Origin: Halorussus sp. MSC15.2
Lineage (GTDB): Archaea > Halobacteriota > Halobacteria > Halobacteriales > Haladaptataceae
Length of the DNA: 64,000 bases
Direction: 5' to 3'
Assembly (NCBI RefSeq): GCF_010747475.1
Contig: NZ_VSLZ01000002.1
Span: 434,001 to 498,000, forward strand
Part shown: positions 1 to 64,000 of the stretch, one piece after another
How the letters are laid out: the number at the start of each line of letters is the position of its first letter
How positions within the stretch are numbered: the first letter of the stretch is position 1
Translations under genes and position numbers: made by a program
Notes under the pieces: model-generated
Databases searched by the model: none
Told to the model about the DNA's origin: nothing
The model's input: only the letters and a program-made list of their open reading frames with translations

Positions 1-151
1 GGCTCGACGAAATCCTTCCTGTCGAGTGAGTAGTATCCGCGTGTTTTCCCTGACAGAGTGCTTCGCGCCGGGAGCGAGTGGATTCCTCTTTCGGTGTCAC
101 ATTCACGGAATCGGAAAATACTTAAAAGATGGGTTAAGCATTGAAAGTGGC

Positions 152-1645
152 ATGGCACGCGACGAAACGACACGCGAACCATCGGAAGAGGCATCGAACG
201 TCAACAGACGGAACTACCTGCGATTGGCTGCGGCGACGGCGGCGTCCGTCACGGCATTCGGCACGGGCGTCACCGCCACGGCGGACTTCGAGACGATTAC
301 CGTCCCTGCGGGAGAGGTTCGAAGTTTCAGTCTCGGCGACGGCGACACGCTGGAAAACACGCTCATCGACATCTCCGCCGACGGTGCGGGCTACCGCATC
401 TCGGCCAACGGCGACGGGTGGGCGATTCGCAACGTCGGCGTTCGCGGGTACTTCGATGCCAACGTCGACGACCCAATCGTGGTGCTCTGTCCGAACGGCG
501 GGACGGGGACCATCGAGAACGTCTACCTCGGCGACGGCGGGTACGACGCCCCCGCCGGACTGACTACCGGCATCTTCGTCCACGCCTATCACTCGGGTCA
601 CATCGACATCGACCGGGTGAACGTGCAGGGCTGGGCCGGAAACGGTGTCTACGCCAGCGGTCCCGGTAACCACGACGACCACCCCAACCCCGGTGGGGAC
701 GGGACGGTCCAGATTACCAACTCGTACGCGGCCGACAACCCGACTGCCGACTTCCGACTCGGAACCGACGGTTCGTACTGTAAAAACTGTGTGTGTGAAG
801 GTTCGGGGCGAGGTTACTGGGGATTCTACAATACCACGAAGCTCATCGACTGCGACGTTCACAACGGAATCTACGCAAGCGACGGTGCGTGGGAGTCGCC
901 CGCAGTGGTGCAATTGGAGAACACCCGGTTCTCCGGCGGGACCCACACTTACGTCGACAGCGCCGACATCTCCGGAAGTTCGGCCGGTACTCCCCGCGAC
1001 CGGATGCCCGACGGCGTGCCGACGACGGCGGAGGCGGCCGCGAGCGCGACCAGCGGTACCGATAGCAGTGGCTCGGACTCGACGACGAGCGAATCTGACG
1101 ACTCGGCCCCGGCCGGAACGCTCTTCGAACTCGTCGCAGGGTCGGACACCTCGAACGTCGAGTACGAGTTCACGGTCGAGGGGAGCGTCCAGAAGCGGAC
1201 CGCCTCGGGCGACGTGACCGCCGAAAGCAACGACACCCTCTCGGACAACGGCGACGGGACGGTCACGATTTCAGGCCTCTCGGGCAACGGCTACGGCGAC
1301 GCCTTCTTCGTGGATGGCGACATCGTTTCGATGAACCTCGACGAGTCGAAGTGGACGCTCCGGTACGGCGGCGAGGAGGTCAGCGTGGGCGACCTCGTGC
1401 TACCGAACAAGTTGGTCATCGACGGGAGCGATACGCCCCGACAATCCAGCGAGTACACGGTGGAGTTCAGCGGCACGGCCCGCAAGAGCGCCGCGCTCGG
1501 GTCGGTTAACTCCCACGACGCGATTTCGGACGGCACGATTTCCGGGCGCGTCATCGGCGGGAAGGACGGCTATCGGTTCTCTGGCGAGATTACCGGCTTC
1601 CGACTCGACGGTCCCGCGAGGGTCAGCGTCGAGGACGACGCCTAA
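152..1645 (+). CDS. Tat-exported beta-helix protein with duplicated C-terminal domain
   Basis: About 497 aa, predicted to be exported. A twin-arginine signal is visible near residues 19-40 (NRRNYLRL followed by an Ala-rich core). Residues ~45-290 are rich in Gly/Asn/Asp with short repeated strands, as in right-handed parallel beta-helix (pectate-lyase-like) proteins, and include a CKNCVC cysteine cluster. A Ser/Thr/Asp linker (~295-320) leads to a C-terminal region of two similar halves, each with a pattern like EYxxxxxGxxxK. The ATG at 152 is preferred over the in-frame ATG at 26 because it puts the Tat motif near the N-terminus and leaves an AT-rich TATA-like stretch about 25-35 bases upstream. 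Substrate is unknown; a polysaccharide-binding or lyase role is inference only. Confidence 0.75.
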   Translation: MARDETTREPSEEASNVNRRNYLRLAAATAASVTAFGTGVTATADFETITVPAGEVRSFSLGDGDTLENTLIDISADGAGYRISANGDGWAIRNVGVRGYFDANVDDPIVVLCPNGGTGTIENVYLGDGGYDAPAGLTTGIFVHAYHSGHIDIDRVNVQGWAGNGVYASGPGNHDDHPNPGGDGTVQITNSYAADNPTADFRLGTDGSYCKNCVCEGSGRGYWGFYNTTKLIDCDVHNGIYASDGAWESPAVVQLENTRFSGGTHTYVDSADISGSSAGTPRDRMPDGVPTTAEAAASATSGTDSSGSDSTTSESDDSAPAGTLFELVAGSDTSNVEYEFTVEGSVQKRTASGDVTAESNDTLSDNGDGTVTISGLSGNGYGDAFFVDGDIVSMNLDESKWTLRYGGEEVSVGDLVLPNKLVIDGSDTPRQSSEYTVEFSGTARKSAALGSVNSHDAISDGTISGRVIGGKDGYRFSGEITGFRLDGPARVSVEDDA

Positions 1646-2050
1646 TCGCCGCGCACTCTTTTGGGCGGTCGGCCACGCTATTAGTCTCTCTTCAAGCGTT
1701 CAGGGTGGGCCTGAAACCGTTTCGCGGGCGGAACCGCGACGCCGAGACCAGCGGACGCTCTCGGACCAAATAGTCCGTCGGCTTCTGCGGCGAACGTTGC
1801 GACAGAGCGGAGGTCGCGCCGCTCTCCACGGGCGACTTAAGCACCGTATTCGGGTGTCCTGACCGCCGACGAGACCTCTGACCGGTTCGGGGATGCCCTC
1901 GCGTTATTCGTCGGATAGCTCGGCGGTAACTGCGTCGTAATTATGACACTCCTGTCGGGTTTCAGTACTTAGTTGTCGCTCCGAGCGCCCGCGGGATTCA
2001 GTCACAATCACAATATAACAATACACGAACGGATTCTGGACTAACTCACA
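1646..2050. other. Intergenic region with small hairpins and a TATA box for the next gene
   Basis: No convincing gene. It holds several short inverted repeats, including TTCAGG/CCTGAA around 1699-1715 and CGGAC-CAAATA-GTCCG at 1762-1777. An AT-rich CAATATAACA at 2011-2020 lies about 30 bases before the ATG at 2051 and is the likely TATA box of the downstream gene. Confidence 0.5.
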
Positions 2051-3856
2051 ATGCCCGGCGTTTCATTCGTTCAGGGGCAGACCGCCGTTGGAGAGGCTGC
2101 CTCGGCCTTGCTACGCACCGTCTGTTTCCGCGACGATTACGACCGAACGGTCCACGTAGAGGACAGTACCGCGTTTCTGGGGTCTACGGGGTATTCGGAG
2201 TACCCCGTAAAGACGGTTGAAACCTCGGACGCTGTTTTTGTACTCGAAGGCCACCTCTACGATACCGACGACGAGGAACGCGAACTTCGGTCCCTCGGTC
2301 CCAAACTACTCGAAGAGCGCCTTGAAGCCGTTCGGTCGTGGGTCGCCGACCGTGACGGCGACTTCCTCGTGCTGGCCTACGATAAGGAAACCGGGGCCGT
2401 CTCGGTCGTGAACGACACCTTCGCTCGACTTCCGGTCTACTACGCGACCGTCGGCGACGACGTCGTTTTCTCTCGCGAACTCAAATTCGTCCGCAGTCTC
2501 GCCCGAGACCGCGGCGACCTGCTCGAACCGGACGTGGTCGCGTTCGCTCAGACGCTCGTCTTCGGATACCAACTCGGGAACCGAACGCTCTTCGACTCGG
2601 TCCGCCGCGTCCCGCCGGGGTCTTACGTTCGCATCGACGGCGACGTGAACGTCCAGAGCCTCCACAGCCACGACTTCCAGCAGAAGTCCTACGCCGGTCG
2701 GAGCGTCCGGGAGAACGCCCGCGAACTGGCGTCCCGGTTCGAGGAGGCCTGCGCGAATCGAGACGTGGACGACCTGCCGAACGTGGTTTCGCTGAGCGGC
2801 GGTCTCGACTCTCGTGCCGTCGCGGGCGGATACGACGCCGTTGGCGTCCCGTATCTCACGGCGACCTTCGAGAAACCGAACGACGCGAACGTCTCGGACG
2901 TTCGACTCGCCGAACGCATCGCCGACGCGCTCGACGCAGACTGGGAGCGGTACGCCGTGGAGCGGACCGAGCGCCACCGGGAGGACCTGCTGGAGATGAA
3001 GCAGGGGCTGAACTTTCTCGCGATGTCGTTTCTGCTCGATTTCCTCGAACAGTTGGAGGCGCGCCACGGCAAGTTCACGTACGTCACGGGCGACGGCGGC
3101 GACAAGGCGCTACCGGACCTGACCCCGCCGCGGGAGTTCGACGGTCGGCGCGACCTCGCGGAGTACGTCGTGGACGCTCACAGCATCTTCGACCCGGAGG
3201 AAGTGGCAGACTTGACCGGGGTGTCGCGCGAGCGACTCGTCCGGTCGGTAGAGACCCGGTTGGACTCGTACCCGGAGTCGGCCTGCGACGCTCAGTACGT
3301 CCACTTCCTCGTTCGGGAACGGGGGATGAACTGGCTCAACCACGGCGAGGACCGGAATCGCTACTACTGTTGGAGCGTCTCGCCGTTCTACGCGACGGGA
3401 TTCTTCGATTACGCGATGAGCGTGCCCGCCGACCAGAAGCGACGGAGCAAGTTGCAGGCCGCCTTCCTCGAGGAGTTGGACCCGACGCTGTGCGACATCG
3501 AGGACGCGAACTACGACGCGCCGGTGAGTTCCGTCACGCACGAGCTAAAGACGCTCGGTGTCAACCTCGTCAGTCGGTATCCCGGTCTCAAGGACGCCAT
3601 CACCTCCTTCCTGAACGGGGGTGCGAGCGACGAACTCACCGACGCGCTGGCGAACGAGGTCCGACGCGCGGGGGAAACGCCGTTCGACGACGCGGCGGTC
3701 GCAGACGTCGTTCGCAACGGCGGTGACTACCGCGGGCAGGAACTCTACAACCTGCTGACGTTGCTGGCGACCACCAACTACACGCCCGCCCGCCCCGTCC
3801 GAACCGACCAGACCGCGGTGATTACCGACGGGGAAGGGTACGGTGAAGAGAAGTAA
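2051..3856 (+). CDS. Asparagine synthase-like ATP-dependent amide ligase
   Basis: 601 aa with asparagine synthetase B architecture. The N-terminal ~200 residues resemble a class II glutamine amidotransferase fold (GDFLVLAYD, then NDTFARLPVYY). The synthetase half carries the PP-loop SGGLDSR near residue 251, and TGDGGD near residue 350. The Cys2 nucleophile expected of a glutaminase is missing because the protein begins MPGVSF. Glutamine use is therefore doubtful, and the enzyme may take ammonia or make a different amide. It is monocistronic with its own TATA box and belongs to the broad AsnB-like family often found near haloarchaeal surface-glycan genes. The true substrate cannot be told from sequence. 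Confidence 0.8.
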   Translation: MPGVSFVQGQTAVGEAASALLRTVCFRDDYDRTVHVEDSTAFLGSTGYSEYPVKTVETSDAVFVLEGHLYDTDDEERELRSLGPKLLEERLEAVRSWVADRDGDFLVLAYDKETGAVSVVNDTFARLPVYYATVGDDVVFSRELKFVRSLARDRGDLLEPDVVAFAQTLVFGYQLGNRTLFDSVRRVPPGSYVRIDGDVNVQSLHSHDFQQKSYAGRSVRENARELASRFEEACANRDVDDLPNVVSLSGGLDSRAVAGGYDAVGVPYLTATFEKPNDANVSDVRLAERIADALDADWERYAVERTERHREDLLEMKQGLNFLAMSFLLDFLEQLEARHGKFTYVTGDGGDKALPDLTPPREFDGRRDLAEYVVDAHSIFDPEEVADLTGVSRERLVRSVETRLDSYPESACDAQYVHFLVRERGMNWLNHGEDRNRYYCWSVSPFYATGFFDYAMSVPADQKRRSKLQAAFLEELDPTLCDIEDANYDAPVSSVTHELKTLGVNLVSRYPGLKDAITSFLNGGASDELTDALANEVRRAGETPFDDAAVADVVRNGGDYRGQELYNLLTLLATTNYTPARPVRTDQTAVITDGEGYGEEK

Positions 3857-3874
3857 ACGTCGGACTGCGACGGT

Positions 3875-4156
3875 TTAGTAGCCGGTGACCGGTGCGTGCT
3901 GGGACATCTCCGCGAAGGAGTCCTCCGAGAGTGTTTCCGGAGCGACGAGCACCAGCGCCAACAGCATCACAGCGACGACCGGCAGTAGCAGTCTGTCACG
4001 CCATCCCATCTCGGCGACGTTGTTGGAGAAGTACCGCACCGAGGACACCCCCACGGCGCGTGCCGCGCTCGTCCGGCGAAGGATTTCCGCGATAGGTGCA
4101 CGTTCTCGGACCTCGTTCTGCATGTCGGAATCCACGACGCATCCCACAATAAACAT
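3875..4156 (-). CDS. Small single-pass membrane protein, unknown function
   Basis: 93 aa, convergent with the asparagine synthase-like gene. One strong hydrophobic helix (LLLPVVAVMLLALVLVAP, residues ~56-75) follows a basic, soluble N-terminal half. The start is uncertain: an internal Met near residue 12 (MQNEVRE) is also possible. No recognisable domain. Confidence 0.5.
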   Translation of the reverse strand: MFIVGCVVDSDMQNEVRERAPIAEILRRTSAARAVGVSSVRYFSNNVAEMGWRDRLLLPVVAVMLLALVLVAPETLSEDSFAEMSQHAPVTGY

Positions 4157-4348
4157 ACGGAGGTTAGCCGTCGCTAAGTCCGTATTATGCCGGATGAAGA
4201 CGGGAGCAGACTCGTCGGTTTCGGTCGGGCCGAATTCGGCGACGCGCTGGAAACGATACCCGACTCTACGCTACCTCTCTTTCAAATACTCGGGCGTTTT
4301 TATCATCTAGGAAGGTTGATTAATCTCGGCTCCGAATAGGACCGCCAT

Positions 4349-4870
4349 ATGAGCACCAGTCGGCTCGATGGCGAGCAGGTTCCAGACGAGCGCGACACGC
4401 CGTTTCGAGACCGGTTGGAGTCCACCGAGGAGATTCGTCTGTCGTGGACCGGGTCCGACGTTCGCTGGGTGAACCAGTGGCGGATGGCCTCCGACTCGCC
4501 GACCGCCTTCGCCGCGACCGACCGTCGCGTCCTCTTCGAGACCGGCGAGACTACCGCCTCCATCGGCTACAATCACGTTCGGGCCGTGAAAATCGACCCC
4601 GCGGGCGAACGACTCGACCTCTCGACGGCGTTCCTCGCGTGCGGTGGTCTCTGCCTCGTCGTCGGACTGCTGGCCGCGATTAACGACGTCACCAGCGGGG
4701 TCGCGCTGATTCTGCTCGCGGTTATGCTACTCCTCGCGGGGAACGCGGTCGAGACGGGACCCGACTGCGCGACCGTCACCGTCGTCATCGACAACGAGCG
4801 CCAGCGACTCTCGTTCTCGGCCCGGGAGGAAGTGGGCGAGGAACTGGCGGAACTGGCCGAGGCGGTGTGA
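4349..4870 (+). CDS. Two-TM protein with PH-like domain
   Basis: 173 aa. Residues ~25-90 form a soluble domain with the pattern AATDRRVLFETG...IGYNHVRAVKID. This looks like the bacterial/archaeal PH-like fold of YdbS/SHOCT-type membrane proteins. Two adjacent transmembrane helices (~94-112 and ~115-135) follow, then a second short beta-rich stretch ending in an acidic helix. The start ATG at 4349 follows an AT-rich stretch. Function is unknown; a membrane-associated regulatory or stress role would be a guess. Confidence 0.65.
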   Translation: MSTSRLDGEQVPDERDTPFRDRLESTEEIRLSWTGSDVRWVNQWRMASDSPTAFAATDRRVLFETGETTASIGYNHVRAVKIDPAGERLDLSTAFLACGGLCLVVGLLAAINDVTSGVALILLAVMLLLAGNAVETGPDCATVTVVIDNERQRLSFSAREEVGEELAELAEAV

Positions 4871-4882
4871 ACCGAACGCCCG

Positions 4883-5083
4883 CTACAGAATCCGCATCTC
4901 CTCGAACCGAAGCGTCTCGTCGGTCAGTTCGGCGGTCAGCGATTCGAGTCCCTCTTCGATTTCCCACCGATACCCCTCCGTAGAGACCGAAATCCCGTAG
5001 GTCTCTCCCACCGCAGCTTCGAAGACGCGGAGTAGTTCGTCGCCTTCGATAATCACCGTCCCGCCGACCGGGGTATCGGCCAC
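4883..5083 (-). CDS. Small acidic protein, unknown function
   Basis: 66 aa from a GTG start, predicted beta-alpha-beta (VGGTVIIEGDELLRVFEAAVGE) with an acidic C-terminus. The reading frame stays open upstream with plausible haloarchaeal codon use (ending FTFDVAD before the GTG), so the real N-terminus may lie up to about 40 codons earlier, although no in-frame ATG was found there. Convergent with the PH-like gene, 12 bases away. Confidence 0.45.
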   Translation of the reverse strand: MADTPVGGTVIIEGDELLRVFEAAVGETYGISVSTEGYRWEIEEGLESLTAELTDETLRFEEMRIL

Positions 5084-5228
5084 GTCGAACGTGAAGGGTC
5101 TAGTCTCGCTCGCCGCGTCGTGGAGCGAGAGCCACAGTGCTTCGCACCTCGTCGCGGGGCCATGCGGAGAAGTCCGACGAGTAGTCGAGAAGTCTGACGC
5201 GAACTCGACTCCGCGTCCCCGAGTGCGG

Positions 5229-6361
5229 TTACTCCGCCTCGACTAGCGACTCGACGTACTGCGAGACGTGGTCGTCCATCCGGCGTTTGAACCCGGCCTG
5301 TCGCGCGAGGCGGTCTAACTCGCGGGCGACCAGACTCCCGTACTGAACCGCCTTCTTCTCGCGGAACGCCACGCGGTCGGGGACGAACTCGCGGGCCGCG
5401 AGTCGGAACGCCTTCTTGCGCTCGCCGCGGGAATCGACCAGCAAATCTCCCGGTAGTCGGAGGGCGGTCCGCACCACTCTGTCGTCCAGCAGCGGCGCGA
5501 CCGGTTCGACGCCCGCGGCGCGCAACCCCAGCAGGTCGCGTTCCAGTTGGTCCGGCAAGGTACGAATCACCTCTCGGGCCGCGCCACGGACGTCTCGGCC
5601 GTGACGCGGGGGTCCTCGGGCGCGCGAGCGACCTTGGCGTAGCCACCGAACAGTTCGTCGGCACCCTGCCCGACCGCGAGTCGGTCGTACCCGTCGGCCG
5701 CCGCGCGCTCTCCGGCGAGGTAGAGCGGGAGCGCGATTTGCACGTCCATCGCATTGGTCCGGCCGGTCGCGCGGGCGACGCCGGAGACCGCCTGCTCGAC
5801 GTCAGATACGTCGAGTTCCACGACTCGGAGGTCGTCCTCGCGGCCCATCAGTCGGGCGGCGCGCCGGGCCGCCGCCACGTCGTGACTGTCGGGGAAGCCG
5901 ACGACGTAGAGGGGTGCGTCGAGCGCGCTGGCCACGACGGCCGAGTCCACGCCGCCCGAGAACGCGACGGCCACTCCCTCCGAGGGGACCGAACCCAACG
6001 ATTCGCCGAGCGCGCGCCGGAGGTCCGCGACCGCCTCGCGGTCGTCCGCGGCGGGCGCGGGGTCGGGAATCGAGAAGACGCGCTCGGGGTCGTTGTCCTC
6101 CAGAGAGACCGTGTGGCCCGCCGGAATCGGTTCGGGGTCGGCGAGATTGTCGGGCGAGAACGCCCAGCCGTCCGCATTGCGGAGCGGGCGTTCGCGTCGC
6201 TCCACGAAGATTGGTTGCCGACCGAGAACGTCGCGGACCAGGCGGCCGTCCGGCAGTCGTCCGGCGAACCCGCGGGTCCCGGAGAGCGACTCCCCGGCCG
6301 CGACCGCCTCCGCGACGGCGTTCGGCGACGCACCGCGCATGGGCGACTCCTCGCGAGTCAT
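5229..6361 (-). pseudogene. Asparagine synthase-like gene, interrupted by a -1 frameshift
   Basis: Two overlapping frames together encode one asparagine-synthase C-terminal-type protein of about 377 aa. The first frame (from 6361) has the PP-loop SGGVDS, DVQIALPLYL and GQGADELFGGYAKVAR, a signature of asparagine synthetases. The second frame continues with DVRGAAREVIRTLPDQLERD and RLPGDLLVDSRGERKKAFR. The break is near 5594, where one missing base (GAGGAC read as GAGAC on the coding strand) would restore the frame. Start ATG at 6361 overlaps the stop of the upstream PHP gene (ATGA), so the two are translationally coupled. The N-terminal region is short and lacks a catalytic Cys2. Probably functional in the organism if the indel is a sequencing error. 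Confidence 0.75.
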
Positions 6362-7044
6362 TCCAACATCTCGCCGAGGCGGTTCTTCACCCGGCGCTTT
6401 GCCCCGCCCGCGGCCTGTCGAAAACTGACGTGCCACGGGGTACGCTTACCCTCGACGCTGGTCCGACCGTCGAGGATGGCGTCGAGAATCGCCTCCGCGC
6501 TTCGGTCGTCCGCGCCGATTCGGGTGACCGCCTGCCCGACCATCTCGCTGATGTGCGCGTCGCTCCCCGCGGTCTGGGGTAACCCGTGGCGCTCGGCGAA
6601 TCGCCTCGCCTTCCGGTTTCCGCGCCCCGTCAGCAGTCGAGAGTTGTACACCTCGATGGCGTCGGCCGCTGTGAGTTCTTGTTCGGTAATCTTCGCCATC
6701 ACGCCGCTACGAGATTTCTGGTACGGATGAGGAACCACGGCGACGCCGTCCAGTTCGTGGATGCGGTCGAGCGTCTCGCCGAACGACAGACCGGCGGGGA
6801 CGCGCTCTCGGATGCCCAGTCCGAGGACGTGGCCCGCGGCGGAACTAATCTCCATGCCCGGGATGCCGACCAGTCCGTACTCGTCGGCCTTCTCTACGGC
6901 TTCGAGACTGGCCGCAATTTCGTCGTGGTCGGTGATGGCCAGCGCGTCGAGACCGACCGCCGCGGCCTGCTCCAACAGGAGGTCGACCGAATCGCGACCG
7001 TCGTACGAGAGCGACGAGTGGGCGTGTAGCTCGACCGATAGCAC
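6358..7044 (-). CDS. PHP-domain metal-dependent phosphoesterase
   Basis: 228 aa from a GTG start (VLSVELHAHSSLSYDGRD). The HAHSSLSYDG motif, ITDHDE near residue 37, GMEIS near residue 63, VPHPY near residue 102 and GSDAH near residue 160 are the metal ligands of the PHP fold, as in YciV/RNase AM-type and polymerase-associated phosphoesterases. It hydrolyses a phosphoester, but the substrate is unknown. The GTG at 7044 is preferred because it starts directly before the conserved first beta strand. The gene overlaps the downstream asparagine synthase-like gene by four bases (ATGA), indicating an operon. Confidence 0.8.
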   Translation of the reverse strand: MLSVELHAHSSLSYDGRDSVDLLLEQAAAVGLDALAITDHDEIAASLEAVEKADEYGLVGIPGMEISSAAGHVLGLGIRERVPAGLSFGETLDRIHELDGVAVVPHPYQKSRSGVMAKITEQELTAADAIEVYNSRLLTGRGNRKARRFAERHGLPQTAGSDAHISEMVGQAVTRIGADDRSAEAILDAILDGRTSVEGKRTPWHVSFRQAAGGAKRRVKNRLGEMLE

Positions 7045-7469
7045 GGGTGGCCGTTCGCAGGGAAGTGGCAAAAACGACTCGGTCCGCTTCGCGCGCGGCG
7101 TCTGGCCTCAATCTCGCGTTCGTCCTTCGTAACGAGTCGGCGAAGTACTCGTAACTCGGGTTACTCAAACGACAGTTTGCAGTAACGACAGGTGGACCGC
7201 GAACACTCTCGGTTTCGGGACGCGATGAACCGCCTCTGCGGGACGGGTATCGAGAGAGACGAGTCATCGCCGCTACTGCGCCGACACGTCGTGGGTATTC
7301 AGGAACGGAACCGTGTCTCGGTACGTTTGACTGAATGATGATTCTCAAGACACTCTGTAGATATGCGAGGACCGTCTATATATGGTCGTAACATTCTTGA
7401 TGGTGTCTTTCTGCGGTTACGCGACTCGCTTCGTTCCTCGTCCGAGACTGGCGGCCCCACACGAAATTT

Positions 7470-7485
7470 CATATATCGATATATG
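7470..7485. repeat. Perfect 16-bp AT-rich palindrome
   Basis: CATATATCGATATATG is its own reverse complement. It sits in the AT-rich centre of the long gap between the PHP gene and purL, about 245 bases before purL. It could be a regulator site or a DNA-structure element; no flanking gene start is close to it. Confidence 0.5.
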
Positions 7486-7710
7486 CTTTACAAGTCTGAA
7501 ACTGCGCGAAGGGAATGGTAGAAAAATGAATACTAATCTGAAGCGAACCCCAGAAAAAGGGGGAGTTCGGCCGACTCCGACGACAGACGACGCCCGTCCG
7601 AAGTGGGCGCTGACGTCGGCCACCCGGAACTCCAGCGGTGCTACAGGTCGCACTCGCGGCATCCGCAGAAGTATGCACGCACCTGCACATAGAAAGGCAT
7701 TAATTCGCCG

Positions 7711-7724
7711 TGTCTGTACAGACA
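7711..7724. promoter_or_regulatory. Candidate operator at the purL start
   Basis: TGTCTGTACAGACA is a perfect 14-bp palindrome ending five bases before the purL ATG. An AT-rich CATTAATT (7698-7705) that could be a TATA element lies just upstream. A repressor bound here would cover the transcription start of a leaderless mRNA. Purine control is inferred only from position. Confidence 0.5.
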
Positions 7725-7729
7725 GGTGA

Positions 7730-9840
7730 ATGAGTCTCTCCGAGCCAGACCGCGAACTCGTCGTCACCGAACTCGGCCGGGAGCCGACCGCGGCGGAGGC
7801 AGTGCTGTTCGAGAACCTCTGGAGCGAACACTGCGCGTACCGTTCGTCCCGACCGCTACTGTCGGCGTTCGATAGCGAAGGCGAACAGGTCGTCGTCGGG
7901 CCGGGCGACGACGCAGCAGTCGTGGAAGTCGCTGACGACGTGTACATCACGATGGGTATCGAGAGCCACAACCACCCCTCGTTCGTGGACCCCTACGACG
8001 GCGCGGCCACCGGCGTCGGCGGTATCGTCCGTGACACGCTCTCGATGGGTGCCTACCCCATCGCGCTCGCGGATTCGCTGTACTTCGGCGATTTCGACCG
8101 CGAACACTCCCGCTACCTGCTGGAGGGCGTCGTGGAGGGCATCTCGGACTACGGCAACTCCATCGGCGTCCCCACGGTCGCCGGAAGCACGGCGTTCCAC
8201 GCCGACTACGAGGGCAACCCACTGGTCAACGTGGCTTGCGTGGGTCTGCTTTCGCCGGACCGACTCGTCACGGCCGACGCGAAGGAACCCGGCAATAAAC
8301 TGGTGCTGGTCGGCAACGCGACCGGCCGGGACGTCTCGGCGGCGCGAGTTTCGCCAGCGAGGACCTCTCGGAGGACGCCGAGACCGAAGACCGCCCGGCA
8401 GTGCAAGTCGGCGACCCCTACACCGAGAAGTTGCTCGTCGAGGCCAGCGAGGCCCTGCTAGACCGGGATTTGGTCGAGGCGGCGCGAGACCTCGGCGCGG
8501 CCGGACTCGGCGGCGCGTCCAGCGAGATGGTCGCCAAGGGCGGTCTCGGCGCGGAGATTCGACTGGAGGAGGTCCACCAGCGCGAACCGAACATGAACGC
8601 GCTGGAAATCCTGCTCGCCGAGTCCCAAGAGCGGATGTGCTACGAGGTCCGGCCGGAGAACGTCGACGCGGTCGAGCAGGTCGCCGAGAAGTACGACCTC
8701 GGCTGTTCGGTCATCGGCGAGGTCACGGAGGGCAACTACGTCTGTACCTTCGAGGGCGAGACCGTCGTGGACGTGGACGCCGAGTTCCTCGGCGACGGCG
8801 CGCCGATGAACGACCTCGAATCCGAAGCGCCGACCCAGCCCGAGCGCGACCTGCCGGACGCCGACCTCGCCGAGGCGTTCGAGGCGGTCGTCGGGAACCC
8901 CAACACCGCGAGCAAGCGGTGGGTCTACCGCCAGTACGACCACGAAGTGCAGGTCCGGACCGCGACCGGGCCGGGCGACGACGCGGCGGTGCTCGCGCTC
9001 CGAGAGGCGGAGAAGGGACTCGCCGTCTCTTCTGGCGCGGACCCCAACTGGACCGCGGCCGCGCCCTACGACGGCGCTCGCGCAGTTGCACTGGAGAACG
9101 CCACCAACCTCGCCGCGAAGGGCGCGACGCCCCTCGCGGCGGTGGACTGCCTCAACGGCGGCAACCCCGAGAAGCCCGACGTGTACGGTGGATTCGAGGG
9201 AATCGTGGACGGTCTCGCCGACATGTGCGCGGCGCTCGACGCGCCGGTCGTCGGCGGGAACGTCTCGCTGTACAACGACTCGCCCTCGGGACCGATTCCG
9301 CCGACGCCCACGCTGGCGATGACCGGGACGAAAGACGGGTACGGTGCGCCGCCCGCCGCCCTTTCTGGCGAGGGCACGCTACTCGTCGTCGGCGACTCGG
9401 GCGGGGCGCGACTCGGTGGCTCGGAGTACCTCGCCCAGACGGGCGGGAGCGACCGCTTCCCGACGCTCCCGGAGAACCCCCGCGAGGTCGTGGAGACGCT
9501 CGCCGAAGTCGCCGACGCGCCCGACACGCTCGCGGTCCACGACGTGAGCCACGGCGGTCTCGCGGTCGCGCTCGCCGAGATGGTCGCGGCGGACGCTGGC
9601 GCGGCGGTCGAAGTCGAGGACCTCGAAGCGCTCTTCGCCGAGACGCCGGGGCGCGCCGTCGTGGAGACGACCGACCCCGAGGCGGTCCGCGAGACGTTCG
9701 AGGGCGTCGCACCGGTGTCTCGAATCGGCGACGCAGACGATTCGGGGACGCTCGACCTGACCGTGGACGGTGAGTCGCTATCGTACGACGCCGCAGACAT
9801 CGCCGACCTCCGGGACGTGCTGGCCCGCGAACTCGACTGA
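7730..9840 (+). pseudogene. purL: Phosphoribosylformylglycinamidine synthase PurL, interrupted by a -1 frameshift
   Basis: Catalyses the ATP-dependent FGAR to FGAM step of de novo purine synthesis together with PurQ and PurS. The first frame has the small-PurL N-terminus with [12 protein letters not shown] and [10 protein letters not shown]-like motifs (here [20 protein letters not shown]). The second has [27 protein letters not shown] and the second AIRS-like half ([33 protein letters not shown]). The break is near 8337: the expected [15 protein letters not shown] is read out of frame because one G appears to be missing from a GGG run. Adding it gives 703 aa, the normal length for archaeal PurL. 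Since the gene is a core biosynthetic one, a sequencing or assembly indel is more likely than real loss. Confidence 0.9.
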
Positions 9841-9972
9841 CGACCGACAGCGTTCCGACGACTCACTGATTCTCGCATCGCTCTAGAGGGATACTACCGC
9901 TCAAGCACGTCGAGAGACCGGTCTACGTAGCAGCAGAGTAGAAGCGATTCGGACGCGTTTTGGACCGCCGGT

Positions 9973-10212
9973 TCAGGCCAGAAGCAGGGGGAGCGCGAAC
10001 GCCACGACCAGTCCGACCGCGAGGACCGCGAAGCCGATGCCGACCTGCGACGTCGAGAACTCCTGCATCGGCGACGTGACCCGGTCCATGTCTCGGGCTT
10101 CGTGGCCGTGAATGTCGTCGGTGTGGTCGTCCATCTCCGCGTAGTCTTCGTGGTCCACGTCTAGATTCTCGCTGTCGTCGGCGTCCACGTGTTCGTCGTC
10201 GTGGTCGGTCAT
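9973..10212 (-). CDS. Small acidic protein with one C-terminal TM helix
   Basis: 79 aa. The first ~45 residues are very rich in Asp/Glu/His (MTDHDDEHVDADDSEN, then HTDDIHGHEARD). A single hydrophobic helix (IGFAVLAVGLVVAFALPLLLA) forms the very C-terminus, so the protein is probably tail-anchored. Start ATG at 10212 has no competitor. Short proteins of this shape are common in haloarchaea; the His/Asp-rich head could bind metal, which is inference. Confidence 0.65.
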   Translation of the reverse strand: MTDHDDEHVDADDSENLDVDHEDYAEMDDHTDDIHGHEARDMDRVTSPMQEFSTSQVGIGFAVLAVGLVVAFALPLLLA

Positions 10213-10266
10213 GTTCGCACCTTCCCGGCCCTCCCACTTAAGCGCAACCAAACCTAAGCCGACTGA

Positions 10267-12050
<1,784 letters not shown>

Positions 12051-12385
12051 GGGACTGGACCGAGAGACCGTCTCTGGAGGGTCTGGCCATCTATTCCGAT
12101 TCTCGGCGCGTGCTGGCGGACCCTCGTGGTCCGCCAAGCGTGCGAGGGCTGAGGACCGCAGGGAACGGAGTGACCGAGGACCGCAGGCGGTTGGGGAGGA
12201 GTGAGGCCGTCGCGGTCGCGATGCGGTAGCGGTATGATTTGCTCAAGCCTGAAGCTAGCTTCTTCCGTACACCGGACTTTGCTGTGTCGCGAAAGACCGC
12301 TCAGAATCGCTAGACGCTAACTTGACCGTCCTCCGGAACCAGAATCGCACGGTTTTGAGACCGAGATACCGACTTCGTTCCGAAG
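12051..12385. other. Intergenic region with hairpin and repeated GAGGACCGCAGG units
   Basis: No gene. Besides the strong hairpin at 12114-12136 it holds two copies of GAGGACCGCAGG about 27 bases apart (near 12151 and 12176), and a GCGGTCGCGATGCGG tail. Similar GC-rich imperfect repeats are frequent in haloarchaeal intergenic DNA. Confidence 0.45.
12114..12136. repeat. 9-bp perfect inverted repeat (hairpin)
   Basis: TGGCGGACC-CTCGT-GGTCCGCCA: nine paired bases around a 5-base loop, 64 bases after the glucosidase stop codon. It may fold in the 3' end of that mRNA or mark one end of an old repeat element. Confidence 0.55.
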
Positions 12386-12712
12386 TCACTCCGCCTCGTA
12401 GTGGGTCGTCTCGTTCGCGGCCGGAATCATCTTCGTCGCCTCCATGTCGAGGAACGTCGTCGCGTCCTCCTGCACTTCCGCGCCGGTCTCGGACTCGAAG
12501 GCCTCGTTCATCTCCTCGGGACTCTCGAACCAGAGCTGGGCCACGTAGTCGTAGCCCGCCTTCTCCGGGTCGGTGGGGACCGAGGAGGTGTAGCGCCGGA
12601 GGTTGGGCAGGTCGTTCACCAGCGGCGCGTGTTCCTCGTGCATGTACTCGATGCACTCGTCGTGGGTGGTGTCGTCGGCTCGGGCGGCCAGAATCACCAT
12701 CTTGCAGGACAT
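12386..12712 (-). CDS. EthD-family protein
   Basis: 108 aa, ferredoxin-like EthD/dabb fold. The N-terminus (MSCKMVILAARADDTTHDE) leads into EYMHEEHAPLVNDLPNLRRY, the conserved HxxxH-like helix of EthD proteins, and then LWFESPEEMNEAFES. EthD-type proteins are small dimers, in bacteria linked to ether degradation or to electron transfer and cyclisation reactions; the haloarchaeal role is not established. Monocistronic, divergent from hisF about 200 bases away. Confidence 0.75.
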   Translation of the reverse strand: MSCKMVILAARADDTTHDECIEYMHEEHAPLVNDLPNLRRYTSSVPTDPEKAGYDYVAQLWFESPEEMNEAFESETGAEVQEDATTFLDMEATKMIPAANETTHYEAE

Positions 12713-12917
12713 GGTAGTCGAAAAGTTCGGGGCGCTGAATCGTCAAAGTTGGGATTGAACGCGTCCTCGCTCGCGGAGAGTGCGTGAGCGTCGTGGCTAC
12801 TACACGGCGCTACCGTCCGAACGCGACAGCTACGCACCGAAAACCGCGTCTCCGGTCGGGACGACCTGCCGCAGTCGAAACCGTGAAACGACGTTCGTAC
12901 CAAGGGTCGGCCAAGAG

Positions 12918-13733
12918 ATGACTCTCACCAAGCGCATCATCCCGTGCATCGACGTGGACTTAGACGAGGACGGGAACCCCGCGGTCTACACGGGCGTCAA
13001 CTTCGAGAATCTCGAATACACCGGCGACCCCGTGGAGATGGCCCGCGCGTACAACGAGTCCGGGGCCGACGAGTTCGTCTTCCTCGACATCACCGCGAGC
13101 GCCGACGGGCGCGAGACCATGCTGGGCGTCGTCGAGGACGTGGCCGACGAGATTTTCATCCCGCTGACCGTCGGCGGCGGCATCCGAACGACCGAGGACA
13201 TCAAGGAGACGCTCCGGGCCGGGGCCGACAAGGTGTCCATCAACTCCGGCGCGATAGCGAACCCGAGTCTCATCGAGGACGGCGCGAGGGCCTTCGGCAA
13301 CCAGTGCATCGTCATCTCGGTGGACGCCAAGCGCCGGTACGACGAACGGGGCGAACACTACGTCGAGGTGGACGGCGAGTCCTGCTGGTTCGAGTGTACC
13401 GTCAAGGGCGGCCGGGAGGGCACCGACCTCGACGTGGTGGAGTGGGCCGAGGAAGCCGAGTCGCGGGGCGCGGGCGAACTGTTCGTCAACTCCATCGACA
13501 TGGACGGCACCGAGGAGGGGTACGACATCCCGCTGACCAAGGCGGTCTGCGACGCGGTGGACACCCCTGTCATCGCCTCCTCCGGGTGCGGCGGTCCCGA
13601 GGACATGTACGAGGTGTTCACCGAGGCCGGTGCCGACGCCGGACTCGCGGCCTCCATCTTCCACTACGGCGACTACTCGATTCGGGAGACCAAGGAGTAT
13701 CTCGACGAGCGCGGTGTGCCGGTTCGACTCTGA
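12918..13733 (+). CDS. hisF: Imidazole glycerol phosphate synthase cyclase subunit HisF
   Basis: 271 aa (beta-alpha)8 barrel that, with HisH, converts PRFAR to imidazole glycerol phosphate and AICAR in histidine synthesis. Diagnostic motifs: [14 protein letters not shown] with the catalytic Asp near residue 11, [31 protein letters not shown]-like ([10 protein letters not shown]) with the second catalytic Asp region, and [14 protein letters not shown]. The ATG at 12918 gives the standard N-terminus; an in-frame upstream ATG would add an unsupported 46-residue extension. Encoded alone here, so the other his genes lie elsewhere. Confidence 0.95.
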
Positions 13734-13793
13734 AGCGGCGACTCCGCGCTGGACTCTCGACCCACAAGAATCGGTGAGTACCGACCGCTCGGG

Positions 13794-14615
13794 CTACAGG
13801 TCGGGTGCCCGGAGCGCGCCTGTCTCGTTGCCGTCGGTTCCGTTCGTCGTTTCGCCGCCTGCGCCACCGGCCGCCGTGGTCTCCTCGCCGCCGATACCGC
13901 CGCCGAGGATGCCGATACCGACCGAAGCGTTCTCGACGCTGATACTGTCGGCTTCGACGCTGTCGAGGACGGCGGTGCCGACCAGCATGCGCCCGACTTC
14001 GACGGTGGGTTGGCCCTCGATTCGGGTCGCTTCACCCGTGCCGCCGGGCGAGATGGCCGCGCTCACGTCGTTGACCTCGACGTCGCCGACGCTGCTCTCG
14101 TTCACGACCAGCGAGTCGATGGTGAGTTCGGACAGCGTGGCGTTCTCGATGGTGGCGTTCGCGCCCTCGGGCGGCGCGTCGCCGCCGAACAACTGGTCGG
14201 CGACGGTCTGGTTCCGAATCGTGACGTTCAGCAGCGTCACGTTGTAGAGCGTCCCGTTGACGACGGTGAGGTTCGACGCCGTGGCGGTGCCGAAGGAGTC
14301 GGCCCCGGCGATTTCGGTCGCGTTCGCTTCCGCCGCAGTCGTTTCACCCGTCTCCGTTCCCGCTTGGGTCGTCTCGTTCTGACTCAGCGCCGTCTCGTTC
14401 AGCACCACCTGTCGAACGGTGGCGTTCGTGAGGTTCAACCGCTCGATGGTCAGGTTCTCGTAGGTCAGTACGGTCTCGTTCTGCGCGTCGGTCTGGGCCG
14501 CGACGGCGTCGGCGGAGGGTGCCGACGCGGTCTGTGCGTTCGGGGACGCCGCGAGCGCCGAGGAGGCACCGGCGAGCAGTACGAGGGTCGCGAGGACTAC
14601 TGCGCGTGTTCTCAT
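13794..14615 (-). CDS. Sec-secreted surface protein rich in N-glycosylation sequons
   Basis: 273 aa. A clear Sec signal peptide (MRTRAVVLATLVLLAGASSALAA) is followed by an exported domain. It has about 18 Asn-X-Ser/Thr sequons (for example ENLTI, NATV, YNVTL, LNVTI, RNQTV, ENATL), and short beta strands in a pentapeptide-like rhythm (xxLTVxNxTLYNVTLxNVTI). The last ~45 residues are a Gly/Thr/Asn-rich, low-complexity tail. It looks like a small beta-solenoid glycoprotein of the cell surface. No anchor helix is visible, so it may be released or held by the S-layer. Partner and function are unknown. Confidence 0.7.
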   Translation of the reverse strand: MRTRAVVLATLVLLAGASSALAASPNAQTASAPSADAVAAQTDAQNETVLTYENLTIERLNLTNATVRQVVLNETALSQNETTQAGTETGETTAAEANATEIAGADSFGTATASNLTVVNGTLYNVTLLNVTIRNQTVADQLFGGDAPPEGANATIENATLSELTIDSLVVNESSVGDVEVNDVSAAISPGGTGEATRIEGQPTVEVGRMLVGTAVLDSVEADSISVENASVGIGILGGGIGGEETTAAGGAGGETTNGTDGNETGALRAPDL

Positions 14616-14901
14616 GCGCGGGTACCTTTTCCGACGGTCCCAATAAACGGGCGCAACCGTTCGGAGGTTCCGCGCCCGATTACGCCGATTAGTCCGGGCT
14701 TATTCGCGGTGGGCCGCGGCCGTCTGGGGTCCACGCCCGGAACCGGTCGTCCGTGGGCGATGAACGAAGTTGAACGGTGCGGTAACCGAGCAGTCCGCGC
14801 GAGTCGGTGACGACGCGTCGCTCGGTGACCCGAGATATCGGAGAGAGAAAGACGGAGAGTGCCGCGTCGAACGCGGGACTCGGCGGGGCAGTCCGAGGCG
14901 G

Positions 14902-15186
14902 TTACACCGCGCTCTCGTAGGCGTCGCGGAACGAGGCGGTCTTGTCCTTGATGTCGCCCGCCGCGTCCTCCAGCGTGTCGAGGGGGTCGGCCCCGCCCTC
15001 GGTCTTGATGGTCAGAATCGGTTCGGTCTGGCCGCCGGACTGCTCGGGGTTCACGTCGTACGTCGCAGCACCGACGTCCTCCTGTTCGAGGAGCGTACCC
15101 TTCAGCACGTTCATGAAGGTGTGGTCCTCGCCCGCGATTTCGATGGAGAGTTCGTTGTCGGACTTCTCGATGACCCGTAGTTCCAT
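14902..15186 (-). CDS. rpoL: DNA-directed RNA polymerase subunit L (Rpo11)
   Basis: 94 aa. Matches archaeal Rpo[35 protein letters not shown], then [15 protein letters not shown] and a C-terminal helix. Rpo11 pairs with Rpo3 as the alpha-like assembly platform of RNA polymerase. The ATG at 15186 gives the family N-terminus; the frame stays open upstream but that part is not conserved in type. Confidence 0.95.
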
Positions 15187-15356
15187 ACCCGTCTCTTTTG
15201 GCTTTGCGCGTTTCAACATTACGGAACCGGGATTCGGCCGGGACGACGGGGCCGCACGTCGAATCCCGAGCGCCGCGCCCGAAGCTGAAACAATCACGAC
15301 ACCTCATCGAGACTATCACGGACCGATAAGTGCGTGGCTGGCGTGGCCGTGGAAGT

Positions 15357-15575
15357 ATGGGGGACGGCGAACCGGTGGAGATGCCGCGACAGGTGTACTG
15401 CGAGTTCGAGACGCTGGGCCAGATGGGAGTTGACGTGACCGACCCGGACGCTGTCGTCGCCGAACTGGACGCGTACGACTTCGAGTCGGCGCTCGAATGG
15501 CTCCTCGACAATCCGGAGCAGTACGTGCGGGCAGTTCGAGGAGGGATAGCGGACGAGACGACCGCCGACCCGTAG
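15357..15575 (+). CDS. Small acidic protein, unknown function
   Basis: 72 aa from ATG 15357, or 64 aa if the Met at 15381 (MPRQVYCEF) is used. Acidic and soluble. The C-terminal half (DAVVAELDAYDFESALEWLLDNPEQYVRA) is predicted to be two or three short helices reminiscent of a UBA-like bundle. No family assigned. It sits 55 bases before the rhomboid gene on the same strand and may share its transcript. Confidence 0.55.
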   Translation: MGDGEPVEMPRQVYCEFETLGQMGVDVTDPDAVVAELDAYDFESALEWLLDNPEQYVRAVRGGIADETTADP

Positions 15576-15630
15576 TCCGCGGTGCGATTTCTGCCATCCA
15601 TTTATACGTCGGTGGCCGAATACACCCGAT

Positions 15631-17277
15631 ATGGTTCAGTCGCCTCCGTGGTTGCCTGCGCCGGAGCAGGTCGCCATCCCGCTCGCGCTTCTGGTGTCGC
15701 TCGCGCTCGTCCGGCGACTCGACGGACCGGACGGACGATGGGGACGGCGACTCCGCTCGCGGTTCCTGCTCGGCGTGCCGTGGGGCACCCTCGTCTCGGT
15801 GCTGGGCGTCCTCGCGGTGTACCTGTTCGTCCAGCAGGGGTGGGGTAACTGGCGCAACCCCGTGACGCTTCCCTTCTCGTCGTGGTCGTACCTCTACCCC
15901 GTCGGGTGGCTCCTCTCGCCGTTCTCCCACACCGGACCGGGTCACCTCGTCGGCAACCTCACCACCACCCTCGCGGTCGCACCGCTCGCGGAGTACTTCT
16001 TCGGCCACTTCCCGTCGGAGCGGGGCGAGAACCCCCTCTTCTCTCGCACCTCGAACCCGTGGGTTCGCGCCTTCGTCGTCTTCCCGGCGGGCGTGGCGCT
16101 GGTCGGGGTCGCCACCAGCGTCTTCGCGTGGGGTCCCATCATCGGCTTCTCGGGGGTCGCCTTCGCGTTCGTCGGTTTCGCGCTGGTGCGCTACCCACTG
16201 ATGACCGTGGTCGCCGTCTCGGCGCAGGGAGCCATCCGGACCGTCTACCACGCGATGCGCGACCCCGTGATTCAGGGGCAGGCCTCGCGGAACTTCGGCA
16301 ACCCTTGGTGGTTCGGCATCGCGGTGCAGGGCCACGCCCTCGGTCTCGTACTCGGTGTCCTGCTCGGGGTCGTGGTCCTCTACCGGCGGCGCGAGCGCGT
16401 CGGCGCGCTCCGACTCTGGACCGGCGCGGTCGTCGTCGGGATGTCGATGACGCTCTGGGCGCTCTGGTGGTACCGCGGCGAGAGTACTTACGTCCTCTAC
16501 CGGGGACTGGGCGTCCTCTTCGTGGTGACCCTCGCGGGACTCACGACCGTCGCGGCGACCGCAGACCGCAGACCGCTCTTCGGCGACGTGTCGCGCCAGC
16601 AGGTGGGACTGCTCGCGCTTCTGCTCCCACTCGCGATTATGGTCGGCGTCGCGATTCCGGTCAACCTCACCACGGTCGGCGATGCCAGCGTCCCCGGCGG
16701 CGGTCCCGCAATCGAAGTGCAGGGCTACAACGTCACCTACGCCGAGAGCGTCCAGAACCAGAAGGTCTCGGCCATCGACGTGTCGATGTTCGGCGAGACG
16801 ACGGACGTGACGACCAGCGGCGTCATCGTGGTCAACGAGGACCGCGAAATCTGGACGCAGGCCGTCTCGAAGGGCCGCCTCGCGTTCCGGGGCCGGACTA
16901 GCGTCCGGGTCGGCGGCGTCGGGTGGGCGGCCGACGTGCAGGTCAAGCGGGAGGGCTGGTCGGCGCTCGGCGGCGGCACTGCGTATCAGGTCTGGCTCCG
17001 CGGCCCGGACGACGACGAGTGGACCCACACCTTCGCCTCGGAACCGGCCGTCGCGGGTCCGACGCTCGCCAATCGGTCGGTCGCCATCGTCCCGAACGAG
17101 GGCGAGTTCGACCTCCACCTCACCCGGAACAACTCCACCGTCGCCGACGCGCCGATTCCGCCGAAGGGCGAGTCCGTGACCCTTGACGGCATCCGATTCG
17201 AGCGGAACGGTCGGAAACTGGTCGCGGTCTACGACGGCACCCGGATACAGGTCGCGGCGCGCGAGGCGTACAACTGA
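15631..17277 (+). CDS. Rhomboid-family intramembrane serine protease with large C-terminal domain
   Basis: 548 aa. Several TM helices in the first ~310 residues. The rhomboid hallmarks are HTGPGHLVGNLTTT (the HxxxN helix 2 motif near residue 105), the catalytic Ser in IIGFSGVAFAFVG, and the catalytic His in VQGHALGLVLG. After a further pair of helices, a beta-rich domain of about 200 residues (~350-548) follows the last hydrophobic segment (LLPLAIMVGVAIPVNL), so it probably lies outside the cell. This domain is an unusual extension compared with minimal rhomboids of ~200-250 aa. It likely recognises or binds substrate near the membrane. Start ATG at 15631 follows a TATA-like TTTATACG about 28 bases upstream. 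Confidence 0.8.
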   Translation: MVQSPPWLPAPEQVAIPLALLVSLALVRRLDGPDGRWGRRLRSRFLLGVPWGTLVSVLGVLAVYLFVQQGWGNWRNPVTLPFSSWSYLYPVGWLLSPFSHTGPGHLVGNLTTTLAVAPLAEYFFGHFPSERGENPLFSRTSNPWVRAFVVFPAGVALVGVATSVFAWGPIIGFSGVAFAFVGFALVRYPLMTVVAVSAQGAIRTVYHAMRDPVIQGQASRNFGNPWWFGIAVQGHALGLVLGVLLGVVVLYRRRERVGALRLWTGAVVVGMSMTLWALWWYRGESTYVLYRGLGVLFVVTLAGLTTVAATADRRPLFGDVSRQQVGLLALLLPLAIMVGVAIPVNLTTVGDASVPGGGPAIEVQGYNVTYAESVQNQKVSAIDVSMFGETTDVTTSGVIVVNEDREIWTQAVSKGRLAFRGRTSVRVGGVGWAADVQVKREGWSALGGGTAYQVWLRGPDDDEWTHTFASEPAVAGPTLANRSVAIVPNEGEFDLHLTRNNSTVADAPIPPKGESVTLDGIRFERNGRKLVAVYDGTRIQVAAREAYN

Positions 17278-17281
17278 ACGG

Positions 17282-17425
17282 TTACACGACGCCCCAACCG
17301 GTGAAGAACGTTCCCGCGACGACGAGCAGGAGACCGAATTCGCCGAACCGGAACGCCGCGAAACCGCCGAGTAACGTCAACTGAACGCCGACCCCGACGA
17401 ATCGTATCCGCATCTCTTCGTCCAT
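17282..17425 (-). CDS. 47-aa small membrane protein
   Basis: Reads MDEEMRIRFVGVGVQLTLLG then a Gly/Phe-rich hydrophobic stretch (FGEFGLLLVVAGTFFTGWGVV) to a TAA. Two short membrane segments with an acidic N-terminus. It is convergent with the rhomboid gene (5 bases apart) and 36 bases downstream of the methyltransferase gene on the same strand, so probably co-transcribed with it. Codon use is typical of the neighbours, which supports it as a real gene. Confidence 0.55.
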   Translation of the reverse strand: MDEEMRIRFVGVGVQLTLLGGFAAFRFGEFGLLLVVAGTFFTGWGVV

Positions 17426-17461
17426 GCGCTGTGACACGAACCCCGAGACGAAAAGCCTGCG

Positions 17462-18100
17462 CTACTCCCACCGAATCCGGAAGACTTCGGTGTCGATGAC
17501 CGCCCGCTCGCTGGTCTGGTGGGCGAACTGCCGTTCGACGTCGAGGTCCGCGCTGAAGGCGTGGGTCACCTCGCCGCCCTCGTCGTCGGCGAAGGCCTCC
17601 ACGAACTCCCGACTCCCGGCGTTGTGAATCGAATAGGAGACCGACGCGATTTCGCTCGCGGTCGTCAGAAACGCCCGGTCGGCGTGTTCGTTGCCCGTCT
17701 GCGCGCCGAACGGCGGGTTCATCAGGACGGTCGCCTCCTCGCGGGACGGGGCGTCCTCGGAGACGCAGAGCGGCGCGCGTGTCGCGTCGGCGAGGAGCCA
17801 CGAGACCGGAACGTCCGGCGCGACTTCGCGCTCGTTCTGGCGGGCCTGCGCGAGCGCCGCGGGGTCGCGGTCGAGCGCGAGGACCCGTGTCGGACCCCGA
17901 AAGGCCGCGCCGAGCGCCAGCATCCCGGTCCCCGTGCCGAGGTCCACGACCGTCTTTCCGGCGAGGTCTCGCTGCACGTCGGCGAGGTGGACGAGGTGGG
18001 CCGCGAGGTCCGCCGGCGTCGGGTACTGCTCTAACTCGACGCTGGGGTCTTCGAAGCCGGCGACCCGCGAGAGACGGCGCTCCAGTGCGGCCTTGTCCAT
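17462..18100 (-). CDS. METTL5-like SAM-dependent N6-adenine methyltransferase
   Basis: 212 aa Rossmann-fold methyltransferase. Motif I is VVDLGTGTGMLALGAA near residue 50. The catalytic NPPFGAQTGNEHADR near residue 128 is the N6-adenine (or amine) NPPF signature with the GxxxxxxDR pattern of the METTL5 family. The N-terminal LEQYPTPADLAAHLVH also fits. Human METTL5 modifies 18S rRNA A1832; the archaeal homologue probably methylates the small-subunit rRNA, which is inference by family. Start ATG at 18100. Confidence 0.85.
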   Translation of the reverse strand: MDKAALERRLSRVAGFEDPSVELEQYPTPADLAAHLVHLADVQRDLAGKTVVDLGTGTGMLALGAAFRGPTRVLALDRDPAALAQARQNEREVAPDVPVSWLLADATRAPLCVSEDAPSREEATVLMNPPFGAQTGNEHADRAFLTTASEIASVSYSIHNAGSREFVEAFADDEGGEVTHAFSADLDVERQFAHQTSERAVIDTEVFRIRWE

Positions 18101-18164
18101 GCCGGAGGAGAGAGGCTATAGGAAAGAGAGTGTTCGGATTCGGAGCGCGGCGGAAGGGGAAATT

Positions 18165-18563
18165 CTACTCGACGGTTATGGGACCGGCGACGTCGAGGCT
18201 CACGCCCTCGCGGCGCGCGCGCTCTGCGACCGCGGCCAGCGCGGGACGGACCTTCGACTCGTCGCCCACGCTGTCGAACTCCACCGTCACGGTACTCACG
18301 CCGAGGAACGCGGCGGCCCGCACGTACTCGCGCACGCGGTCGGCCTCCTCTTGGGTGGCGAACGAGCAGTCCTCGCCGAAGCAGGCGTCCACGACCACGC
18401 GGGCGGCCACGAAGTCGTCGGCGTCGAGTTCGCGCTTGAGTTCGCGGAGGTCGGGGCGGGCGGTCGAGGGGATGGCGTCGGCGTCGAGCGTGACGGGGGT
18501 GGCGTCTTCGACGCGACAGCGTTCGATAGCGGTTCGGACGTCGGCGGAACGGGTGGCGCTCAT
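18165..18563 (-). CDS. Conserved-looking soluble alpha/beta protein, unknown function
   Basis: 132 aa from MSATRSADV. A second ATG nine codons upstream (18590, MSNGYVLVT) is possible but leaves little room for a promoter. Alternating helices and strands end in a C-terminal strand SLDVAGPITVE. Two Cys occur in DACFGEDCSF. A central VSTVTVEFD strand suggests a ferredoxin-like or small Rossmann fold. Same strand as the methyltransferase gene, 64 bases upstream of it. Confidence 0.6.
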   Translation of the reverse strand: MSATRSADVRTAIERCRVEDATPVTLDADAIPSTARPDLRELKRELDADDFVAARVVVDACFGEDCSFATQEEADRVREYVRAAAFLGVSTVTVEFDSVGDESKVRPALAAVAERARREGVSLDVAGPITVE

Positions 18564-18687
18564 CGTTACCAGCACATACCCGTTACTCATACAAAAAGGT
18601 TAGGTAGATGTACCAGAGTAATATTTCGGTGAGAGAGTCGTTTCAGTCTTCTAAAAGTATTTACCGAAACCGACAGCAACGACGGGT

Positions 18688-19686
18688 ATGAACCGCAGAC
18701 AGGTCCTCGCTCTCCTCGGAAGCGCCGCGGCAGGTGGCTGTCTCGGTGGGTCCGAGTCGCCCCCCGCGACGACGAGTCGGAGTACGTCCAGCGTCGGAAC
18801 GACCGGACAGACCACGGAGTCAGAACCGGAAACGCGGACCGAGACACCCGACCAGCCGGAACTCGGTGTCCGGAATCCCGAGGGGTGTCCGCCGTTCGAC
18901 TCGGACGTGAAGCGCGTCGTCTGCGCTTCCGCAGTCGGCGACGACGCGCCGATGACGCTCGGACCCGCCGGACAATCGGGGTCGCTCCCGCGCGCCGAGT
19001 TCTCGTTCACGCTGACCAACGGGACCGACGCCGTCTTCACCGTGAACTACCACGCGTGGGAGATTTGGAAGCGAGTGGACGGCGAGTGGTTCCGCATCGC
19101 GCCGCGGAGTTGGCCCCAACCCGCGATGTTCTTGCGACCCGGTGGCGCTCACACGTGGCACCTGACCGTGGACAACACCGACCTCGACCGGCCGATACCC
19201 CACTCGGGAGGCACCGAGAGCGTCACCGTCGCGGGACTCGGCCCCGGAACCTACGCCTTCGGCACGGACGGGTGGTTCCGAGGGCAGAGTTACGAGAACG
19301 CGACCGGGTTCGCCGCGCGATTCGAACTGACTGGTGAATCGCTCGAACTCGCGCCGACCGGAATCGACCGCACGGAGCGCGACGGGGACACGGTGGTCCT
19401 CCACGATGACCCGGAGGAGAACGAAGACCGTGCCGCCTACGTCGTCACCCGCGTCGAAAGCGCGCCCGAGGAGTCGCGGCGGATGATAACCGAGCAGGTA
19501 ATCCGACGGACGCCGCTTCGGAACGCGCTGGCCCATTTCGAGTCTGGCGTCCGGACCGTCCGACTGGAAGCCGGAACGGGCACGTCCCCGGCCTTCGGCG
19601 TCAGCGAGGCGCGTTACGTCGAGTACGAGGGGCAGACGTATCGGATAGAAACGGAGAAGTTGGAGGCGAAGACGACCGACTCGTGA
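18688..19686 (+). CDS. Exported lipoprotein, unknown function
   Basis: 332 aa. MNRRQVLALLGSAAAGGCLGG is a Tat-type signal with a lipobox Cys at residue 18, followed by a Ser/Thr/Pro-rich linker to about residue 60. The mature part is beta-rich: EFSFTLTNGTDAVFTVNYHAWEI then W/H/G-rich strands resembling an immunoglobulin-like fold, and a second domain from about residue 225. It is likely anchored to the outer face of the membrane. Convergent with dph2 with no spacing, since the stops abut. Confidence 0.7.
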   Translation: MNRRQVLALLGSAAAGGCLGGSESPPATTSRSTSSVGTTGQTTESEPETRTETPDQPELGVRNPEGCPPFDSDVKRVVCASAVGDDAPMTLGPAGQSGSLPRAEFSFTLTNGTDAVFTVNYHAWEIWKRVDGEWFRIAPRSWPQPAMFLRPGGAHTWHLTVDNTDLDRPIPHSGGTESVTVAGLGPGTYAFGTDGWFRGQSYENATGFAARFELTGESLELAPTGIDRTERDGDTVVLHDDPEENEDRAAYVVTRVESAPEESRRMITEQVIRRTPLRNALAHFESGVRTVRLEAGTGTSPAFGVSEARYVEYEGQTYRIETEKLEAKTTDS

Positions 19687-20736
19687 CTACCACGTGCCGT
19701 GGAACGTGTCGAAGCTGAGTTCGTCGAGGGGCTTGTTGCCCACTGCGATTTCGTACTCGCCGGGCGTCAGCATCGGCTTGTGGAACTGCGGGCCGTCGTC
19801 GGTCGTGATGCGCGGGCACCCGGTGTTGACGAAGGCGTCCATGTCGAAGTTGCGCAGTCGGTCGGGCGTGACCTCGTCCATCGTGATGAGGTAGGCGTTC
19901 TCGTTGTCGTCGAGAATCTCTTGGGCCTGCTCCCAGCGACCCTGTCCGATTTTAGTGCAGAAGATGACGCCCCACTTCTCGGCGTCCATCGCCTTGTGGA
20001 CCGAGGCGTAGCGCTGTTTCAGGAACTTCTCGGTGTCGGCGACCGTGACGACGTTGTTCACGGGGTCGGCGATGACGACGTTCTTGTCGGGGTGCTCCAT
20101 GGCGAGACCGAGCGGGTGGAACTTCCCGCCGCCGACGTAGAGGACTTGGTCGGCGTCGATGTCGGCGCTGGCGTAGTTACAGCCCAGCACCTGCCCCTCG
20201 TGGGTGAGTCGGTCGTCGCCCCGGCGGGTGTGGACCTCGTAGCCGCGCTCGTCCAACCACGACTTCATCTCCTCGAAGCGGTTCATGTGCTGGGCGGTCG
20301 TGACCAGACCGACGTTGGGGTCCTCCTCGGGGTCGGCGAGTTCGTCCAGCGACTCCTCCATGATGGGGAAGACGTCCACGTTCGAGAACAGCGGGACGTA
20401 GATGACCTTGTCCGTGTTCTTCATCGGCGAGTGGCCGAAGTGGACGAACACGTCGGTGCGCTTCATCAGGAAGGTGTCGAGGTCGCAGGCCCCGTAACAG
20501 GGCTGGCCCGACAGCATCACGGTCACGTCGTCGGGGACGAGTTCGCGGATGTCGTCGGCGACCTTCGGGCCACGTCGCTTCAGTCCCTCGGGGAACTGGA
20601 GGCCGACCTTGGTGGCGTCGCGCTCCTCGACCGCCTCCACGATGCGGTCGAGTTCGTAGTCCCACTCCCGGTCGTGCTTGAGGGACATGCCGGTGTTTCG
20701 GAGGTCTCCCTCGCTGTACTCGCTGTCTTGACTCAT
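19687..20736 (-). CDS. dph2: 2-(3-amino-3-carboxypropyl)histidine synthase Dph2
   Basis: 349 aa. First step of diphthamide synthesis: a noncanonical radical-SAM enzyme transfers the 3-amino-3-carboxypropyl group to a His of elongation factor 2. The three conserved Cys that hold the 4Fe-4S cluster are visible in SGQPCYGACD, VLGCNYAS and NTGCPRITTDD. GLQFPEGLKRRGPKVADD and FGHSPMKN are also typical. Normal length for archaeal Dph2. Start ATG at 20736; the Met at residue 17 is a possible alternative. Confidence 0.9.
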   Translation of the reverse strand: MSQDSEYSEGDLRNTGMSLKHDREWDYELDRIVEAVEERDATKVGLQFPEGLKRRGPKVADDIRELVPDDVTVMLSGQPCYGACDLDTFLMKRTDVFVHFGHSPMKNTDKVIYVPLFSNVDVFPIMEESLDELADPEEDPNVGLVTTAQHMNRFEEMKSWLDERGYEVHTRRGDDRLTHEGQVLGCNYASADIDADQVLYVGGGKFHPLGLAMEHPDKNVVIADPVNNVVTVADTEKFLKQRYASVHKAMDAEKWGVIFCTKIGQGRWEQAQEILDDNENAYLITMDEVTPDRLRNFDMDAFVNTGCPRITTDDGPQFHKPMLTPGEYEIAVGNKPLDELSFDTFHGTW

Positions 20737-20852
20737 TGGAACTGGTTTGTCGGTCAGGACGTTTAAGGACGGTGTTCTGGGGTGGGTGGATTCGTCGGTG
20801 CCACCGCGAGTATTCGGCAGGTCTAAAACGCCACAGTTCCAACCCCGTACGT

Positions 20853-21254
20853 ATGAGCGTCGAAACCGACGTCGACGGTGAGCCGACCGAACTCTCGCGC
20901 GTCGAAGAACTCGCAGGCGAACTCGGCGAGGCCATCGCCCAGACGCCGGAGTACCAGCGGTTCGAGGAGACCAAGGAGGCCGTCGAGCAGGACGACGAGG
21001 CCCAAGAGAAGGTCCAAGAGTTCGAGCAGTTGCGCCAGGAGTTCATGCTGGCGCGCCAGACCGGCGAGGCGACTCAGGAGGACGTACAGAAGGTCCGCGA
21101 GGCCCAGCAAGAGCTTCACTCTCTGCCGGTGATGGACGAGTACCTGCAGGCCCAAGAGGACCTCGAAGCGAAGCTAGAGAACGTCAACAAAGTCATCTCG
21201 GAACCGCTGGCCGTTGACTTCAGCGACCAGTCGAGCGGTTGCTGCGAGGACTGA
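20853..21254 (+). CDS. YlbF/YmcA-family helical protein
   Basis: 133 aa, nearly all helical: LAGELGEAIAQTPEYQRFEE, KEAVEQDDEAQEKVQEFEQL and the helix around LPVMDEYLQAQEDLEAKLEN match the YlbF/Com_YlbF family. It ends in SSGCCED, a Cys pair that may bind a cluster or metal as in the Bacillus YaaT-YlbF-YmcA complex. In bacteria these proteins act in competence, biofilm and RNA processing; the archaeal role is not known. ATG at 20853 is favoured; the 39-residue in-frame extension runs over promoter sequence. Confidence 0.75.
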   Translation: MSVETDVDGEPTELSRVEELAGELGEAIAQTPEYQRFEETKEAVEQDDEAQEKVQEFEQLRQEFMLARQTGEATQEDVQKVREAQQELHSLPVMDEYLQAQEDLEAKLENVNKVISEPLAVDFSDQSSGCCED

Positions 21255-21310
21255 CGAACTCGCCTTTCTCCGGTTCATTTTCGAAATCTGGCAAGGACGC
21301 CTAAGTCTCC

Positions 21311-21324
21311 AGAAATTCATTTCT
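21311..21324. promoter_or_regulatory. Inverted repeat upstream of the PRC-barrel repeat protein
   Basis: AGAAAT-TC-ATTTCT, 6-bp arms, 17 bases before the ATG at 21342. A related ATTT-TCG-AAAT lies at 21277-21287. The two may bind one regulator, judging by position only. Confidence 0.35.
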
Positions 21325-21341
21325 ATCACAGTGGGGGAACT

Positions 21342-22934
21342 ATGGTAGACGAAAACCGAACCGAGACAGCCGAGGGCGTAGCACGGGGGAACCAGACCAA
21401 CATCACGACCGACCGCGAGACGATGCGAACGTGGTTCGAAGAGAGCGGCGTCGAACCCGGTTTCCGACCCACCGAGTCCGGCGAGCGGGAAGTACACGTT
21501 CACCATCCCGACGATGAGGTCGAGGACGTCGAGACGGTCTCGTGGGACGAGTTCCACGAACACCTCACCGACAACGAACTCGCGCTCGTTCGACACGCCG
21601 ACCGGTCGGGCAGCGAGCAGTTCGAACTCATCGACCGGACCGAGGCCGTCGAGCGCGCCACGCTCGACGACGAGGAGGTCGAGAAGGCCCTGATGGAGGG
21701 CGAGACGGTCGAGACTCAAATCACCGAGACGAAGGTCATCGAGCGGACCGTCCGGGAGACCGAGACCATCGAGAGCAAAGTTGTCGATAGCGAAATCGTC
21801 CGCGACGAGGTCGTCGATAGCGAACTCGTCCGGCGCGAGATATCGAACATCCACCTCGGCGAACGCGAGTCGGGCGTGGCCATCGTCTCGGACTACGAGG
21901 CCACGGCGTGGGAGGAGGACGTCGAGGAAATCGAACTCGCCGAACAGGAGGTCATCACGGTGGACGTGGACGAGACTCGGGACGTGACCCGCGAAATCAT
22001 CGAGCGCAAGCGGGTCGAGAGCCGAGTCGTGGACCGCGACGTGGAGGGGACCGAGACCGTCGAGTCCGACACGTTGGAGAGTCGCGTGGACCTCGAAGGC
22101 GTCCAGCGGACCATCCTCGAAAGCGACCTCCTCGGCGGACAGGTCGCCACCGAGGACGTCATCGAGGGCGGACACGTCGAGAGCGAGTTCACCGACGAGG
22201 GCGTCATCGAGACCGACCTCTACGAGCGCCGCATCGTCGAGGACGAGGTCGTGGACCGCAAGCGACTCACCTTCGAACTCGTGGACGAGGAACTCGTCAG
22301 TAGCGAGACCGTCGAGTCCATCATTGTCGAGACCATGCTCGTCGGGTCCGACGCCACCGTCGAAGCCGTCGAGGGCGAACGCCTCGACGCGGAGGGCGTC
22401 CCCGTCGAACACGAGGAGACAGTAGTGAGCGAAGAGGTCACGACCGGCGCGGAGACCGAGACCACCACCGGAACCGTCGAAGAGTCCATTGCGAGGGACG
22501 ATACCGCGACCGAAGAGGAGATGACGGCCGCCGAGGGAGAGACCGTCACGGACGACGACACCGCCACCGCGAGCGCCGAAACTACGGCCGCCGAGGACGA
22601 GACGGCGATGGGCGACACGCCGGACGAAGACGAGACGGTGGCGGACGCGAGCGAGACGATGGTCGAGGACGAGACGGTGGCCGAGGACGAGATGGTCGTA
22701 CTGGACGACGACGACGTCGGCAAAGACGTGATGGACGCCAACGACGAGAAGGTCGGCGTCGTCACGGAGGTGGACGAAGCCGAGAACGTGATGTACGTGG
22801 ACCCGCACCCGGGTCTCGCCCAGCGCGTCAAGACTCGGCTCGGGTGGGAGGGTCACGACGACGACGCCTACACCGTCGAACCCGACCGCATCTCCGAAAT
22901 CGACGACGACCGCATCCGACTCCGCAGCATGTAG
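21342..22934 (+). CDS. Acidic Val/Glu repeat protein with C-terminal PRC-barrel-like domain
   Basis: 530 aa, very acidic. Residues ~25-110 form a globular N-terminal part (TMRTWFEESGVEPGFRPTES, VSWDEFHEHLTDNELALVRH). Residues ~110-350 are dense repeats of alternating beta strands and charged turns such as VVDSEIVRDEVVDSELV and RVVDRDVEGTETVES. A low-complexity Thr/Glu/Asp linker runs ~350-445. The last ~80 residues (VGKDVMDANDEKVGVVTEVD, later DRISEIDDDRIRLRSM) look like a PRC-barrel domain. No TM helix or signal, so it is cytoplasmic. The repeats could form a beta-solenoid rod; the PRC barrel suggests an RNA- or protein-binding adapter. Function unknown. Confidence 0.7.
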   Translation: MVDENRTETAEGVARGNQTNITTDRETMRTWFEESGVEPGFRPTESGEREVHVHHPDDEVEDVETVSWDEFHEHLTDNELALVRHADRSGSEQFELIDRTEAVERATLDDEEVEKALMEGETVETQITETKVIERTVRETETIESKVVDSEIVRDEVVDSELVRREISNIHLGERESGVAIVSDYEATAWEEDVEEIELAEQEVITVDVDETRDVTREIIERKRVESRVVDRDVEGTETVESDTLESRVDLEGVQRTILESDLLGGQVATEDVIEGGHVESEFTDEGVIETDLYERRIVEDEVVDRKRLTFELVDEELVSSETVESIIVETMLVGSDATVEAVEGERLDAEGVPVEHEETVVSEEVTTGAETETTTGTVEESIARDDTATEEEMTAAEGETVTDDDTATASAETTAAEDETAMGDTPDEDETVADASETMVEDETVAEDEMVVLDDDDVGKDVMDANDEKVGVVTEVDEAENVMYVDPHPGLAQRVKTRLGWEGHDDDAYTVEPDRISEIDDDRIRLRSM

Positions 22935-22982
22935 TCGCCGCGAAGAACAACACTTACCTCTTTTGTCGGTCCACTGGGCCAC

Positions 22983-23816
22983 ATGGCAATCCACAGCGAC
23001 TGGGGAGACTGGCTCCCGCGCGCGGTCGAAGACGCCGACCCCGAGGGCATCGCGGTCTGGTACCTCGGCTGTAACGGCTTCGTGCTGAAGGCCGCGAACA
23101 CGACGCTCTACATCGACCCGTACCTCGGCACCGGCGACCCGCCGCGGACGGTCCGGATGGTGCCGGTACCGTTCGACCCCGCCGACGTGGACGAGGCGGA
23201 CGCGATTCTGGCGACGCACGAGCACACCGACCACGTTCACGGTCCGAGCCAGGCCCCGATTCTCGAATCGACGGACGCCACCTTCCACGCGCCCGACGAT
23301 AGCCTCGAAGTGGCGCGCGAGGAGGAGAACTGGACCGACGAGTGGGACGTGCGCGACGACCAACTCGAAGCAGTCGCGGAGGGCGACACCTTCGAGGTCG
23401 GCGCGTTCACGGTCCACGTCGAACCCGCCCACGACCCCGACGCGACCCACCCTGTCAGCTACGTCGTGGAGTACGACGGCCGGACCTTCTTCCACGGCGG
23501 CGACACCAAACCGAGCGACGAGTTCGCCCGCGTCGGCGAGGAGTACGACATCGACCTCGGCGTGCTGGCGTTCGGGAGCGTCGGTCGGATTCCGGACAAG
23601 GAGACCGGCGAACCCCAGCGCACGCGGTGGTACAACGACGAGAATCAGGCGGTCGAAGCCGCCAGCGACCTCCGGTTCGACCGCTTCCTGCCCAGCCACT
23701 GGGACATGTGGAAGGGGCTGACCGCCGACCCGACCGCGCTCCACGACCACGCGCGGAGTTTCGATTACCCCCAGCAGTTGGAAGTCGTGGAGATTGGCGA
23801 CCGCGTGGACGTCTGA
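22983..23816 (+). CDS. MBL-fold metal-dependent hydrolase (UlaG-like)
   Basis: 277 aa. Metallo-beta-lactamase fold with ATHEHTDHVHGPS (HxHxDH, near residues 78-83), PAHDPDATHPVSY and FFHGGDTKPSDEF metal ligands, ending in LPSHWDMWKG. This pattern is closest to the L-ascorbate-6-phosphate lactonase (UlaG)/YtkL branch. The natural substrate in haloarchaea is not known. It starts 48 bases after the preceding gene, so it may be the second gene of that transcript. Confidence 0.85.
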   Translation: MAIHSDWGDWLPRAVEDADPEGIAVWYLGCNGFVLKAANTTLYIDPYLGTGDPPRTVRMVPVPFDPADVDEADAILATHEHTDHVHGPSQAPILESTDATFHAPDDSLEVAREEENWTDEWDVRDDQLEAVAEGDTFEVGAFTVHVEPAHDPDATHPVSYVVEYDGRTFFHGGDTKPSDEFARVGEEYDIDLGVLAFGSVGRIPDKETGEPQRTRWYNDENQAVEAASDLRFDRFLPSHWDMWKGLTADPTALHDHARSFDYPQQLEVVEIGDRVDV

Positions 23817-23916
23817 AATCCGATTTTCGACCCGTTTTATTCTCCTCCGGACTGCAACCCTTCCCGTCCTGCTCTTTCCCGACGAAGGTTCAAATACGAG
23901 GACGGGACGAAACCCG

Positions 23917-23999
23917 CCCGGACGCCTCGTGCGGTCGCCCGGAAGTCGGGGCCGGGGACCGCCAGTCCGACTACCTCGAAAGAGCTGAGCCAATTGAAC
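23917..23999 (+). ncRNA. Candidate structured ncRNA, copy A
   Basis: A predicted hairpin spans 23919-23969. The outer stem is CGGAC/GTCCG, then there is an asymmetric loop (7 nt against CA), a GCGGTC/GACCGC stem, a CCCGG/CCGGG stem and an AAGTCGGGG loop. The same structure with a changed base pair (C-G to U-G) recurs at 54176-54225. Both copies share CCGGGGACCGCCAGTCCG exactly and a GAGCCAA-type tail. A TATA-like TCAAATA at 23890-23896 lies about 29 bases before the hairpin. It sits in a gap between converging genes, where a protein leader is unlikely. Transcription is inferred and no known RNA class is assigned. Confidence 0.55.
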
Positions 24000-24012
24000 G
24001 AGAGAGCGTCCG

Positions 24013-24996
24013 CTACACCCAACAGAGCGACGCCACGCCCGCGGGCAGTTCACCCGCCTCGACCCACTCGCCAGAGGCCCGGAGAATCACGCTCCCGCCG
24101 TTCGTGCCAGCGAAGACTCGCCCGTCGGCGTCGGCGGTCCACGATAGCACGACTTCCTCGGGCTGGCCCGGATAGGGGACCGATTCGAGGGTGTCGCCGT
24201 CGTTCTCGGACTCGAACAGCGCCGCGTCCGCACCGCGCGCGCCCTCCCACGTCCCCGGCGAGGACTGCGCCGCCGCGGCGTAGAGCGTCCCGTCGTGCGC
24301 GAAGGCCTCCCGGAAGTACGTTTGGTCCACGTCCGAATCGAGCCGAAGCCACATCTCGCCCGCGTCTCCTGTCCGGTAGAGACCGCCGCCGCAGGAGGCG
24401 ACGTAGTGGTCCGGCCCGCGCACGAGGACGTGGTGTACGTCGTCGTGGACCCCGGACCGGCGCTCCGCCCAACGCTCGCCGCGGTCCTCACTGACGTGGA
24501 CGCCGCCGACTTCCACGCCCGCGACCACGCGGTCGGGGGTCTCGGGATGCGCGCCGAGACTCCGGACGTGGGCCTCGTCGCGGTGGCGCGGCGTGTGCCA
24601 CCGGTCGCGCGACGGGAGGTCCTGAAAGCCCGATAGCTCCCGCCACGTCTCACCCTCGTCTTCCGAGACATACAGATGAGCGGGGTGCGTCCCGGCGTAC
24701 AGGCGCTTTCCGTCGAGCGAATCTCGACGATGTTCGTCGTCCCCGCGGGATGACTCACCGCCAACAGGGTCGCCGAGAACCGAGTAGACTTCCTCGCGCG
24801 GGACCTCCAAGTCCGTCCACGAGTCACCGCCGTCGGTCGAACGGTACAACCCGGACTTCGTCGCGGCGAACACGCCGTCCCAGCCGTCGAATCGGCGGAC
24901 GCGCACGACGCGCCCGGCGTCCAGCACCCGCTCTGCCGAGTCGAATCGCGGACCGTCGGCGCGGTAGACCCCGTCGTAGGTTCCAGCGAGCAGCAT
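24013..24996 (-). CDS. BNR/beta-propeller repeat protein
   Basis: 327 aa without signal peptide. Repeated propeller blades with Asp-box/BNR motifs: LYRSTDGGDSWTDLE, LYVSEDEGETWRELS, VHVSEDRGERWAE, LYRTGDAGEMWLRLD. The family (WD40/YVTN/BNR, as in photosystem-stability factor Ycf48 and sialidases) forms a circular protein-binding platform. The start MLLAGTYDGVYRADGP at 24996 begins directly with the first blade; the frame stays open upstream but the extension reads as non-coding. Role in haloarchaea is unknown. Confidence 0.75.
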   Translation of the reverse strand: MLLAGTYDGVYRADGPRFDSAERVLDAGRVVRVRRFDGWDGVFAATKSGLYRSTDGGDSWTDLEVPREEVYSVLGDPVGGESSRGDDEHRRDSLDGKRLYAGTHPAHLYVSEDEGETWRELSGFQDLPSRDRWHTPRHRDEAHVRSLGAHPETPDRVVAGVEVGGVHVSEDRGERWAERRSGVHDDVHHVLVRGPDHYVASCGGGLYRTGDAGEMWLRLDSDVDQTYFREAFAHDGTLYAAAAQSSPGTWEGARGADAALFESENDGDTLESVPYPGQPEEVVLSWTADADGRVFAGTNGGSVILRASGEWVEAGELPAGVASLCWV

Positions 24997-25225
24997 AGCT
25001 GTGGGTACGTTCGTCACACGCAAATAGATGCGTACTGTCGGCCATCGTTCGCCTGGAACACGCGGTAAAAGAGTTCTACCGTGGTTTTTGGACACTTCTT
25101 CTCGGAACGATTCCGTGCGCCAGACGACGACCAACCGCGTACTCCGCCCGAATTCGGGGAGACTCGGGACTGTTTCGCTCGGTGCGGGCGTGTGATTTAT
25201 ATGGCCGTTCTGGGATGTGAACCGT

Positions 25226-27241
25226 ATGAGTGACAGTATGACCGAGGTGGTGACGACGAACGAGAGTGGCGTCGTCGTAGAGAAGTCGTTCGAGGGGGAG
25301 GAGTTCGCGGTCCCCGCTATCAAGTTTGTCGTTCGCTCCGAACGTGACGAGCGCGCGGCCCTCCGACTCGCAGACAGCGTCCCGGAGGAGTTCCCGATGG
25401 ACAACGTCGGCTTCCACCCCGACTACGAGAACGACAACTGGACCGCGTACAAGGACCACCGCGTGGAGTTCGAGCGCGAACTCGACCCCGGCGAGGAACT
25501 GGTCACGGTGTACGGCGTCCGACTCGCCGAGGACGACGACCCGTCGATGTTCCTCGGCGCGCCGACCATCGAGGAAATCGCGCCCGTCACGCTCGACTCC
25601 GCGACGACCGACGCGGACGACGCTTTAGATGCCGAACCCGAGGCGGACGCCGCCGGCCCGGACCTCGACGGCGAAGTCGGCGGCCCGGACGGGAACACCA
25701 TCACCGACATCGTCTCGGAGAAGGACAGCCAACTCGTCCGCGACGTGGTCGCGGGCGACGAGGAACTCGGACTGGACGAGGACGCCGAGGACCCGCTCGC
25801 CGGAGATGCCGAGGACCCGCTTGCGGGCGAGAGCGAGGACGACCCGCTGGCCGTGGACGGAGACGCCGACCCCCTTGCCGAGGAGAGCGAAAGCCCGCTC
25901 GCGGAGGAGGGAGACGACCTGCTCGGTGGCTCGGAGGACCCGCTCGGCGAACCGACCGACGCCGAGGAAGGCGACCCGTTAGCCGACGACTCGGAGAGCT
26001 TCCTCGAACCCGAAGACGAACGCGCCGACGGGACGGCGGCGGGCGAATCGGAGGCGGCCGAACTCGACGACGAGCAAGCCGACGCCGAAGGGACCGACTC
26101 GGACGCCGAGGAACCGGCAGTCGCCGACCCCGACGACGAGGAGGACGCGACGGCGCCGTCGGGGACCGCCGACGAGACGGCGACCGCGGACCCCGAGACC
26201 TCGCCGCCCAGTCCCGGAAGCGTGGCGGCCGCGCTGGCCGACGAGATTCGCGCGGGCGAGGTGTCCGACGACGACATGCGGGCCATCCAGCGCGAGTTGG
26301 ACGTGGAGACGCCCGAGAGTACGAACGTGCGCATCCGCCACCTCCAGTCGCGAGTCGAGGACCTCTCGGCGTACACCGAGGCGCTGGAGGAGTTCATCGA
26401 CGAGAACGGCGTCGCCGAGGACATCTTCGGTGACTTCGAGGACGACATCGCGCAGGTCCGGGCGGACGTCGAGGCGTTCGAGGACGAGGTACAGGCGCTG
26501 CGCAGCGGGACCGACGCGACGGACGAGCGCATCGACGAACTCGAAACGGACCTCTCTGACCTCGAAGCCGACTTCGAGGAACTCGACGACCTGCGGAGCG
26601 ACCTCCGCGACGTCGAGAGCGACCTCCGCGAAGACGTGCGCGAGTTCAAGTCGGACTTCCGCGGGGACGTCGACGACTTGGAGGGCGAAGTCGGCGGTCT
26701 CGAAGACGAAGTGGACGACTTGGAGAGCGAAGTGAGCGGTCTCGAAAGCGAGGTCGGCGACTTGGAGAGCGAGGTCGGCGATATCGACGCTCTCCGAGAC
26801 GAGGTCGCCGAAATCGAGACGCTCCGCGAGGAAATCGAGTCGCTGGAGGCGGTCCGTCAGGAGGTCGATGCGCTCGAAGACCAACTCGAAGACGTCGGCG
26901 GATTCGGCGAGGAAATCGAGACGCTCGGAACCCAACTGGCGGAACTCGAAGACCTCGTCGGTGCGAACACCACCGACGTGACGGAAGTGAACGACGAGTT
27001 GGAGAGTGTCAACGACGAGATACGGTCGGTTCGCGACGAACTCGGCGAGGTTAGCGACGTTGCCGAGACGGTAGAGGACGTGTCCGAGAACGTCGAGTCG
27101 CTGTCCGAGGACCTCGACGCACTGGAGGAGAACCTCACCGCTCGCGTCGAGAGCGTCGAAGGTGACGTCGGCGATATCCACGACGAACTCGAAGGACTTC
27201 AGGAGTGGCGTGAACGCATCAACGACGTCTTCGGTAACTGA
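25226..27241 (+). CDS. Acidic coiled-coil protein with N-terminal beta domain
   Basis: About 671 aa. Residues 1-115 form a beta-rich domain (VVVEKSFEGEEFAVPAIKFVV, PMDNVGFHPDYENDNW, VTVYGVRL). Residues ~120-330 are a very acidic linker with repeats like EDPLAGDAEDPLAGESEDD. From about 340 to the end there is a long coiled coil with near-perfect heptads (DLESEVSGLESEVGDLESEVG, then IDALRDEVAEIETLREEIES). The whole looks like a rod with a globular head, a shape shared with chromosome, cell-envelope or scaffold proteins. It is followed 11 bases later by a histidine kinase gene, suggesting an operon. Start ATG at 25226 is favoured, though two other Mets lie within nine codons. Confidence 0.7.
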   Translation: MSDSMTEVVTTNESGVVVEKSFEGEEFAVPAIKFVVRSERDERAALRLADSVPEEFPMDNVGFHPDYENDNWTAYKDHRVEFERELDPGEELVTVYGVRLAEDDDPSMFLGAPTIEEIAPVTLDSATTDADDALDAEPEADAAGPDLDGEVGGPDGNTITDIVSEKDSQLVRDVVAGDEELGLDEDAEDPLAGDAEDPLAGESEDDPLAVDGDADPLAEESESPLAEEGDDLLGGSEDPLGEPTDAEEGDPLADDSESFLEPEDERADGTAAGESEAAELDDEQADAEGTDSDAEEPAVADPDDEEDATAPSGTADETATADPETSPPSPGSVAAALADEIRAGEVSDDDMRAIQRELDVETPESTNVRIRHLQSRVEDLSAYTEALEEFIDENGVAEDIFGDFEDDIAQVRADVEAFEDEVQALRSGTDATDERIDELETDLSDLEADFEELDDLRSDLRDVESDLREDVREFKSDFRGDVDDLEGEVGGLEDEVDDLESEVSGLESEVGDLESEVGDIDALRDEVAEIETLREEIESLEAVRQEVDALEDQLEDVGGFGEEIETLGTQLAELEDLVGANTTDVTEVNDELESVNDEIRSVRDELGEVSDVAETVEDVSENVESLSEDLDALEENLTARVESVEGDVGDIHDELEGLQEWRERINDVFGN

Positions 27242-27252
27242 CGGCTACTTTT

Positions 27253-28302
27253 ATGTTCTCGCCGTTAGACGTGTCGGGAGTGTCGCGTTACGCCGTCCGG
27301 GTCAGGGAGTGGTCCGTCGCCGGACTCGGCGCAGGGTTGCTCGCGGTCTCGGCGAGTTACTTCGCCGTCGATGGAAGCGTGGCCACGTCGGAGTACGTGC
27401 GGTTCGCCATCCCCATCGCGCTCTCGCTGTTCGTGGTCGCGCTGGGACTCTGGCTTCGGGCGGCGGAGCTACCGGCCGACCTCGTGTGCGTCGTCTTCCT
27501 CTGGAGTTTCACCGGGAGCGTGGTGATGGGCCTCTTGACGGGATGGATTTCGCTCCTCCAGTCGTTCGAGGGTCGCCCGATGCTCCAACCCGCGTCCATC
27601 GTGCTGACGAAGGTGGCGCTCGGCGCACTCGGCGGCGGTCTGCTCGGGGCCTACTACACTCGCCTCCAGCAACGCACCGACGAACTGGCCGAGCAGCGCA
27701 ATCGCCTCGACGAGTTCGCCAGTATCGTCTCTCACGACCTCCGGAATCCGATGAACGTCGCACAGGGCCACCTCGAACTCGCCCGGGAGACCGGCGAGGA
27801 CCGCCACTTCGAGGCGGTCGAGGACGCCCACGGCCGTATGGAGCGACTCGTGGACGAGGTGCTGGCGCTCTCGCGGCGCGGCGAGATGGTGGACGACGTG
27901 ACGCCGGTGAACCTGCGAGTCGTCGCCGAGGAGGCGTGGGACACCGTCGAGACGCCCGGGATGGACCTGCGAGTCGAGACCGACCGCCGCGTCGTCTCGG
28001 ACGACCGCCGCCTCCGGGCGCTGTTCGAGAACCTCTTCCGGAACGCCGTCGACCACGGCGGCGAGACGGTCACGGTCGGCGCGACCGACGAGGGGTTCTA
28101 CGTCGCCGACGACGGGCCGGGCATCCCGCCGGAGGACCGCGAACTCGTCTTCGAGGGCGGCTACTCCACACACCCCGACGGCACCGGATTCGGTCTCGCC
28201 ATCGTCCGGCGCATCGCGGAGGCTCACGACTGGCAGATACGTGTCACCGAGGGCGACAGCGGCGGTGCGCACTTCGAGTTCGTGGGCGTAGACCGCGAGT
28301 GA
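27253..28302 (+). CDS. Membrane sensor histidine kinase
   Basis: 349 aa. The N-terminal ~130 residues hold four to five TM helices without a clear extracellular sensor. A short coiled linker (LQQRTDELAEQRNRLDEFA) leads to the H box (SIVSHDLRNPMNVAQGHL, phospho-His near residue 160), the N box (LFRNAVDHGG), the G1 box (VADDGPGIPP) and the G2 box (GTGFGLAIVRR). All catalytic motifs are intact. The architecture is the haloarchaeal HisKA/HATPase type that signals to a response regulator encoded elsewhere. Starts 11 bases after the coiled-coil gene. Confidence 0.9.
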   Translation: MFSPLDVSGVSRYAVRVREWSVAGLGAGLLAVSASYFAVDGSVATSEYVRFAIPIALSLFVVALGLWLRAAELPADLVCVVFLWSFTGSVVMGLLTGWISLLQSFEGRPMLQPASIVLTKVALGALGGGLLGAYYTRLQQRTDELAEQRNRLDEFASIVSHDLRNPMNVAQGHLELARETGEDRHFEAVEDAHGRMERLVDEVLALSRRGEMVDDVTPVNLRVVAEEAWDTVETPGMDLRVETDRRVVSDDRRLRALFENLFRNAVDHGGETVTVGATDEGFYVADDGPGIPPEDRELVFEGGYSTHPDGTGFGLAIVRRIAEAHDWQIRVTEGDSGGAHFEFVGVDRE

Positions 28303-28422
28303 GTGGTTCTACGGCGCAGTAGTGCGAACGCCGTCACGAAACTCGGGACCGAGCGTAGGGGTCCTGTGACCGGATACCGCGAAACGCAACGCGTTTACTC
28401 CCGGTTCACCTTTGAACGAACA

Positions 28423-29322
28423 ATGACAGACACGATTGCGGTCGCCGTGCCGCGTAAGGGCCGCCCGCTGGAGGCGGTCCTCCAGCGCGTCGCCGAGGAG
28501 ACCGGCGCGGAGGAAGTCGCCGACGAAATCGTCTCGACGCTCCGCTACGAGAAGGCCGTCACGAAGGGCGACCAGACGCCCGACCGTGACGTCTACCACC
28601 GCCTCGCCGACTACAGCGACCTCGACGACCCCGCGAAACCCGACTTCACGCTCCTGCGCGACGACCGGGCCGGGAAGCCTCGTCGCATCGTCTTCGACAG
28701 CGTGACCGTCTCCGCGGGCGGCGTGAACCTCCGACTCGTCGGGCGCGAGGAACCGTTCCGTGCGCTCCGCAAGCACGACTTTGCGCTCGGGTTCGACAGC
28801 GCCGACCTCGTGCTGGAGGAGGTCGTGGAACTGCGCCCGGACCCGCTGACCCGCATCGCCGACCTGAACGCCCGCATCGACCCGCACGACACCGACGTCC
28901 GGGTCGTCGCCGGGATGGGAGACACGGTGTACCACACGCTGATGGCGACGCCCGAGACGCTCCCGCAGGGGGGCAGTCCCTCCCGCGAGTTCCTGCGGGA
29001 CTACGAGGGCGAACTCTGCATCTCGCCGCGGTACGAGCGCCTCGTGGAGGCGGTCATCGGGACGCGGAACTCGGACCCCCTCGATTTCGCCTACCCCGGC
29101 GAGGACGAGGAGGAGGAAGCCGCTATCGCAGACACTGGCGTCGGCGTCTACCTCACGGTGACCGGTTCGACCGCGCGGGAACACGGACTCGTCGTCGGCG
29201 AGGAACTGTTCCCGAGCGAGACGGTGCTGATGGAGAACTACGAGGAGACCGACGAGACGGCCGAGCGCGTCAAGGAACTGTTCGCGCGGGCCGAGACCGA
29301 GACCGAGATGGCTATCTACTGA
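28423..29322 (+). CDS. HisG-like (ATP phosphoribosyltransferase-fold) protein
   Basis: 299 aa. The start MTDTIAVAVPRKGRPLEAVL resembles the first beta strand and loop of HisG (VPxKGRL). ADLVLEEVVEL and YLTVTGSTAREHGLVVGEEL match HisG-like GYDLVLE and DLxSTGxTLxxNGL motifs. Other parts are diverged, and an acidic EDEEEEAA insert is present. True haloarchaeal HisG is expected elsewhere, so this is probably a paralogue with a changed substrate. ATG at 28423 starts the conserved part; the longer in-frame start would add 40 unsupported residues. Confidence 0.45.
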   Translation: MTDTIAVAVPRKGRPLEAVLQRVAEETGAEEVADEIVSTLRYEKAVTKGDQTPDRDVYHRLADYSDLDDPAKPDFTLLRDDRAGKPRRIVFDSVTVSAGGVNLRLVGREEPFRALRKHDFALGFDSADLVLEEVVELRPDPLTRIADLNARIDPHDTDVRVVAGMGDTVYHTLMATPETLPQGGSPSREFLRDYEGELCISPRYERLVEAVIGTRNSDPLDFAYPGEDEEEEAAIADTGVGVYLTVTGSTAREHGLVVGEELFPSETVLMENYEETDETAERVKELFARAETETEMAIY

Positions 29323-29384
29323 GTCGGCGCGGTCGCCGTCGTTTTCTTCGTGTCGCTCGCGATTCGTTTTCCGGCGTGTGACGT

Positions 29385-30005
29385 TCAATCACCGTTTTCC
29401 GCGAGCAGGTGCGAATCGATGTACGCGTCGAGTTCGCGCCGCGTCGCGCGGATGGCGTCCTCGGCGTCGTCGGTCGTGACTCGTTCGAGCATCGACCCGT
29501 TGATGGTCGTCACCAACAGCGCGGCGGTCTGCTCGGGGTCCACGTCGCGAAACGCACCTGTTTCGATACCGTCGCTGACGACGTTGGCGAACTGCTGGCG
29601 GAAGAAGCGGTCGTTCCGGGTGAACTGCTCGCGGTAGGCCTCGTCGTGGGGTGCCTGTGCGCGAAGTTCAATCATCGCGCTCGTGAACTCGTAGCGCTCG
29701 GCGTCCAGCGTCGGCGGAACGACGTGGTCGAGAACCGCTCGGAGGTGAGCGCAGGGGTCGTCGTACTCCTCCGCCGGGATGTCGGCTTTGTACTTCTCGA
29801 GGACGAATCCAAGGAAGTCCACGAGCAGTTCGTCTTTGCTGTCGTAGTGGTGGTACAGGAGCGATTTGCTCTTCTCGAACTCGTCGCCGATACGCTGAAT
29901 AGTCAGGTTGGCGTAGCCGTGTTCGCAGAGCGCGAGGTAGGTCGCTCTCATGATGGCGGACTTGGTATCGTCCGAGTCGTTCTCGAAGATGTCTAACGCG
30001 GACAC
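29385..30005 (-). CDS. TetR-family transcriptional regulator
   Basis: 206 aa. The N-terminal HTH is typical of TetR: IMRATYLALCEHGYANLTIQ then RIGDEFEKSKSLLYHHYDSKDELL (recognition helix SKSLLYHHY). The rest is an all-helical ligand-binding domain. It is divergent from the ABC exporter genes (84-base gap), the classic arrangement for a TetR repressor of an efflux pump that also represses itself. Ligand unknown; the gap is the expected operator region. Confidence 0.85.
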   Translation of the reverse strand: MSALDIFENDSDDTKSAIMRATYLALCEHGYANLTIQRIGDEFEKSKSLLYHHYDSKDELLVDFLGFVLEKYKADIPAEEYDDPCAHLRAVLDHVVPPTLDAERYEFTSAMIELRAQAPHDEAYREQFTRNDRFFRQQFANVVSDGIETGAFRDVDPEQTAALLVTTINGSMLERVTTDDAEDAIRATRRELDAYIDSHLLAENGD

Positions 30006-30089
30006 GTGATTGATTATTTATTCAGCAGCTATATACGTTCGTATCTCCTCCGGTGGAGGTGAAGCGATATCGCCGTAGTTCGAGAACTC
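30006..30089. promoter_or_regulatory. Divergent promoter region of TetR and ABC exporter
   Basis: 84 bases between the two starts. Near the TetR start there is AT-rich GATTGATTATTTATTC, and a GCTATATACG TATA-like element lies mid-way. A perfect GCGATATCGC palindrome occurs at 30064-30073 and a CCTCC-GGT-GGAGG hairpin at 30047-30059. Any of these could be the TetR operator; I cannot tell which. Confidence 0.4.
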
Positions 30090-31202
30090 ATGTCACACCC
30101 GGATTCCTCACGTGAAACGGCGGCGCGAGGTACAGCGAGCGAATCCCCACCGACCGAGTCCGCTATCCACACGACGAACCTCAACTTGACCTACGGCGAC
30201 GGTACGGAGGCAGTACGAGACGTCTCACTCGACGTTCCCGCAGGGGAGTTCTTCGGATTCCTCGGACCCAACGGCGCGGGCAAGACGACGACCATCAAGG
30301 TGCTCGCCACGCTGCTGAAACCGACTCACGGCGAGGTGTGGGTAAACGGTTTCGACGCCGCGTCGGACCCCCGAAAGGTCCGCGAGTCCATCGGCTACAT
30401 GGCTCAGGAGACGAGCGTGGACGAGGAACTCACCGCGCGCGAGAACGTCCGGTTCGCGTGCGAGGCCTACGGCGTCCCGCGAGCGGAGCGCGGCGAGCGC
30501 ATCGACGAACTCCTCGACCTCGCGGGCCTCGCGGACGTGGCCGACAAGAGAGCCTCGGAGTTCTCGGGCGGGATGAAAAAGCGCCTCGACGCCGCCACCG
30601 CGCTGGTCCACCAACCGCCGCTGGTGTTCCTCGACGAACCGACGACGGGACTCGACCCCAAGGCGCGCAACCGCCTCTGGGAGTACTTTCGGCGCATCAA
30701 CGAACAGGGCACGACCATCTTCCTCACGACCCAGTACCTCGAGGAGGCCGACGAACTCTGCGACCGCATCTCGGTCATCCTCGACGGCGAAATCGTCGCC
30801 ACGGGGTCGCCCGAGGAACTCAAACGCGAGGTCGGCGGCGAAATCCTCGACATCGACGTCGAGGGCGACGCCGCCGAGAACGAACGCGCGGCGGCGGTGG
30901 CCCGGAGCGGAGACCTCTTCGAGACCGACGCCGCGGTCGAAACGACGGACGAGGGTATCACCGTCACCTCGAAGCAGGCCCGCGAGCGCGGAACCGACCT
31001 GCTCGTCGCACTCCGCGACGCCGACCTGACGGTCACCGGGTTCAACGTCCGCGCGCCGACGCTCGACGACGTGTTTCTCGCCATCACCGGCGAGCACGTC
31101 GGCGACGAAGACGAACTCGGGACCGCAGCCACCGCCGCCGGGCAGGGTCCCGAACGGTCAGCGGACGCCACCGAGAGCAGTCACGAGGAGGGAGACGGAT
31201 GA
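30090..31202 (+). CDS. ABC-2 exporter ATP-binding protein (DrrA-like)
   Basis: 370 aa. All ABC motifs are present: Walker A GPNGAGKTTTIK near residue 64, Q-loop YMAQETSVDEELTA, signature EFSGGMKKRLD, Walker B LVFLDEPTTGLDP, H-loop TTQYLEEADELCD. A DrrA-type C-terminal domain of ~90 residues follows (TVTGFNVRAPTLDDVFLAITG), then an acidic tail. The protein pairs with the permease that overlaps it by four bases (ATGA). Likely exports a hydrophobic or toxic compound. Regulated presumably by the divergent TetR protein. Confidence 0.9.
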   Translation: MSHPDSSRETAARGTASESPPTESAIHTTNLNLTYGDGTEAVRDVSLDVPAGEFFGFLGPNGAGKTTTIKVLATLLKPTHGEVWVNGFDAASDPRKVRESIGYMAQETSVDEELTARENVRFACEAYGVPRAERGERIDELLDLAGLADVADKRASEFSGGMKKRLDAATALVHQPPLVFLDEPTTGLDPKARNRLWEYFRRINEQGTTIFLTTQYLEEADELCDRISVILDGEIVATGSPEELKREVGGEILDIDVEGDAAENERAAAVARSGDLFETDAAVETTDEGITVTSKQARERGTDLLVALRDADLTVTGFNVRAPTLDDVFLAITGEHVGDEDELGTAATAAGQGPERSADATESSHEEGDG

Positions 31203-32107
31203 GCGCGCCGACCGACTCCGCCGGCGACGCCGAGGGGTCCGACGTTCGGGTCGGCGGGTCGGCCGACGCGACTCGTTCGGGCAACTCGTTCGCTGGCGAC
31301 TTCTGGGTCAACTTCAAGCGGTGGAACCTGAAGGCGGTCCGCAACCCCTTCGTCCTCGTCGTCTCGCTCGTCCAGCCAATCATCTTCCTCGTGCTGTTCA
31401 CGCAGGTGTTCGGACAGGTCGCCACGGGTGCCATCAGTCGGGGCGACGCCGGTATCAGCTACGAGACGTACCTCGTGCCCGCCATCGCGGTACAGGTATC
31501 GCTGGCCGCCGCGGCCACCTCCGGCGTCGGACTGGTCAACGACATCGAGAGCGGGATGTTCGAGAAGGTGCTGGTGAGTCCGATGAACCGGGCCGCGGTG
31601 TTTCTGGGGAAGACCGCCGCAGAGATACTCCGTATCCTGATTCAAATCGGTATCATCCTCGCACTCGGCGTCCTGCTCGGTGCCGAAATCGCCACGGGAC
31701 TCGTGGGGGCGCTCGGCATCGTGCTCGTCGGCGTCGTCTTCTCGATGTGGTTCGTCTCGCTGTCGAACACTATCGCCGTCGTCACCAAGGACCAAGAATC
31801 GACCATCATCGGCGCGAACCTGCTCCAGTTCCCCCTGCTGTTCGTCTCGACCGCGTTTCTCCCGCTTCGACTCCTCCCCGACTGGATTCAGACCGTCGCG
31901 ACCTACAATCCCATCACCTACGGCGTCGATGCGGCGCGGGCGCTCATGCTCGGCCGCGACGTGATGACGGTCGTGGAGGTGACGCAGTTCGGCGGCGTCT
32001 GGAACACCTTAGTCCCGGCGCTGGCGGTTCTGCTCGCGCTCGATGTCGTCTTTGGCGGCGTCGCGGTCTACATGCTCTCGAAGGCGTCGAGTTCCGACGT
32101 GCAGTAG
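31199..32107 (+). CDS. ABC-2 type exporter permease (DrrB-like)
   Basis: 302 aa with six predicted TM helices after a ~55-residue hydrophilic, acidic N-terminus. Contains the ABC-2 pattern RNPFVLVVSLVQPIIFLVLF, then SGMFEKVLVSPMNRAAVFLGK and FPLLFVSTAFLPLRLLPDW with YNPITYGVDAARALML near the end. Start ATG at 31199 overlaps the ATPase stop, so translation is coupled. Forms the membrane half of the exporter. Confidence 0.9.
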   Translation: MSAPTDSAGDAEGSDVRVGGSADATRSGNSFAGDFWVNFKRWNLKAVRNPFVLVVSLVQPIIFLVLFTQVFGQVATGAISRGDAGISYETYLVPAIAVQVSLAAAATSGVGLVNDIESGMFEKVLVSPMNRAAVFLGKTAAEILRILIQIGIILALGVLLGAEIATGLVGALGIVLVGVVFSMWFVSLSNTIAVVTKDQESTIIGANLLQFPLLFVSTAFLPLRLLPDWIQTVATYNPITYGVDAARALMLGRDVMTVVEVTQFGGVWNTLVPALAVLLALDVVFGGVAVYMLSKASSSDVQ

Positions 32108-32224
32108 GAGGAGACGATATATCACCATACAGTTTATTTGTCTGCCCCCGGGTGCCGATAACGTCAGGTAACTGAACGGAGGCTCCGGAACAGCGCCTCG
32201 TCACCTCGCGAAACGCTCTGAGCG

Positions 32225-33271
32225 CTAGCAGAGACTGTAGACGTTTGCCTCGTAGACCTCGCGCACTCGGTCGCCCCAGTTGTGAGTGTAGGTGTCGATG
32301 ATGTCCTCGGCCACGTCGCCTCTGAGATACTTCACGATGCCCCTGTCGCCGGTTCTGTCCCGGAGGTGGGTCGTGAAGAAGTGCCGGAAGTAGTGAGGCG
32401 TCACGTTCTCGGCGGCGTCGCCGCCCCGACGGTGCCAACCGCGCTCGCCGGCGTGCTTCGTGACGATGTGGTGGACGATGTCGGGCGTGACTCGCTGGCC
32501 CCAGTTCTCTCGCGTCGTCGTGAACACCGGGTTCGCGGACGATATCGGGTCCGGGCGCACCGCGAGCCACTGCTTCAGTACGCGCTTCAACTCGTCGTCC
32601 ACCGGAATCACCGTCTCGCGCTTTCGCTTGTTGGATGCGGGCCGACGCTCGCCGTTGCACTCCTCGCCGACGGTCGGTTCCGGCGAGACGTATATCGAGT
32701 CCGCCTTGCCGTCCAACTGCGGTCGGGTCTGGTGGTCGGTGTCGGCCAGCGACACGTCCCGAAGGTCGAGATTACAGAGTTCGCCGGCCCGCATCCCCGT
32801 TTTCAGTAGGGTGACGACGACTGCACGGTCCAGCGGGTGGGTCACGTCGGCGACGAACGACACCATCGCGTCAACCGAGATGTCCCGCCGCGTCGGGTTC
32901 GTGTCGATTCGCTCGTCCATCTCCTCGACGACCAGCGTCATCGGATTCGAGTCGAACTCCCCCACTTGATTCATGTAGGCGTAGAACCGGTGGAGGTAGG
33001 AGGCGTAGGTGGCGACGGTGCTCTCGGCGACGTTCCCGCGGAGTTCGTGAATCCACGCCATGCAGTCGCGCCGCGTCGCCGCTGACGGGGTCTTAGCCGT
33101 TCCCATCGGATTCCGGTCGGGCGTACCCAGAAACGCCTCGAACTCTCTGAGGACGCGTTCGTAGGCGTCTCGCGTCCGCTCGGTCTTCCCGTGGTAGGTC
33201 ATGTCCTGCAGGAAGTACGCTATCGGGTCGTTCGCGCCCTCGTCGCCGTCGGATTGCTGCTCAGTCGCCAT
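32225..33271 (-). CDS. Tyrosine recombinase/integrase (XerC/D type)
   Basis: 348 aa. N-terminal SAM-like DNA-binding domain (LQDMTYHGKTERTRDAYERVL, then YLHRFYAYMNQ), then the catalytic domain. The active-site residues are visible: Arg in TGMRAGELCNLDLRD, HxxR in PHYFRHFFTTHL, and the C-terminal Tyr in DIIDTYTHNWGD. It is translationally linked to the small gene upstream (11-base overlap). A single-copy recombinase with this partner is widespread in haloarchaeal chromosomes, so this may be a housekeeping recombinase rather than a phage integrase. No att site or tRNA is seen nearby. Confidence 0.85.
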   Translation of the reverse strand: MATEQQSDGDEGANDPIAYFLQDMTYHGKTERTRDAYERVLREFEAFLGTPDRNPMGTAKTPSAATRRDCMAWIHELRGNVAESTVATYASYLHRFYAYMNQVGEFDSNPMTLVVEEMDERIDTNPTRRDISVDAMVSFVADVTHPLDRAVVVTLLKTGMRAGELCNLDLRDVSLADTDHQTRPQLDGKADSIYVSPEPTVGEECNGERRPASNKRKRETVIPVDDELKRVLKQWLAVRPDPISSANPVFTTTRENWGQRVTPDIVHHIVTKHAGERGWHRRGGDAAENVTPHYFRHFFTTHLRDRTGDRGIVKYLRGDVAEDIIDTYTHNWGDRVREVYEANVYSLC

Positions 33272-33677
33272 CGTTCCCCGTAACGAGCGTGTAGCCGTCT
33301 CGGCGACCGCTGTACTGGATTCGGTTCTCGCTCTGGAGGCGCTGGAGCGACTCTTCCAATCTGTCTTCGATGTTGTTCGTCAGTTCGTCCACTAACTCGT
33401 CCCACGAGAGATACTCTGAGGCCGAGAGGACGGAGAGGACGTGGTCCGCTAACTCCTCGCCGTCACCTGCTTCGTCTACCTTGGACGCGGAACCAGACTC
33501 CGACTCCGCGGTCTCGATGTCGAAGTCGCGCCGACCCGCCTGCACCATCGTCCGCACGAACTCGCTCTGGCTCATGTCGAGTTCGTCTGCGTGTCGTTTC
33601 CACTCCTCTTTTTGATACGCGGGGACGAACGTCTTCACAGCCTTCCGAGTCGTATCGACGTTCTCGTCGCTGGCCAT
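33261..33677 (-). CDS. Integrase partner protein (DUF5805-like)
   Basis: 138 aa. N-terminal part TRKAVKTFVPAYQKEEWKRHADELDMSQSEFVRTMVQAGRR is a ribbon-helix-helix-like region. An acidic linker follows, then a small helical domain (VLSVLSASEYLSWDELVDEL, then LEESLQRLQSENRIQYSGRRDGYTLV) that resembles a winged helix. Overlaps the recombinase gene by 11 bases, so the two are made together. Likely a DNA-binding accessory factor; the family name is from memory. Confidence 0.7.
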   Translation of the reverse strand: MASDENVDTTRKAVKTFVPAYQKEEWKRHADELDMSQSEFVRTMVQAGRRDFDIETAESESGSASKVDEAGDGEELADHVLSVLSASEYLSWDELVDELTNNIEDRLEESLQRLQSENRIQYSGRRDGYTLVTGNDGD

Positions 33678-33882
33678 GTTCGGGGCGACTCACCCCACCG
33701 TTATCAAAGTATCCCAGACTCCAGAATAAACAATCTTATTTGGGAGAGATGGCCTCCTTATCCCGCGCTATATTTCTGTTATTCGCGAATGTAGCACTTC
33801 AATTCACCGCTAGTAGTCCTACACTCACGTCTCTAATTTTACCCACGCCCTCGAAGAGAATGGTGTTCTTACTCACATCTTC

Positions 33883-34050
33883 TCACAGCGAAGTAATGTC
33901 TGGATAACAACCAGAATCGAGGTTTCGCGGAGGGTGGTTTCGACACCCTCGACCCCTGGGGTAACGTCCCCGAAACACTCCTTCAGTAGAGGCATAATTC
34001 CACCCCAATATTGTTCGTTCTATAACTTGTTCTCGGGTTCTGTCAGCCAT
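33883..34050 (-). CDS. Possible small ORF, 55 aa
   Basis: Starts MADRTREQVIERTILGWNYA, a typical haloarchaeal acidic/basic N-terminus, then becomes Arg/Gly/Pro-rich and ends at a TGA. Another frame over the same bases (33873-33995, MPLLKECFGDVTPG) is also open, so a frameshifted remnant of one gene is possible. Weak evidence. Confidence 0.2.
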   Translation of the reverse strand: MADRTREQVIERTILGWNYASTEGVFRGRYPRGRGCRNHPPRNLDSGCYPDITSL

Positions 34051-34266
34051 CCTGTGTACTCGCGAGACCGTGGGTGGTTAGACTTTCCCGGATGATAGTT
34101 GCGACCTCAACCTGACATCTCATTACTACAATCTCCTAGTCTGGCATCAGAATTCGGTGGTCGATTGTCCCCGGACTCTAATTCTGTCACCCTCCCCCTT
34201 ACTGGATGTAGAGTCAGTCCAGAGTCCTGCGCCACTATCCGAGGGCTACCGCAGTTACTTCGAGAG

Positions 34267-34392
34267 CACCGGAGAAACGGTGAAGTTCCGTAGCACCTCA
34301 GAAAGCGAGGGGAGGGCTGTTGACAGAACCCCGTGACGGGAGCGTACGGACTGCCCGCAGACGGGATGTAGCCGTCGGAGTCCGTCTCGGAC
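34267..34392. ncRNA. Hairpin cluster, possible structured RNA
   Basis: Five short stem-loops in 126 bases: CACCG-GAGAAA-CGGTG (34267-34282), nested GGGG-CTGT/ACAG-CCCC (34309-34332), CCCG/CGGG (34330-34340), CCCG/CGGG (34354-34365) and GTCCG-TCT-CGGAC (34380-34392). Short GC stems occur by chance in such DNA; no family was recognised and the strand is unknown. Confidence 0.2.
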
Positions 34393-35265
34393 ACGAATTC
34401 GACCGGGACTGAGACCGAGAACCGCGCCCGTGTCGTCAGAAACGAACCGCTAGACCCTTCTGTCCGGACGCGTCGGAGAGCGTCTGCACGCGGGGTCGAA
34501 CACTTCGACCGAAGTAGAGTGCCACCGCTATCGGGTTTCTGTACGCCGCACGGGACGATACTGTCGGCGACTCCTTTGGGTCGGCGAGGGACGTGGGCGT
34601 CCCCGTCCCGTCGTCCGACGGCCGACCTTCACCGACGGCCGAGAAATGGTTCATCGCTGATTCTCGTCGACCAGTCACCCACGACGGCAGGGATTGTTCT
34701 CACGGCGTCGTTGGTTTCCTCCGGGACGCGGCCGTCTCGTCCGTACTCTGAGACGGTGGACCGGGCGGAGGTGACGTCAGTGATAATCTCGGTCAAGGGG
34801 TCCGGAGAGTCGCCATCGAAGGTCAGTCGAGGCGCTGTCAGAGACGGCGTAAACGGAGATTCGATGTACGGTTATCGACCGAAGTTCTGACTCGCGTGGT
34901 CGAATCGGTGGTGTTCGCCTTCGATAGTCGCATCGCTCCCCGGAACGGTGGCGGTGGTCACGTCGGCGCGTCCGACTCCGCTACCTCGTCCGTCGCCGGA
35001 GGAACGGTTCCTCGGTAGAGTCCTCCGCTTGGCTTCGCTTCCTCGCTCGGTTCGGGGGAGTTTGTTCGGTCCCGACTGGGCATCGGTCCGCGTTTCGGGG
35101 TTTCACGAGGGAGTGTCGGCGCTCCTCGGTGTTTCTCCACGTTTCGGCTCTCGGCTTCACGAGTCATACGCAATCGGTGCGAAAGACGACCTCCAGACTC
35201 TCCGGCCGGATGGTGTCGCCGCGTTTTGAGAGAATAACTGGCTGTCAGGTCGTTTCCCGTCAACT

Positions 35266-35583
35266 TTACTGGTCGAACGTCGCCTCGAGACAGAGTCGTC
35301 TCGTTCCGTCGAGCGGTCTCGAGCCGCTTGCCGTCTCCGACGACTCTGGGAAAGCGACCGTAGATGGGACGCCCACGACCGGCAACAGAACCACCGGGAC
35401 CGACGTAGCGACCGATTTCTTCGTGCTCTCTTCGCGTTTCGCGATGCTGCTGTGCGAGACGAGACCCCCGATGCCGCTCGCCAACCACTCGTCCACTACC
35501 GACGGTCGGACCAACTCGTCCTGCGAGGTAACCTGTCGTCTGCCCCGCGAAATTGGAGCATCTGTGGAATGCAGCGCCCTCAT
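35266..35583 (-). CDS. Possible ORF of 105 aa, doubtful
   Basis: MRALHSTDAPISRGRRQVTS, later VVDEWLASGIGGLVSHSSIAKRE and a Val/Pro-rich stretch VVLLPVVGVPSTVAFPES. G/C-ending codons in the second half argue for coding, but Ser/Arg richness and overlap with open frames on the other strand argue against it. No family or neighbour supports it. Confidence 0.2.
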   Translation of the reverse strand: MRALHSTDAPISRGRRQVTSQDELVRPSVVDEWLASGIGGLVSHSSIAKREESTKKSVATSVPVVLLPVVGVPSTVAFPESSETASGSRPLDGTRRLCLEATFDQ

Positions 35584-35897
35584 TAATGACAGTAAACTGA
35601 ATAAAACTGAGTGGCGCAATGTCTGGTTCCAGTCTCGTAAATTCTATTTCGATATATGGAAACTACGAGGTACAGGGCGCACTCGCGGCCGACTCGTTTG
35701 GGCGAAACGGGCCGTGTACCGGACGCTTCGCTGGATTTGGCTCGAAGAAGTCCGATTCACCCGAAGCCTCTCCACCGCGCTGCCGCTGCAGTCGGTGGGT
35801 GCTACGTGATAGTCTCGGGGTCGAATCAGCAAGAGCCGTGAAACGAGGTCCGCCGAGGCGCAACCGTCAATACCCACGCCACCGTTACGTGTTAGGT

Positions 35898-36296
35898 ATG
35901 CGCATGGAGTTACGGGTGTGTAAACACTGTTACGAGGGGACCCACGGCAATCCCGAGAAGACGGCCATCACCGAGGACATGGTGGCGCTGGCCGAGCAGA
36001 TACGGGAGTACAAGGACCTCATCGGCATCGACTCGCTGTACGTGACCCGCGTCGCGGAGGGCGACCCCGGCGGCGAAGAGGTCCTCCCAGCGGTCGTCGC
36101 CAGCATCGAGAACGACCGCATCACCCTCACGGACACCCAACTCGTGATGGAGGACGACCAGCAGAACATGCTGGTGTATCCGGAACCCGCCGACATCCTC
36201 GACGTGTTGACCCGGAATCTGGACCAGATTCGCGAGCAGACTAGACAGGACGTGACGGTCGAGTTGTCCGAGGAGTCGGCCGACCTAATCGGGTGA
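35898..36296 (+). CDS. Conserved-looking small protein, unknown function
   Basis: 132 aa from ATG 35898 (MRMELRVCKHCYEGTHGNPE). Cys residues in CKHCYEG could form part of a metal site. The middle (MVALAEQIREYKDLIGIDSLYVTRVAEGD) is helix then strand, followed by ENDRITLTDTQLVMEDDQQN and a C-terminal helix. The first frame-open codons upstream run back to 35619 but read as non-coding. Convergent with the cytochrome b gene of the Fdh operon. No function assigned. Confidence 0.6.
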   Translation: MRMELRVCKHCYEGTHGNPEKTAITEDMVALAEQIREYKDLIGIDSLYVTRVAEGDPGGEEVLPAVVASIENDRITLTDTQLVMEDDQQNMLVYPEPADILDVLTRNLDQIREQTRQDVTVELSEESADLIG

Positions 36297-36334
36297 CGAA
36301 CTGTCTTCGAAGAGAGTGAGAGACGGTTCTCGGG

Positions 36335-37435
36335 TCAGTCGTCCCCGCTCCCGTCTGCCATCGGCGTCTCGCGGCGCTCGCGGAGTTGCGCCTCGTAGCG
36401 CTTCCGGAGGACGTTGCCGTACATCGAGAGCACCAGACCGACGAACAGGACGAGGATACCGACGTTGATGCCGACCGTCAGGAGCGCGTTGGTCGGCCCG
36501 CCGCCGATAGTGAGTTCGCGCGGCACGGGGTACCCTTCGTCGAAGATGCTCCCGACGAGGACGCTCACGATGCCGACGACGGTCAGGACGCCCATCAGGT
36601 TCGCGGCCCAGTTCCAACTCGGCGAGAGCGTCAGTTGCTCGATGCCGGTCCCCTCGTGACGTTCCTCCTCGATTCGCTCCTCCTCCGTGACGACCACCTC
36701 GTCCTCGACGACTCGGCCCTCCTCGTCGGTGACTACCTCCTCCGTCACGGCCGTCTCCTCGACGACCTTCTCGTCGTGCTGGCCCGGCGTCAAGTCCCGC
36801 GGGACGAACGCCTTGAGTTCGACCGGGTAGAACGCCGGGTGGAACCCGTGTTCGAAGATGTGGAACATCACGCCCATCAGCATGATGACCCCGAGCAGGC
36901 CGTGGAAGGTGACGAACGCCAGCGCCGCGGTCCGGGTCGCCAGATACTGCATCAGGCCGACCTTGTTCCAGATGAGCAGGCCCGACAGCATCAGCAGGAC
37001 GAGTTCGATGGAGAATATCCAGACCACGCCCTTCCCGACGTAACTCAGCAGGGGCACCTCGTCCGCGGAGTAGCCTGCGAACTGGCGGGCGTGGGGGTGG
37101 CGCTCCTCGGCCCGGCCCAGCGCGAACTTCACGTCCTGAATCGCGGCCTCCACGTCTTTCTTCGAGGGCATCGCCGCCTTGACGCCCCGACGACCGCCGG
37201 GCGTGATTATCGTCAGCGTTATCCAGAAGACGACGAGGGCGACCAGTCCCATCCCCGCGAGGCGGTGGACCGCCAGCACGCCGGTGTTGCCCCCCATCAG
37301 CGTGACCAGCCACCAGAGTTCGTCGTTGAACATCACGGCGTACCCCGTGAAGAACAGCGCGAACACGTCGAGCGCCAGCAGCGAGTGGAAGATGGTGGTC
37401 GTTCGCGTGAACTTGCCGTGGTCGAGGTTGGTCAT
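36335..37435 (-). CDS. Formate dehydrogenase-type cytochrome b subunit (FdhI-like)
   Basis: 366 aa, di-haem cytochrome b of the FdnI/DmsC-HybB-like type that passes electrons from the FeS subunit to quinone. The first ~205 residues hold four TM helices with haem-ligand candidates: TTIFHSLLALDVFALFFTGY, VLAVHRLAGMGLVALV, FVTFHGLLGVIMLMGVMFHIFEHGFHP. An insert of ~45 very acidic Val/Glu residues (~215-265) and two further TM helices follow, which FdnI does not have. ATG at 37435 overlaps the upstream stop (ATGA). Last gene of the operon. Confidence 0.75.
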   Translation of the reverse strand: MTNLDHGKFTRTTTIFHSLLALDVFALFFTGYAVMFNDELWWLVTLMGGNTGVLAVHRLAGMGLVALVVFWITLTIITPGGRRGVKAAMPSKKDVEAAIQDVKFALGRAEERHPHARQFAGYSADEVPLLSYVGKGVVWIFSIELVLLMLSGLLIWNKVGLMQYLATRTAALAFVTFHGLLGVIMLMGVMFHIFEHGFHPAFYPVELKAFVPRDLTPGQHDEKVVEETAVTEEVVTDEEGRVVEDEVVVTEEERIEEERHEGTGIEQLTLSPSWNWAANLMGVLTVVGIVSVLVGSIFDEGYPVPRELTIGGGPTNALLTVGINVGILVLFVGLVLSMYGNVLRKRYEAQLRERRETPMADGSGDD

Positions 37436-38061
37436 CGCTCCTCACCTCCGTTTCGCTCGCCGCCGTCGGTGGCGACGGTGTCGCTCGTCCTCCGGTCGGC
37501 CGGTCGCCGCATTCGGTCGGAGAGCTGTCGGAACGCCGCCCAGTGGATGAACACCATCACGAGGATGAACACGCCCATGATGGCGTCGGCGGCGTGGGTG
37601 ATGGCGATGGCCGCGTCGAGCACGGGGACGGTGTTGCCGACCACCCAGTCGGTGCCGACGCCGCCGCCCGAGACGGTGGGCGCGATTCGGAACAGGTTCT
37701 CGAAGAACAGTTCCTGCCCGCCGAACCAGTTGTCGGCCCAGAGGTACGCGATAGCGGTCGCACCGAACGCGACACCGGCCGCGACTGCGACCGCAACGCC
37801 GCCCGTGAGACCCGACCCGTCGTGACCTTCGGTCTCGCGGTCCGGGTCCCGGTCGGGGTCTTCGGGGGCGGTTCGGGCGTCGTCGCCCGCTTGCGTGTCG
37901 TCGCGGCTGGTTCGAGCGTCTTCGCGGTCGGCCTGCGCGGTCTCCGCGTCGGGCCGGGCTTCACCGGTCGCGTCCAAGCGGTCGGACTCGCGCACTCGGT
38001 CGTCGGCCGTTCCGTGTTCGGCCGAGCCGCCACGACTGTCACGCTCGGCGGGGTCGCTCAT
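37432..38061 (-). CDS. Extra small membrane subunit of the Fdh operon
   Basis: 209 aa. About 95 hydrophilic residues, extremely rich in Asp/Arg/Glu, precede two TM helices: GVAVAVAAGVAFGATAIAYLWADNW (~100-125) and ADAIMGVFILVMVFIHWAAF (~160-180). His residues lie at the second helix (ITHAADAIMG and FIHW). It overlaps both neighbours by four bases (ATGA on each side), so it is surely co-expressed. E. coli FdnGHI has no such gene; the FeS subunit here lacks the C-terminal anchor helix of FdnH, so this protein may supply it or bind haem. Function is inferred from the context. Confidence 0.65.
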   Translation of the reverse strand: MSDPAERDSRGGSAEHGTADDRVRESDRLDATGEARPDAETAQADREDARTSRDDTQAGDDARTAPEDPDRDPDRETEGHDGSGLTGGVAVAVAAGVAFGATAIAYLWADNWFGGQELFFENLFRIAPTVSGGGVGTDWVVGNTVPVLDAAIAITHAADAIMGVFILVMVFIHWAAFRQLSDRMRRPADRRTSDTVATDGGERNGGEER

Positions 38062-38753
38062 CCGCCGAACACCTCCGCGTCCTCGCCGAAGATGATGTCC
38101 ATCGCCACGTCGTTGAAGAACACGTCGGCATCGCGGCGTTCGAGTTCGTCCGCTATCTGGTCGGCGCTCCCGACGAGGATGGCGTCGGTCGAACACTCCT
38201 CGGCGCAGGCCGGCCCTTTGCCGGTCTCGGACTGGCGCTCCTCGCACATCGTACACTTGTCCATCACGTTCCCGTTTCCGACTATCTGGGCGCTCCCGTC
38301 GTCGGACTCGGGGAACTGGGGCGCGCCGAACGGGCAGGCCGACAGGCAGTACTGACACCCGACGCAGAGGCTGTCGCGTACGTCCACGAATCCGTCGTCT
38401 TTCTTTATCAGCGAGTCCGTCGGACAGACCGAGACGCACGGGGCGTTCTCGCAGTGGTAACACTGCATCGGGATGGACGTCTCGCCCGGTTTCTTGCCCT
38501 CCTTGAGGGCGCGAGCGCTGTTGGCGTTGAGACCCTGTGCGGCCTCCTGACCCTCCATCATCGTGGCGACGCTGATTCGCTGTTCGTCGCGGGGCACGTC
38601 CCACGTCCGCTTGCACGCGACCACGCACCCGCCGCAGTCGATGCAGGCCTCCACGTCCGGGAAGATGCGCGCGTCCTCGCCCGTACTCATCACGCCGCTT
38701 CGCATGACCTCCTCGCCGGAACCCGACTGGTTCTGTGACTGTTGTTTTGACAT
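38058..38753 (-). CDS. 4Fe-4S ferredoxin-type subunit of formate dehydrogenase (FdhH/FdnH-like)
   Basis: 231 aa electron-transfer subunit with four 4Fe-4S sites. Cys groups are CIDCGGCVVACKRTWD, CYHCENAPCVSVCP, CVGCQYCLSACPFGAP and CTMCEERQSETGKGPACAEEC, as in the DmsB/FdnH family. It carries electrons from the molybdenum subunit to the membrane. No C-terminal TM helix is visible, unlike E. coli FdnH. An extended N-terminus starts MSKQQSQNQSGSGEE with no signal; export would be by hitchhiking on the Tat-bearing large subunit. Starts 12 bases after the large-subunit stop. Confidence 0.9.
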   Translation of the reverse strand: MSKQQSQNQSGSGEEVMRSGVMSTGEDARIFPDVEACIDCGGCVVACKRTWDVPRDEQRISVATMMEGQEAAQGLNANSARALKEGKKPGETSIPMQCYHCENAPCVSVCPTDSLIKKDDGFVDVRDSLCVGCQYCLSACPFGAPQFPESDDGSAQIVGNGNVMDKCTMCEERQSETGKGPACAEECSTDAILVGSADQIADELERRDADVFFNDVAMDIIFGEDAEVFGG

Positions 38754-38764
38754 TGTGTATCACC

Positions 38765-41700
38765 TCATTGCGTGGTTTGGTGGTCGCGCACGTCGAAGTC
38801 CTTCTGCGTGCCGATGCCCTCCCGGTCCTGCGGGAACTCGGCGTCGAAGCCGACCATCTTGCCGTCTTCCCACATGTTCAGGTCCCTGAGTTTCGACTCG
38901 GTCGCCTTCCAGAGTCGCACCATGGCGGGTTTGGTCTCCTGCATCTGGGTCTCGGCGTCGTAGCCCCGCGACGTGACGATGTTCGCGCTGTCGCCGATGG
39001 CGAACGGAGCCATCCCGTCGGGATACTTGTCCTCCAGACTCTTGCCGTGGAAGACCCCGCCCCAGTGGAACGGCAGGAATATCTCCCGCTGGTTGGGTCG
39101 GTGAGTCACGCGGGCCTTCACCAACACGGACCCGCGGTCGGTGGTCTGGACGACCACGAGGTCCCCGCCGTCCACGCCCGCCGAGACGCCGTCCTGATTC
39201 TTGCCTATCTGGGTGGCCTTCTTCGGGTGAATCTCGGCGTACATGTGGGGCTGGAGGTCCGCGAGGAAGACGTTCGAGCGCGATTCGGACCCGCCGCCCT
39301 GATGCTCGACCTGCCGTCCGGTCGTCATGATGGTGTCCATGCCCTGCTGGTTGGCCTTCTTGGTCGCCGTCTTCTGAATCGCGGCGTTGTTCTGGTCGAG
39401 CCGGTAGAAGTTGGTCTGGGTACCGTTCGCGGGCCACTGCTCGACCAGGTCGGGCCGCGGACTCTCGATGGGTTCGCGGTGGACCGGCACCGTGTCGAGG
39501 AAGTTCCACGCCACCCCCCGCGCCCTGCCGCGGCCGGTCGGCGCGTCGGGTTGCTTGGCGTCGTGCTGCTGGTAGTCGGCCGGTTTGATGCCCGACGCCG
39601 CGCCCTTCGGCTTGACGGTGCCGTTCTTACGCATCTGCTGGAGTTTCTTCGCGGTGTCGAGGACCGACTTGTCCTCTCGGAGCGCGTACTCGTACGGCAC
39701 CGAGAGCGCGTCGGGGTTGGTGATGTCCTCGGGCCACACCGTCGAGAAACCGGGGTACTGGGGCACGCCCTGAATCTTCCCCTGTCCGTCCCACCAGTCC
39801 GGACTGTAGGGGGCGCGGAGCATGTCCAGTCCTTTCTCGCCCTGTTGCTGGACCGTGTTCTGGAACGGGTACTGCTTGTCGTCCGGGATGTTGCCCGACT
39901 CGACCATCTCGTTCCACTCCTTCTTCGTCGGCGCTTTCGTCCCCCAGCGAGCGCGGAAGTCCTGCCCGCCCTCTCTGGGGTCCAAATCGTCGCGCCAGAT
40001 GATGGGCGTCCCCGGATGGCCCTCGCCCCAGCAGGGCCACGGCAGTTGCCAGTACTCGCCCTCGACCGGCCCGGACTTGCCTTCGAGGTCCTCCGTGCTG
40101 AAGGCGTAGTCGTACTCGTACTGGCGCTGGAGTCGCTGGGGGTCCTGCTGGTAGCCGATGGTCCGGACCCCGAGGTTTATCTCCTTCAGGCACTGCTCGT
40201 AGGTCGATTTCCCGTTGAACAGTTCCGGCCCGCCGCCCCAGTCGAAGTGTTCGCCGTGGCCCAACTCGGCGGCCAACTCCTGAATTATCTGCATGTCGGT
40301 CTTGGAGTTGTGGCTCGGCGGTCGGACCGGGTTGCGCCACTGGACCGACCGGTGGGAGTTGGTCACGGTGCCGTGGTGTTCGTACTGGCTGGAGGCGGGC
40401 AGGATGATGACGCCGTCGTCGCGCTCGGCCATCACCGACGCCAGCGACGGGAACATGTCCACGACGACCAGCAGGTCGAGGTTCTCCATCGCTTTCTTCT
40501 GCTTGCCCATCTCGCTGATGGAGTTCGCGGAGTGGCCGTCGAACACCGCGGCCCGGAGCTTCGTCGGCTGGTAGAGTTGGGCCTGATTCAGTCGCTCCTC
40601 CTTCGGGAGCGCTCCCTCGAACCACCGGGCGACCGTCAGCCCCTTCTGGAACATCATCGACCGACTCGGGACCTTGGCGTCGCCGACGTTGATGAACGCC
40701 GAGGTGGCCTCGGCGGCTTGGTCCTGCCACTTCTGCTTGGGCATGTTGTCGTACCGGCTGTTGAGGTCCTTGAACGACGTACTCCCGCTCGTCCACGGAC
40801 TCTGGTCCCACACGTCCGCCCAGTAGGACCACGACCGGGCGAGGTTACGCTGTAATAGCCCGGGAGGATGTGGCTGTTCGGCCCGAGGTCGGTCGCCCCC
40901 TGCACGTTCGAGTGGCCCCGCATGACCTGCAGACCGCCGCCCGACCGGGCGGCCGACCCGGTGGCGAGGCTCAGCATCGCGTACGACCGGATGTGCTGGG
41001 TCCCGTTGTTGTGCTGGGTGCCGCCCATCGCCCACTCTATCTGGATGCTGGGCTTGTTCTCGATGACGAGGTCACCGATTTCGCGGATGTCGGCCTTGTC
41101 TATCCACGTGATGTCCGAGACGGTGTCGAGGTCGTACCGGTCGAGTTTGGCCTCCACGTCCGGCCAGCCGTTCACGCGCTCGGAGAGCATCTGCTGGTCG
41201 AGTTCGCCTTGGTCGCGCAGATAGCGCAGGAGCCCCATCATCAGGGCGGTGTCCGTGCCGGGTCGGAGTCGGTAGAAGTGGTCGGCGTGGGCCGCGGTCT
41301 TGGTGAACCGCGGTTCGATGACGACTATCTTCCCCCCGCGCTTCTGGCCTTCGAGGATGTGCTGCATCGCTATCGGGTGGGCCTCCGCGGGGTTCTGCCC
41401 GATGATGATGTCGAGGTCGAAGTTCCGGTAGTCGTTGATGGTGTTGGTCATCGCGCCGTACCCCCACGTGTTCGCCAGCCCCGCGACCGTCGTGGAGTGA
41501 CAGATGCGGGCCTGATGGTCCACGTTGGTCGTCCCGTAGAACGCGGCCAGCTTTCGGAAGGCGTAGGCCTCCTCGTTGGAGTGGTGAGCGCTCCCGAGCC
41601 ACATCACGCTGTCCGGCCCCGACTCCTCGCGGTACTTGTTCAGCTTCTGGCCGACCTCCGACATGGCCTCGTCCCACGACACCTTCTGCCACTCGCCGTT

Positions 41701-42063
41701 GACGAGTTTCAGCGGGTGTTTCAACCGCTTGGGCGAGTGTTCGCTGCCGTAGATGCCCGCGCCCTTCGAGCAGAGCGACCCGTTGTTGACGGGATGCTCG
41801 TGCCACGGTTCCTGTCCGACGAAGGCGTCGCCCTTGCGCTCGCCCTTGAATCCGCAACCCACCGCGCAGAAGTTGCAGATGGTCTTGACCGTCTCGGTCT
41901 GGCCGAGCGCTCCTTCCGGTTCCTCCTCACCCCCGTCGTCCTGCGCGAGTACTTGTCCCGTTGCGCTACCACCGAGTGCGACTGCCCCCGCCAGCGCGCT
42001 CGCCTTCACGAACGAACGCCTGTCGAGGTCGAGTGAAACTGGTTCCGTTGGTTCAGTACTCAT
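38765..42063 (-). pseudogene. Formate dehydrogenase-type molybdopterin oxidoreductase, large subunit, interrupted by a -1 frameshift
   Basis: About 1,099 aa when repaired. A Tat signal is visible (LDRRSFVKASALAGAVALGG), then the N-terminal 4Fe-4S motif ICNFCAVGCGFKGERKGDAF with the fourth Cys in NNGSLCSKGAG. The metal ligand Cys is in ARICHSTTVAGLANTWGYGAMTN, and DLDIIIGQNPAEAHP follows, as in FdnG/FdhG with Cys in the place of selenocysteine. The break is near 40847: ILPGYYS continues as NLARSWSYWADVWDQ after one missing base. The rest matches the MopB and C-terminal molybdopterin-binding domains (VTHRPNQREIFLPFHWGG). Formate is the likely substrate by family, but other small molecules are possible. 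Head of a four-gene operon. Confidence 0.85.
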
Positions 42064-42145
42064 GGTACCCCCGTCGTGGCCTGTTCCTTGTCAGCACTTG
42101 CCAATCCCTAGAGCCGGTTCAATTCTAACAATCATTAAAGTTCGG

Positions 42146-42172
42146 GTGGTGATGACAACTGTTCATCACTAC
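42146..42172. promoter_or_regulatory. Inverted repeat between the divergent Fdh and HdrA/FlpD-like operons
   Basis: GTGGTGATGA and TCATCACTAC are 10-base arms with one mismatch around a 7-base spacer. On the minus strand a TATA-like CTTTAATG lies about 10 bases away in the fdh promoter direction. Its place suggests one regulator for both operons. Confidence 0.45.
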
Positions 42173-42249
42173 TCCAGACGGACGAATCGACGTGTGGCGT
42201 GTTGACTCTGCGCAAGACCTTTGTCCGAACCGACTGTATCAGTACGAGC

Positions 42250-44469
42250 ATGAAGACGGGGGCGTTCGTCTGCTCGTGCGGGGAAACGTGCGACGTAGAC
42301 CTCGAAGGGGTACGAGAGGGCGTCGAAGGGGTGGACGTGGTGGCGAGTTCGCGCCTGCTCTGCGAGGACGGACTCGCGGCCATGGAGCAGGTCGTCGAGG
42401 AGTACGAACTCGACCAGTTCGTCGTGACCGCCTCGGAGTCGCGCTGTAAGCGGAAGTTCCGCGAGTTCGCGGTCGAGAAGGGACTCCACCCGGAGGCCGC
42501 GGCGTTCGTGGACCACCGCGAGGGCGCGGGATGGGTCCACGACGAACCCGCGGCGACCGAGAAGACCGCCAGACTGCTCAACGCGAGGCGGGCCGCACTG
42601 GATGAGGAGGCCGTCTCCCGGTCGGTCTCTCGCGAGGCGGGCAACTCGGTCGCGGTCGTCGGCGACGCCGAGACCGCGGCCGCGCTGGCCGACACCGCCG
42701 ACGTGACGCTGGTCGCGGACGGCCGGGAGTTCGCCGACACCGACGCCGACCTCGACGGCGTGACCGTCGAGCGCGGGCGCGTGGTCGGGGTCGAGGGGCG
42801 CTACGGCGACTTCGAAATCGCGCTCGAAGCGCACGTGACCGAGGACTGCATCGGGTGCATGGAGTGCGTCCGGAAAGGTCCCGACGACGGCGTCACCCGA
42901 TTCCCGGTCGATATCTCGCCGGAGGCCGCGGCCGCGGCGACCGGCGACTCCCCGGCGGGAGAGGACGGCGCGGTCGGGGACGACCCGACCGCCGCCGACG
43001 GCGGGACCCCCGAGTGGGTCGAGTGCTGCCCGACCGACGCCATCGAACTCGGGGGCGTCGAGCGGACGATAGCGGCCGACCAAGTGGTGCATCCGGGCGC
43101 GGACCGCGAGACGAGGGGCGGGCGCGTCGGGTTCTACACCGGTCCCGTGGACGCGGCGACCGTCGCGGCGGTCGAGGACCTGCTCGGCGGCGTCGAGAAG
43201 CCCAAACACCTCGACCTCGACATGGACGTGTGCGCGTCGGGCGAATCGAGCCAGATGGGGTGCAACGAGTGCGTGGAGGCCTGCCCCCACGGCGCGGTCG
43301 AGCGCCCGCGAATCGACGAGGTCGAGTTCGACGAGGTGGCCTGTCAGGACTGTGGGGCCTGCACGAGCGCGTGCCCGACGGGTGCGACCAAACTCCGAGA
43401 GCCCTCGAACCGCCGCGTCGCGCGCGAAGTCGAGGCCCTGCTGGAGGAACCCGACTCCGGCGGATGGCTGTTCGGCGGGAGCGACCCCATCGGCGAGCAG
43501 GTCGTGGCGTTCGTCTGCTCGGAGCGCGCCCGGCGCACGCTCCGACAGTACGGCCGCGACGCGACGGTCGAAGGCGCGGAGTTCGAATATCATCCCATCC
43601 TGCCGGTGTCGGTGCCGTGCGCCGACGCGGTGGGCGAGGCCCACGCGATGCACGCGCTGGCGGCCGGTGCCGACGGCGTCGCGGTGGTCGGGTGCGGCGG
43701 CGACTGCCGGCACTCCGGGCCGGACCCGAAGGCCGAACTCGTGGCCCGACTGAATCGCGCGTCCGCCGACCTCGGACTCGGCGAGCGCGCGACCTTCCTC
43801 GCGCCCGACCCCGACGACGCCGCGGGGTTCGCCGAGTCGCTGGACGAGTTCGTCGACGGTCTCGACGAGTCGCCGATTCCGGCGGGCGAGTACGAGGCGA
43901 CCGGGGGCATCGACGACGAGGGCCGACCGAACCCCGAGTTCGACAGTCACGGCTGGACCTTAGAGAGCGTCCGGGCGATTCTGGACCACGCGGACCCCGA
44001 GCGCGAGGTGATTCGCGGACTCAAGGACTTCGGCCGGATGGCGGTCAGCGACGACTGCGCGCTGACGCCGACCTGCACGAACCTCTGCCCGACCGACGCG
44101 ATTCGGCGGCGCGAGGGGAATCTGGAGTTCAACCACGAGCGGTGCGTCAACTGCGGCCTCTGCGAGGAGGGGTGTCCCGAGACCGCCATCGAGATGCGGG
44201 ACGGACTGGACCTGTCGCTCCTGCCGGAGAACCGCGAGCGACCACCGGACGACGGGGACGGCCGACCCGACGACCCAGCGTGGACGACGGTGATGGAGGG
44301 CGAGATGCGCGAGTGCGTCCGATGTGGCAAGCCCTTCACCAGCGAGGCGTCGGCCGAGAAAATCGAGGGCGAGGTCGGCGGGATGGTGGCCGGACTCGCG
44401 CCGGACTCGGACCACAGCGTCTTCGAATACTGCGGCGACTGCCGCGCCAGACTCCTCTTCGAGGGGTGA
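42250..44469 (+). CDS. HdrA/FlpD-like multi-cluster iron-sulfur protein
   Basis: 739 aa. N-terminal part (TGAFVCSCGETCDVDLEGVR, then VVASSRLLCEDGLAAMEQ) resembles HdrA. Next come CIGCMECVRKG with ECCPTDAI, CNECVEACPHGAVE and CQDCGACTSACPTGAT ferredoxin motifs. Residues ~420-520 (VVAFVCSERARRTLRQYG, VPCADAVGEAHAMHALAAGADGV, VGCGGDCRHSG) match the FlpD/MvhD hydrogenase iron-sulfur subunit. A further ferredoxin (CTNLCPTDAI, CVNCGLCEEGCPETAI) and a C-terminal zinc-finger-like CVRCGKPF...CGDC follow. A reduced FAD-like segment (VAVVGDAETAAALADT) is present. Likely an electron-transfer or bifurcating hub with the adjacent Fdh. ATG 42250 starts the conserved region. Confidence 0.8.
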   Translation: MKTGAFVCSCGETCDVDLEGVREGVEGVDVVASSRLLCEDGLAAMEQVVEEYELDQFVVTASESRCKRKFREFAVEKGLHPEAAAFVDHREGAGWVHDEPAATEKTARLLNARRAALDEEAVSRSVSREAGNSVAVVGDAETAAALADTADVTLVADGREFADTDADLDGVTVERGRVVGVEGRYGDFEIALEAHVTEDCIGCMECVRKGPDDGVTRFPVDISPEAAAAATGDSPAGEDGAVGDDPTAADGGTPEWVECCPTDAIELGGVERTIAADQVVHPGADRETRGGRVGFYTGPVDAATVAAVEDLLGGVEKPKHLDLDMDVCASGESSQMGCNECVEACPHGAVERPRIDEVEFDEVACQDCGACTSACPTGATKLREPSNRRVAREVEALLEEPDSGGWLFGGSDPIGEQVVAFVCSERARRTLRQYGRDATVEGAEFEYHPILPVSVPCADAVGEAHAMHALAAGADGVAVVGCGGDCRHSGPDPKAELVARLNRASADLGLGERATFLAPDPDDAAGFAESLDEFVDGLDESPIPAGEYEATGGIDDEGRPNPEFDSHGWTLESVRAILDHADPEREVIRGLKDFGRMAVSDDCALTPTCTNLCPTDAIRRREGNLEFNHERCVNCGLCEEGCPETAIEMRDGLDLSLLPENRERPPDDGDGRPDDPAWTTVMEGEMRECVRCGKPFTSEASAEKIEGEVGGMVAGLAPDSDHSVFEYCGDCRARLLFEG

Positions 44470-44510
44470 GGAACGGACGGACGACACCACGAACGACCAA
44501 CTGAAGACCC

Positions 44511-45137
44511 ATGGACGAACGCCAACTCTACGACGCGCGCATCGAACTCCTCAACTACGCCATCGACACCTTCTGGGACACCCCGAGGGAGTCGTTCGTG
44601 GCGAACCTGCTGGAGGGCGAGATTCGGATACCGGGCGACGAAGTGAATCCCGCGATGGACGAGGGGTTCGCGCAACTGGAACGGTTCGTCGAGGCCAACG
44701 AGGGCCGGTCGGTCGAAGACGTGCAGGACGAACTGGCGACCGAGTTCACTCGGGTCTTCGTCGGCCCGCGCCCGCCCGTCCTCGCGCACGAGACGTACTA
44801 CCGAGAGGACGAGGACTTCCTCGGCGAGGGACTGGCGGCGGTGTCGGCGAGTTACGCCGCGGCCGGGTGGTCGCCGCCGGAGGCGTACCCCGAGGAGGAC
44901 GACCACCTCGCCGTCGAGTTGGCGTTCCTCCGCTATCTGGTGGACCGCCAGCGCGCGGGCGACGAGGAGACGTTCGGCTACGAGCGCGTCTTTCTGGACG
45001 AACACCTCCTGCACTGGGCGGACGCGTTCGCCGAGGACGTGCTGGACGAGACCGACGAACCGTTCTACCGGGCCGGGGCGAACGTCGTCGCGGGCCTCGC
45101 CGAGTTCGAGGACGAACTGGTCGCACAGATGGTCTGA
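44511..45137 (+). CDS. TorD/DmsD-family molybdoenzyme chaperone
   Basis: 208 aa, all-helical. Typical TorD features: LYDARIELLNYAIDTFWDTP, LATEFTRVFVGPRPPVLAHETYYR (the conserved E(Y/F)xRxF-like core), YAAAGWSPPEAYPEEDDHLAVELAFLRYLV and FLDEHLLHWADAFAEDV. Such chaperones hold the large subunit until the Mo cofactor and FeS clusters are inserted and guard the Tat signal. Lies 41 bases after the FeS protein gene and opposite the Tat-bearing Fdh large subunit, its probable client. Confidence 0.85.
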   Translation: MDERQLYDARIELLNYAIDTFWDTPRESFVANLLEGEIRIPGDEVNPAMDEGFAQLERFVEANEGRSVEDVQDELATEFTRVFVGPRPPVLAHETYYREDEDFLGEGLAAVSASYAAAGWSPPEAYPEEDDHLAVELAFLRYLVDRQRAGDEETFGYERVFLDEHLLHWADAFAEDVLDETDEPFYRAGANVVAGLAEFEDELVAQMV

Positions 45138-45216
45138 CGGAGTTGGCTCCCCTGCGGCACGCGAGCCGTGCTTTCTGATACGTAAACAATTTACCACGAA
45201 CGCGAGAGTCGTGGGT

Positions 45217-45654
45217 ATGGTCCTCGAACCCTCACGGCGGTCTCTGCTACGGTCGGGGCTCGGTCTCACGGCGGTCTGTGCGCTCGCGGGCTGTTCGTCG
45301 AAACTGCCCGGTGTCCAAGCCGAGTCGGCCGACGAACCGCCGAACGTCCTCGAACGGGTGCGCGTCGCAAACGAATCCGACACCGACGACCTGTTCAACC
45401 TCTCGGTGGTCCGGAACGGCGAGCAGGTCTACTTCGCCCAACTCGACGTCCCGGCAGGTGGGTCGGAACTCGTCGGCGCACAGTGGACCGAAGCGGGCCG
45501 GACGTTCGTCGCGGTCGGCGAGTCGAAGTCGTTCTGCAACCACGAGGTGAGGGCCCTCGACGCTGACAGTCAAGGGAGCGGCCAACAGGCGTACGAGGCC
45601 CTATTTACGGTGGCATCCTCCGGCGACGTCACCGCTGGCTTCCAGAGCGTCTGA
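45217..45654 (+). CDS. Small exported lipoprotein, unknown function
   Basis: 145 aa. Tat-like RRSLLRSGLGLTAVCALAGC signal with lipobox (ALAGC, Cys near residue 26). The mature part is a single beta-sandwich-like domain: NVLERVRVANESDTDDLFNL, EQVYFAQLDVPAGGSELVGA, with a Cys late in SFCNHEVRAL. Start ATG at 45217; the GTG at 45211 would add two residues. Confidence 0.65.
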   Translation: MVLEPSRRSLLRSGLGLTAVCALAGCSSKLPGVQAESADEPPNVLERVRVANESDTDDLFNLSVVRNGEQVYFAQLDVPAGGSELVGAQWTEAGRTFVAVGESKSFCNHEVRALDADSQGSGQQAYEALFTVASSGDVTAGFQSV

Positions 45655-45687
45655 CCGTCGGCCGACTTCCGGGGCGCGACCAGTCGC

Positions 45688-45927
45688 TTACTCCTCCCCG
45701 GTCAGAAACACCGCACCGAACAGCGCCACCAGCGAGGCTCCGGAGAGCGCGAGCGCGACCGGCGTCGCCGTCGCCACCGCCTGCTCCATCCGGAAGTACC
45801 AGCGCCACGTCTGCTGGGTCTCGGCGACGGCCGCGACCAGTCCCACGCCTGCGACGACGACCAGCAGCGCGCCGACGAGGACGAGCGGGACGACTTGCGC
45901 CGCTCGACGTGCGGGAAGTTCACGCAT
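45688..45927 (-). CDS. 79-aa two-TM protein with TWxW motif
   Basis: Two TM helices, VVPLVLVGALLVVVAGVGLVAA and PVALALSGASLVALFGAVFL, joined by an aromatic loop TQQTWRWYFRMEQ. The loop closely matches the loop of the next gene upstream (TWHWSIHLE), so the two are probably paralogous. ATG at 45927 overlaps the stop of the upstream gene by eight bases. Last gene of a three-gene set of tiny membrane proteins. Confidence 0.6.
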   Translation of the reverse strand: MRELPARRAAQVVPLVLVGALLVVVAGVGLVAAVAETQQTWRWYFRMEQAVATATPVALALSGASLVALFGAVFLTGEE

Positions 45928-46243
45928 CCGACCACCGCCCGCGAACCGCGACGAAGAGGCCGAACAGCGGGACGAGGACCGCCAGCAGGTACTGGACGAA
46001 CAGGCCGACGTAGCTCAGGGTCGATTCGAGGTGGATGGACCAGTGCCACGTCCCCTTCACCTCGGCGATGATGGCGATGGTACCGATGACCAGCAGCGAG
46101 AGTCCGAGGAGCGCGGTCAGCGCGTACACCGACCGCCGGAGGAGGTGGAGCGCTCGGCGTCTGTAGGGTCGGTCGGTCCTCGCGCGGCCGGGCGAGGACT
46201 GGTCGGGCGCGGGTCGGTCGTGCGAACGGTGGTCTCCCTGCAT
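45920..46243 (-). CDS. 107-aa two-TM protein with TWxW motif
   Basis: Basic, Arg-rich N-terminus (~35 residues), then two TM helices (ALTALLGLSLLVIGTIAIIA and LFVQYLLAVLVPLFGLFVAV) joined by EVKGTWHWSIHLEST. The TWxW-x4-E pattern is shared with the downstream 79-aa protein. Overlaps that gene by eight bases and starts three bases after the 34-aa gene stop, so the three form a tight operon. Function unknown. Confidence 0.6.
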   Translation of the reverse strand: MQGDHRSHDRPAPDQSSPGRARTDRPYRRRALHLLRRSVYALTALLGLSLLVIGTIAIIAEVKGTWHWSIHLESTLSYVGLFVQYLLAVLVPLFGLFVAVRGRWSDA

Positions 46244-46246
46244 GTG

Positions 46247-46351
46247 CTACCCCCAGTAGGTCCGATAGGCGTCGTAGACGACGAGACCGAAGACGAGCGC
46301 ACCGACCGCGAGTATCGCGCTCGCGGCGTCGAGCGCCAGCGGCAGATTCAT
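46247..46351 (-). CDS. 34-aa membrane microprotein
   Basis: Reads MNLPLALDAASAILAVGALV then FGLVVYDAYRTYWG to TAG: one TM helix with an aromatic C-terminus. Its stop lies three bases before the next start, and its codon use is normal, which together support a real gene. It is the first gene of the small membrane-protein operon. Confidence 0.55.
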   Translation of the reverse strand: MNLPLALDAASAILAVGALVFGLVVYDAYRTYWG

Positions 46352-46516
46352 TCCGGTCCCGCCGTGGAGCGGTCCGATTGCGGCCACTACTCGTGGTATG
46401 TGGGTCTTCATCATAAACATTTGCGGCTATATTGAATCGGTGTCCGGGTCGCCGAGCGCGGTGACGGCGGACGGAGAAATCGGGAGCAACGTTTTTGCCC
46501 ATCGCCGCGCTAGCGC

Positions 46517-47758
46517 ATGCGATTACCACGCATGGCGTCACGACGCCGCCTGCTGGGGAAACTCGCGGGCGCGGCGGCCGCGGCGGGACTCGCGGGGTGT
46601 TCGCAGTTCCGGGCGACCGGGGACCGGGAGACGGCACTCGACCTGCCGGAGAACCCGCACGACCTGCCGAGCAGACAGCACGCGTGGAACGCGGTCTCTC
46701 GGAGCGACGAACACGGCAACCCCCAGTTGCCGCGCCACCACCTCGTTCTCCTGCTGGACCTCGCGGAGTCGCCCTCGGTCGAGGCCGCCGAGCGCGTCGA
46801 GCGGGCGATGCGGACGCTCGAATCGGCCTACGACTGGTCCTCGGACGGACTGCTCCACGCGCTCTCGTGGGGGACTCGGTACTTCGAGCGCGTAGGCGCG
46901 CTGGACTCGTCTCCGGTCCGGCGACCGGAGGTGCTGTCGCGGACCGACGACCCCGACCTGCTGGAGTTCGACGCCGCGGTGGTGCTGGCGAGCGACGCCG
47001 CCTCGAACCTCCGGGCCGCCGAGGCAGCGATGTTCGAGGAGAAGGACGCGCTGGCCGGGGAGTCAGTGGACGCCCGCCTCGGCGACGCGTTCGACGTGGC
47101 CGAGCGCCGGACGGGATTCCGCGGGGCCGGACTGCCCCTCGAACACACCGACGCCGAGGGTATCCCCGAGAATCCGCCTCTCTCGGAACGCGACCGGATG
47201 TTCATGGGCTTCAGGTCGGGGTTCGAGGGGACGCAGGCCAACGAGGACCGCGTGACAATCGACTCGGGCGCGTACGCTGGCGGGACGACGATGCACGTGA
47301 GCCACCTCCGCCAGTCGCTCGGCAAGTGGTTCCGAGCGTTCGACGACGAGGGGCGAGTCGCCCGGATGTTCTCGCCGGAGTTCTCGCCCGCCGACGTTGC
47401 GAACTTCACCGACGACGTTCCGTTTAGCGACGACGTGACGGGCCACGCCAAAGAGTTCGACGTGGTGGGCCATCAGGAGAAGGTCGCCCAGACGCGGAAG
47501 GACGGCGAACCGCTCCTCCTGCGCCGGGACTTCAACACCGTGGACGGCGGTCACGCCGGGGTCCACTTCCTCTCGCTCCAGCAGTCGCTGTCGGAGTTCG
47601 AGCGCACCCGGAAAGCGATGAACGGGTGGTACGTCCGGGACGACAGTCCCGCCATCACCGACCGCGAGAACAACGGCATCCTCGACTTCGTCTCGGTCCG
47701 GTCGCGGGCGAACTTCTACGTCCCGCCTCGCGGGAAGCGGTCGTTCCCGCAGTTGTGA
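46517..47758 (+). CDS. Exported DyP-peroxidase-like protein (DUF7405-type)
   Basis: 413 aa. A Tat signal with lipobox (SRRRLLGKLAGAAAAAGLAGC) is followed by a two-part ferredoxin-like fold. GFRGAGLPLEH sits where DyP/EfeB proteins have GFxDG, and the C-terminal GGHAGVHFLSLQQSLSEFER resembles the DyP core. The haem-ligand His may be in SHLRQSLGKW or FDVVGHQEK, but I cannot pin it. A peroxidase or deferrochelatase role is inferred; the classic GxxDG Asp is replaced, so activity is uncertain. Two start codons (46517 and 46532) are possible. Divergent from the microprotein operon. Confidence 0.65.
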   Translation: MRLPRMASRRRLLGKLAGAAAAAGLAGCSQFRATGDRETALDLPENPHDLPSRQHAWNAVSRSDEHGNPQLPRHHLVLLLDLAESPSVEAAERVERAMRTLESAYDWSSDGLLHALSWGTRYFERVGALDSSPVRRPEVLSRTDDPDLLEFDAAVVLASDAASNLRAAEAAMFEEKDALAGESVDARLGDAFDVAERRTGFRGAGLPLEHTDAEGIPENPPLSERDRMFMGFRSGFEGTQANEDRVTIDSGAYAGGTTMHVSHLRQSLGKWFRAFDDEGRVARMFSPEFSPADVANFTDDVPFSDDVTGHAKEFDVVGHQEKVAQTRKDGEPLLLRRDFNTVDGGHAGVHFLSLQQSLSEFERTRKAMNGWYVRDDSPAITDRENNGILDFVSVRSRANFYVPPRGKRSFPQL

Positions 47759-47761
47759 CGG

Positions 47762-47935
47762 TTACTCGTCGTCCAGTACGGCGAGACCCTCTTTCAGTTC
47801 CGCGGGGAACTCGATGTCGCCGTCGACCTGTCCGGCGTTGATTTCGTGCGGGCCGATACCGTGGTCCCAGATTTCGTGGCCGCCGTACTCCTCCAGACCG
47901 AGGTCCGGCCGCCAGCCTCTGTCCTCGTGCGTCAT
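47762..47935 (-). CDS. 57-aa acidic protein, unknown function
   Basis: MTHEDRGWRPDLGLEEYGGH, then EIWDHGIGPHEINAGQVDGD and a C-terminal helix (PAELKEGLAVLDDE). Short, rich in Gly/His/Trp and acidic residues. Internal ATG at 47935 is preferred to longer starts because the upstream part runs across an AT-rich promoter-like stretch. Converges with the DyP-like gene. Confidence 0.5.
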   Translation of the reverse strand: MTHEDRGWRPDLGLEEYGGHEIWDHGIGPHEINAGQVDGDIEFPAELKEGLAVLDDE

Positions 47936-48023
47936 ACGATAGCACGCAACGAGCATCGACTTAGATGTTCTGCCGACCGACGAGGGGTGAATCGTTAAGG
48001 TGTTAGAACAACAACGTGAATAC

Positions 48024-48221
48024 ATGATTACTCGTCTGTTCGCGTGGCTCCGCTCCCGCGAGTCGTCCACCGATGGCGACGGAACTGTCTGGGACGCGAT
48101 TCCCTCGTGGCAGTACCGCGGCCGCCACAGCGAGTCCGGCGGCGCGACTCGCTACGAACAGGAGCGCGCCCTCGACGACGTGCAACGTCGTGCGGACGAA
48201 CTGGACGCCGAACGGCGCTGA
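48024..48221 (+). CDS. 65-aa hydrophilic protein, unknown function
   Basis: MITRLFAWLRSRESSTDGDG, then WDAIPSWQYRGRHSESGGAT and a charged C-terminal helix (YEQERALDDVQRRADELDAE). The N-terminal amphipathic helix could lie on the membrane. ATG at 48024 is the first reasonable start, 88 bases from the divergent 57-aa gene. Confidence 0.5.
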   Translation: MITRLFAWLRSRESSTDGDGTVWDAIPSWQYRGRHSESGGATRYEQERALDDVQRRADELDAERR

Positions 48222-48284
48222 GTCGCGGGCCGCCACGCGGCGTCGGGAAATCACGCCGATGTCACTCACGCCGGCGTTACGTGG

Positions 48285-48623
48285 TCACTCCGGCGGCGCG
48301 TTCGGCGGGCGTACGGCGTCGTCCTCGCGGAACGCCCCGGAGAAGAGGTCCACGTGGAGTCGGAGCAGTTCAGACTCGTCGAGTCCGGTCTCCGCGGACT
48401 GCTCGGCGAGCAGGGCCGCGAGTTCGTCGCTGGCCTCGTGTCGCACGGTCCGACCCTCCACGTCGAACGACACGTCGGTCGCGCCCGACACGAGGTGTTC
48501 GACTTCGAGCAGGGCCTGTTCGGCCTTGGTCTCGACGGCGTCCTCGCGGTCCATCATCCGGTTGTCGCCCCACTCCTCGGCCGCCTCGACGAAGCGGTCG
48601 CCGACCGTGAACTCGACGGTCAG
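48285..48623 (-). CDS. Small soluble protein, unknown function, start uncertain
   Basis: About 112 aa: LTVEFTVGDRFVEAAEEWGD, NRMMDREDAVETKAEQALLE, VSGATDVSFDVEGRTVRHEA, then DELAALLAEQSAETGLDESE and a Pro-rich tail. Codon use is good, but no ATG or GTG exists in frame where the protein should begin. The bases overlap the stop of the zinc-ribbon gene (TTCTGACC). One missing base near the GTG at 48628 would give a normal start, so this may be a sixth indel or an unusual CTG start. Confidence 0.5.
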   Translation of the reverse strand: MTVEFTVGDRFVEAAEEWGDNRMMDREDAVETKAEQALLEVEHLVSGATDVSFDVEGRTVRHEASDELAALLAEQSAETGLDESELLRLHVDLFSGAFREDDAVRPPNAPPE

Positions 48624-48769
48624 AACGACACCCCCGTTCGCTCGTCGGTGAACGCGGTCTTCCAGACGGACTGCTCCTCGCAGACCGGACACTCCCGGTG
48701 CAGCGGTCGCCCGTGGGCGTCGGCGAAGTCGGCCAGTTGGCCGCACGCCTCGCACTCGTAGTAGGTCAT
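48620..48769 (-). CDS. 49-aa zinc-ribbon protein
   Basis: MTYYECEACGQLADFADAHG then RECPVCEEQSVWKTAF: two CxxC knuckles 21 residues apart form a zinc ribbon. Likely binds DNA, RNA or protein. ATG at 48769 follows directly after the membrane-protein gene, and the next gene overlaps its stop, so the three are one operon. Confidence 0.65.
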   Translation of the reverse strand: MTYYECEACGQLADFADAHGRPLHRECPVCEEQSVWKTAFTDERTGVSF

Positions 48770-48770
48770 C

Positions 48771-49049
48771 TCACCGAACACCGCCGCGTTCGGGCGGGAA
48801 GGTGTCCGGCGTCGGTGACGACTCCGAGAGCGCGCCGTACAGCGCGGCCAGCAGGCCGATGAGACCGAGCATGACCAGCAGGCCGACAAGACCGCCGACC
48901 CACGTCGGGCCGACGGTACCGCCCCCGCCCGACCAGAAGGACGGAATCGCCTCGAACACCCTGAACACGTTCATCGCGACCCACGCGCCGAAGAGCAGGA
49001 CGCCAATCAGCAGTAGCGGTGCCTGTCGTCCCGCGGTTCGTAGACTCAT
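48771..49049 (-). CDS. 92-aa membrane protein with two TM helices
   Basis: MSLRTAGRQAPLLLIGVLLF (TM1) and GLVGLLVMLGLIGLLAALYG (TM2) around a Gly-rich periplasm-like loop (SFWSGGGGTVGPTW). ATG at 49049 is favoured over the longer start at 49076. First gene of the zinc-ribbon operon. No family assigned. Confidence 0.55.
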   Translation of the reverse strand: MSLRTAGRQAPLLLIGVLLFGAWVAMNVFRVFEAIPSFWSGGGGTVGPTWVGGLVGLLVMLGLIGLLAALYGALSESSPTPDTFPPERGGVR

Positions 49050-49092
49050 TTGAACCCCCGTGCGTCTCGTTACCACGCCGGGGGCTAAAAAA

Positions 49093-49839
49093 CTACTCCG
49101 CGGCGTCGGGACTCCGGTCCTCGGCGACCGACCACCCCGCCTTCTCGGCCGCCTCCGAGAGCGGGACGAACTCCCAGTCGGCGGTCTCCGCTATCTCCTC
49201 GTCCTCGCCCTCGACGCCGACGACCACCATGCGCTCGGCGTAGAACATCGAGCGCGGACCGATTCGAGCGAGGCGTTCGCCGGGACCGGCGCTCGACCCG
49301 TTGAAGAAGTCGAGGTCCACGTTCCGGTCGCGCTGGAACTTGTTGAGGACGTGGGCGGGGACGCGGCCGACGATGCCCACCCAGTCGGCCCACCCGTCGG
49401 CGTCGAGCGCGGCCGCGCCGAAGTTCGAGAGGCGCGTCGCGGCCGCGTAGGTGAACGCCAGCGTCATGTCGTCGGCCCCGCCGCCGTGGGGACCGGAGGC
49501 CGAGACCGGGTCGGGACCGTGTTCCTCGCTCGCGTCGCTGGACTCGACGCCAGCGCCAGCGCCGCCGGACGCCGTCGGAACGCCGACCGGTTTGTCGTCG
49601 TTCTCGCGCGGGACGCGGGGGACGGGGTCAGCGCCGTCCGCCTCCGCACCGTCCGCCTCCGAGTCGGAGGACGACGCCGAATCGGACGTCGATTCGGTCG
49701 CCGAGGTCCGGACCTCGGTCACGGCGTCCGGAGCGTCGTCGGGGTCGCCCTCCCCGCGCCAGAACCAGTCGCCGGGGTTCGGGGCGTCCTCGTCGGTCTC
49801 GCCTGCGTCGAGTTCGTCCAAATCGATTCTGTCGGTCAT
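49093..49839 (-). CDS. Haloarchaeal acidic protein, DUF7124-like
   Basis: 248 aa. First ~120 residues are an acidic Ser/Asp/Ala-rich linker (DAGETDEDAPNPGDWFWRGE is near the N-terminus). From about residue 123 a folded domain begins: DDMTLAFTYAAATRLSNFGA, ADWVGIVGRVPAHVLNKFQR, PRSMFYAERMVVVGVEGEDE, ending WEFVPLSEAAEKAGW. The domain looks conserved, and I recall a haloarchaeal DUF of this type but cannot confirm the number. Soluble, cytoplasmic. Function unknown. Confidence 0.6.
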   Translation of the reverse strand: MTDRIDLDELDAGETDEDAPNPGDWFWRGEGDPDDAPDAVTEVRTSATESTSDSASSSDSEADGAEADGADPVPRVPRENDDKPVGVPTASGGAGAGVESSDASEEHGPDPVSASGPHGGGADDMTLAFTYAAATRLSNFGAAALDADGWADWVGIVGRVPAHVLNKFQRDRNVDLDFFNGSSAGPGERLARIGPRSMFYAERMVVVGVEGEDEEIAETADWEFVPLSEAAEKAGWSVAEDRSPDAAE

Positions 49840-49989
49840 GGTCTGGAGTCGCGCCGTGGGGGACGCTATCTAGCCACAGTATCGACGCAGACGGGGTTAA
49901 GCCTGTCCCCGAGACGGCCGGACCGGAGTGAACTCGTCGCTCGCCGAGGGGTCAGCGTTTTCACCGATGGCGACGTGTCTCGGACCGAG

Positions 49990-50466
49990 ATGGGTCTGGC
50001 CGACCGGAACCGACCGAGGCAGATTCTCGGCGCTATCGCGGGCGGGGTCGTCGGGATGGCCGCGATGTCGATAGCCTTCGCGTTGCTCGAAGTCGAGACG
50101 CGCTACGAGGTGGGCATCTTCGCCGGTATCGCGCGGTTCGTGATGCTGCCCGGTAACCTGCTGTTCGGGTTCCTCGTCTTCGTCGCTTTCGGAGCGGTGG
50201 TCTGGCCGCTGTTGTTCGTCCTCTTCGAGGACCGCATTCCGGGCGGTCCCGACCCCGCGCGGCGGGGACTGGTGTTCGCCACGCTGCTCTGGGTGCTGTT
50301 CGCGCTCACCGGCAGCGGCGAGGTGACCGGCGCGACCCTGCTCATCTACGGCAGTCTGACGCTGGTCGGGCATCTCGCCTACGGGTTCATCCTCGGGGCG
50401 GTGTACGGTCGCATCCGCCCGGACTTCTCGGTGTCGGAGGTCCGGGAGAGTCGGGAGGTGCCGTGA
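49990..50466 (+). CDS. Membrane protein next to oxidase subunit I (DUF6789-like)
   Basis: 158 aa with four TM helices: IAGGVVGMAAMSIAFALLEV, MLPGNLLFGFLVFVAFGAVV, RRGLVFATLLWVLFALTGSG and LLIYGSLTLVGHLAYGFILG. Small four-helix proteins of this shape often lie beside haem-copper oxidase genes in haloarchaea and actinobacteria. ATG at 49990; it begins 50 bases before the oxidase gene on the same strand, so the two are likely co-transcribed and may assemble together. Confidence 0.7.
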   Translation: MGLADRNRPRQILGAIAGGVVGMAAMSIAFALLEVETRYEVGIFAGIARFVMLPGNLLFGFLVFVAFGAVVWPLLFVLFEDRIPGGPDPARRGLVFATLLWVLFALTGSGEVTGATLLIYGSLTLVGHLAYGFILGAVYGRIRPDFSVSEVRESREVP

Positions 50467-50515
50467 CGCCCCGTAGAGATACAAAGGTAAACGTCGAACC
50501 TCGCCACGAGTCGTA

Positions 50516-52255
50516 ATGTGGGGGTATCTGCTCGGACTCGCGGGAGTCGTGCTCGCGCTCGTCGCCGCCGGACTCGCCGTTCGCCGGGCGAGTTCCTCTC
50601 GGCCGATGGCCGACGGCGGATTTCTCACCGGCCGCGGAACCAGTTACGGGAAGGCGTTCGGCGTCGCCCGGTGGCTCACGACGCTCGACCACAAGGACAT
50701 CGGTCTGCTGTACATCGTCTTCGGCGTGGTCGCGGGGCTGTGGGGCGGCATCGACGCGATGATGATACGGACCGAGTTGGTGACGCCGCCCGCGGACGTC
50801 TGGGACGTGGAGACGTACAACGAACTGTTCACCACGCACGGCATCACGATGCTGTTCCTGTTCGTGACGCCCGTGTTCACCGGCATCGCGAACTACTTCG
50901 TTCCGCTGCTCGTCGGCGCGGACGACATGGCGTTCCCGCGCATCAACGCCATCGCGTTCTGGCTCCTCCCGCCGTCGCTGCTGTTCATCCGGGCGGGGCT
51001 GGTTACGGAAGTGCTGGCGAAGGTCCTGCAGGCCGGGGGACTGGTGGTGGAGGCGCTGTTCGCGCTCGAACCGCCCGCAATCGGGTGGACGATGTACACG
51101 CCGATGTCGATAGAGGTGGGGAACCCGCAGGTGGACGTGTTCCTGCTCGGACTCCACCTCTCGGGCGTCGCCACGACGATGGGCGCGATAAACCTCGTCG
51201 TCACCGTCTTCACCGAGCGCGCCGAGGACGTCGAGTGGGCCGACCTCGACATCTTCTCGTGGGCCATCGTCACGATGTCGGGTCTCATCCTGTTCGCGTT
51301 CCCCATCCTCGGGAGTACGCTCGTGATGCTCCTGCTCGACCGCAACTTCGGGACGACGTTCTTCCTGTCGCCCGGCGGCGGCCCCCTGCTCTACCAGCAC
51401 CTGTTCTGGTTCTTCGGCCATCCGGAGGTGTACATCATCGTCCTCCCCGCGTTCGGACTGATAAGCCTCATCCTGCCGAAGTTCGTCGGGCGGCGGCTGT
51501 TCGGGTTCACGTTCGTAGTCTATTCGACGCTGGCAATCGGCGTCCTGAGCTTCGGCGTCTGGGCGCACCACATGTTCACGACCGGCATCGACCCCCGGAT
51601 TCGGGCGTCGTTCATGGCGGTCTCCGTCGCCATCGCGGTGCCGAGCGCGGTCAAGGTGTTCAACTGGCTCGCGACCCTCTGGTACGGTCGAATCAGACTC
51701 ACCGCGCCCGTCATCTTCCTGCTCGGGGGCATCTCCATCTTCATCGTGGGCGGGGTGACGGGGGTCTTCCTCGCGTCGATACCGGTGGACCTCCTCGTCC
51801 ACGGGACATACTACGTGGTCGGCCACTTCCACCTCATCCTGATGGGCATCATCCCGTTCACGATGTTCGCGGCGAGTTACTACTGGTTCCCGCTGCTCAC
51901 CGGCCGGATGTACAACCGGCGACTGGCGAGGGTTCAGGCCGTCGTCACCATCGTGGGCGGGTTCGTCGCCTTCCTCCCGATGATGGTCCTCGGGATGGAG
52001 GGACTCCCGCGGCGCTACGCGCAGTATCCGCCGGGGTTCACGTTCCTCAATCAGGTCTCGACGCTCGGCGCGTACCTCATCGGCGCGGGCGTCGTGGTCT
52101 GGTTGTACAACGTCGCCCAGTCGCTCCGGGTCGGCCCGAGAGTCGAGGACGCCGACGTGTGGGACCTCAAGGAGACCGACCAGTTCAGTCGGGAGTGGCA
52201 GTGGTTCGAGCGTCGTCTGGAGGAGCGCCGGGGCGAGTTAGAGGGCGACGACTGA
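50516..52255 (+). CDS. Cytochrome c oxidase (haem-copper) subunit I
   Basis: 579 aa, 12 or more TM helices. Conserved ligands are visible: the low-spin haem His in TTHGITMLFLF, HPEVYIIVLPAFG with the Cu-B His and E286-type Glu, WAHHMFTTG with the Cu-B His pair, and HFHLILMG with both haem His. IAVPSAVKVFNWLATLW gives the K-channel Lys. This pattern is an A1-type oxidase that pumps protons while reducing O2 to water. The N-terminus has one extra hydrophobic helix (GYLLGLAGVVLALVAAGLAV). Subunit II is not nearby. Start ATG at 50516. Confidence 0.93.
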   Translation: MWGYLLGLAGVVLALVAAGLAVRRASSSRPMADGGFLTGRGTSYGKAFGVARWLTTLDHKDIGLLYIVFGVVAGLWGGIDAMMIRTELVTPPADVWDVETYNELFTTHGITMLFLFVTPVFTGIANYFVPLLVGADDMAFPRINAIAFWLLPPSLLFIRAGLVTEVLAKVLQAGGLVVEALFALEPPAIGWTMYTPMSIEVGNPQVDVFLLGLHLSGVATTMGAINLVVTVFTERAEDVEWADLDIFSWAIVTMSGLILFAFPILGSTLVMLLLDRNFGTTFFLSPGGGPLLYQHLFWFFGHPEVYIIVLPAFGLISLILPKFVGRRLFGFTFVVYSTLAIGVLSFGVWAHHMFTTGIDPRIRASFMAVSVAIAVPSAVKVFNWLATLWYGRIRLTAPVIFLLGGISIFIVGGVTGVFLASIPVDLLVHGTYYVVGHFHLILMGIIPFTMFAASYYWFPLLTGRMYNRRLARVQAVVTIVGGFVAFLPMMVLGMEGLPRRYAQYPPGFTFLNQVSTLGAYLIGAGVVVWLYNVAQSLRVGPRVEDADVWDLKETDQFSREWQWFERRLEERRGELEGDD

Positions 52256-52323
52256 GGCGAAGCTCCGCCTATTTTTGGCGAACCTAAAAGCTCAAATACA
52301 CGCCGACACAACCGACAGACAGC

Positions 52324-53088
52324 ATGGATAGAGACGTTGCGGACGCGAGTTCGGGCGGGTCCTCGGGGTCGGCGGAGTACACCTTCGACGACGTGAGCGT
52401 CGTCATGGGGACGTACAACGAGGAGGCCGCCATCGGCACCGTACTGGACGACGTGGAGCGCGTGACCAGGGGTCGCGCCGAGGTGGTCTGCGTCGATGGC
52501 TCGTCCGACCGGACGCCGGAAATCGCCCGCGAGAAGGGCGCTCACGTCGTCGAACAGGAACCGCAGGGCTACGGCGTGGCGGTTCGCGAGGCGCTGCTGA
52601 CGCCCGACCGGCCGGTTGTCGTGACCACCGACTGCGACGACACCTACCCGATGGAGCAACTGCCGGAGTTCCTCGACTGGATAAACGCGGGTCACGACGT
52701 GGTGAGCGGCGACCGACTCTACTGGGGCGCCGAGGCGATGCCGGACCTGAATCGGTGGGGGAACTACGCGTTCGCGGGACTGGCGAGCCTTCTAATGGGG
52801 GAACTCGTCCACGACACCACGACCGGGATGCGAGCGTACCGACGGGACGTAATCGAGGACATCGACTGGACAGAGAACACCGGACTCTCGGCGGAACTCC
52901 TGATTCGTCCGCTGATGCGGGGCTACGACGTGCGCGAGATTCCCATCGAGTACGACGAGCGCGCGGGCGAGACCAAGCTAAACCCTTTCACCGGCGGTCT
53001 CGCCATCGCTAAGTCCATCGTGACGGTCTGTCTCGAAGAGCGCCGGCGTCGAGCGTCCGAACCGCAAGCACCGCGGCGTCGACGGTGA
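52324..53088 (+). CDS. Dolichyl-phosphate hexosyltransferase-like GT2 glycosyltransferase
   Basis: 254 aa GT-A fold. VSVVMGTYNEEAAIGTVLDD is the nucleotide-sugar start, CVDGSSDRTPEIA the next strand, TTDCDDTYPMEQLPEFLDWI the DxD region, and TGMRAYRRDVIEDIDW with ENTGLSAELLIRPLMRG are typical of DPM1/AglJ-like enzymes. It has no TM helix, so it acts at the inner face of the membrane on a lipid phosphate, probably loading hexose for protein glycosylation. Start ATG at 52324; the first ~25 residues are a disordered Ser/Gly tail. An adjacent TATA-like stretch lies near 52292. Confidence 0.85.
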   Translation: MDRDVADASSGGSSGSAEYTFDDVSVVMGTYNEEAAIGTVLDDVERVTRGRAEVVCVDGSSDRTPEIAREKGAHVVEQEPQGYGVAVREALLTPDRPVVVTTDCDDTYPMEQLPEFLDWINAGHDVVSGDRLYWGAEAMPDLNRWGNYAFAGLASLLMGELVHDTTTGMRAYRRDVIEDIDWTENTGLSAELLIRPLMRGYDVREIPIEYDERAGETKLNPFTGGLAIAKSIVTVCLEERRRRASEPQAPRRRR

Positions 53089-53160
53089 CTGCCCGCGTAA
53101 TCCCTTCGCATCTAACCGGAAGCCCCCAGAGTTATTCCGCCTACTCGGGTATGTTACCGT

Positions 53161-54102
53161 ATGCCGACGGACATTCCCGGTATCCACCACGTCACGGCCA
53201 TCGCCAGCGACCCCAGCGAGAACCTCGACTTCTACACGCGGACGCTCGGACTCCGATTGGTCAAACAGAGCGTGAATCAGGACGACGTCTCGGTGTACCA
53301 CCTCTTCTACGGCGATTACGGCGGAAGCCCCGGAACGAGCATGACGTTCTTCCCCTACGAGGGCGCTCAGCAGGGCCGCGTGGGCACCGGACAGGTCGAT
53401 ACGACCGCGTTCCTGATTCCGGCCGACTCGGTCGATTACTGGGTCGAGCGATTGGCAGACGAGGGCGTCGAGACCGAGGACCCCCACGAACGGTTCGGGG
53501 ACACCGTGATTCCGTTTCGGGACCCCGACGGTCTGCCGCTCGAACTGGTCGCCCGCGAGGACGCCCCCGCGGGCGACCCGCCGGAGGGACCGGTCCCCGA
53601 GGAACACGCGATTCGGGGCTTCTTCGGCGTGACGCTCTCGCTGGAATCGGCCGAACCGACCGCCACGCTCCTGCAGACGATGGGATTCCGTGAGACCGAG
53701 AGCGAACACGACCGGCGGCGCTACGAGGCCGAGGGCGAACTGGGGTACGTGGTCGATATCCTCGAAGACCCGCAGGCACCACGCGGGCAACCCGGCGCGG
53801 GCACCGTCCACCACGTCGCGTTCCAAGTGACCGACGAGGACCAGTCGGCGTGGCGCGACGTGCTGATGGAACACGGACTCCGGCCGACCGAGATAATCGA
53901 CCGGAAGTGGTTCAGGTCGGTGTACGCCCGCACGAAGGGCGGCGTCCTCTTCGAGTTCGCCACGAAGGAACCGGGATACACGGTGGACGAAGACTTAGAG
54001 GAACTTGGCGAACGACTCGTCCTCCCGGAGTGGTTGGAGGACCGCCGCGACGAAATCGAGGCTGGACTTCCGGAGTTGACACCGGACCAGTCGGCCGAGT
54101 AG
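53161..54102 (+). CDS. Two-domain VOC-family ring-cleaving dioxygenase-like protein (MhqO-like)
   Basis: 313 aa with two glyoxalase/extradiol (VOC) domains. GIHHVTAIASDPSENLDFY, LGLRLVKQSVNQDDVSVYHLF and YGDYGGSPGTSMTFFP are diagnostic of the MhqA/MhqO ring-cleaving branch. GTVHHVAFQV and KGGVLFEFATKEPGYTVDED mark the second domain with its metal-ligand Glu. The metal triad appears intact (His in each HHV motif, Glu in FEF). In Bacillus these genes respond to quinones and electrophiles; a detoxifying role is inferred. Start ATG at 53161. Confidence 0.85.
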   Translation: MPTDIPGIHHVTAIASDPSENLDFYTRTLGLRLVKQSVNQDDVSVYHLFYGDYGGSPGTSMTFFPYEGAQQGRVGTGQVDTTAFLIPADSVDYWVERLADEGVETEDPHERFGDTVIPFRDPDGLPLELVAREDAPAGDPPEGPVPEEHAIRGFFGVTLSLESAEPTATLLQTMGFRETESEHDRRRYEAEGELGYVVDILEDPQAPRGQPGAGTVHHVAFQVTDEDQSAWRDVLMEHGLRPTEIIDRKWFRSVYARTKGGVLFEFATKEPGYTVDEDLEELGERLVLPEWLEDRRDEIEAGLPELTPDQSAE

Positions 54103-54173
54103 CGGACTGTCGGGGGAATTTGGGGAGCGGCGAGTCGGCCGAACGTTTATATCCGAGAACGGCACGAATCCGG

Positions 54174-54250
54174 CCCGGACGCATCGCGCGGTCGCTCGGA
54201 GTCGGTACCGGGGACCGCCAGTCCGTGTAGCCCGCCGGGGCCGAGCCAAA
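54174..54250 (+). ncRNA. Candidate structured ncRNA, copy B
   Basis: Second copy of the element at 23917-23999. The hairpin spans 54176-54225: CGGAC/GTCCG, GCGGTC/GACCGC and CTCGG/CCGGG with an AGTCGGTA loop. A clear TATA box TTTATAT (54146-54152) is 30 bases before the hairpin, so the RNA should begin at or near its first base. GAGCCAAATT follows, as GAGCCAATT follows copy A. Sits between convergent VOC and NUDIX genes, the same gene arrangement as copy A. Confidence 0.6.
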
Positions 54251-54291
54251 TTCGGGACACGAGAGATAACGTCACGGAAGTAGAACCAGCG

Positions 54292-54810
54292 TCAGCAGTG
54301 TCGGTGCAGAATGTCCGCGTGTTCACACTCGTCGGGCACCGAGTCGAACCACGCGGCGTCGGCTATCTCCGCGTCGTCTCGCCCGAGGTCGTCGCCGAGC
54401 GAGGCGTCGTCGGACCGCGCCTCGAAGACCGCGAAGTAGCCGGAGACTCCTGATTTCTCCGCCTCCGACGCCCCGCGGAACTCGTCGGCCACGAACGTCT
54501 GCTCGGAGACCTCTAGCGGTCGCTCGACGACCGCGTCGAGACCCGTCTCCTCGCGGACCTCGCGCACGACCGCCTCTCGGAGCGATTCGCCGCGTTCGAC
54601 GTCGCCACCGGGGAGCACCCAGCCGTCGCTCCACCGGTTCCGGACGAGAGCGACTCGGTCGTCGCCGTCCCGGACGAGCGCGCCGACCCAGCGGTCGGAC
54701 CCCGCTTCGACGTTTTCGCGCACCGCCTCGAACGCCTCGCTGTCGAGCGGAATCGTCTCCGCGCTGGTCGCAACGTCGTCGCGGTCAGAGAGTCGGTCGA
54801 GTTCGTCCAT
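54292..54810 (-). CDS. NUDIX hydrolase
   Basis: 172 aa. The Nudix box is complete: [20 protein letters not shown] followed by ETGL (Gx5Ex7REUxEExGU). An N-terminal helix (residues ~1-35) precedes the fold, and [18 protein letters not shown] is the strand before the box. It hydrolyses a nucleoside diphosphate linked to some moiety X; the substrate is not known. Start ATG at 54810. Confidence 0.9.
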
Positions 54811-54838
54811 CTGCGGGCGAGTTCTCGTGGACGGGGTT

Positions 54839-57025
54839 TCAGGTTTCTGCCCCGGACCCGGGACTCGTCCGAACGGTCGCGTTGCCGCTCCCCGCCCCGA
54901 GGACCGACTGGTTCGCGCGCAGGGCCGTCTCCATCCGAATGCCGTCGGGCATCGAGTCCTCGACGTAGGCGGCCGCGCCGTTGCAGTCGTCCGGGACGAG
55001 ACAGACCTCTCGATAGGGCGAGAGCGCGACGACCGACCCCCCAGCCTGCTGTACCGGGAGTTCGAGTCGATAGGAAAACCCGCCCGCGGCGTCGCTGACG
55101 AACACCTGCACGACGATTTCGTCCTCGCGGCCGACCGGAACCGTCGCGTTATCGCCGACCGTCGTCACGCCGGGGCCGACGAACCGGGCCGTCCCGTTCC
55201 CCACGCGGAGGGCCACCGAGAGGTTCGATGGCGTCCCCTCGACCGCGTAGTAGGCGGACTCGCTCCCCGTGGAGACGCGGGCCGACACGCTCTCGGCGTA
55301 GTCGGGGACCGCGAGCGTGGCGTTCAGCGTCAGGCGTTCGCCCCGAACCGCCCGAACTCGGTCGAGCGTCGGGTCCACCGACCCGCCGTAGGCGGGCGTC
55401 CACTCGCCGCGGTACCCGTAGCGGTAGTAGGTACGGTTCGGATACGCCGCGACCACGTCGATGTCGTCGGGACCGTCCGACAGCGCGTACACCGTCTCCC
55501 CGTCGAATCCGGGGTCGTTCCGGAGGTGCTGGAACGGATGGTTGAGCCAGTCGCCGTACGGCGTCGGGAGGAACACCACTGCGTTCGAGAGGTGGCGCTG
55601 CTCGAACGGTTGGTAGGCCCGCTCGTACTCGGCCGTAATCTCGGCGTTCTCCGCGACGGTCGGCGCGAGGACGCCCGCCGTCGCGCCCGCGAGCAGGAGG
55701 ACGCCCGCGAGCGCGAGCGACCGGCCGACCACCTGCGGGCGCTCGACTCGCTCGCCCGCGAGCGTACGCACGCGGTCCAAGGCGAGGAGCGCGCCGCGGG
55801 CCACGAACGCCGCGGTCGGCACGAGCAGGTCGAAGTGGTAGTACGGTCCGAGCGTGGCCACCAGACCGTCGTCGGGGTTCGCCAGCGACCCGAGGAGGTT
55901 GAGGTTCCCCCAGAAGTAGACGTTCCCCGCGACGACAGAGAGGAACAGTCCCGCGAGGACGGCCGTCGCCTGCGCGTCGGTGAACTCGGCCGACCAGTCG
56001 GGCGAGACGCGGCGGAGGAAGGTGCCGACTCCGACCGCCGCGAGGAGCGCGCCGACCGGACCGCCGACGACCCACTCGGTGAACAGCAGCGTCACTACCT
56101 CGGCGTTGGCTCGGAGCGCCAGCGCCGGCGTGTAGTTGCGCGCGTAGCCCAGAATCTCGCGGTGACCGAAGCCGAGACCGTCCCGCGGCGCGAAGGCCTC
56201 GTAGGGGAACGTCCACGGCGACCCCGTCACCGCGGCGTTGTACCCGAGGGCGACCGCGACGCCCGCGAGACCGCCGAGCGCGGTCAGCGAGAGTCGCACC
56301 GTCCGCACGTCACGCCACGCGCGACGGAGCGACTGGAGGATATTGCCACGCACCACCGAAAAAGGACCGACCGCCAGCGAGTACAGCGCGTGGACGAGGA
56401 ACGGGACCGCGAACAGCACCGCGGTGTAGGGTCGCGCGAAGAACGCCGCGCCGATTGCGAGACCGGCCAGCAGGGCGTACCCGTACGTCGCACGCGTGCC
56501 CCCGCCGGGGTCCGCTTCGGTCCGAGCGCTCCGGAAGTACGCGAACGCGAACAGCAGGTTCCAGAACGTCGTCGGCGCGTAGGGGAGGAACACCGACGAG
56601 TCTATCAGGAACAGCGGCGACGCGAGCAGGAGCGTCCCCGCCAGCAGTCCGGTCCGGCGGTCGAACGCCTCGGTGGTGAGCGCAATCGTCAGCGCCACGT
56701 TCGCCGCGGCGATTGCGACGAGCGAGAGTCGAGCGCTCCCGAGTAGTTTCCCGACCGCGAACATCGCCGCGGGGACCGGCGCGTACTTCGGATAGAGGCG
56801 ACCGCCGTCGCTGACGAAGAACCACGGTCGGAACGACTCCGGGACCGGCGGGAACAGCGACAGTTTACCCTCCAGTAGCATCGCTGCCTGTTGGAGGTAG
56901 ACCGCCTCGTCGTGGTTGGTCGTGTGGTACGGGAACAGTTCCGTGGCGACGAGAAAAACAACGGCCGCCGCCAACGCGGCGAGCAGCGCGGAGAGGAGAC
57001 GGAATCGCTCGCGGTTCATCGACAT
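54839..57025 (-). CDS. GT-C (GT39-like) integral membrane glycosyltransferase
   Basis: 728 aa. About a dozen TM helices in the first ~475 residues, with the GT-C acidic motif in the first outer loop ([19 protein letters not shown]) and [17 protein letters not shown]. The last ~250 residues form a soluble beta-rich domain ([39 protein letters not shown]) outside the cell. It resembles dolichyl-phosphate-mannose-type protein mannosyltransferase and ArnT relatives that use a lipid-linked sugar. Start ATG at 57025, or 57019. It begins 16 bases after the iron ABC ATPase stop, so it is the last gene of that operon. Confidence 0.75.
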
Positions 57026-57041
57026 CGCCTGCGACGCCGGT

Positions 57042-58259
57042 TCATCTGGAGCGCGCGGTCTCGGAGACGCGCTCGGTAATCGACTCGCCTTCCTCCTCCG
57101 GCGGGTACCACGCCAGCGTGTGGTCGGCGTCGAGCGCCACGCGGACCGGCTTGCCGATGTCGAGTTCCTCGACGTGGTTGTGCTGGCAGTGGACCACGTC
57201 GCCGTTGTCGAGTTCGACCCGGTAGACGAAGGAGGGACCGGTGTACTGGCGGTGGATGATGTGACCGTCGGCCTCCGACTCCTCGACCACGGTCGCCCGG
57301 AGGTCGTCGGGGCGGACCAGCACGTCGAGGTCGGTCCCCGCGTACTCGGTCGTCAGGCCGTTGAGTCGCTGCGGGGCGAAGTTGCCGATGGGCGTCACGA
57401 CCGTCCCCTCCTCGTGCCACGCCGAGAGGAATCCGGCCTGTCCGAGGAAGGAGGCGACGAACCGAGACTCGGGATGCTCGAAGACGCTCTCGGGTTTACC
57501 GACCTGTTCGACCTGCCCGTCGTTCATCACGGCCACTCGGTCGGAGATAGAGAGGGCCTCCTCTTGGTCGTGAGTGACCGAGACGGCGGAGACGCCCGCC
57601 TCCTTCAGGATTCGGCGGACCTCCTCGCGCATCTCGACCCGGAGGCGAACGTCGAGGTTCGAGAAGGGTTCGTCCAACAGGAGGATGTCGGGTTCGGGCG
57701 CGAGCGACCGCGCGAGGGCGACGCGCTGTTGCTGACCGCCCGACAACTCGTCGGGCGTGGCGTCGCGGTGGCCCGCGAGGTCAACGAGTTCGAGCAGGTC
57801 GTCCACGCGGCGCTCGGTCTCTCGCTCGTCGGCGTCCGTGAGACCGAAGGCGACGTTCTCGGCCACGGTGAGGTGCGGGAACAGCGCGAAGTCCTGAAAG
57901 ACGAGACCGACGTCTCGGTTCTCGGGCTTGACGTACCGGGTCTCGTCGGCCACTACCTCGCCGCCGAGTCGGACCTCGCCCCCGTCGGGGCGTTCGAGTC
58001 CGGCCATCATCCGGAGCGTGGTGGTCTTGCCGCATCCCGAGGGACCGAGCAGGGTGAGGAGTTCGCCCTCGTGGACCGACAGCGACAACGAGTTCACCGC
58101 CGTCTCGGCGGCGTACTCTTTGATGACGCCGTCGAGTTCCAGCACCGCCTCCGGGTCGGTCTGGGCCTCGCTCTCGCGTCGCGGTGCAGTCGCCGACGTG
58201 GGTTCCGGTTCGGTTGCGTCCATCGTTTCGGGGTCGTCGTGTGTGGATTCGCTACGCAT
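57042..58259 (-). CDS. Iron-type ABC importer ATP-binding protein (FbpC/PotA-like)
   Basis: 405 aa from ATG 58259 (MRSESTHDD); MDATEPEP (about 12 codons later) is a possible alternative start. Walker A LLGPSGCGKTTTLRMMAGLE, Q-loop VFQDFALFPHLTVAENVAFG, signature DELSGGQQQRVALARSL, Walker B PDILLLDEPFSNLD and H-loop SVTHDQEEAL are intact. A TOBE-type C-terminal domain (VLVRPDDLRATVVEESEADG) regulates activity. It overlaps the permease stop by eight bases and powers the adjacent importer for ferric iron. Confidence 0.9.
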   Translation of the reverse strand: MRSESTHDDPETMDATEPEPTSATAPRRESEAQTDPEAVLELDGVIKEYAAETAVNSLSLSVHEGELLTLLGPSGCGKTTTLRMMAGLERPDGGEVRLGGEVVADETRYVKPENRDVGLVFQDFALFPHLTVAENVAFGLTDADERETERRVDDLLELVDLAGHRDATPDELSGGQQQRVALARSLAPEPDILLLDEPFSNLDVRLRVEMREEVRRILKEAGVSAVSVTHDQEEALSISDRVAVMNDGQVEQVGKPESVFEHPESRFVASFLGQAGFLSAWHEEGTVVTPIGNFAPQRLNGLTTEYAGTDLDVLVRPDDLRATVVEESEADGHIIHRQYTGPSFVYRVELDNGDVVHCQHNHVEELDIGKPVRVALDADHTLAWYPPEEEGESITERVSETARSR

Positions 58260-59904
58260 CTTTCCCTCCTTCTTGGCGCACCAGACTACCGTCCTGCTTG
58301 AGGAGGACGAGCATCGAGAGCGCGGAGACGCCGACGAGGGCGAGCGCGGGGACGGCGGCCTGTCCGTAGTAACCCGCGTCCTGTACTCGCCAGATGTACG
58401 TGACGAGGGTTTCAAAACCTGTCGGACGCACGAGCAGGGTCGCTGGTAGTTCCTTCATCGTGGTCAGGAAGACCAGCGCCGCGCCCGCGACCACGCCGGG
58501 CCGGACGAGAGGAAGCGTCACGCGGCGGAACGCCGCGCCCGGCGATTCGCCGAGAGTCCGGGCGGCCTCCGTGAGTTTCGGGTCCACCTGCAGGACCGAC
58601 GACCGGACGGACCCGACTGCCTGCGGCAGGAATCGGACGACGTAGGCGAACACCAGCAGAGGAATCGTCTGGTAGAGGCTCACCTCGACGCCGAGCAACT
58701 CCGGCGTGTTCGACGACGAGAAGTAGACCAGCGCGAGACCCAGCACGACGCCCGGAGTCGCGTAGCCGACGTAGCTCGCGCGCTCGAACAGCGTGGCGAG
58801 CGGGGAGTCCGAGCGACCCGAGAGGTAGGCGACGGGAAGCGCCGCAAGCGTCGCGGCCAGCGCGGCCAGCGCCGCGACCCACACAGAGTTCGCGCCGTAC
58901 ACCCACGAGAACCCGAACCCGCCACCGGCGAAGCCCGGACCGCTCCGGGTCAGCCACATGAACAGGATACCGACGGGGACGACCAGACACAGCGTGGCGA
59001 CCAGCGCGCAGAACAGGAGCGCCGGACCCTTCCAGAGACCGAGCGAGATGCGGACCGTCCCCGACCCGCGAGAGACGTGGGCACCCTCCTCGCTCTCGGA
59101 GATGCGGTTTTCGAGCGCGAGGATGACCGCGGCGAACGTGAGCAGTTGGAGCGACAGCAGGGCCGCGTAGTTCGGTTCCCACATCGCCACGTAGATTTGC
59201 TGGGTGAACACCTCGAAGTGCATGATGGCCGGGGTTCCGAAGTCCGAGAGCGCGTAGAGCGCGACGAGCAGGCTCCCGGCCGCGATGCCGGGCGCTATCT
59301 GGGGGAGCGTGACCTTCCGGAAGGCGGCCCAGCGACCGTGGTTGAGCGTCCGGGCGGCTTCCATCAGCGTGCCGTCGAACGATAGCAGCGCGGCCCGAGT
59401 CGTCAGGAAGACGTAGGGGTACGTGAAGAGCGTGAGGACCAGCGTCGCGCCCTCGAACCCGTAAATCGTCGGAATCGACTCGACGCCGAGCGGCGCGAGC
59501 AGGTCCGAGAGGACGCCGTGAGGGCCGAAGGCCGAGACGAACGCGAACGCGCCGATGTAGCTGGGCACGACCAGCGGGAGCGAGACCACGACCGTCCAGA
59601 ACCGCCGAAACGGCAGGTCGGTCTGGACCGTGAGGACCGCGAGCGGGACGCCTATCAGAATCGACCCGAGCGTGACGCCCGCGACGAGCGCCACGCTGTT
59701 AGTCACGACTTCGAGCGTCGAGGGTTGGAAGAGCAGGTCGAGCGCCTGCTGGGAACCGATTTCGAGCGACCGAATAACGAGCCACACGACCGGAAACGCG
59801 ACCGCCGCGGCGACCGCCCCCGCCAGCAGGACCAGCGAGACCGGCGGCGACTCCTCGTCGCCGAGTTTCGCGGTGGCACGCCGGAGACGGTCGCGGGTCG
59901 CCAT
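58252..59904 (-). CDS. Iron-type ABC importer permease (FbpB-like, fused two-domain)
   Basis: 550 aa with about 12 TM helices in two homologous halves. Each half has the EAA loop that touches the ATPase: EAARTLNHGRWAAFRKVTLP and EAARTLGESPGAAFRRVTLP. Fused double permeases of this sort are typical of FbpB ferric importers. Start ATG at 59904 overlaps the SBP stop by one base, and the protein ends in an overlap with the ATPase gene. Confidence 0.9.
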   Translation of the reverse strand: MATRDRLRRATAKLGDEESPPVSLVLLAGAVAAAVAFPVVWLVIRSLEIGSQQALDLLFQPSTLEVVTNSVALVAGVTLGSILIGVPLAVLTVQTDLPFRRFWTVVVSLPLVVPSYIGAFAFVSAFGPHGVLSDLLAPLGVESIPTIYGFEGATLVLTLFTYPYVFLTTRAALLSFDGTLMEAARTLNHGRWAAFRKVTLPQIAPGIAAGSLLVALYALSDFGTPAIMHFEVFTQQIYVAMWEPNYAALLSLQLLTFAAVILALENRISESEEGAHVSRGSGTVRISLGLWKGPALLFCALVATLCLVVPVGILFMWLTRSGPGFAGGGFGFSWVYGANSVWVAALAALAATLAALPVAYLSGRSDSPLATLFERASYVGYATPGVVLGLALVYFSSSNTPELLGVEVSLYQTIPLLVFAYVVRFLPQAVGSVRSSVLQVDPKLTEAARTLGESPGAAFRRVTLPLVRPGVVAGAALVFLTTMKELPATLLVRPTGFETLVTYIWRVQDAGYYGQAAVPALALVGVSALSMLVLLKQDGSLVRQEGGKDA

Positions 59905-61055
59905 CAGAGAACACCCACCTCGCGCATCAGCTTGAGGGTCGGTTCGAGGTTCGAGAGCTTCGAGAGGTCGAGTTGAGGCGGCTTGAGTTCGTCCACCGTC
60001 GGCAGCGGACCGACCGGCGACACCTCGGGGACCGTGGGGTACGCGAACGTCTGGGTGGCGAAGAACTCCTGGGCCTCCGAGGAGAGCAGGTGGCGCACGA
60101 AGTCCGCCGCGAGTTCCTTCTGGTCGGTGCTCTTGAGAATCTCACACCCCGAGACGTTGACCAGCGCGCCCGCGTCGTTCTTCGTGAACGCGAGGTCGAT
60201 GGGGGCGTTCTCTCGGGACGAGATGACTCGCAGCGCGTAGTAGTGGTTGGCGAACCCGGCCTGTATCTCGCCGTCCGCGACCGCGTTCGAGACTTGGAAC
60301 TCGTCGGGGTAGCGCGAGATGTTCTGGTTCTGCATGCCGCGGAGCCACTGCTTGGTCGCCTCGGGACCCTCCAGCAGGCGCATCGCGGTGACGAACGACT
60401 TGAACGCGCCGTAGGTCGGTGCCCACCCCATCGCGCCCTTGAGTCCGGCGTTCTGCGTGAACTTCCCCACCTTGTTCGGGATGTCGGACTCCGAAAGTTC
60501 GTCCGTATTGTACGGAATCGACCGCGCGCGCCCGGCGACGCCGACCCACGAGCGGTCGCCGTCCTTGAACCCCTTCGGGACGGGTTTCACGACGCGCTTC
60601 GGAAGCTTCGTCGCGATTCCTGCGTCGGCGACCAGACCCAGCGACGTGGAGTCGATGGACCAGAACACGTCCGCGGGACTCTCGCCGCCCTTCTCGACCT
60701 CGATGATTTCGTTCGCGAGTTGGGTCGAGGGGGCCATCCGAACTTTGGCGGTGAAGTTGGGGTACTTCCGCTCGACGAGTCGGACGAGGTTCTCGTAGAG
60801 TCCCCCCTCGCCGCCGCCGAGATACAGGTTCAACGTTCCTTCGAGGTCCGGGAGGTCGTCCATCGACGTGCCGCCCGGTGCGGAGCGTGATTCGACCAGC
60901 GGACCCGACCCGCGGAAGTCCGAAATCGTGAGGTCCGAACCGTTCTCGTCCTGCTGCTGCGTGAACTGACTCAGACACCCCGACAGTCCGGCCGCCGCGC
61001 CGACCGCACCCGACGCGAGAAGCCGACGCCGTGTCCATCCGCGACGCTTGCTCAT
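59904..61055 (-). CDS. Iron-type ABC importer substrate-binding lipoprotein (FbpA-like)
   Basis: 383 aa. Tat-lipobox signal (RRRLLASGAVGAAAGLSGC, Cys 27) puts it on the outer membrane face. The fold is type II periplasmic binding: GTLNLYLGGGEGGLYENLVR, ESPADVFWSIDSTSLGLVAD, GRARSIPYNTDELSESDIPN, and a Tyr-rich hinge. The bound ion is inferred to be ferric iron from the family and the DtxR-like box. It starts eight bases after the box 61064-61077, and a TATA-like TATAAGA (61081-61087, read on the minus strand) lies just upstream. Confidence 0.9.
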   Translation of the reverse strand: MSKRRGWTRRRLLASGAVGAAAGLSGCLSQFTQQQDENGSDLTISDFRGSGPLVESRSAPGGTSMDDLPDLEGTLNLYLGGGEGGLYENLVRLVERKYPNFTAKVRMAPSTQLANEIIEVEKGGESPADVFWSIDSTSLGLVADAGIATKLPKRVVKPVPKGFKDGDRSWVGVAGRARSIPYNTDELSESDIPNKVGKFTQNAGLKGAMGWAPTYGAFKSFVTAMRLLEGPEATKQWLRGMQNQNISRYPDEFQVSNAVADGEIQAGFANHYYALRVISSRENAPIDLAFTKNDAGALVNVSGCEILKSTDQKELAADFVRHLLSSEAQEFFATQTFAYPTVPEVSPVGPLPTVDELKPPQLDLSKLSNLEPTLKLMREVGVL

Positions 61056-61063
61056 GTTTAGAA

Positions 61064-61077
61064 TTAGGGCGACCTAA
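61064..61077. promoter_or_regulatory. DtxR/IdeR-type iron box upstream of the importer SBP gene
   Basis: TTAGG-GCGA-CCTAA: perfect 5-bp arms with a 4-base spacer, close to DtxR/IdeR/SirR boxes. It lies between the TATA-like element and the start codon (eight bases from it), where a bound repressor would block transcription. The same arms and spacing recur at 62297-62310. Confidence 0.8.
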
Positions 61078-61115
61078 AACTCTTATACCTACCGATTCGG
61101 GGTTCGTCCGGACCT

Positions 61116-62278
61116 TCAGTCGTCGGCGGGCGCGGGGGTCGTCTCGACCGGCCGGAGTTCGTCCAGCGCCGAGAGCCAGTCGAGCATGTACTCGCCGACG
61201 TAGTTGAAGAACTCGCCGTTCTCGTACGCCTCGAAGTCGCTCTCGGCGAGTTCTCGGGCCATCGCCTCGAAGACGCCCGCGTAGGAGTCGGCGTCGCTCC
61301 CCGTCCCGTCCACGACTTCCCAGAGGTGTTCGTTGAGTTCGAGACCGGGCACCTCGTTGTTCAGGTCATCGAACGTCGAGCGCGGGGCCTTGTTGTGCTC
61401 GCACAGCGGATAGCCGTTGTAAATCGTCTTGTCCAGCACGTCGCAGGCCCGCTTGAGGAACACGCCCGACCAGATGTCGTCGAACCGGCCGACGTTCCAC
61501 CGGTTGTCGTCCATCGGCAACTGGTAGAACGCCGGAATCACCTCGCGCTCGAAGGCGAGGTTCATCGAGCAGACGGTGAGGTAATTCCCCCGCGCGGCCA
61601 CGAAGTCGCCGGTGTAGTCGTCCGTCGTGGTCCGGGTCTGGGCCTGCCCCTGCAGGTCGCCGTCCATCAGGATGCGGACCGCGTCGAGGTCCGGAACGTT
61701 GGTCCAGAGTCCCTGCGAGGCCACCACGTCGGAGACCTCCGCAGTGCCGGTCTCGACGTCTCGTCCATCGCGGCGTAGGGGTAGCCGCGGGGGTAGAGAC
61801 CGTGGTCCTCGAAGTTCTGGTAGAGGACGTTGACCCAGTTCTCGTCGGAGGACACTTCCTCGACTTCGCCCTCGAAGTCCAGATTCCGCATGTGGCGACC
61901 GAAGAAGTCGAAGTCCTCGTGGGGCAGGGTATCGTCGTCGATGAAGAAGCCGTAGTCGAACTCGTTGGCCCAGATGTACAGCAGTCCGAAACTCGTCTCC
62001 GCGTGACTCGCGGCGGGGACGAGGTGGTCGTACTCCGCGATGCCCTGCGCGTCGTACCACTCCTCTCGCCGACTGGCGTCGAAGACTTCGCCCGAGACGC
62101 CCTCCTCGGCGAGCATCTCGGCCATCTCGTCGGTGTCGCAGAAGTCCTCGGTGACCAGCAGGACGTGCAGGCGGTCCAAGTCGAATCCGTGTTCGCGGGC
62201 GTTCTCGAAGTAGGCCCGCATGCAGTCGTACTCCCGAACCGTCGGGACGACGACGCAGATGTCCTCGCTCGCGCTCAT
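61116..62278 (-). pseudogene. RGP/UDP-arabinopyranose mutase-like glycosyltransferase, interrupted by a -1 frameshift
   Basis: About 387 aa if repaired. The first frame (from 62278, MSASEDICVVVPTVREYDCM) has FGLLYIWANEFDYGFFIDDDTLPHED, with the DDD motif of reversibly glycosylated polypeptides. The second frame carries LYPRGYPYAAMDE then DVETGTAEVSDVVASQGLWT, CSMNLAFEREVIPAFYQLP and VGRFDDIWSGVFLKRACDVL, matching the RGP family motif set. One missing base near 61761 (GAGGAC read as GAGAC) explains the shift. RGP enzymes act as UDP-sugar mutases or protein-glycosylating enzymes in plants; the archaeal substrate is unknown. Controlled by the iron box at 62296-62311. Confidence 0.75.
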
Positions 62279-62295
62279 TCCTTACCACGAGATGG

Positions 62296-62311
62296 TTTAG
62301 GCATGCCTAAA
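62296..62311. promoter_or_regulatory. DtxR/IdeR-type iron box upstream of the RGP-like gene
   Basis: TTTAGGCATGCCTAAA is a perfect 16-bp palindrome containing TTAGG-CATG-CCTAA, the same arms and spacing as at 61064-61077. It lies 17 bases before the RGP-like start codon and overlaps the likely TATA element. It also lies between this gene and the divergent gene at 62391. Confidence 0.8.
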
Positions 62312-62390
62312 AGGTTGTCTGTTCGCTTCGTCGTCCCGGGCAAACATGTCCGGAGACGGACCGAAGGGAACCGGCGTCGAAGGGACAGGT

Positions 62391-62573
62391 ATGGTTGCTA
62401 ACGACATGCAATCAAAATTGGGCATCGTACTCCTCGTCCTCGGGGGTATCCTGCTGTTCGGCCCGGTCGCGCTCGGTCTGCCGTTCGTCTACGCGGCGAG
62501 CGCAGTCTCGGTCCTCGGTCTCGCGGCCGGTGCGGTGCTAATCGGCACCGCGGAGGACGGACGGCCGGTCTAA
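62391..62573 (+). CDS. 60-aa two-TM protein (DUF7470-like), copy 1
   Basis: MVANDMQSKLGIVLLVLGGI, then two hydrophobic helices (LLFGPVALGLPFVYAASAVS and VLGLAAGAVLIGTAEDGRPV). The paralogue 77 bases downstream has the same plan. The ATG at 62391 is preferred; 62406 (MQSK) is also possible. Divergent from the iron-box-controlled RGP-like gene. Function unknown. Confidence 0.6.
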   Translation: MVANDMQSKLGIVLLVLGGILLFGPVALGLPFVYAASAVSVLGLAAGAVLIGTAEDGRPV

Positions 62574-62649
62574 GGCGATGCGCCGACCTGCACAGAGACC
62601 ACCCGGAGCGGCAATCGGACCTAAGTTACCGGCCGGTGATACGACGGAC

Positions 62650-62829
62650 ATGGACGACGCCACGCAACTCTGGGGCGGGGTCGGACTCATCGTCGTCGGT
62701 GCGCTCGTCCTGTTCGCGCCGCTCGTGTTGGAGTTCACGTACACCACGCTGCTGCTGTCGGCGGCGGTCCTCGTGCTGGCCGCGGGGTCGGTGCTTATCG
62801 GACTGTCGCGGCGCGGACGGGCGGTCTGA
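62650..62829 (+). CDS. 59-aa two-TM protein (DUF7470-like), copy 2
   Basis: MDDATQLWGGVGLIVVGALV, then LFAPLVLEFTYTTLLLSAAV and AAGSVLIGLSRRGRAV. Similar in length, helix positions and the VLIG(T/L) end to copy 1, so the pair is a tandem duplication. ATG at 62650. Confidence 0.6.
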   Translation: MDDATQLWGGVGLIVVGALVLFAPLVLEFTYTTLLLSAAVLVLAAGSVLIGLSRRGRAV

Positions 62830-62929
62830 ATCGGGTACTTCGCTGTCCGGACTCCTGTTTTCCTTCGGAAGTAGCCCCGCGTTCAGGTCGGCGATACAAT
62901 GAAATATCCGCCTGTCGAGATTCCAAGAT

Positions 62930-64000
62930 ATGCCTCTCGATTACGAACGCGAGCGCGAGACCTTCGAGTGGGATATTCCGGACGACTACAACATCCCGGC
63001 GGTGGTCGAGGACCACGGCGAGTCGTTCGGCGACCGACTCGCGGTCCGGTTCCGCGACGACGAGGGCGGCGAGACCGAGCGGACCTACGCCGACCTGCGC
63101 GACGACCAGAACCGGTTCGCCGCCGCGCTGGCCGACCTCGGCGTGGGCGAGGGCGACCGCGTGATGCACCTGTTCCCGCGCCACCCCGACGCGTTCGCCG
63201 TCCAGTTGGGGGCGCTCGCGCGCGGCGCGCTGCTGGTCCCCTGTTCGGCCATGCTCAAACCCAAGGACATCGCCTTCAGGGCCAACGACTGCGAGGCCGG
63301 GACCGTGGTGGTCCACGAGAGTCTCACAGAGATGGTCGAACCCGTGTTGGACGAGACGCCCCTCGACACCGTCATCGTTCTGGACGCGGACGGCGACCCC
63401 GAGCGCGAGAACTGGCACGCCTTCGCCGACCTGCTCTCCGGACGCGACGCCGACCACGACGGGCCGGAACTCTCGGCCGACGACCCGATGTCCATCAACT
63501 ACACCAGCGGGACGACCGGGCAACCGAAACCGGTCCTCCACCGCCACCGGTGGATGCGGTGCTTCGAACTCGTCAACGCTCCGTACTGGTGGGGCGTGGA
63601 CAGCGACACCGACTTCTCGGACGAACTGCTCTGGGCGACCACCGGGACCGGGTGGGCCAAGTGGTTCTGGAGTCCCGTGGGCGTGGGACTGACGACCGGC
63701 GCCTCGCAGTTCGTCTACGACGGCGACTTCGAAGCCGAGACTTTCCTCGACCTGCTGGAGGAAGAGCGCGTGACGCGCCTCTGCGCCGTGCCGACCCAGT
63801 ACCGGATGTTCACGCAGGTCGAGGGATTGGGCGAGTACGACCTCGCGCTGACCGAGGCGGTGTCGGCGGGCGAGCCGCTGAACCGCGAACCGATTCAGGA
63901 GTTCGAGGAGGCGTTCGGCGTCACGCCGCGGGACGGCTACGGCCAGACGGAGACGGTCGCGCTCGTGACGAACTACCCCGGCATCGACGTGAAGCCGGGG
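62930..64000 (+). CDS. Acyl-CoA synthetase (AMP-forming), 3' part outside the window
   Basis: 357 residues are present and the gene runs off the right edge. ANL-superfamily motifs: the P-loop NYTSGTTGQPKPVLHRHRWM near residue 190, LLWATTGTGWAKWFWSPVGV, SAGEPLNREPIQEFEEAFGV and RDGYGQTETVALVTN. This set matches medium-chain (ACSM-like) acyl-CoA synthetases that activate fatty acids as acyl-AMP and then acyl-CoA. Start ATG at 62930 (MPLDYERERETFEWDIPDDY). No frameshift is seen in the visible part. Confidence 0.9.
   Translation, partial: MPLDYERERETFEWDIPDDYNIPAVVEDHGESFGDRLAVRFRDDEGGETERTYADLRDDQNRFAAALADLGVGEGDRVMHLFPRHPDAFAVQLGALARGALLVPCSAMLKPKDIAFRANDCEAGTVVVHESLTEMVEPVLDETPLDTVIVLDADGDPERENWHAFADLLSGRDADHDGPELSADDPMSINYTSGTTGQPKPVLHRHRWMRCFELVNAPYWWGVDSDTDFSDELLWATTGTGWAKWFWSPVGVGLTTGASQFVYDGDFEAETFLDLLEEERVTRLCAVPTQYRMFTQVEGLGEYDLALTEAVSAGEPLNREPIQEFEEAFGVTPRDGYGQTETVALVTNYPGIDVKPG

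Follow-up and report, generated by a model that had tools for sequence, protein, structure and literature searches.

Two copies of a structured element between convergent genes

The window analysed here, a 64-kb stretch of the Halorussus sp. MSC15.2 genome, contains two related intergenic units, both on the + strand. Copy A (23883-23992, from the start of the BRE to the final A of GAGCCA) lies downstream of an MBL hydrolase gene of the beta-lactamase superfamily (22983-23816, +) and is faced by a BNR/sortilin-type repeat gene (24013-24996, -), the stop codon of which is 20 nt from the RNA. Copy B (54140-54248) is found between a gene of the glyoxalase/dioxygenase family (53161-54102, +) and a NUDIX hydrolase gene (54292-54810, -); all four neighbours were assigned by Pfam. 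As described in the initial annotation, each copy sits between convergent ORFs, and the two share a GAGCCAA tail and an identical block of 18 nt, CCGGGGACCGCCAGTCCG, at 23952 in copy A and 54208 in copy B. The copies aligned over 111 nt with 79% identity (blastn E value of 1e-21 within the 64-kb window). The span first given for copy A, 23890-24000, corresponds to a real feature but was a few bases off; homology starts at 23883 and conservation ends at 23992.

Copy A opens with a sharp 5' boundary at a BRE-like CGAAGG (23883-23888, +), the first C of which is 95% conserved in 149 aligned copies. It is followed by the TATA-like box that had already been noticed ahead of the hairpin, TTCAAATA (23889-23896, +; TT 98-100%, A 97% and T 90% conserved), 30 nt before the first stem, P1, at 23919. 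A further conserved box, CGGGACGAA (23903-23911, +; positions 21-29 of the unit, -17 to -9), is a candidate regulator site. The predicted ncRNA of about 73 nt extends from a predicted start at 23920 to 23992 (+), at the fixed 37-nt spacing described below, and was matched by the covariance model at 23918-23992 with 99 bits. On the same strand, P1 (23919-23923/23965-23969, CGGAC/GTCCG) and P2 (23931-23936/23957-23962, GCGGTC/GACCGC) are separated by the asymmetric 7/2 internal loop of the original description (23924-23930/23963-23964, GCCTCGT/CA) and enclose a variable inner module (23937-23956). The 3' part (23975-23992) is made of the P3 hairpin, CUC-GAAA-GAG, with a GNRA loop and covarying pairs, and the tail CUGAGCCA. 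The replacement of C-G by U-G reported between the two copies exists, but it sits in the variable inner stem, outside the conserved core.

Copy B has the same organisation, with a promoter unit at 54140-54176 (+; BRE, TATA TTTATATC and box CGGCACGAA; position-weight-matrix score 34.3) and a predicted ncRNA at 54177-54248 (+; covariance-model match 54175-54248, 82 bits). Copies A and B were the only promoter-unit sites with a position-weight-matrix score above 10 in the 64-kb window.

A multicopy RNA gene family with a conserved core

The proposal that copies A and B belong to a structured ncRNA family held when a covariance model of the RNA part, derived from 26 copies, was searched: it matched 17 of 18 Halorussus genomes, with 1 to 14 copies in each. 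The genome of Halorussus sp. MSC15.2 carries about 14 (this model found 14). The likeness of copies A and B is not a chance one, because the family recurs across the genome and the genus. At the DNA level, copies were found in all Halorussus genomes examined and almost none in other taxa; exact pattern matches in named genomes (n = 40) came from Halorussus species or from one Halobacteriales MAG, which was counted in the same genus. Halorussus genome G009 gave no covariance-model match, so the family is not strictly essential. A broader covariance model detected the RNA in 20 of 392 haloarchaeal genomes and 3 of 95 genera (Halorussus, the genus of G049 and G078, and that of G250), as single copies in two other haloarchaeal families outside Halorussus. 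Searches of viral contigs and plasmid collections for the RNA returned no match. A multicopy gene family is well supported by these sequence comparisons, and it is previously uncatalogued.

The consensus RNA consists of P1 (CGGAC/GUCCG), the 7/2 loop (GYNYCGY/CA), P2 (GCGGUY/RACCGC), an inner module, P3 with its GNRA loop, and CUGAGCCA. Whole units range from about 90 to 300 nt and the inner module is variable. The covariation anticipated in further copies was present above the level of shuffled alignments. Across 104 copies, 98.4% of the helix cells were paired compared with 94.4 ± 0.3% in shuffles, and double changes were seen in 8 of the 14 helix pairs. The covariation score was 0.194 against 0.114 ± 0.005 when shuffled, and none of 500 shuffles reached the observed values, a comparison that is not a strict probability, given the kinship of the copies and an alignment fitted to the model. 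Controls with slid helices scored at most 0.041. A P3 pair was distributed as CG 96, GC 21, UA 14 and UG 11; P1 contributes little covariation because it is nearly invariant across copies. In the other genera the letters of P2 are replaced and its pairing kept (GGUCGG/CCGACC or GGUCCG/CGGACC), and P3 of G250, GCC/GGC, is intact with other letters. The single-sequence folding energy did not differ from that of shuffles (z -0.64) and neither strand was unusually stable, so the claim of a structure rests on the comparison between copies and not on stability. G-U pairs numbered 66 on the + strand and 15 on the opposite one, an asymmetry that identifies + as the RNA strand. Lengths modulo 3 were near uniform with stops in every frame, and the RNA is therefore non-coding. 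Collectively, these comparisons indicated that the element specifies a functional RNA of the + strand.

The ncRNA-family proposal also stands after comparison with known families. No Rfam match was found in the window at the gathering threshold, and none overlapped the copies at relaxed E-values; covariance models for C/D, H/ACA, SRP, RNase P and riboswitches gave no match, and ARAGORN found no tRNA or tmRNA. A search for what might contradict the proposal yielded neither a protein-coding match nor an IS or REP pattern. A possible likeness to the 3' box of cobalamin riboswitches had no model support. The internal loop is not a K-turn, its consensus GYNYCGY/CA being without tandem G-A pairs, and a loop-to-junction pseudoknot (AGUC with GACU) failed when variant junctions were inspected by eye.

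The promoter unit and its shared box

Conservation begins abruptly at the unit start, and the order CGA (BRE), TTYAAATAC (TATA) and CGnGACSAA box is conserved. Exactly 37 nt separate the unit start from P1 in 149 of the 155 copies extracted; the RNA genes thus have the promoter of their own expected of ncRNA genes, with BRE and TATA at fixed spacing. The published haloarchaeal promoter consensus comprises CGAAA (BRE), TTWT (TATA) and WW at -10 (PMC4983044), and the CGGGACSAA box is extra to it. A possible promoter hairpin (CGGGAC..CCCG) was rejected; its positions vary without consistent pairing, and the motif was therefore read as a DNA site. At the other end no terminator was recognisable: a T-run is absent downstream of the tail, and conservation stops at the final A.

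The box was found in 56 of 195 genomes, the reversed-pattern control giving none in each genome listed. The box and its spacing also occur ahead of leaderless protein genes (G003:C6 (L305), L253, L258, L264 and L301) and of a second multicopy RNA family. Among 48 box sites assigned to neither RNA family, 38 are followed by an open frame whose start codon lies at position 38 to 40. Leaderless mRNAs are the majority in haloarchaea (72% in Haloferax; PMC4983044), and with start codons at the same spacing this calibrates the RNA start to position 38 of the unit, predicted to be the G of GGAC in P1.

Genes preceded by the box encode a NucS_N plus zinc-ribbon protein, a HerA-like ATPase with a divergent DUF7382 gene, a PLD nuclease, a TctA-family protein, a Cas4-like nuclease, a type IV pilin, DUF7283, DUF6735 and DUF7310; the DUF7310 gene is followed downstream, in the same orientation, by a type II/IV secretion ATPase of a pilus-ATPase operon. 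In G003, the one genome with every listed box site inspected, the 18 sites comprised 7 second-family RNAs, 2 copies of the Halorussus RNA, 8 protein genes and 1 unclear case. We infer that the box is a regulatory element that would place the RNA genes in a type IV pilus and DNA-processing regulon. The domain names point to a regulon for pilus-based DNA uptake or exchange, which suggests that the Halorussus RNA is a possible RNA arm of such a programme. No description of a regulon marked by the CGGGACSAA box was found in the literature.

The second RNA family has the same promoter unit, a GUG-NNN-UGA start, a hairpin and the tail CUGUYNGCC. Copies include L254:1538-1625, L303:274-355, L295:1679-1761 (-) and L341:1501-1579, and one lies in the genome of the window (G000:C2:740468-740554). 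Its copies, numbering up to 11 per genome, occur in 63 of 146 haloarchaeal genomes and 25 of 57 genera, and Rfam gave no match to it. The hairpin loop pairs with the 3' strand, forming a pseudoknot of 5 to 8 bp in 13/13 copies tested. In about 50 copies (for example L335:1501 and L250) the 5' end, at unit position 38, is a start codon, any codon and a stop. It is nearly always GTG-NNN-TGA, with ATG once and TAA once, and codon 2 varies (ACC, ACA, ACG, ACT, ATC, CCC, GCC, CTC), so that it resembles a two-codon reading frame without a leader. It is tempting, though doubtful, to propose one haloarchaeal DNA-uptake/exchange regulon under a single box, the non-coding arm of which would combine the family amplified in Halorussus with this wider pseudoknotted family, whose GUG-NNN-UGA frame could load and release ribosomes.

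Genomic positions and possible modes of action

The copies occupy about 40 positions in all, and the 21 positions with at least three copies hold 131 of the 155. With neighbours called by a simple ORF rule, which may be wrong in single cases, the downstream gene is opposite to the RNA in 121 of the 150 copies for which both neighbours could be assigned, and faces it at 27 of 37 independent positions (p 0.008), unlike the co-directional order expected of a riboswitch or a 5' leader. Facing stop codons are within 60 nt of the element in 70 of 123 cases. The position of copy A recurs with its BNR/sortilin-type facing gene in 11 Halorussus copies.

The commonest position, with 12 copies, faces an aminotransferase gene. 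Where the RNA occurs as a single copy, in G049, G078 and G250, it faces an orthologue of this aminotransferase (69-71% and 60% identity), the stop codon of which is overlapped by the end of the RNA in G049 and G250. Because the RNA faces the same aminotransferase in three families, this position probably represents the ancestral locus, with amplification having taken place in Halorussus. In other genera of the family of G049 the aminotransferase is present and the RNA is not beside it. Inner-module length differs between species at one position, a difference that gene conversion between copies might produce. Some copies (L062, L099, L107, L113, L199, L206) are adjoined by a dispersed element, TTTTTGGTCCAGATTTTT ... 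AAAAAGGTGG, and then by a second P3 hairpin and tail, a pattern suggestive of duplication of the 3' part of the RNA by an insertion.

We favour, as the rather probable reading, that copy A belongs to a set of about 14 paralogous ncRNA genes forming a trans-acting sRNA or RNP family switched on with the pilus/DNA-processing regulon. Each gene would be read from its own BRE/TATA promoter with the CGGGACSAA box just before the start, giving an RNA that runs from P1 to CUGAGCCA. Switching on the regulon would lead to many copies of the RNA being made together. They would act in trans, a common protein binding the constant core (P1, 7/2 loop, P2, GNRA hairpin and tail); copy number would raise the dose, and the variable inner modules may tune targets or stability. 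The gene family, its structure, strand and conserved positions, the promoter unit and the shared box are seen directly in the sequence; transcription, the protein partner, action in trans and the role of the regulon are predictions.

The facing bias fits either avoidance of read-through or an action on facing 3' ends. According to the latter, the RNA would regulate the facing genes in cis or in trans: facing mRNAs that read into an element would bear the complementary sequence as a 3'-UTR tag, and each RNA of the family could base-pair with numerous such mRNAs at their 3' ends. This is consistent with the orientation at 27 positions, the closeness of the facing stops, and the aminotransferase faced in three families with its stop codon overlapped in two. 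Haloferax sRNA132, which pairs with a 3'-UTR (PMC6560208), offers a precedent. However, no function is common to the facing genes, 10 positions have the opposite orientation, and the bias is also expected if a terminator-poor RNA gene is tolerated only where no sense gene is run into; we regard this explanation as possible yet unlikely.

The high copy number, the invariant core and the shared promoter box would also suit RNAs that sequester an RNA-binding protein, like CsrB/RsmZ or 6S RNA, and so feed back on the regulon. A decoy of this kind is distinctly improbable, as a repeated protein-binding motif was not seen within one RNA and there is no candidate protein. That the element is a dispersed DNA repeat without RNA function (a MITE, REP or transposon end), as its multicopy, intergenic occurrence close to gene ends could suggest, is hardly credible given the covariation and G-U strand asymmetry, the promoter at fixed spacing from the structure, the orthologous positions conserved across the genus with the same position in other families, and the viral and plasmid collections without a match.

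The RNA resembles Haloferax sRNA132 and other intergenic haloarchaeal sRNAs (PMC6560208, PMC4983044) in being short, having its own BRE/TATA promoter, occurring mainly in one genus and keeping a conserved position. Judged by its description as a single gene, sRNA132 differs from the roughly 14 Halorussus paralogues with their structured core and a box common to protein genes. The family shares with the archaeal RNAs of Rfam (C/D, H/ACA, SRP, RNase P) that it is a structured archaeal ncRNA, but it matches none of them. In bacteria, the pneumococcal csRNAs under CiaR and the Vibrio Qrr RNAs are sets in which one regulator controls several sRNA paralogues, the csRNAs being tied to competence. The Halorussus RNAs are likewise multicopy and putatively co-regulated paralogues, with an archaeal promoter instead; the likeness is one of organisation. 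By this analogy, their mode of working would be most like that of bacterial multicopy co-regulated sRNAs.

To our knowledge, functions have been established for few archaeal sRNAs. A structured family of about 14 copies per genome, with a probable ancestral position in three haloarchaeal families and a shared box, provides a concrete entry to archaeal RNA control, and the box together with the predicted start site makes the hypothesis directly testable. If the regulon is as it looks, the family would also give an entry to the haloarchaeal control of DNA uptake or exchange.

Follow-up and report, generated by a model that had tools for sequence, protein, structure and literature searches.

The window analysed here, a stretch of 64,000 nucleotides from Halorussus sp. 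MSC15.2, encodes an HdrA/FlpD-like polyferredoxin belonging to a real, conserved and widespread protein family that is unnamed in the sources searched. Judging from alignments, the window protein is homologous to, and is filed with, the 4Fe-4S proteins of FDH3/TorD operons. Taken together, its gene company and residue conservation suggest that it probably serves as a cytoplasmic maturation factor for Tat-exported molybdenum formate dehydrogenases, and for a small number of related enzymes, alongside a TorD-type chaperone. This role is proposed from genes and sequence alone. Literature searches on haloarchaeal formate dehydrogenase (Fdh) with FlpD/HdrA or TorD, on TorD with HdrA, Fdh or molybdopterin, and on DUF3305/3306 with Fdh listed no functional description of the polyferredoxin.

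Modular architecture and HdrA/FlpD kinship

The polyferredoxin gene is present as a single copy in its genome, and H. aquaticus encodes a homologue with 94% identity to the window protein. It lies head-to-head with genes for FdhA, FdhB and cytochrome b on the opposite strand, and its modules and neighbors are arranged as follows.

35898..36296, + strand: unnamed 132-aa protein ("HaloSmall") with an N-terminal Cx2C; residues 4-132 (the first three left out) have no Pfam or NCBIfam match
36335..37435, - strand: cytochrome b membrane anchor (FdhC-like); PF01292, 65.7 bits; hydropathy maximum 2.64
38058..38753, - strand: FdhB-like iron-sulfur subunit of the FDH3 beta type, below the cut-off of that family
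38765..42063, - strand: FdhA-like molybdoenzyme with a Tat signal and a RICH active-site Cys-His (ORFs 40654-42063 and 38765-41035)
42250..44469, + strand: HdrA/FlpD-like polyferredoxin, whole ORF, 739 aa; ATG at 42250, TGA ending at 44469
42250..42609, + strand: HdrA N-terminal-like domain, residues 1-120 (phmmer and profile matches to HdrA chains; Foldseek)
42631..42837, + strand: Rossmann-like FAD-domain remnant, residues 128-196; GDAETA replaces GxGxxG in alignments
42838..43074, + strand: single-cluster ferredoxin-like insert, C200/C203/C206/C260 (alignments)
43219..43401, + strand: dicluster ferredoxin, C328-x9-C338-x2-C341-x3-C345 and C365-x2-C368-x2-C371-x3-C375, within residues 324-384
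43501..43863, + strand: FlpD/MvhD-like domain, residues 418-538, with C423, C457, C482 and C486 (PF02662; structural matches to MvhD chains)
44044..44199, + strand: second ferredoxin, residues 599-650, with C603, T606, C609, C613, C632, C635, C638 and C642; T606 is Cys in other clades
44296..44466, + strand: Cx2C...Cx2C tail, residues 683-739, with C689, C692, C728 and C731; candidate zinc or iron site
44511..45137, + strand: TorD/NarJ-like chaperone, the next gene in the same direction; PF02613, 96.7 bits

In this assembly a frameshift near 40.85 kb divides the fdhA gene, a feature absent from the sequence-only reading. A palindrome at 42149-42169, between fdhA and the polyferredoxin gene, was considered as an operator and set aside, since the related loci read showed no such element upstream of the gene.

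The sequence-only reading had described one chain joining an HdrA-like start, several ferredoxin modules, an FlpD/MvhD domain and a zinc-finger tail, with a reduced FAD-binding part, located beside Fdh and TorD genes, and this description holds. Residues 2-126 align with the HdrA N-domain in phmmer, and the six best Foldseek hits of a model of residues 1-195 are all HdrA (E 5e-7 to 7e-6; mean pLDDT 57.5, the model being dependable only to about residue 120), so that the N-terminal cluster domain of HdrA is present by both sequence and fold. The whole-chain AF2 model is poor (pLDDT 45.1) and hits HdrA and then MvhD chains; only its matches to the HdrA N-domain and MvhD chains were used. PF02662 scores 60.5 bits against a cut-off of 22.3 with all four cysteines kept, which places the domain in the FlpD/MvhD family. 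Ferredoxin diclusters are matched at residues 336-379 and 599-650, and a further four-Cys site is visible at 200/203/206/260. In the tail, the paired Cx2C motifs at 689-731 are visible, and the metal is putative. The kinship with HdrA/FlpD, like the link to Fdh and TorD, is strongly supported, and the possibility that the protein is unrelated to them can be discarded.

The polyferredoxin is distinct from full-length HdrA, since no HdrA family model scores above its curated cut-off (NF040770, the best NCBIfam match, 111.8 bits of 1100; NF041891, 79.5 of 1300; NF041778, 73.8 of 1400). An intact FAD-binding domain of the thioredoxin-reductase type with GxGxxG was not found in the protein; about half of the domain length is missing, and the distance from the N-domain to the C-terminal ferredoxin is ~215 residues in the alignment, compared with ~450 in HdrA. 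Because the FAD domain is cut down, the polyferredoxin should not bifurcate electrons. The best match to HdrB (TIGR03288) in the genome reaches only 21 bits against a cut-off of 345, so no such partner lies above cut-off. Electron bifurcation by a novel Hdr complex was accordingly rejected, given the lost FAD site, the lack of an HdrB above cut-off and the HdrA family scores.

HdrA fused to MvhD has already been described, under the name type Ia HdrA, in the consulted portion of one paper (PMC12054007) and is likewise mentioned in an excerpt of another (PMC9012536); hence the fusion itself is not new. HdrA2, or type Ia HdrA, of methanogens shares with the window protein the order of HdrA N-domain, C-terminal ferredoxin and MvhD. 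However, the window protein has lost the FAD motif, has a truncated domain, carries an extra ferredoxin and a four-Cys tail, and has no HdrB above cut-off. The polyferredoxin probably derives from an HdrA2-like ancestor, with the HdrA N-domain and FlpD domain as inherited scaffold parts.

Gene company in Halobacteria, other archaea and bacteria

The polyferredoxin occurs in 106 of 391 Halobacteria genomes (E 1e-30 or better). FdhA, counted with an intact FdhA query at E 1e-200 or better so that more distant Fdh-like enzymes were not included, occurs in 89 of these genomes, all of which (89/89) also encode the polyferredoxin; 17 genomes have the polyferredoxin without that FdhA, and 285 have neither. 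At 84 of 93 FdhA places the polyferredoxin gene lies within 1.5 kb, head-to-head in 84/84. Five of the remaining nine places lie 1.6-3.7 kb from the listed match, three of these gaps being overestimated because the listed match begins near residue 249-255, and four are far away. The idea that the gene never accompanies an Fdh operon therefore fails, as does that of a haloarchaeal one-off fusion, which the genome surveys rule out. The suggestion that the protein is peculiar for a haloarchaeon likewise does not stand, as the gene is widespread in Halobacteria and the order of the fusion is known.

In 37 of 39 loci (L001-L039, which include the window itself and two loci, L016 and L035, with identical proteins), TorD is the immediate same-strand neighbor of the polyferredoxin gene. 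In the haloII group (ten loci), TorD is 5.9-8.0 kb away in six and was not seen in four. Nineteen loci were read from the 17 genomes without that FdhA plus G360 (L047-L063, L066, L067). In eight of them (L047, L049, L050, L051, L054, L056, L059 and L060) another type of FdhA, with 41-44% identity to the query, is encoded 1.0-6.2 kb from the polyferredoxin gene. L066 and L067 hold a divergent member (33-34% identity) in a full fdhA-fdhB-cytochrome b-torD-polyferredoxin operon. L048, L053, L057 and L062 share the order PhsA/ArrA-like CISM, FeS, NrfD, TorD, polyferredoxin, ApbC-like and MobA-like. The stretch read of L052 holds only TorD, the polyferredoxin and an ApbC-like gene, and those of L055 and L061 hold no molybdoenzyme. 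In L058 and L063 a copper P-type ATPase adjoins, with neither TorD nor a molybdoenzyme in ~19 kb. The locus of the PhsA/ArrA-like type in Natronorubrum bangense lies beside arsD and arsA, and no NCBIfam model scores above cut-off for the enzyme encoded there (best PhsA, 192.7 bits). A strict partnership with Fdh was therefore rejected: five loci (L041, L048, L053, L057, L062) are in PhsA/ArrA-like operons, and no molybdoenzyme was seen in what was read of L055, L058, L061 and L063.

In haloarchaeal FdhA the active-site Cys-His (DHQARICHSTTV) is retained, as in the bacterial and other archaeal partners read, and the same cofactor chemistry is therefore likely. None of the FdhA proteins tested, including FDH3 of Variovorax, reaches the TIGR01591 equivalog cut-off (intact relative, 445.6 of 666.25 bits; proteobacterial FDH3, 475.3), so formate is only the presumed substrate. 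A twin-arginine signal, counted by our own pattern rather than by a trained predictor, is present on 49 of 51 catalytic partners with the N-terminus in view, the two exceptions being a separate Fdh in Variovorax and an interrupted gene in L114.

When 392 Halobacteriota genomes were searched with a profile, 57 gave a match; 36 of these genomes are outside Halobacteria, and their proteins are mostly ~660-730 aa long and aligned end to end. Among loci fetched from 18 of these 36 genomes, TorD is adjacent on the same strand in 16/18 (on the other strand in L107, not seen in L110), and an FdhA-like gene lies within 2.5 kb in 12/18; no molybdoenzyme appears in the stretches read of L106, L109, L115, L119 and L120. 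The pairing with TorD is thus at least as constant as that with Fdh, since several TorD-paired loci show no molybdoenzyme. FdhD-, MobA- or MoeA-like genes lie near the polyferredoxin in L112 and L117.

In bacteria, a tblastn search of plasmid records with the Variovorax homologue gave 81 records, mostly near-copies (47 Pseudosulfitobacter). Eleven bacterial records were opened, nine of them annotated (Variovorax, two Sagittula, Pseudosulfitobacter, Diaphorobacter, Microvirga, Sinorhizobium, Bradyrhizobium and Sulfitobacter), with those of Halomonas and Methylobacterium unannotated; a FdhA fragment bearing a Tat signal was read in the Methylobacterium record, and the Halomonas record was left out of further comparison. 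All nine annotated loci encode FdhA, TorD, DUF3306 and a small Fdh/Tat protein, and 8/9 encode DUF3305. ApbC/Mrp lies near the homologue in the two Sagittula, Sulfitobacter and Pseudosulfitobacter, and MobA, MoeA or FdhD in Diaphorobacter, Variovorax and Microvirga. TorD-fdh operons that include hypothetical ferredoxins, and related ones with DUF3305/3306, are mentioned in the consulted portion of a 2015 survey of NarJ-type chaperones (PMC4464133).

In tblastn, residues 304-738 of the window protein are matched by the "4Fe-4S binding protein" of an FDH3/TorD operon. Compared in operons with DUF3305, DUF3306 and FdhX, the proteobacterial proteins share with the window protein the aligned architecture, the ferredoxin and tail cysteines, and TorD and Fdh3AB as neighbors. 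However, the FlpD cysteines are missing from them, as in most cases is the single-cluster insert, and their loci carry DUF3305/3306 and in some cases FdhD, whereas the haloarchaeal cassette is without these.

In the 391 Halobacteria genomes and in 42 selected Halobacteria, no match to FdhD (PF02634) was found, a result of one profile that a strongly diverged FdhD could escape; the same search gives matches in 8 of 14 control genomes and in 29 of 30 non-halobacterial genomes with the polyferredoxin (30 of 36 searched). FdhE (PF04216) was likewise not matched in 42 Halobacteria genomes, including that of the window, with a positive control in E. coli. According to the portion consulted of PMC10609526, FdhD is a sulfurtransferase critical for active E. 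coli formate dehydrogenases, and the proximity of fdhD to fdh operons has some archaeal exceptions. Our literature search on haloarchaeal FdhD listed only papers that looked unrelated.

The 132-aa protein was surveyed in 80 hand-chosen genomes, 40 with FdhA and 40 without the polyferredoxin. It is present in all 40 FdhA-bearing genomes at an identity of at least 66%, and its gene lies within 12 kb of the polyferredoxin in 37/40. Among genomes without the polyferredoxin, 8/40 have a relative at only 40-52% identity, and the protein is absent from the bacterial and other archaeal loci read.

Conserved and decaying residues

Conservation was assessed in an alignment of 84 sequences: the window protein, 56 other haloarchaeal, 17 other archaeal and 10 bacterial. 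The first dicluster ferredoxin has eight cysteines, the second seven and the tail four that are present in 84/84. At the remaining, eighth cysteine position of the second ferredoxin, the window protein and 52/52 sequences of the main haloarchaeal set (the Fdh-, II-, Cu- and Arr-type sequences) have Thr, and 31/31 others have Cys. All four FlpD cysteines are likewise present in 52/52 main haloarchaeal sequences. Among the 17 other archaea, C423 is kept in 11, C457 in 13, C482 in 13 and C486 in 5, and the FlpD cysteines are lost in 10/10 bacteria and in 4/4 Hds-type haloarchaea, which keep the same gene company. The single-cluster insert is missing from 8/10 bacterial homologues. A loose G-x-G-x-x-[GA] in the Rossmann region survives in 7 of 83 sequences, five of them bacterial (the window, which is without it, uncounted), and the Rossmann region of L102 still reads VGGGAVG. 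In a quick tree, unrooted and with long branches, every group except haloFdh occupies one side of a branch. We read this pattern as gradual erosion of an HdrA2-like scaffold, with the ferredoxins and the tail as its preserved core.

A proposed maturation role and its alternatives

The polyferredoxin is acidic and carries no signal, membrane span or hydrophobic stretch (maximum 19-residue hydropathy 1.21), whereas its partners bear Tat signals, so that it should be cytoplasmic and the mature enzyme outside. Such a placement fits a role before export. A maturation factor is further suggested by the constancy of TorD in halobacterial and other archaeal loci, by the association of the polyferredoxin with the different, PhsA/ArrA-like enzyme, by ApbC/Mrp, MobA, MoeA or FdhD genes nearby in several loci, and by ferredoxin and tail cysteines that are invariant while the FlpD cysteines and GxGxxG decay. 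In the proposed scheme, TorD would hold the apo-catalytic subunit and its signal peptide, and the polyferredoxin would dock on this pair, with the four-Cys tail as a candidate docking element. Prior to export, the two dicluster ferredoxins might then supply or restore [4Fe-4S] clusters, or provide electrons for inserting the cofactor.

NapF provides a precedent for this scheme: the consulted portion of a review (PMC10609526) places it in the cytosol, gives it four labile clusters and reports that FeS reconstitution of NapA depends on it and that it was found bound to NapA, with mutant effects that are mixed between species. The likeness would be one of function, NapF too being a cytoplasmic protein with several clusters whose gene accompanies those of a chaperone and a Tat-exported molybdoenzyme; the window protein is no member of the NapF family (TIGR00402, 38.9 bits against 102.2). 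NapF is not known to contain an HdrA or FlpD part. FdhE, a Cx2C rubredoxin-like protein needed for periplasmic Fdh only, may be another functional counterpart through its paired Cx2C and its tie to exported Fdh; FdhE is not known to have ferredoxin modules.

The maturation reading is weakened by the haloII loci, where TorD is distant or not seen, and by L058 and L063. The strongest points against it are the FlpD site kept in the main haloarchaea and the copies without TorD or an enzyme nearby. The kept FlpD site hints that electron transfer through it still matters there, and in methanogens FlpD connects Fdh to Hdr. On these grounds, and given several FeS clusters by cysteine count and the head-to-head arrangement with Fdh, the polyferredoxin could instead be a cytoplasmic redox partner that accepts electrons from the Fdh system or donates them to it, for example passing formate electrons to a cytoplasmic acceptor via FlpD, in line with the unusual electron route of the sequence-only reading. 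HydN and YsaA, ferredoxin-like helpers of a formate dehydrogenase, also count toward this route, because the abstract of PMC6004506 favors electron-partner roles for them. However, we regard it as unlikely and prefer the maturation reading. Since the catalytic subunit bears a Tat signal for export and has a membrane anchor, a cytoplasmic polyferredoxin cannot touch it after export. In addition, the FAD motif is lost and its domain truncated, no HdrB lies above cut-off, the FlpD cysteines are gone in bacteria and Hds-type haloarchaea that retain TorD and Fdh, and the polyferredoxin is also found with a non-Fdh enzyme.

Less likely still is a redox or FeS sensor of quality control, one that would respond to cluster status or oxygen and thereby control TorD release and export while delivering nothing. 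Many clusters, no recognizable catalytic site and a proofreading chaperone next door would suit such a sensor, and the gene neighborhood fits maturation or regulation alike and does not separate them. Nothing specific speaks against a sensor, but the 15 invariant ferredoxin cysteines exceed what sensing would need, and the ApbC/MobA company points to cofactor supply. That the protein is an evolutionary passenger, a relic of little function co-transferred with the cassette, is very improbable: the HdrA/FlpD features are degrading, but the cysteines are invariant across two domains of life and the gene is present in all 89 FdhA-bearing genomes of Halobacteria.

Building on the maturation reading, a more tentative extension is that Halobacteria mature molybdenum formate dehydrogenases without FdhD/FdhE, with the polyferredoxin, TorD and the 132-aa Cx2C protein as a replacement that might supply clusters and possibly the sulfido ligand, a bifurcation scaffold having been recruited for cofactor insertion. 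The 132-aa protein is a candidate for the missing haloarchaeal step. With FdhD matches absent in 391 Halobacteria, 89 of them with this Fdh, molybdenum sulfuration without the usual sulfurtransferase becomes a testable question. If the maturation role is correct, a large group of proteins whose only labels are now "hydrogenase iron-sulfur subunit" or "4Fe-4S binding protein" could be assigned a function as dedicated helpers of exported molybdoenzymes, and an electron-bifurcation scaffold would have been reused for enzyme assembly.

Features of the Fdh cassette and its flanks

The features considered in the window are as follows.
35898-36296 (+): unnamed 132-aa Cx2C protein, co-occurring with the Fdh cassette
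40654-42063 and 38765-41035 (-): fdhA, as two ORFs separated by a frameshift
42149-42169: perfect inverted repeat (7-bp arms, 7-bp spacer) between the divergent fdhA and polyferredoxin genes

The Cx2C protein is present in 40/40 sampled FdhA genomes and tracks the Fdh cassette, with its gene lying no more than 12 kb from the polyferredoxin gene in 37 of the 40. Fdh-like enzymes of the window type were found in 89 of 391 Halobacteria genomes, despite the absence of any match to the FdhD family in a class-wide search (0/391). In this assembly, fdhA is broken near 40.85 kb; a single intact ORF occurs in H. aquaticus and H. salinisoli, and local alignment of the window fdhA against that of H. aquaticus contains one gap. 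The chance expectation for the inverted repeat is 0.10 in the window, allowing up to two mismatches, and this repeat was not found upstream of the polyferredoxin gene in the relatives examined.

Polyferredoxin homologues in other gene company

At five loci (L048, L053, L057, L062, and L041), the polyferredoxin belongs to a PhsA/ArrA-like CISM operon encoding the enzyme, an FeS protein, NrfD, TorD, and the polyferredoxin. This operon includes ApbC-like and MobA-like genes in the first four, and adjoins arsD/arsA in L041 (Natronorubrum). Neither TorD nor a molybdoenzyme was seen in the approximately 19 kb read around the copies in the haloarchaeal loci L058 and L063. By-eye gene naming places a copper P-type ATPase-like gene immediately beside both copies and a SCO-like gene close by.

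A retained FAD motif outside Halobacteria

The polyferredoxin of L102, from a non-halobacterial archaeon, retains VGGGAVG within a Rossmann-like region at the position of the lost FAD motif. The L102 protein is a possible intermediate between HdrA and the polyferredoxin family.
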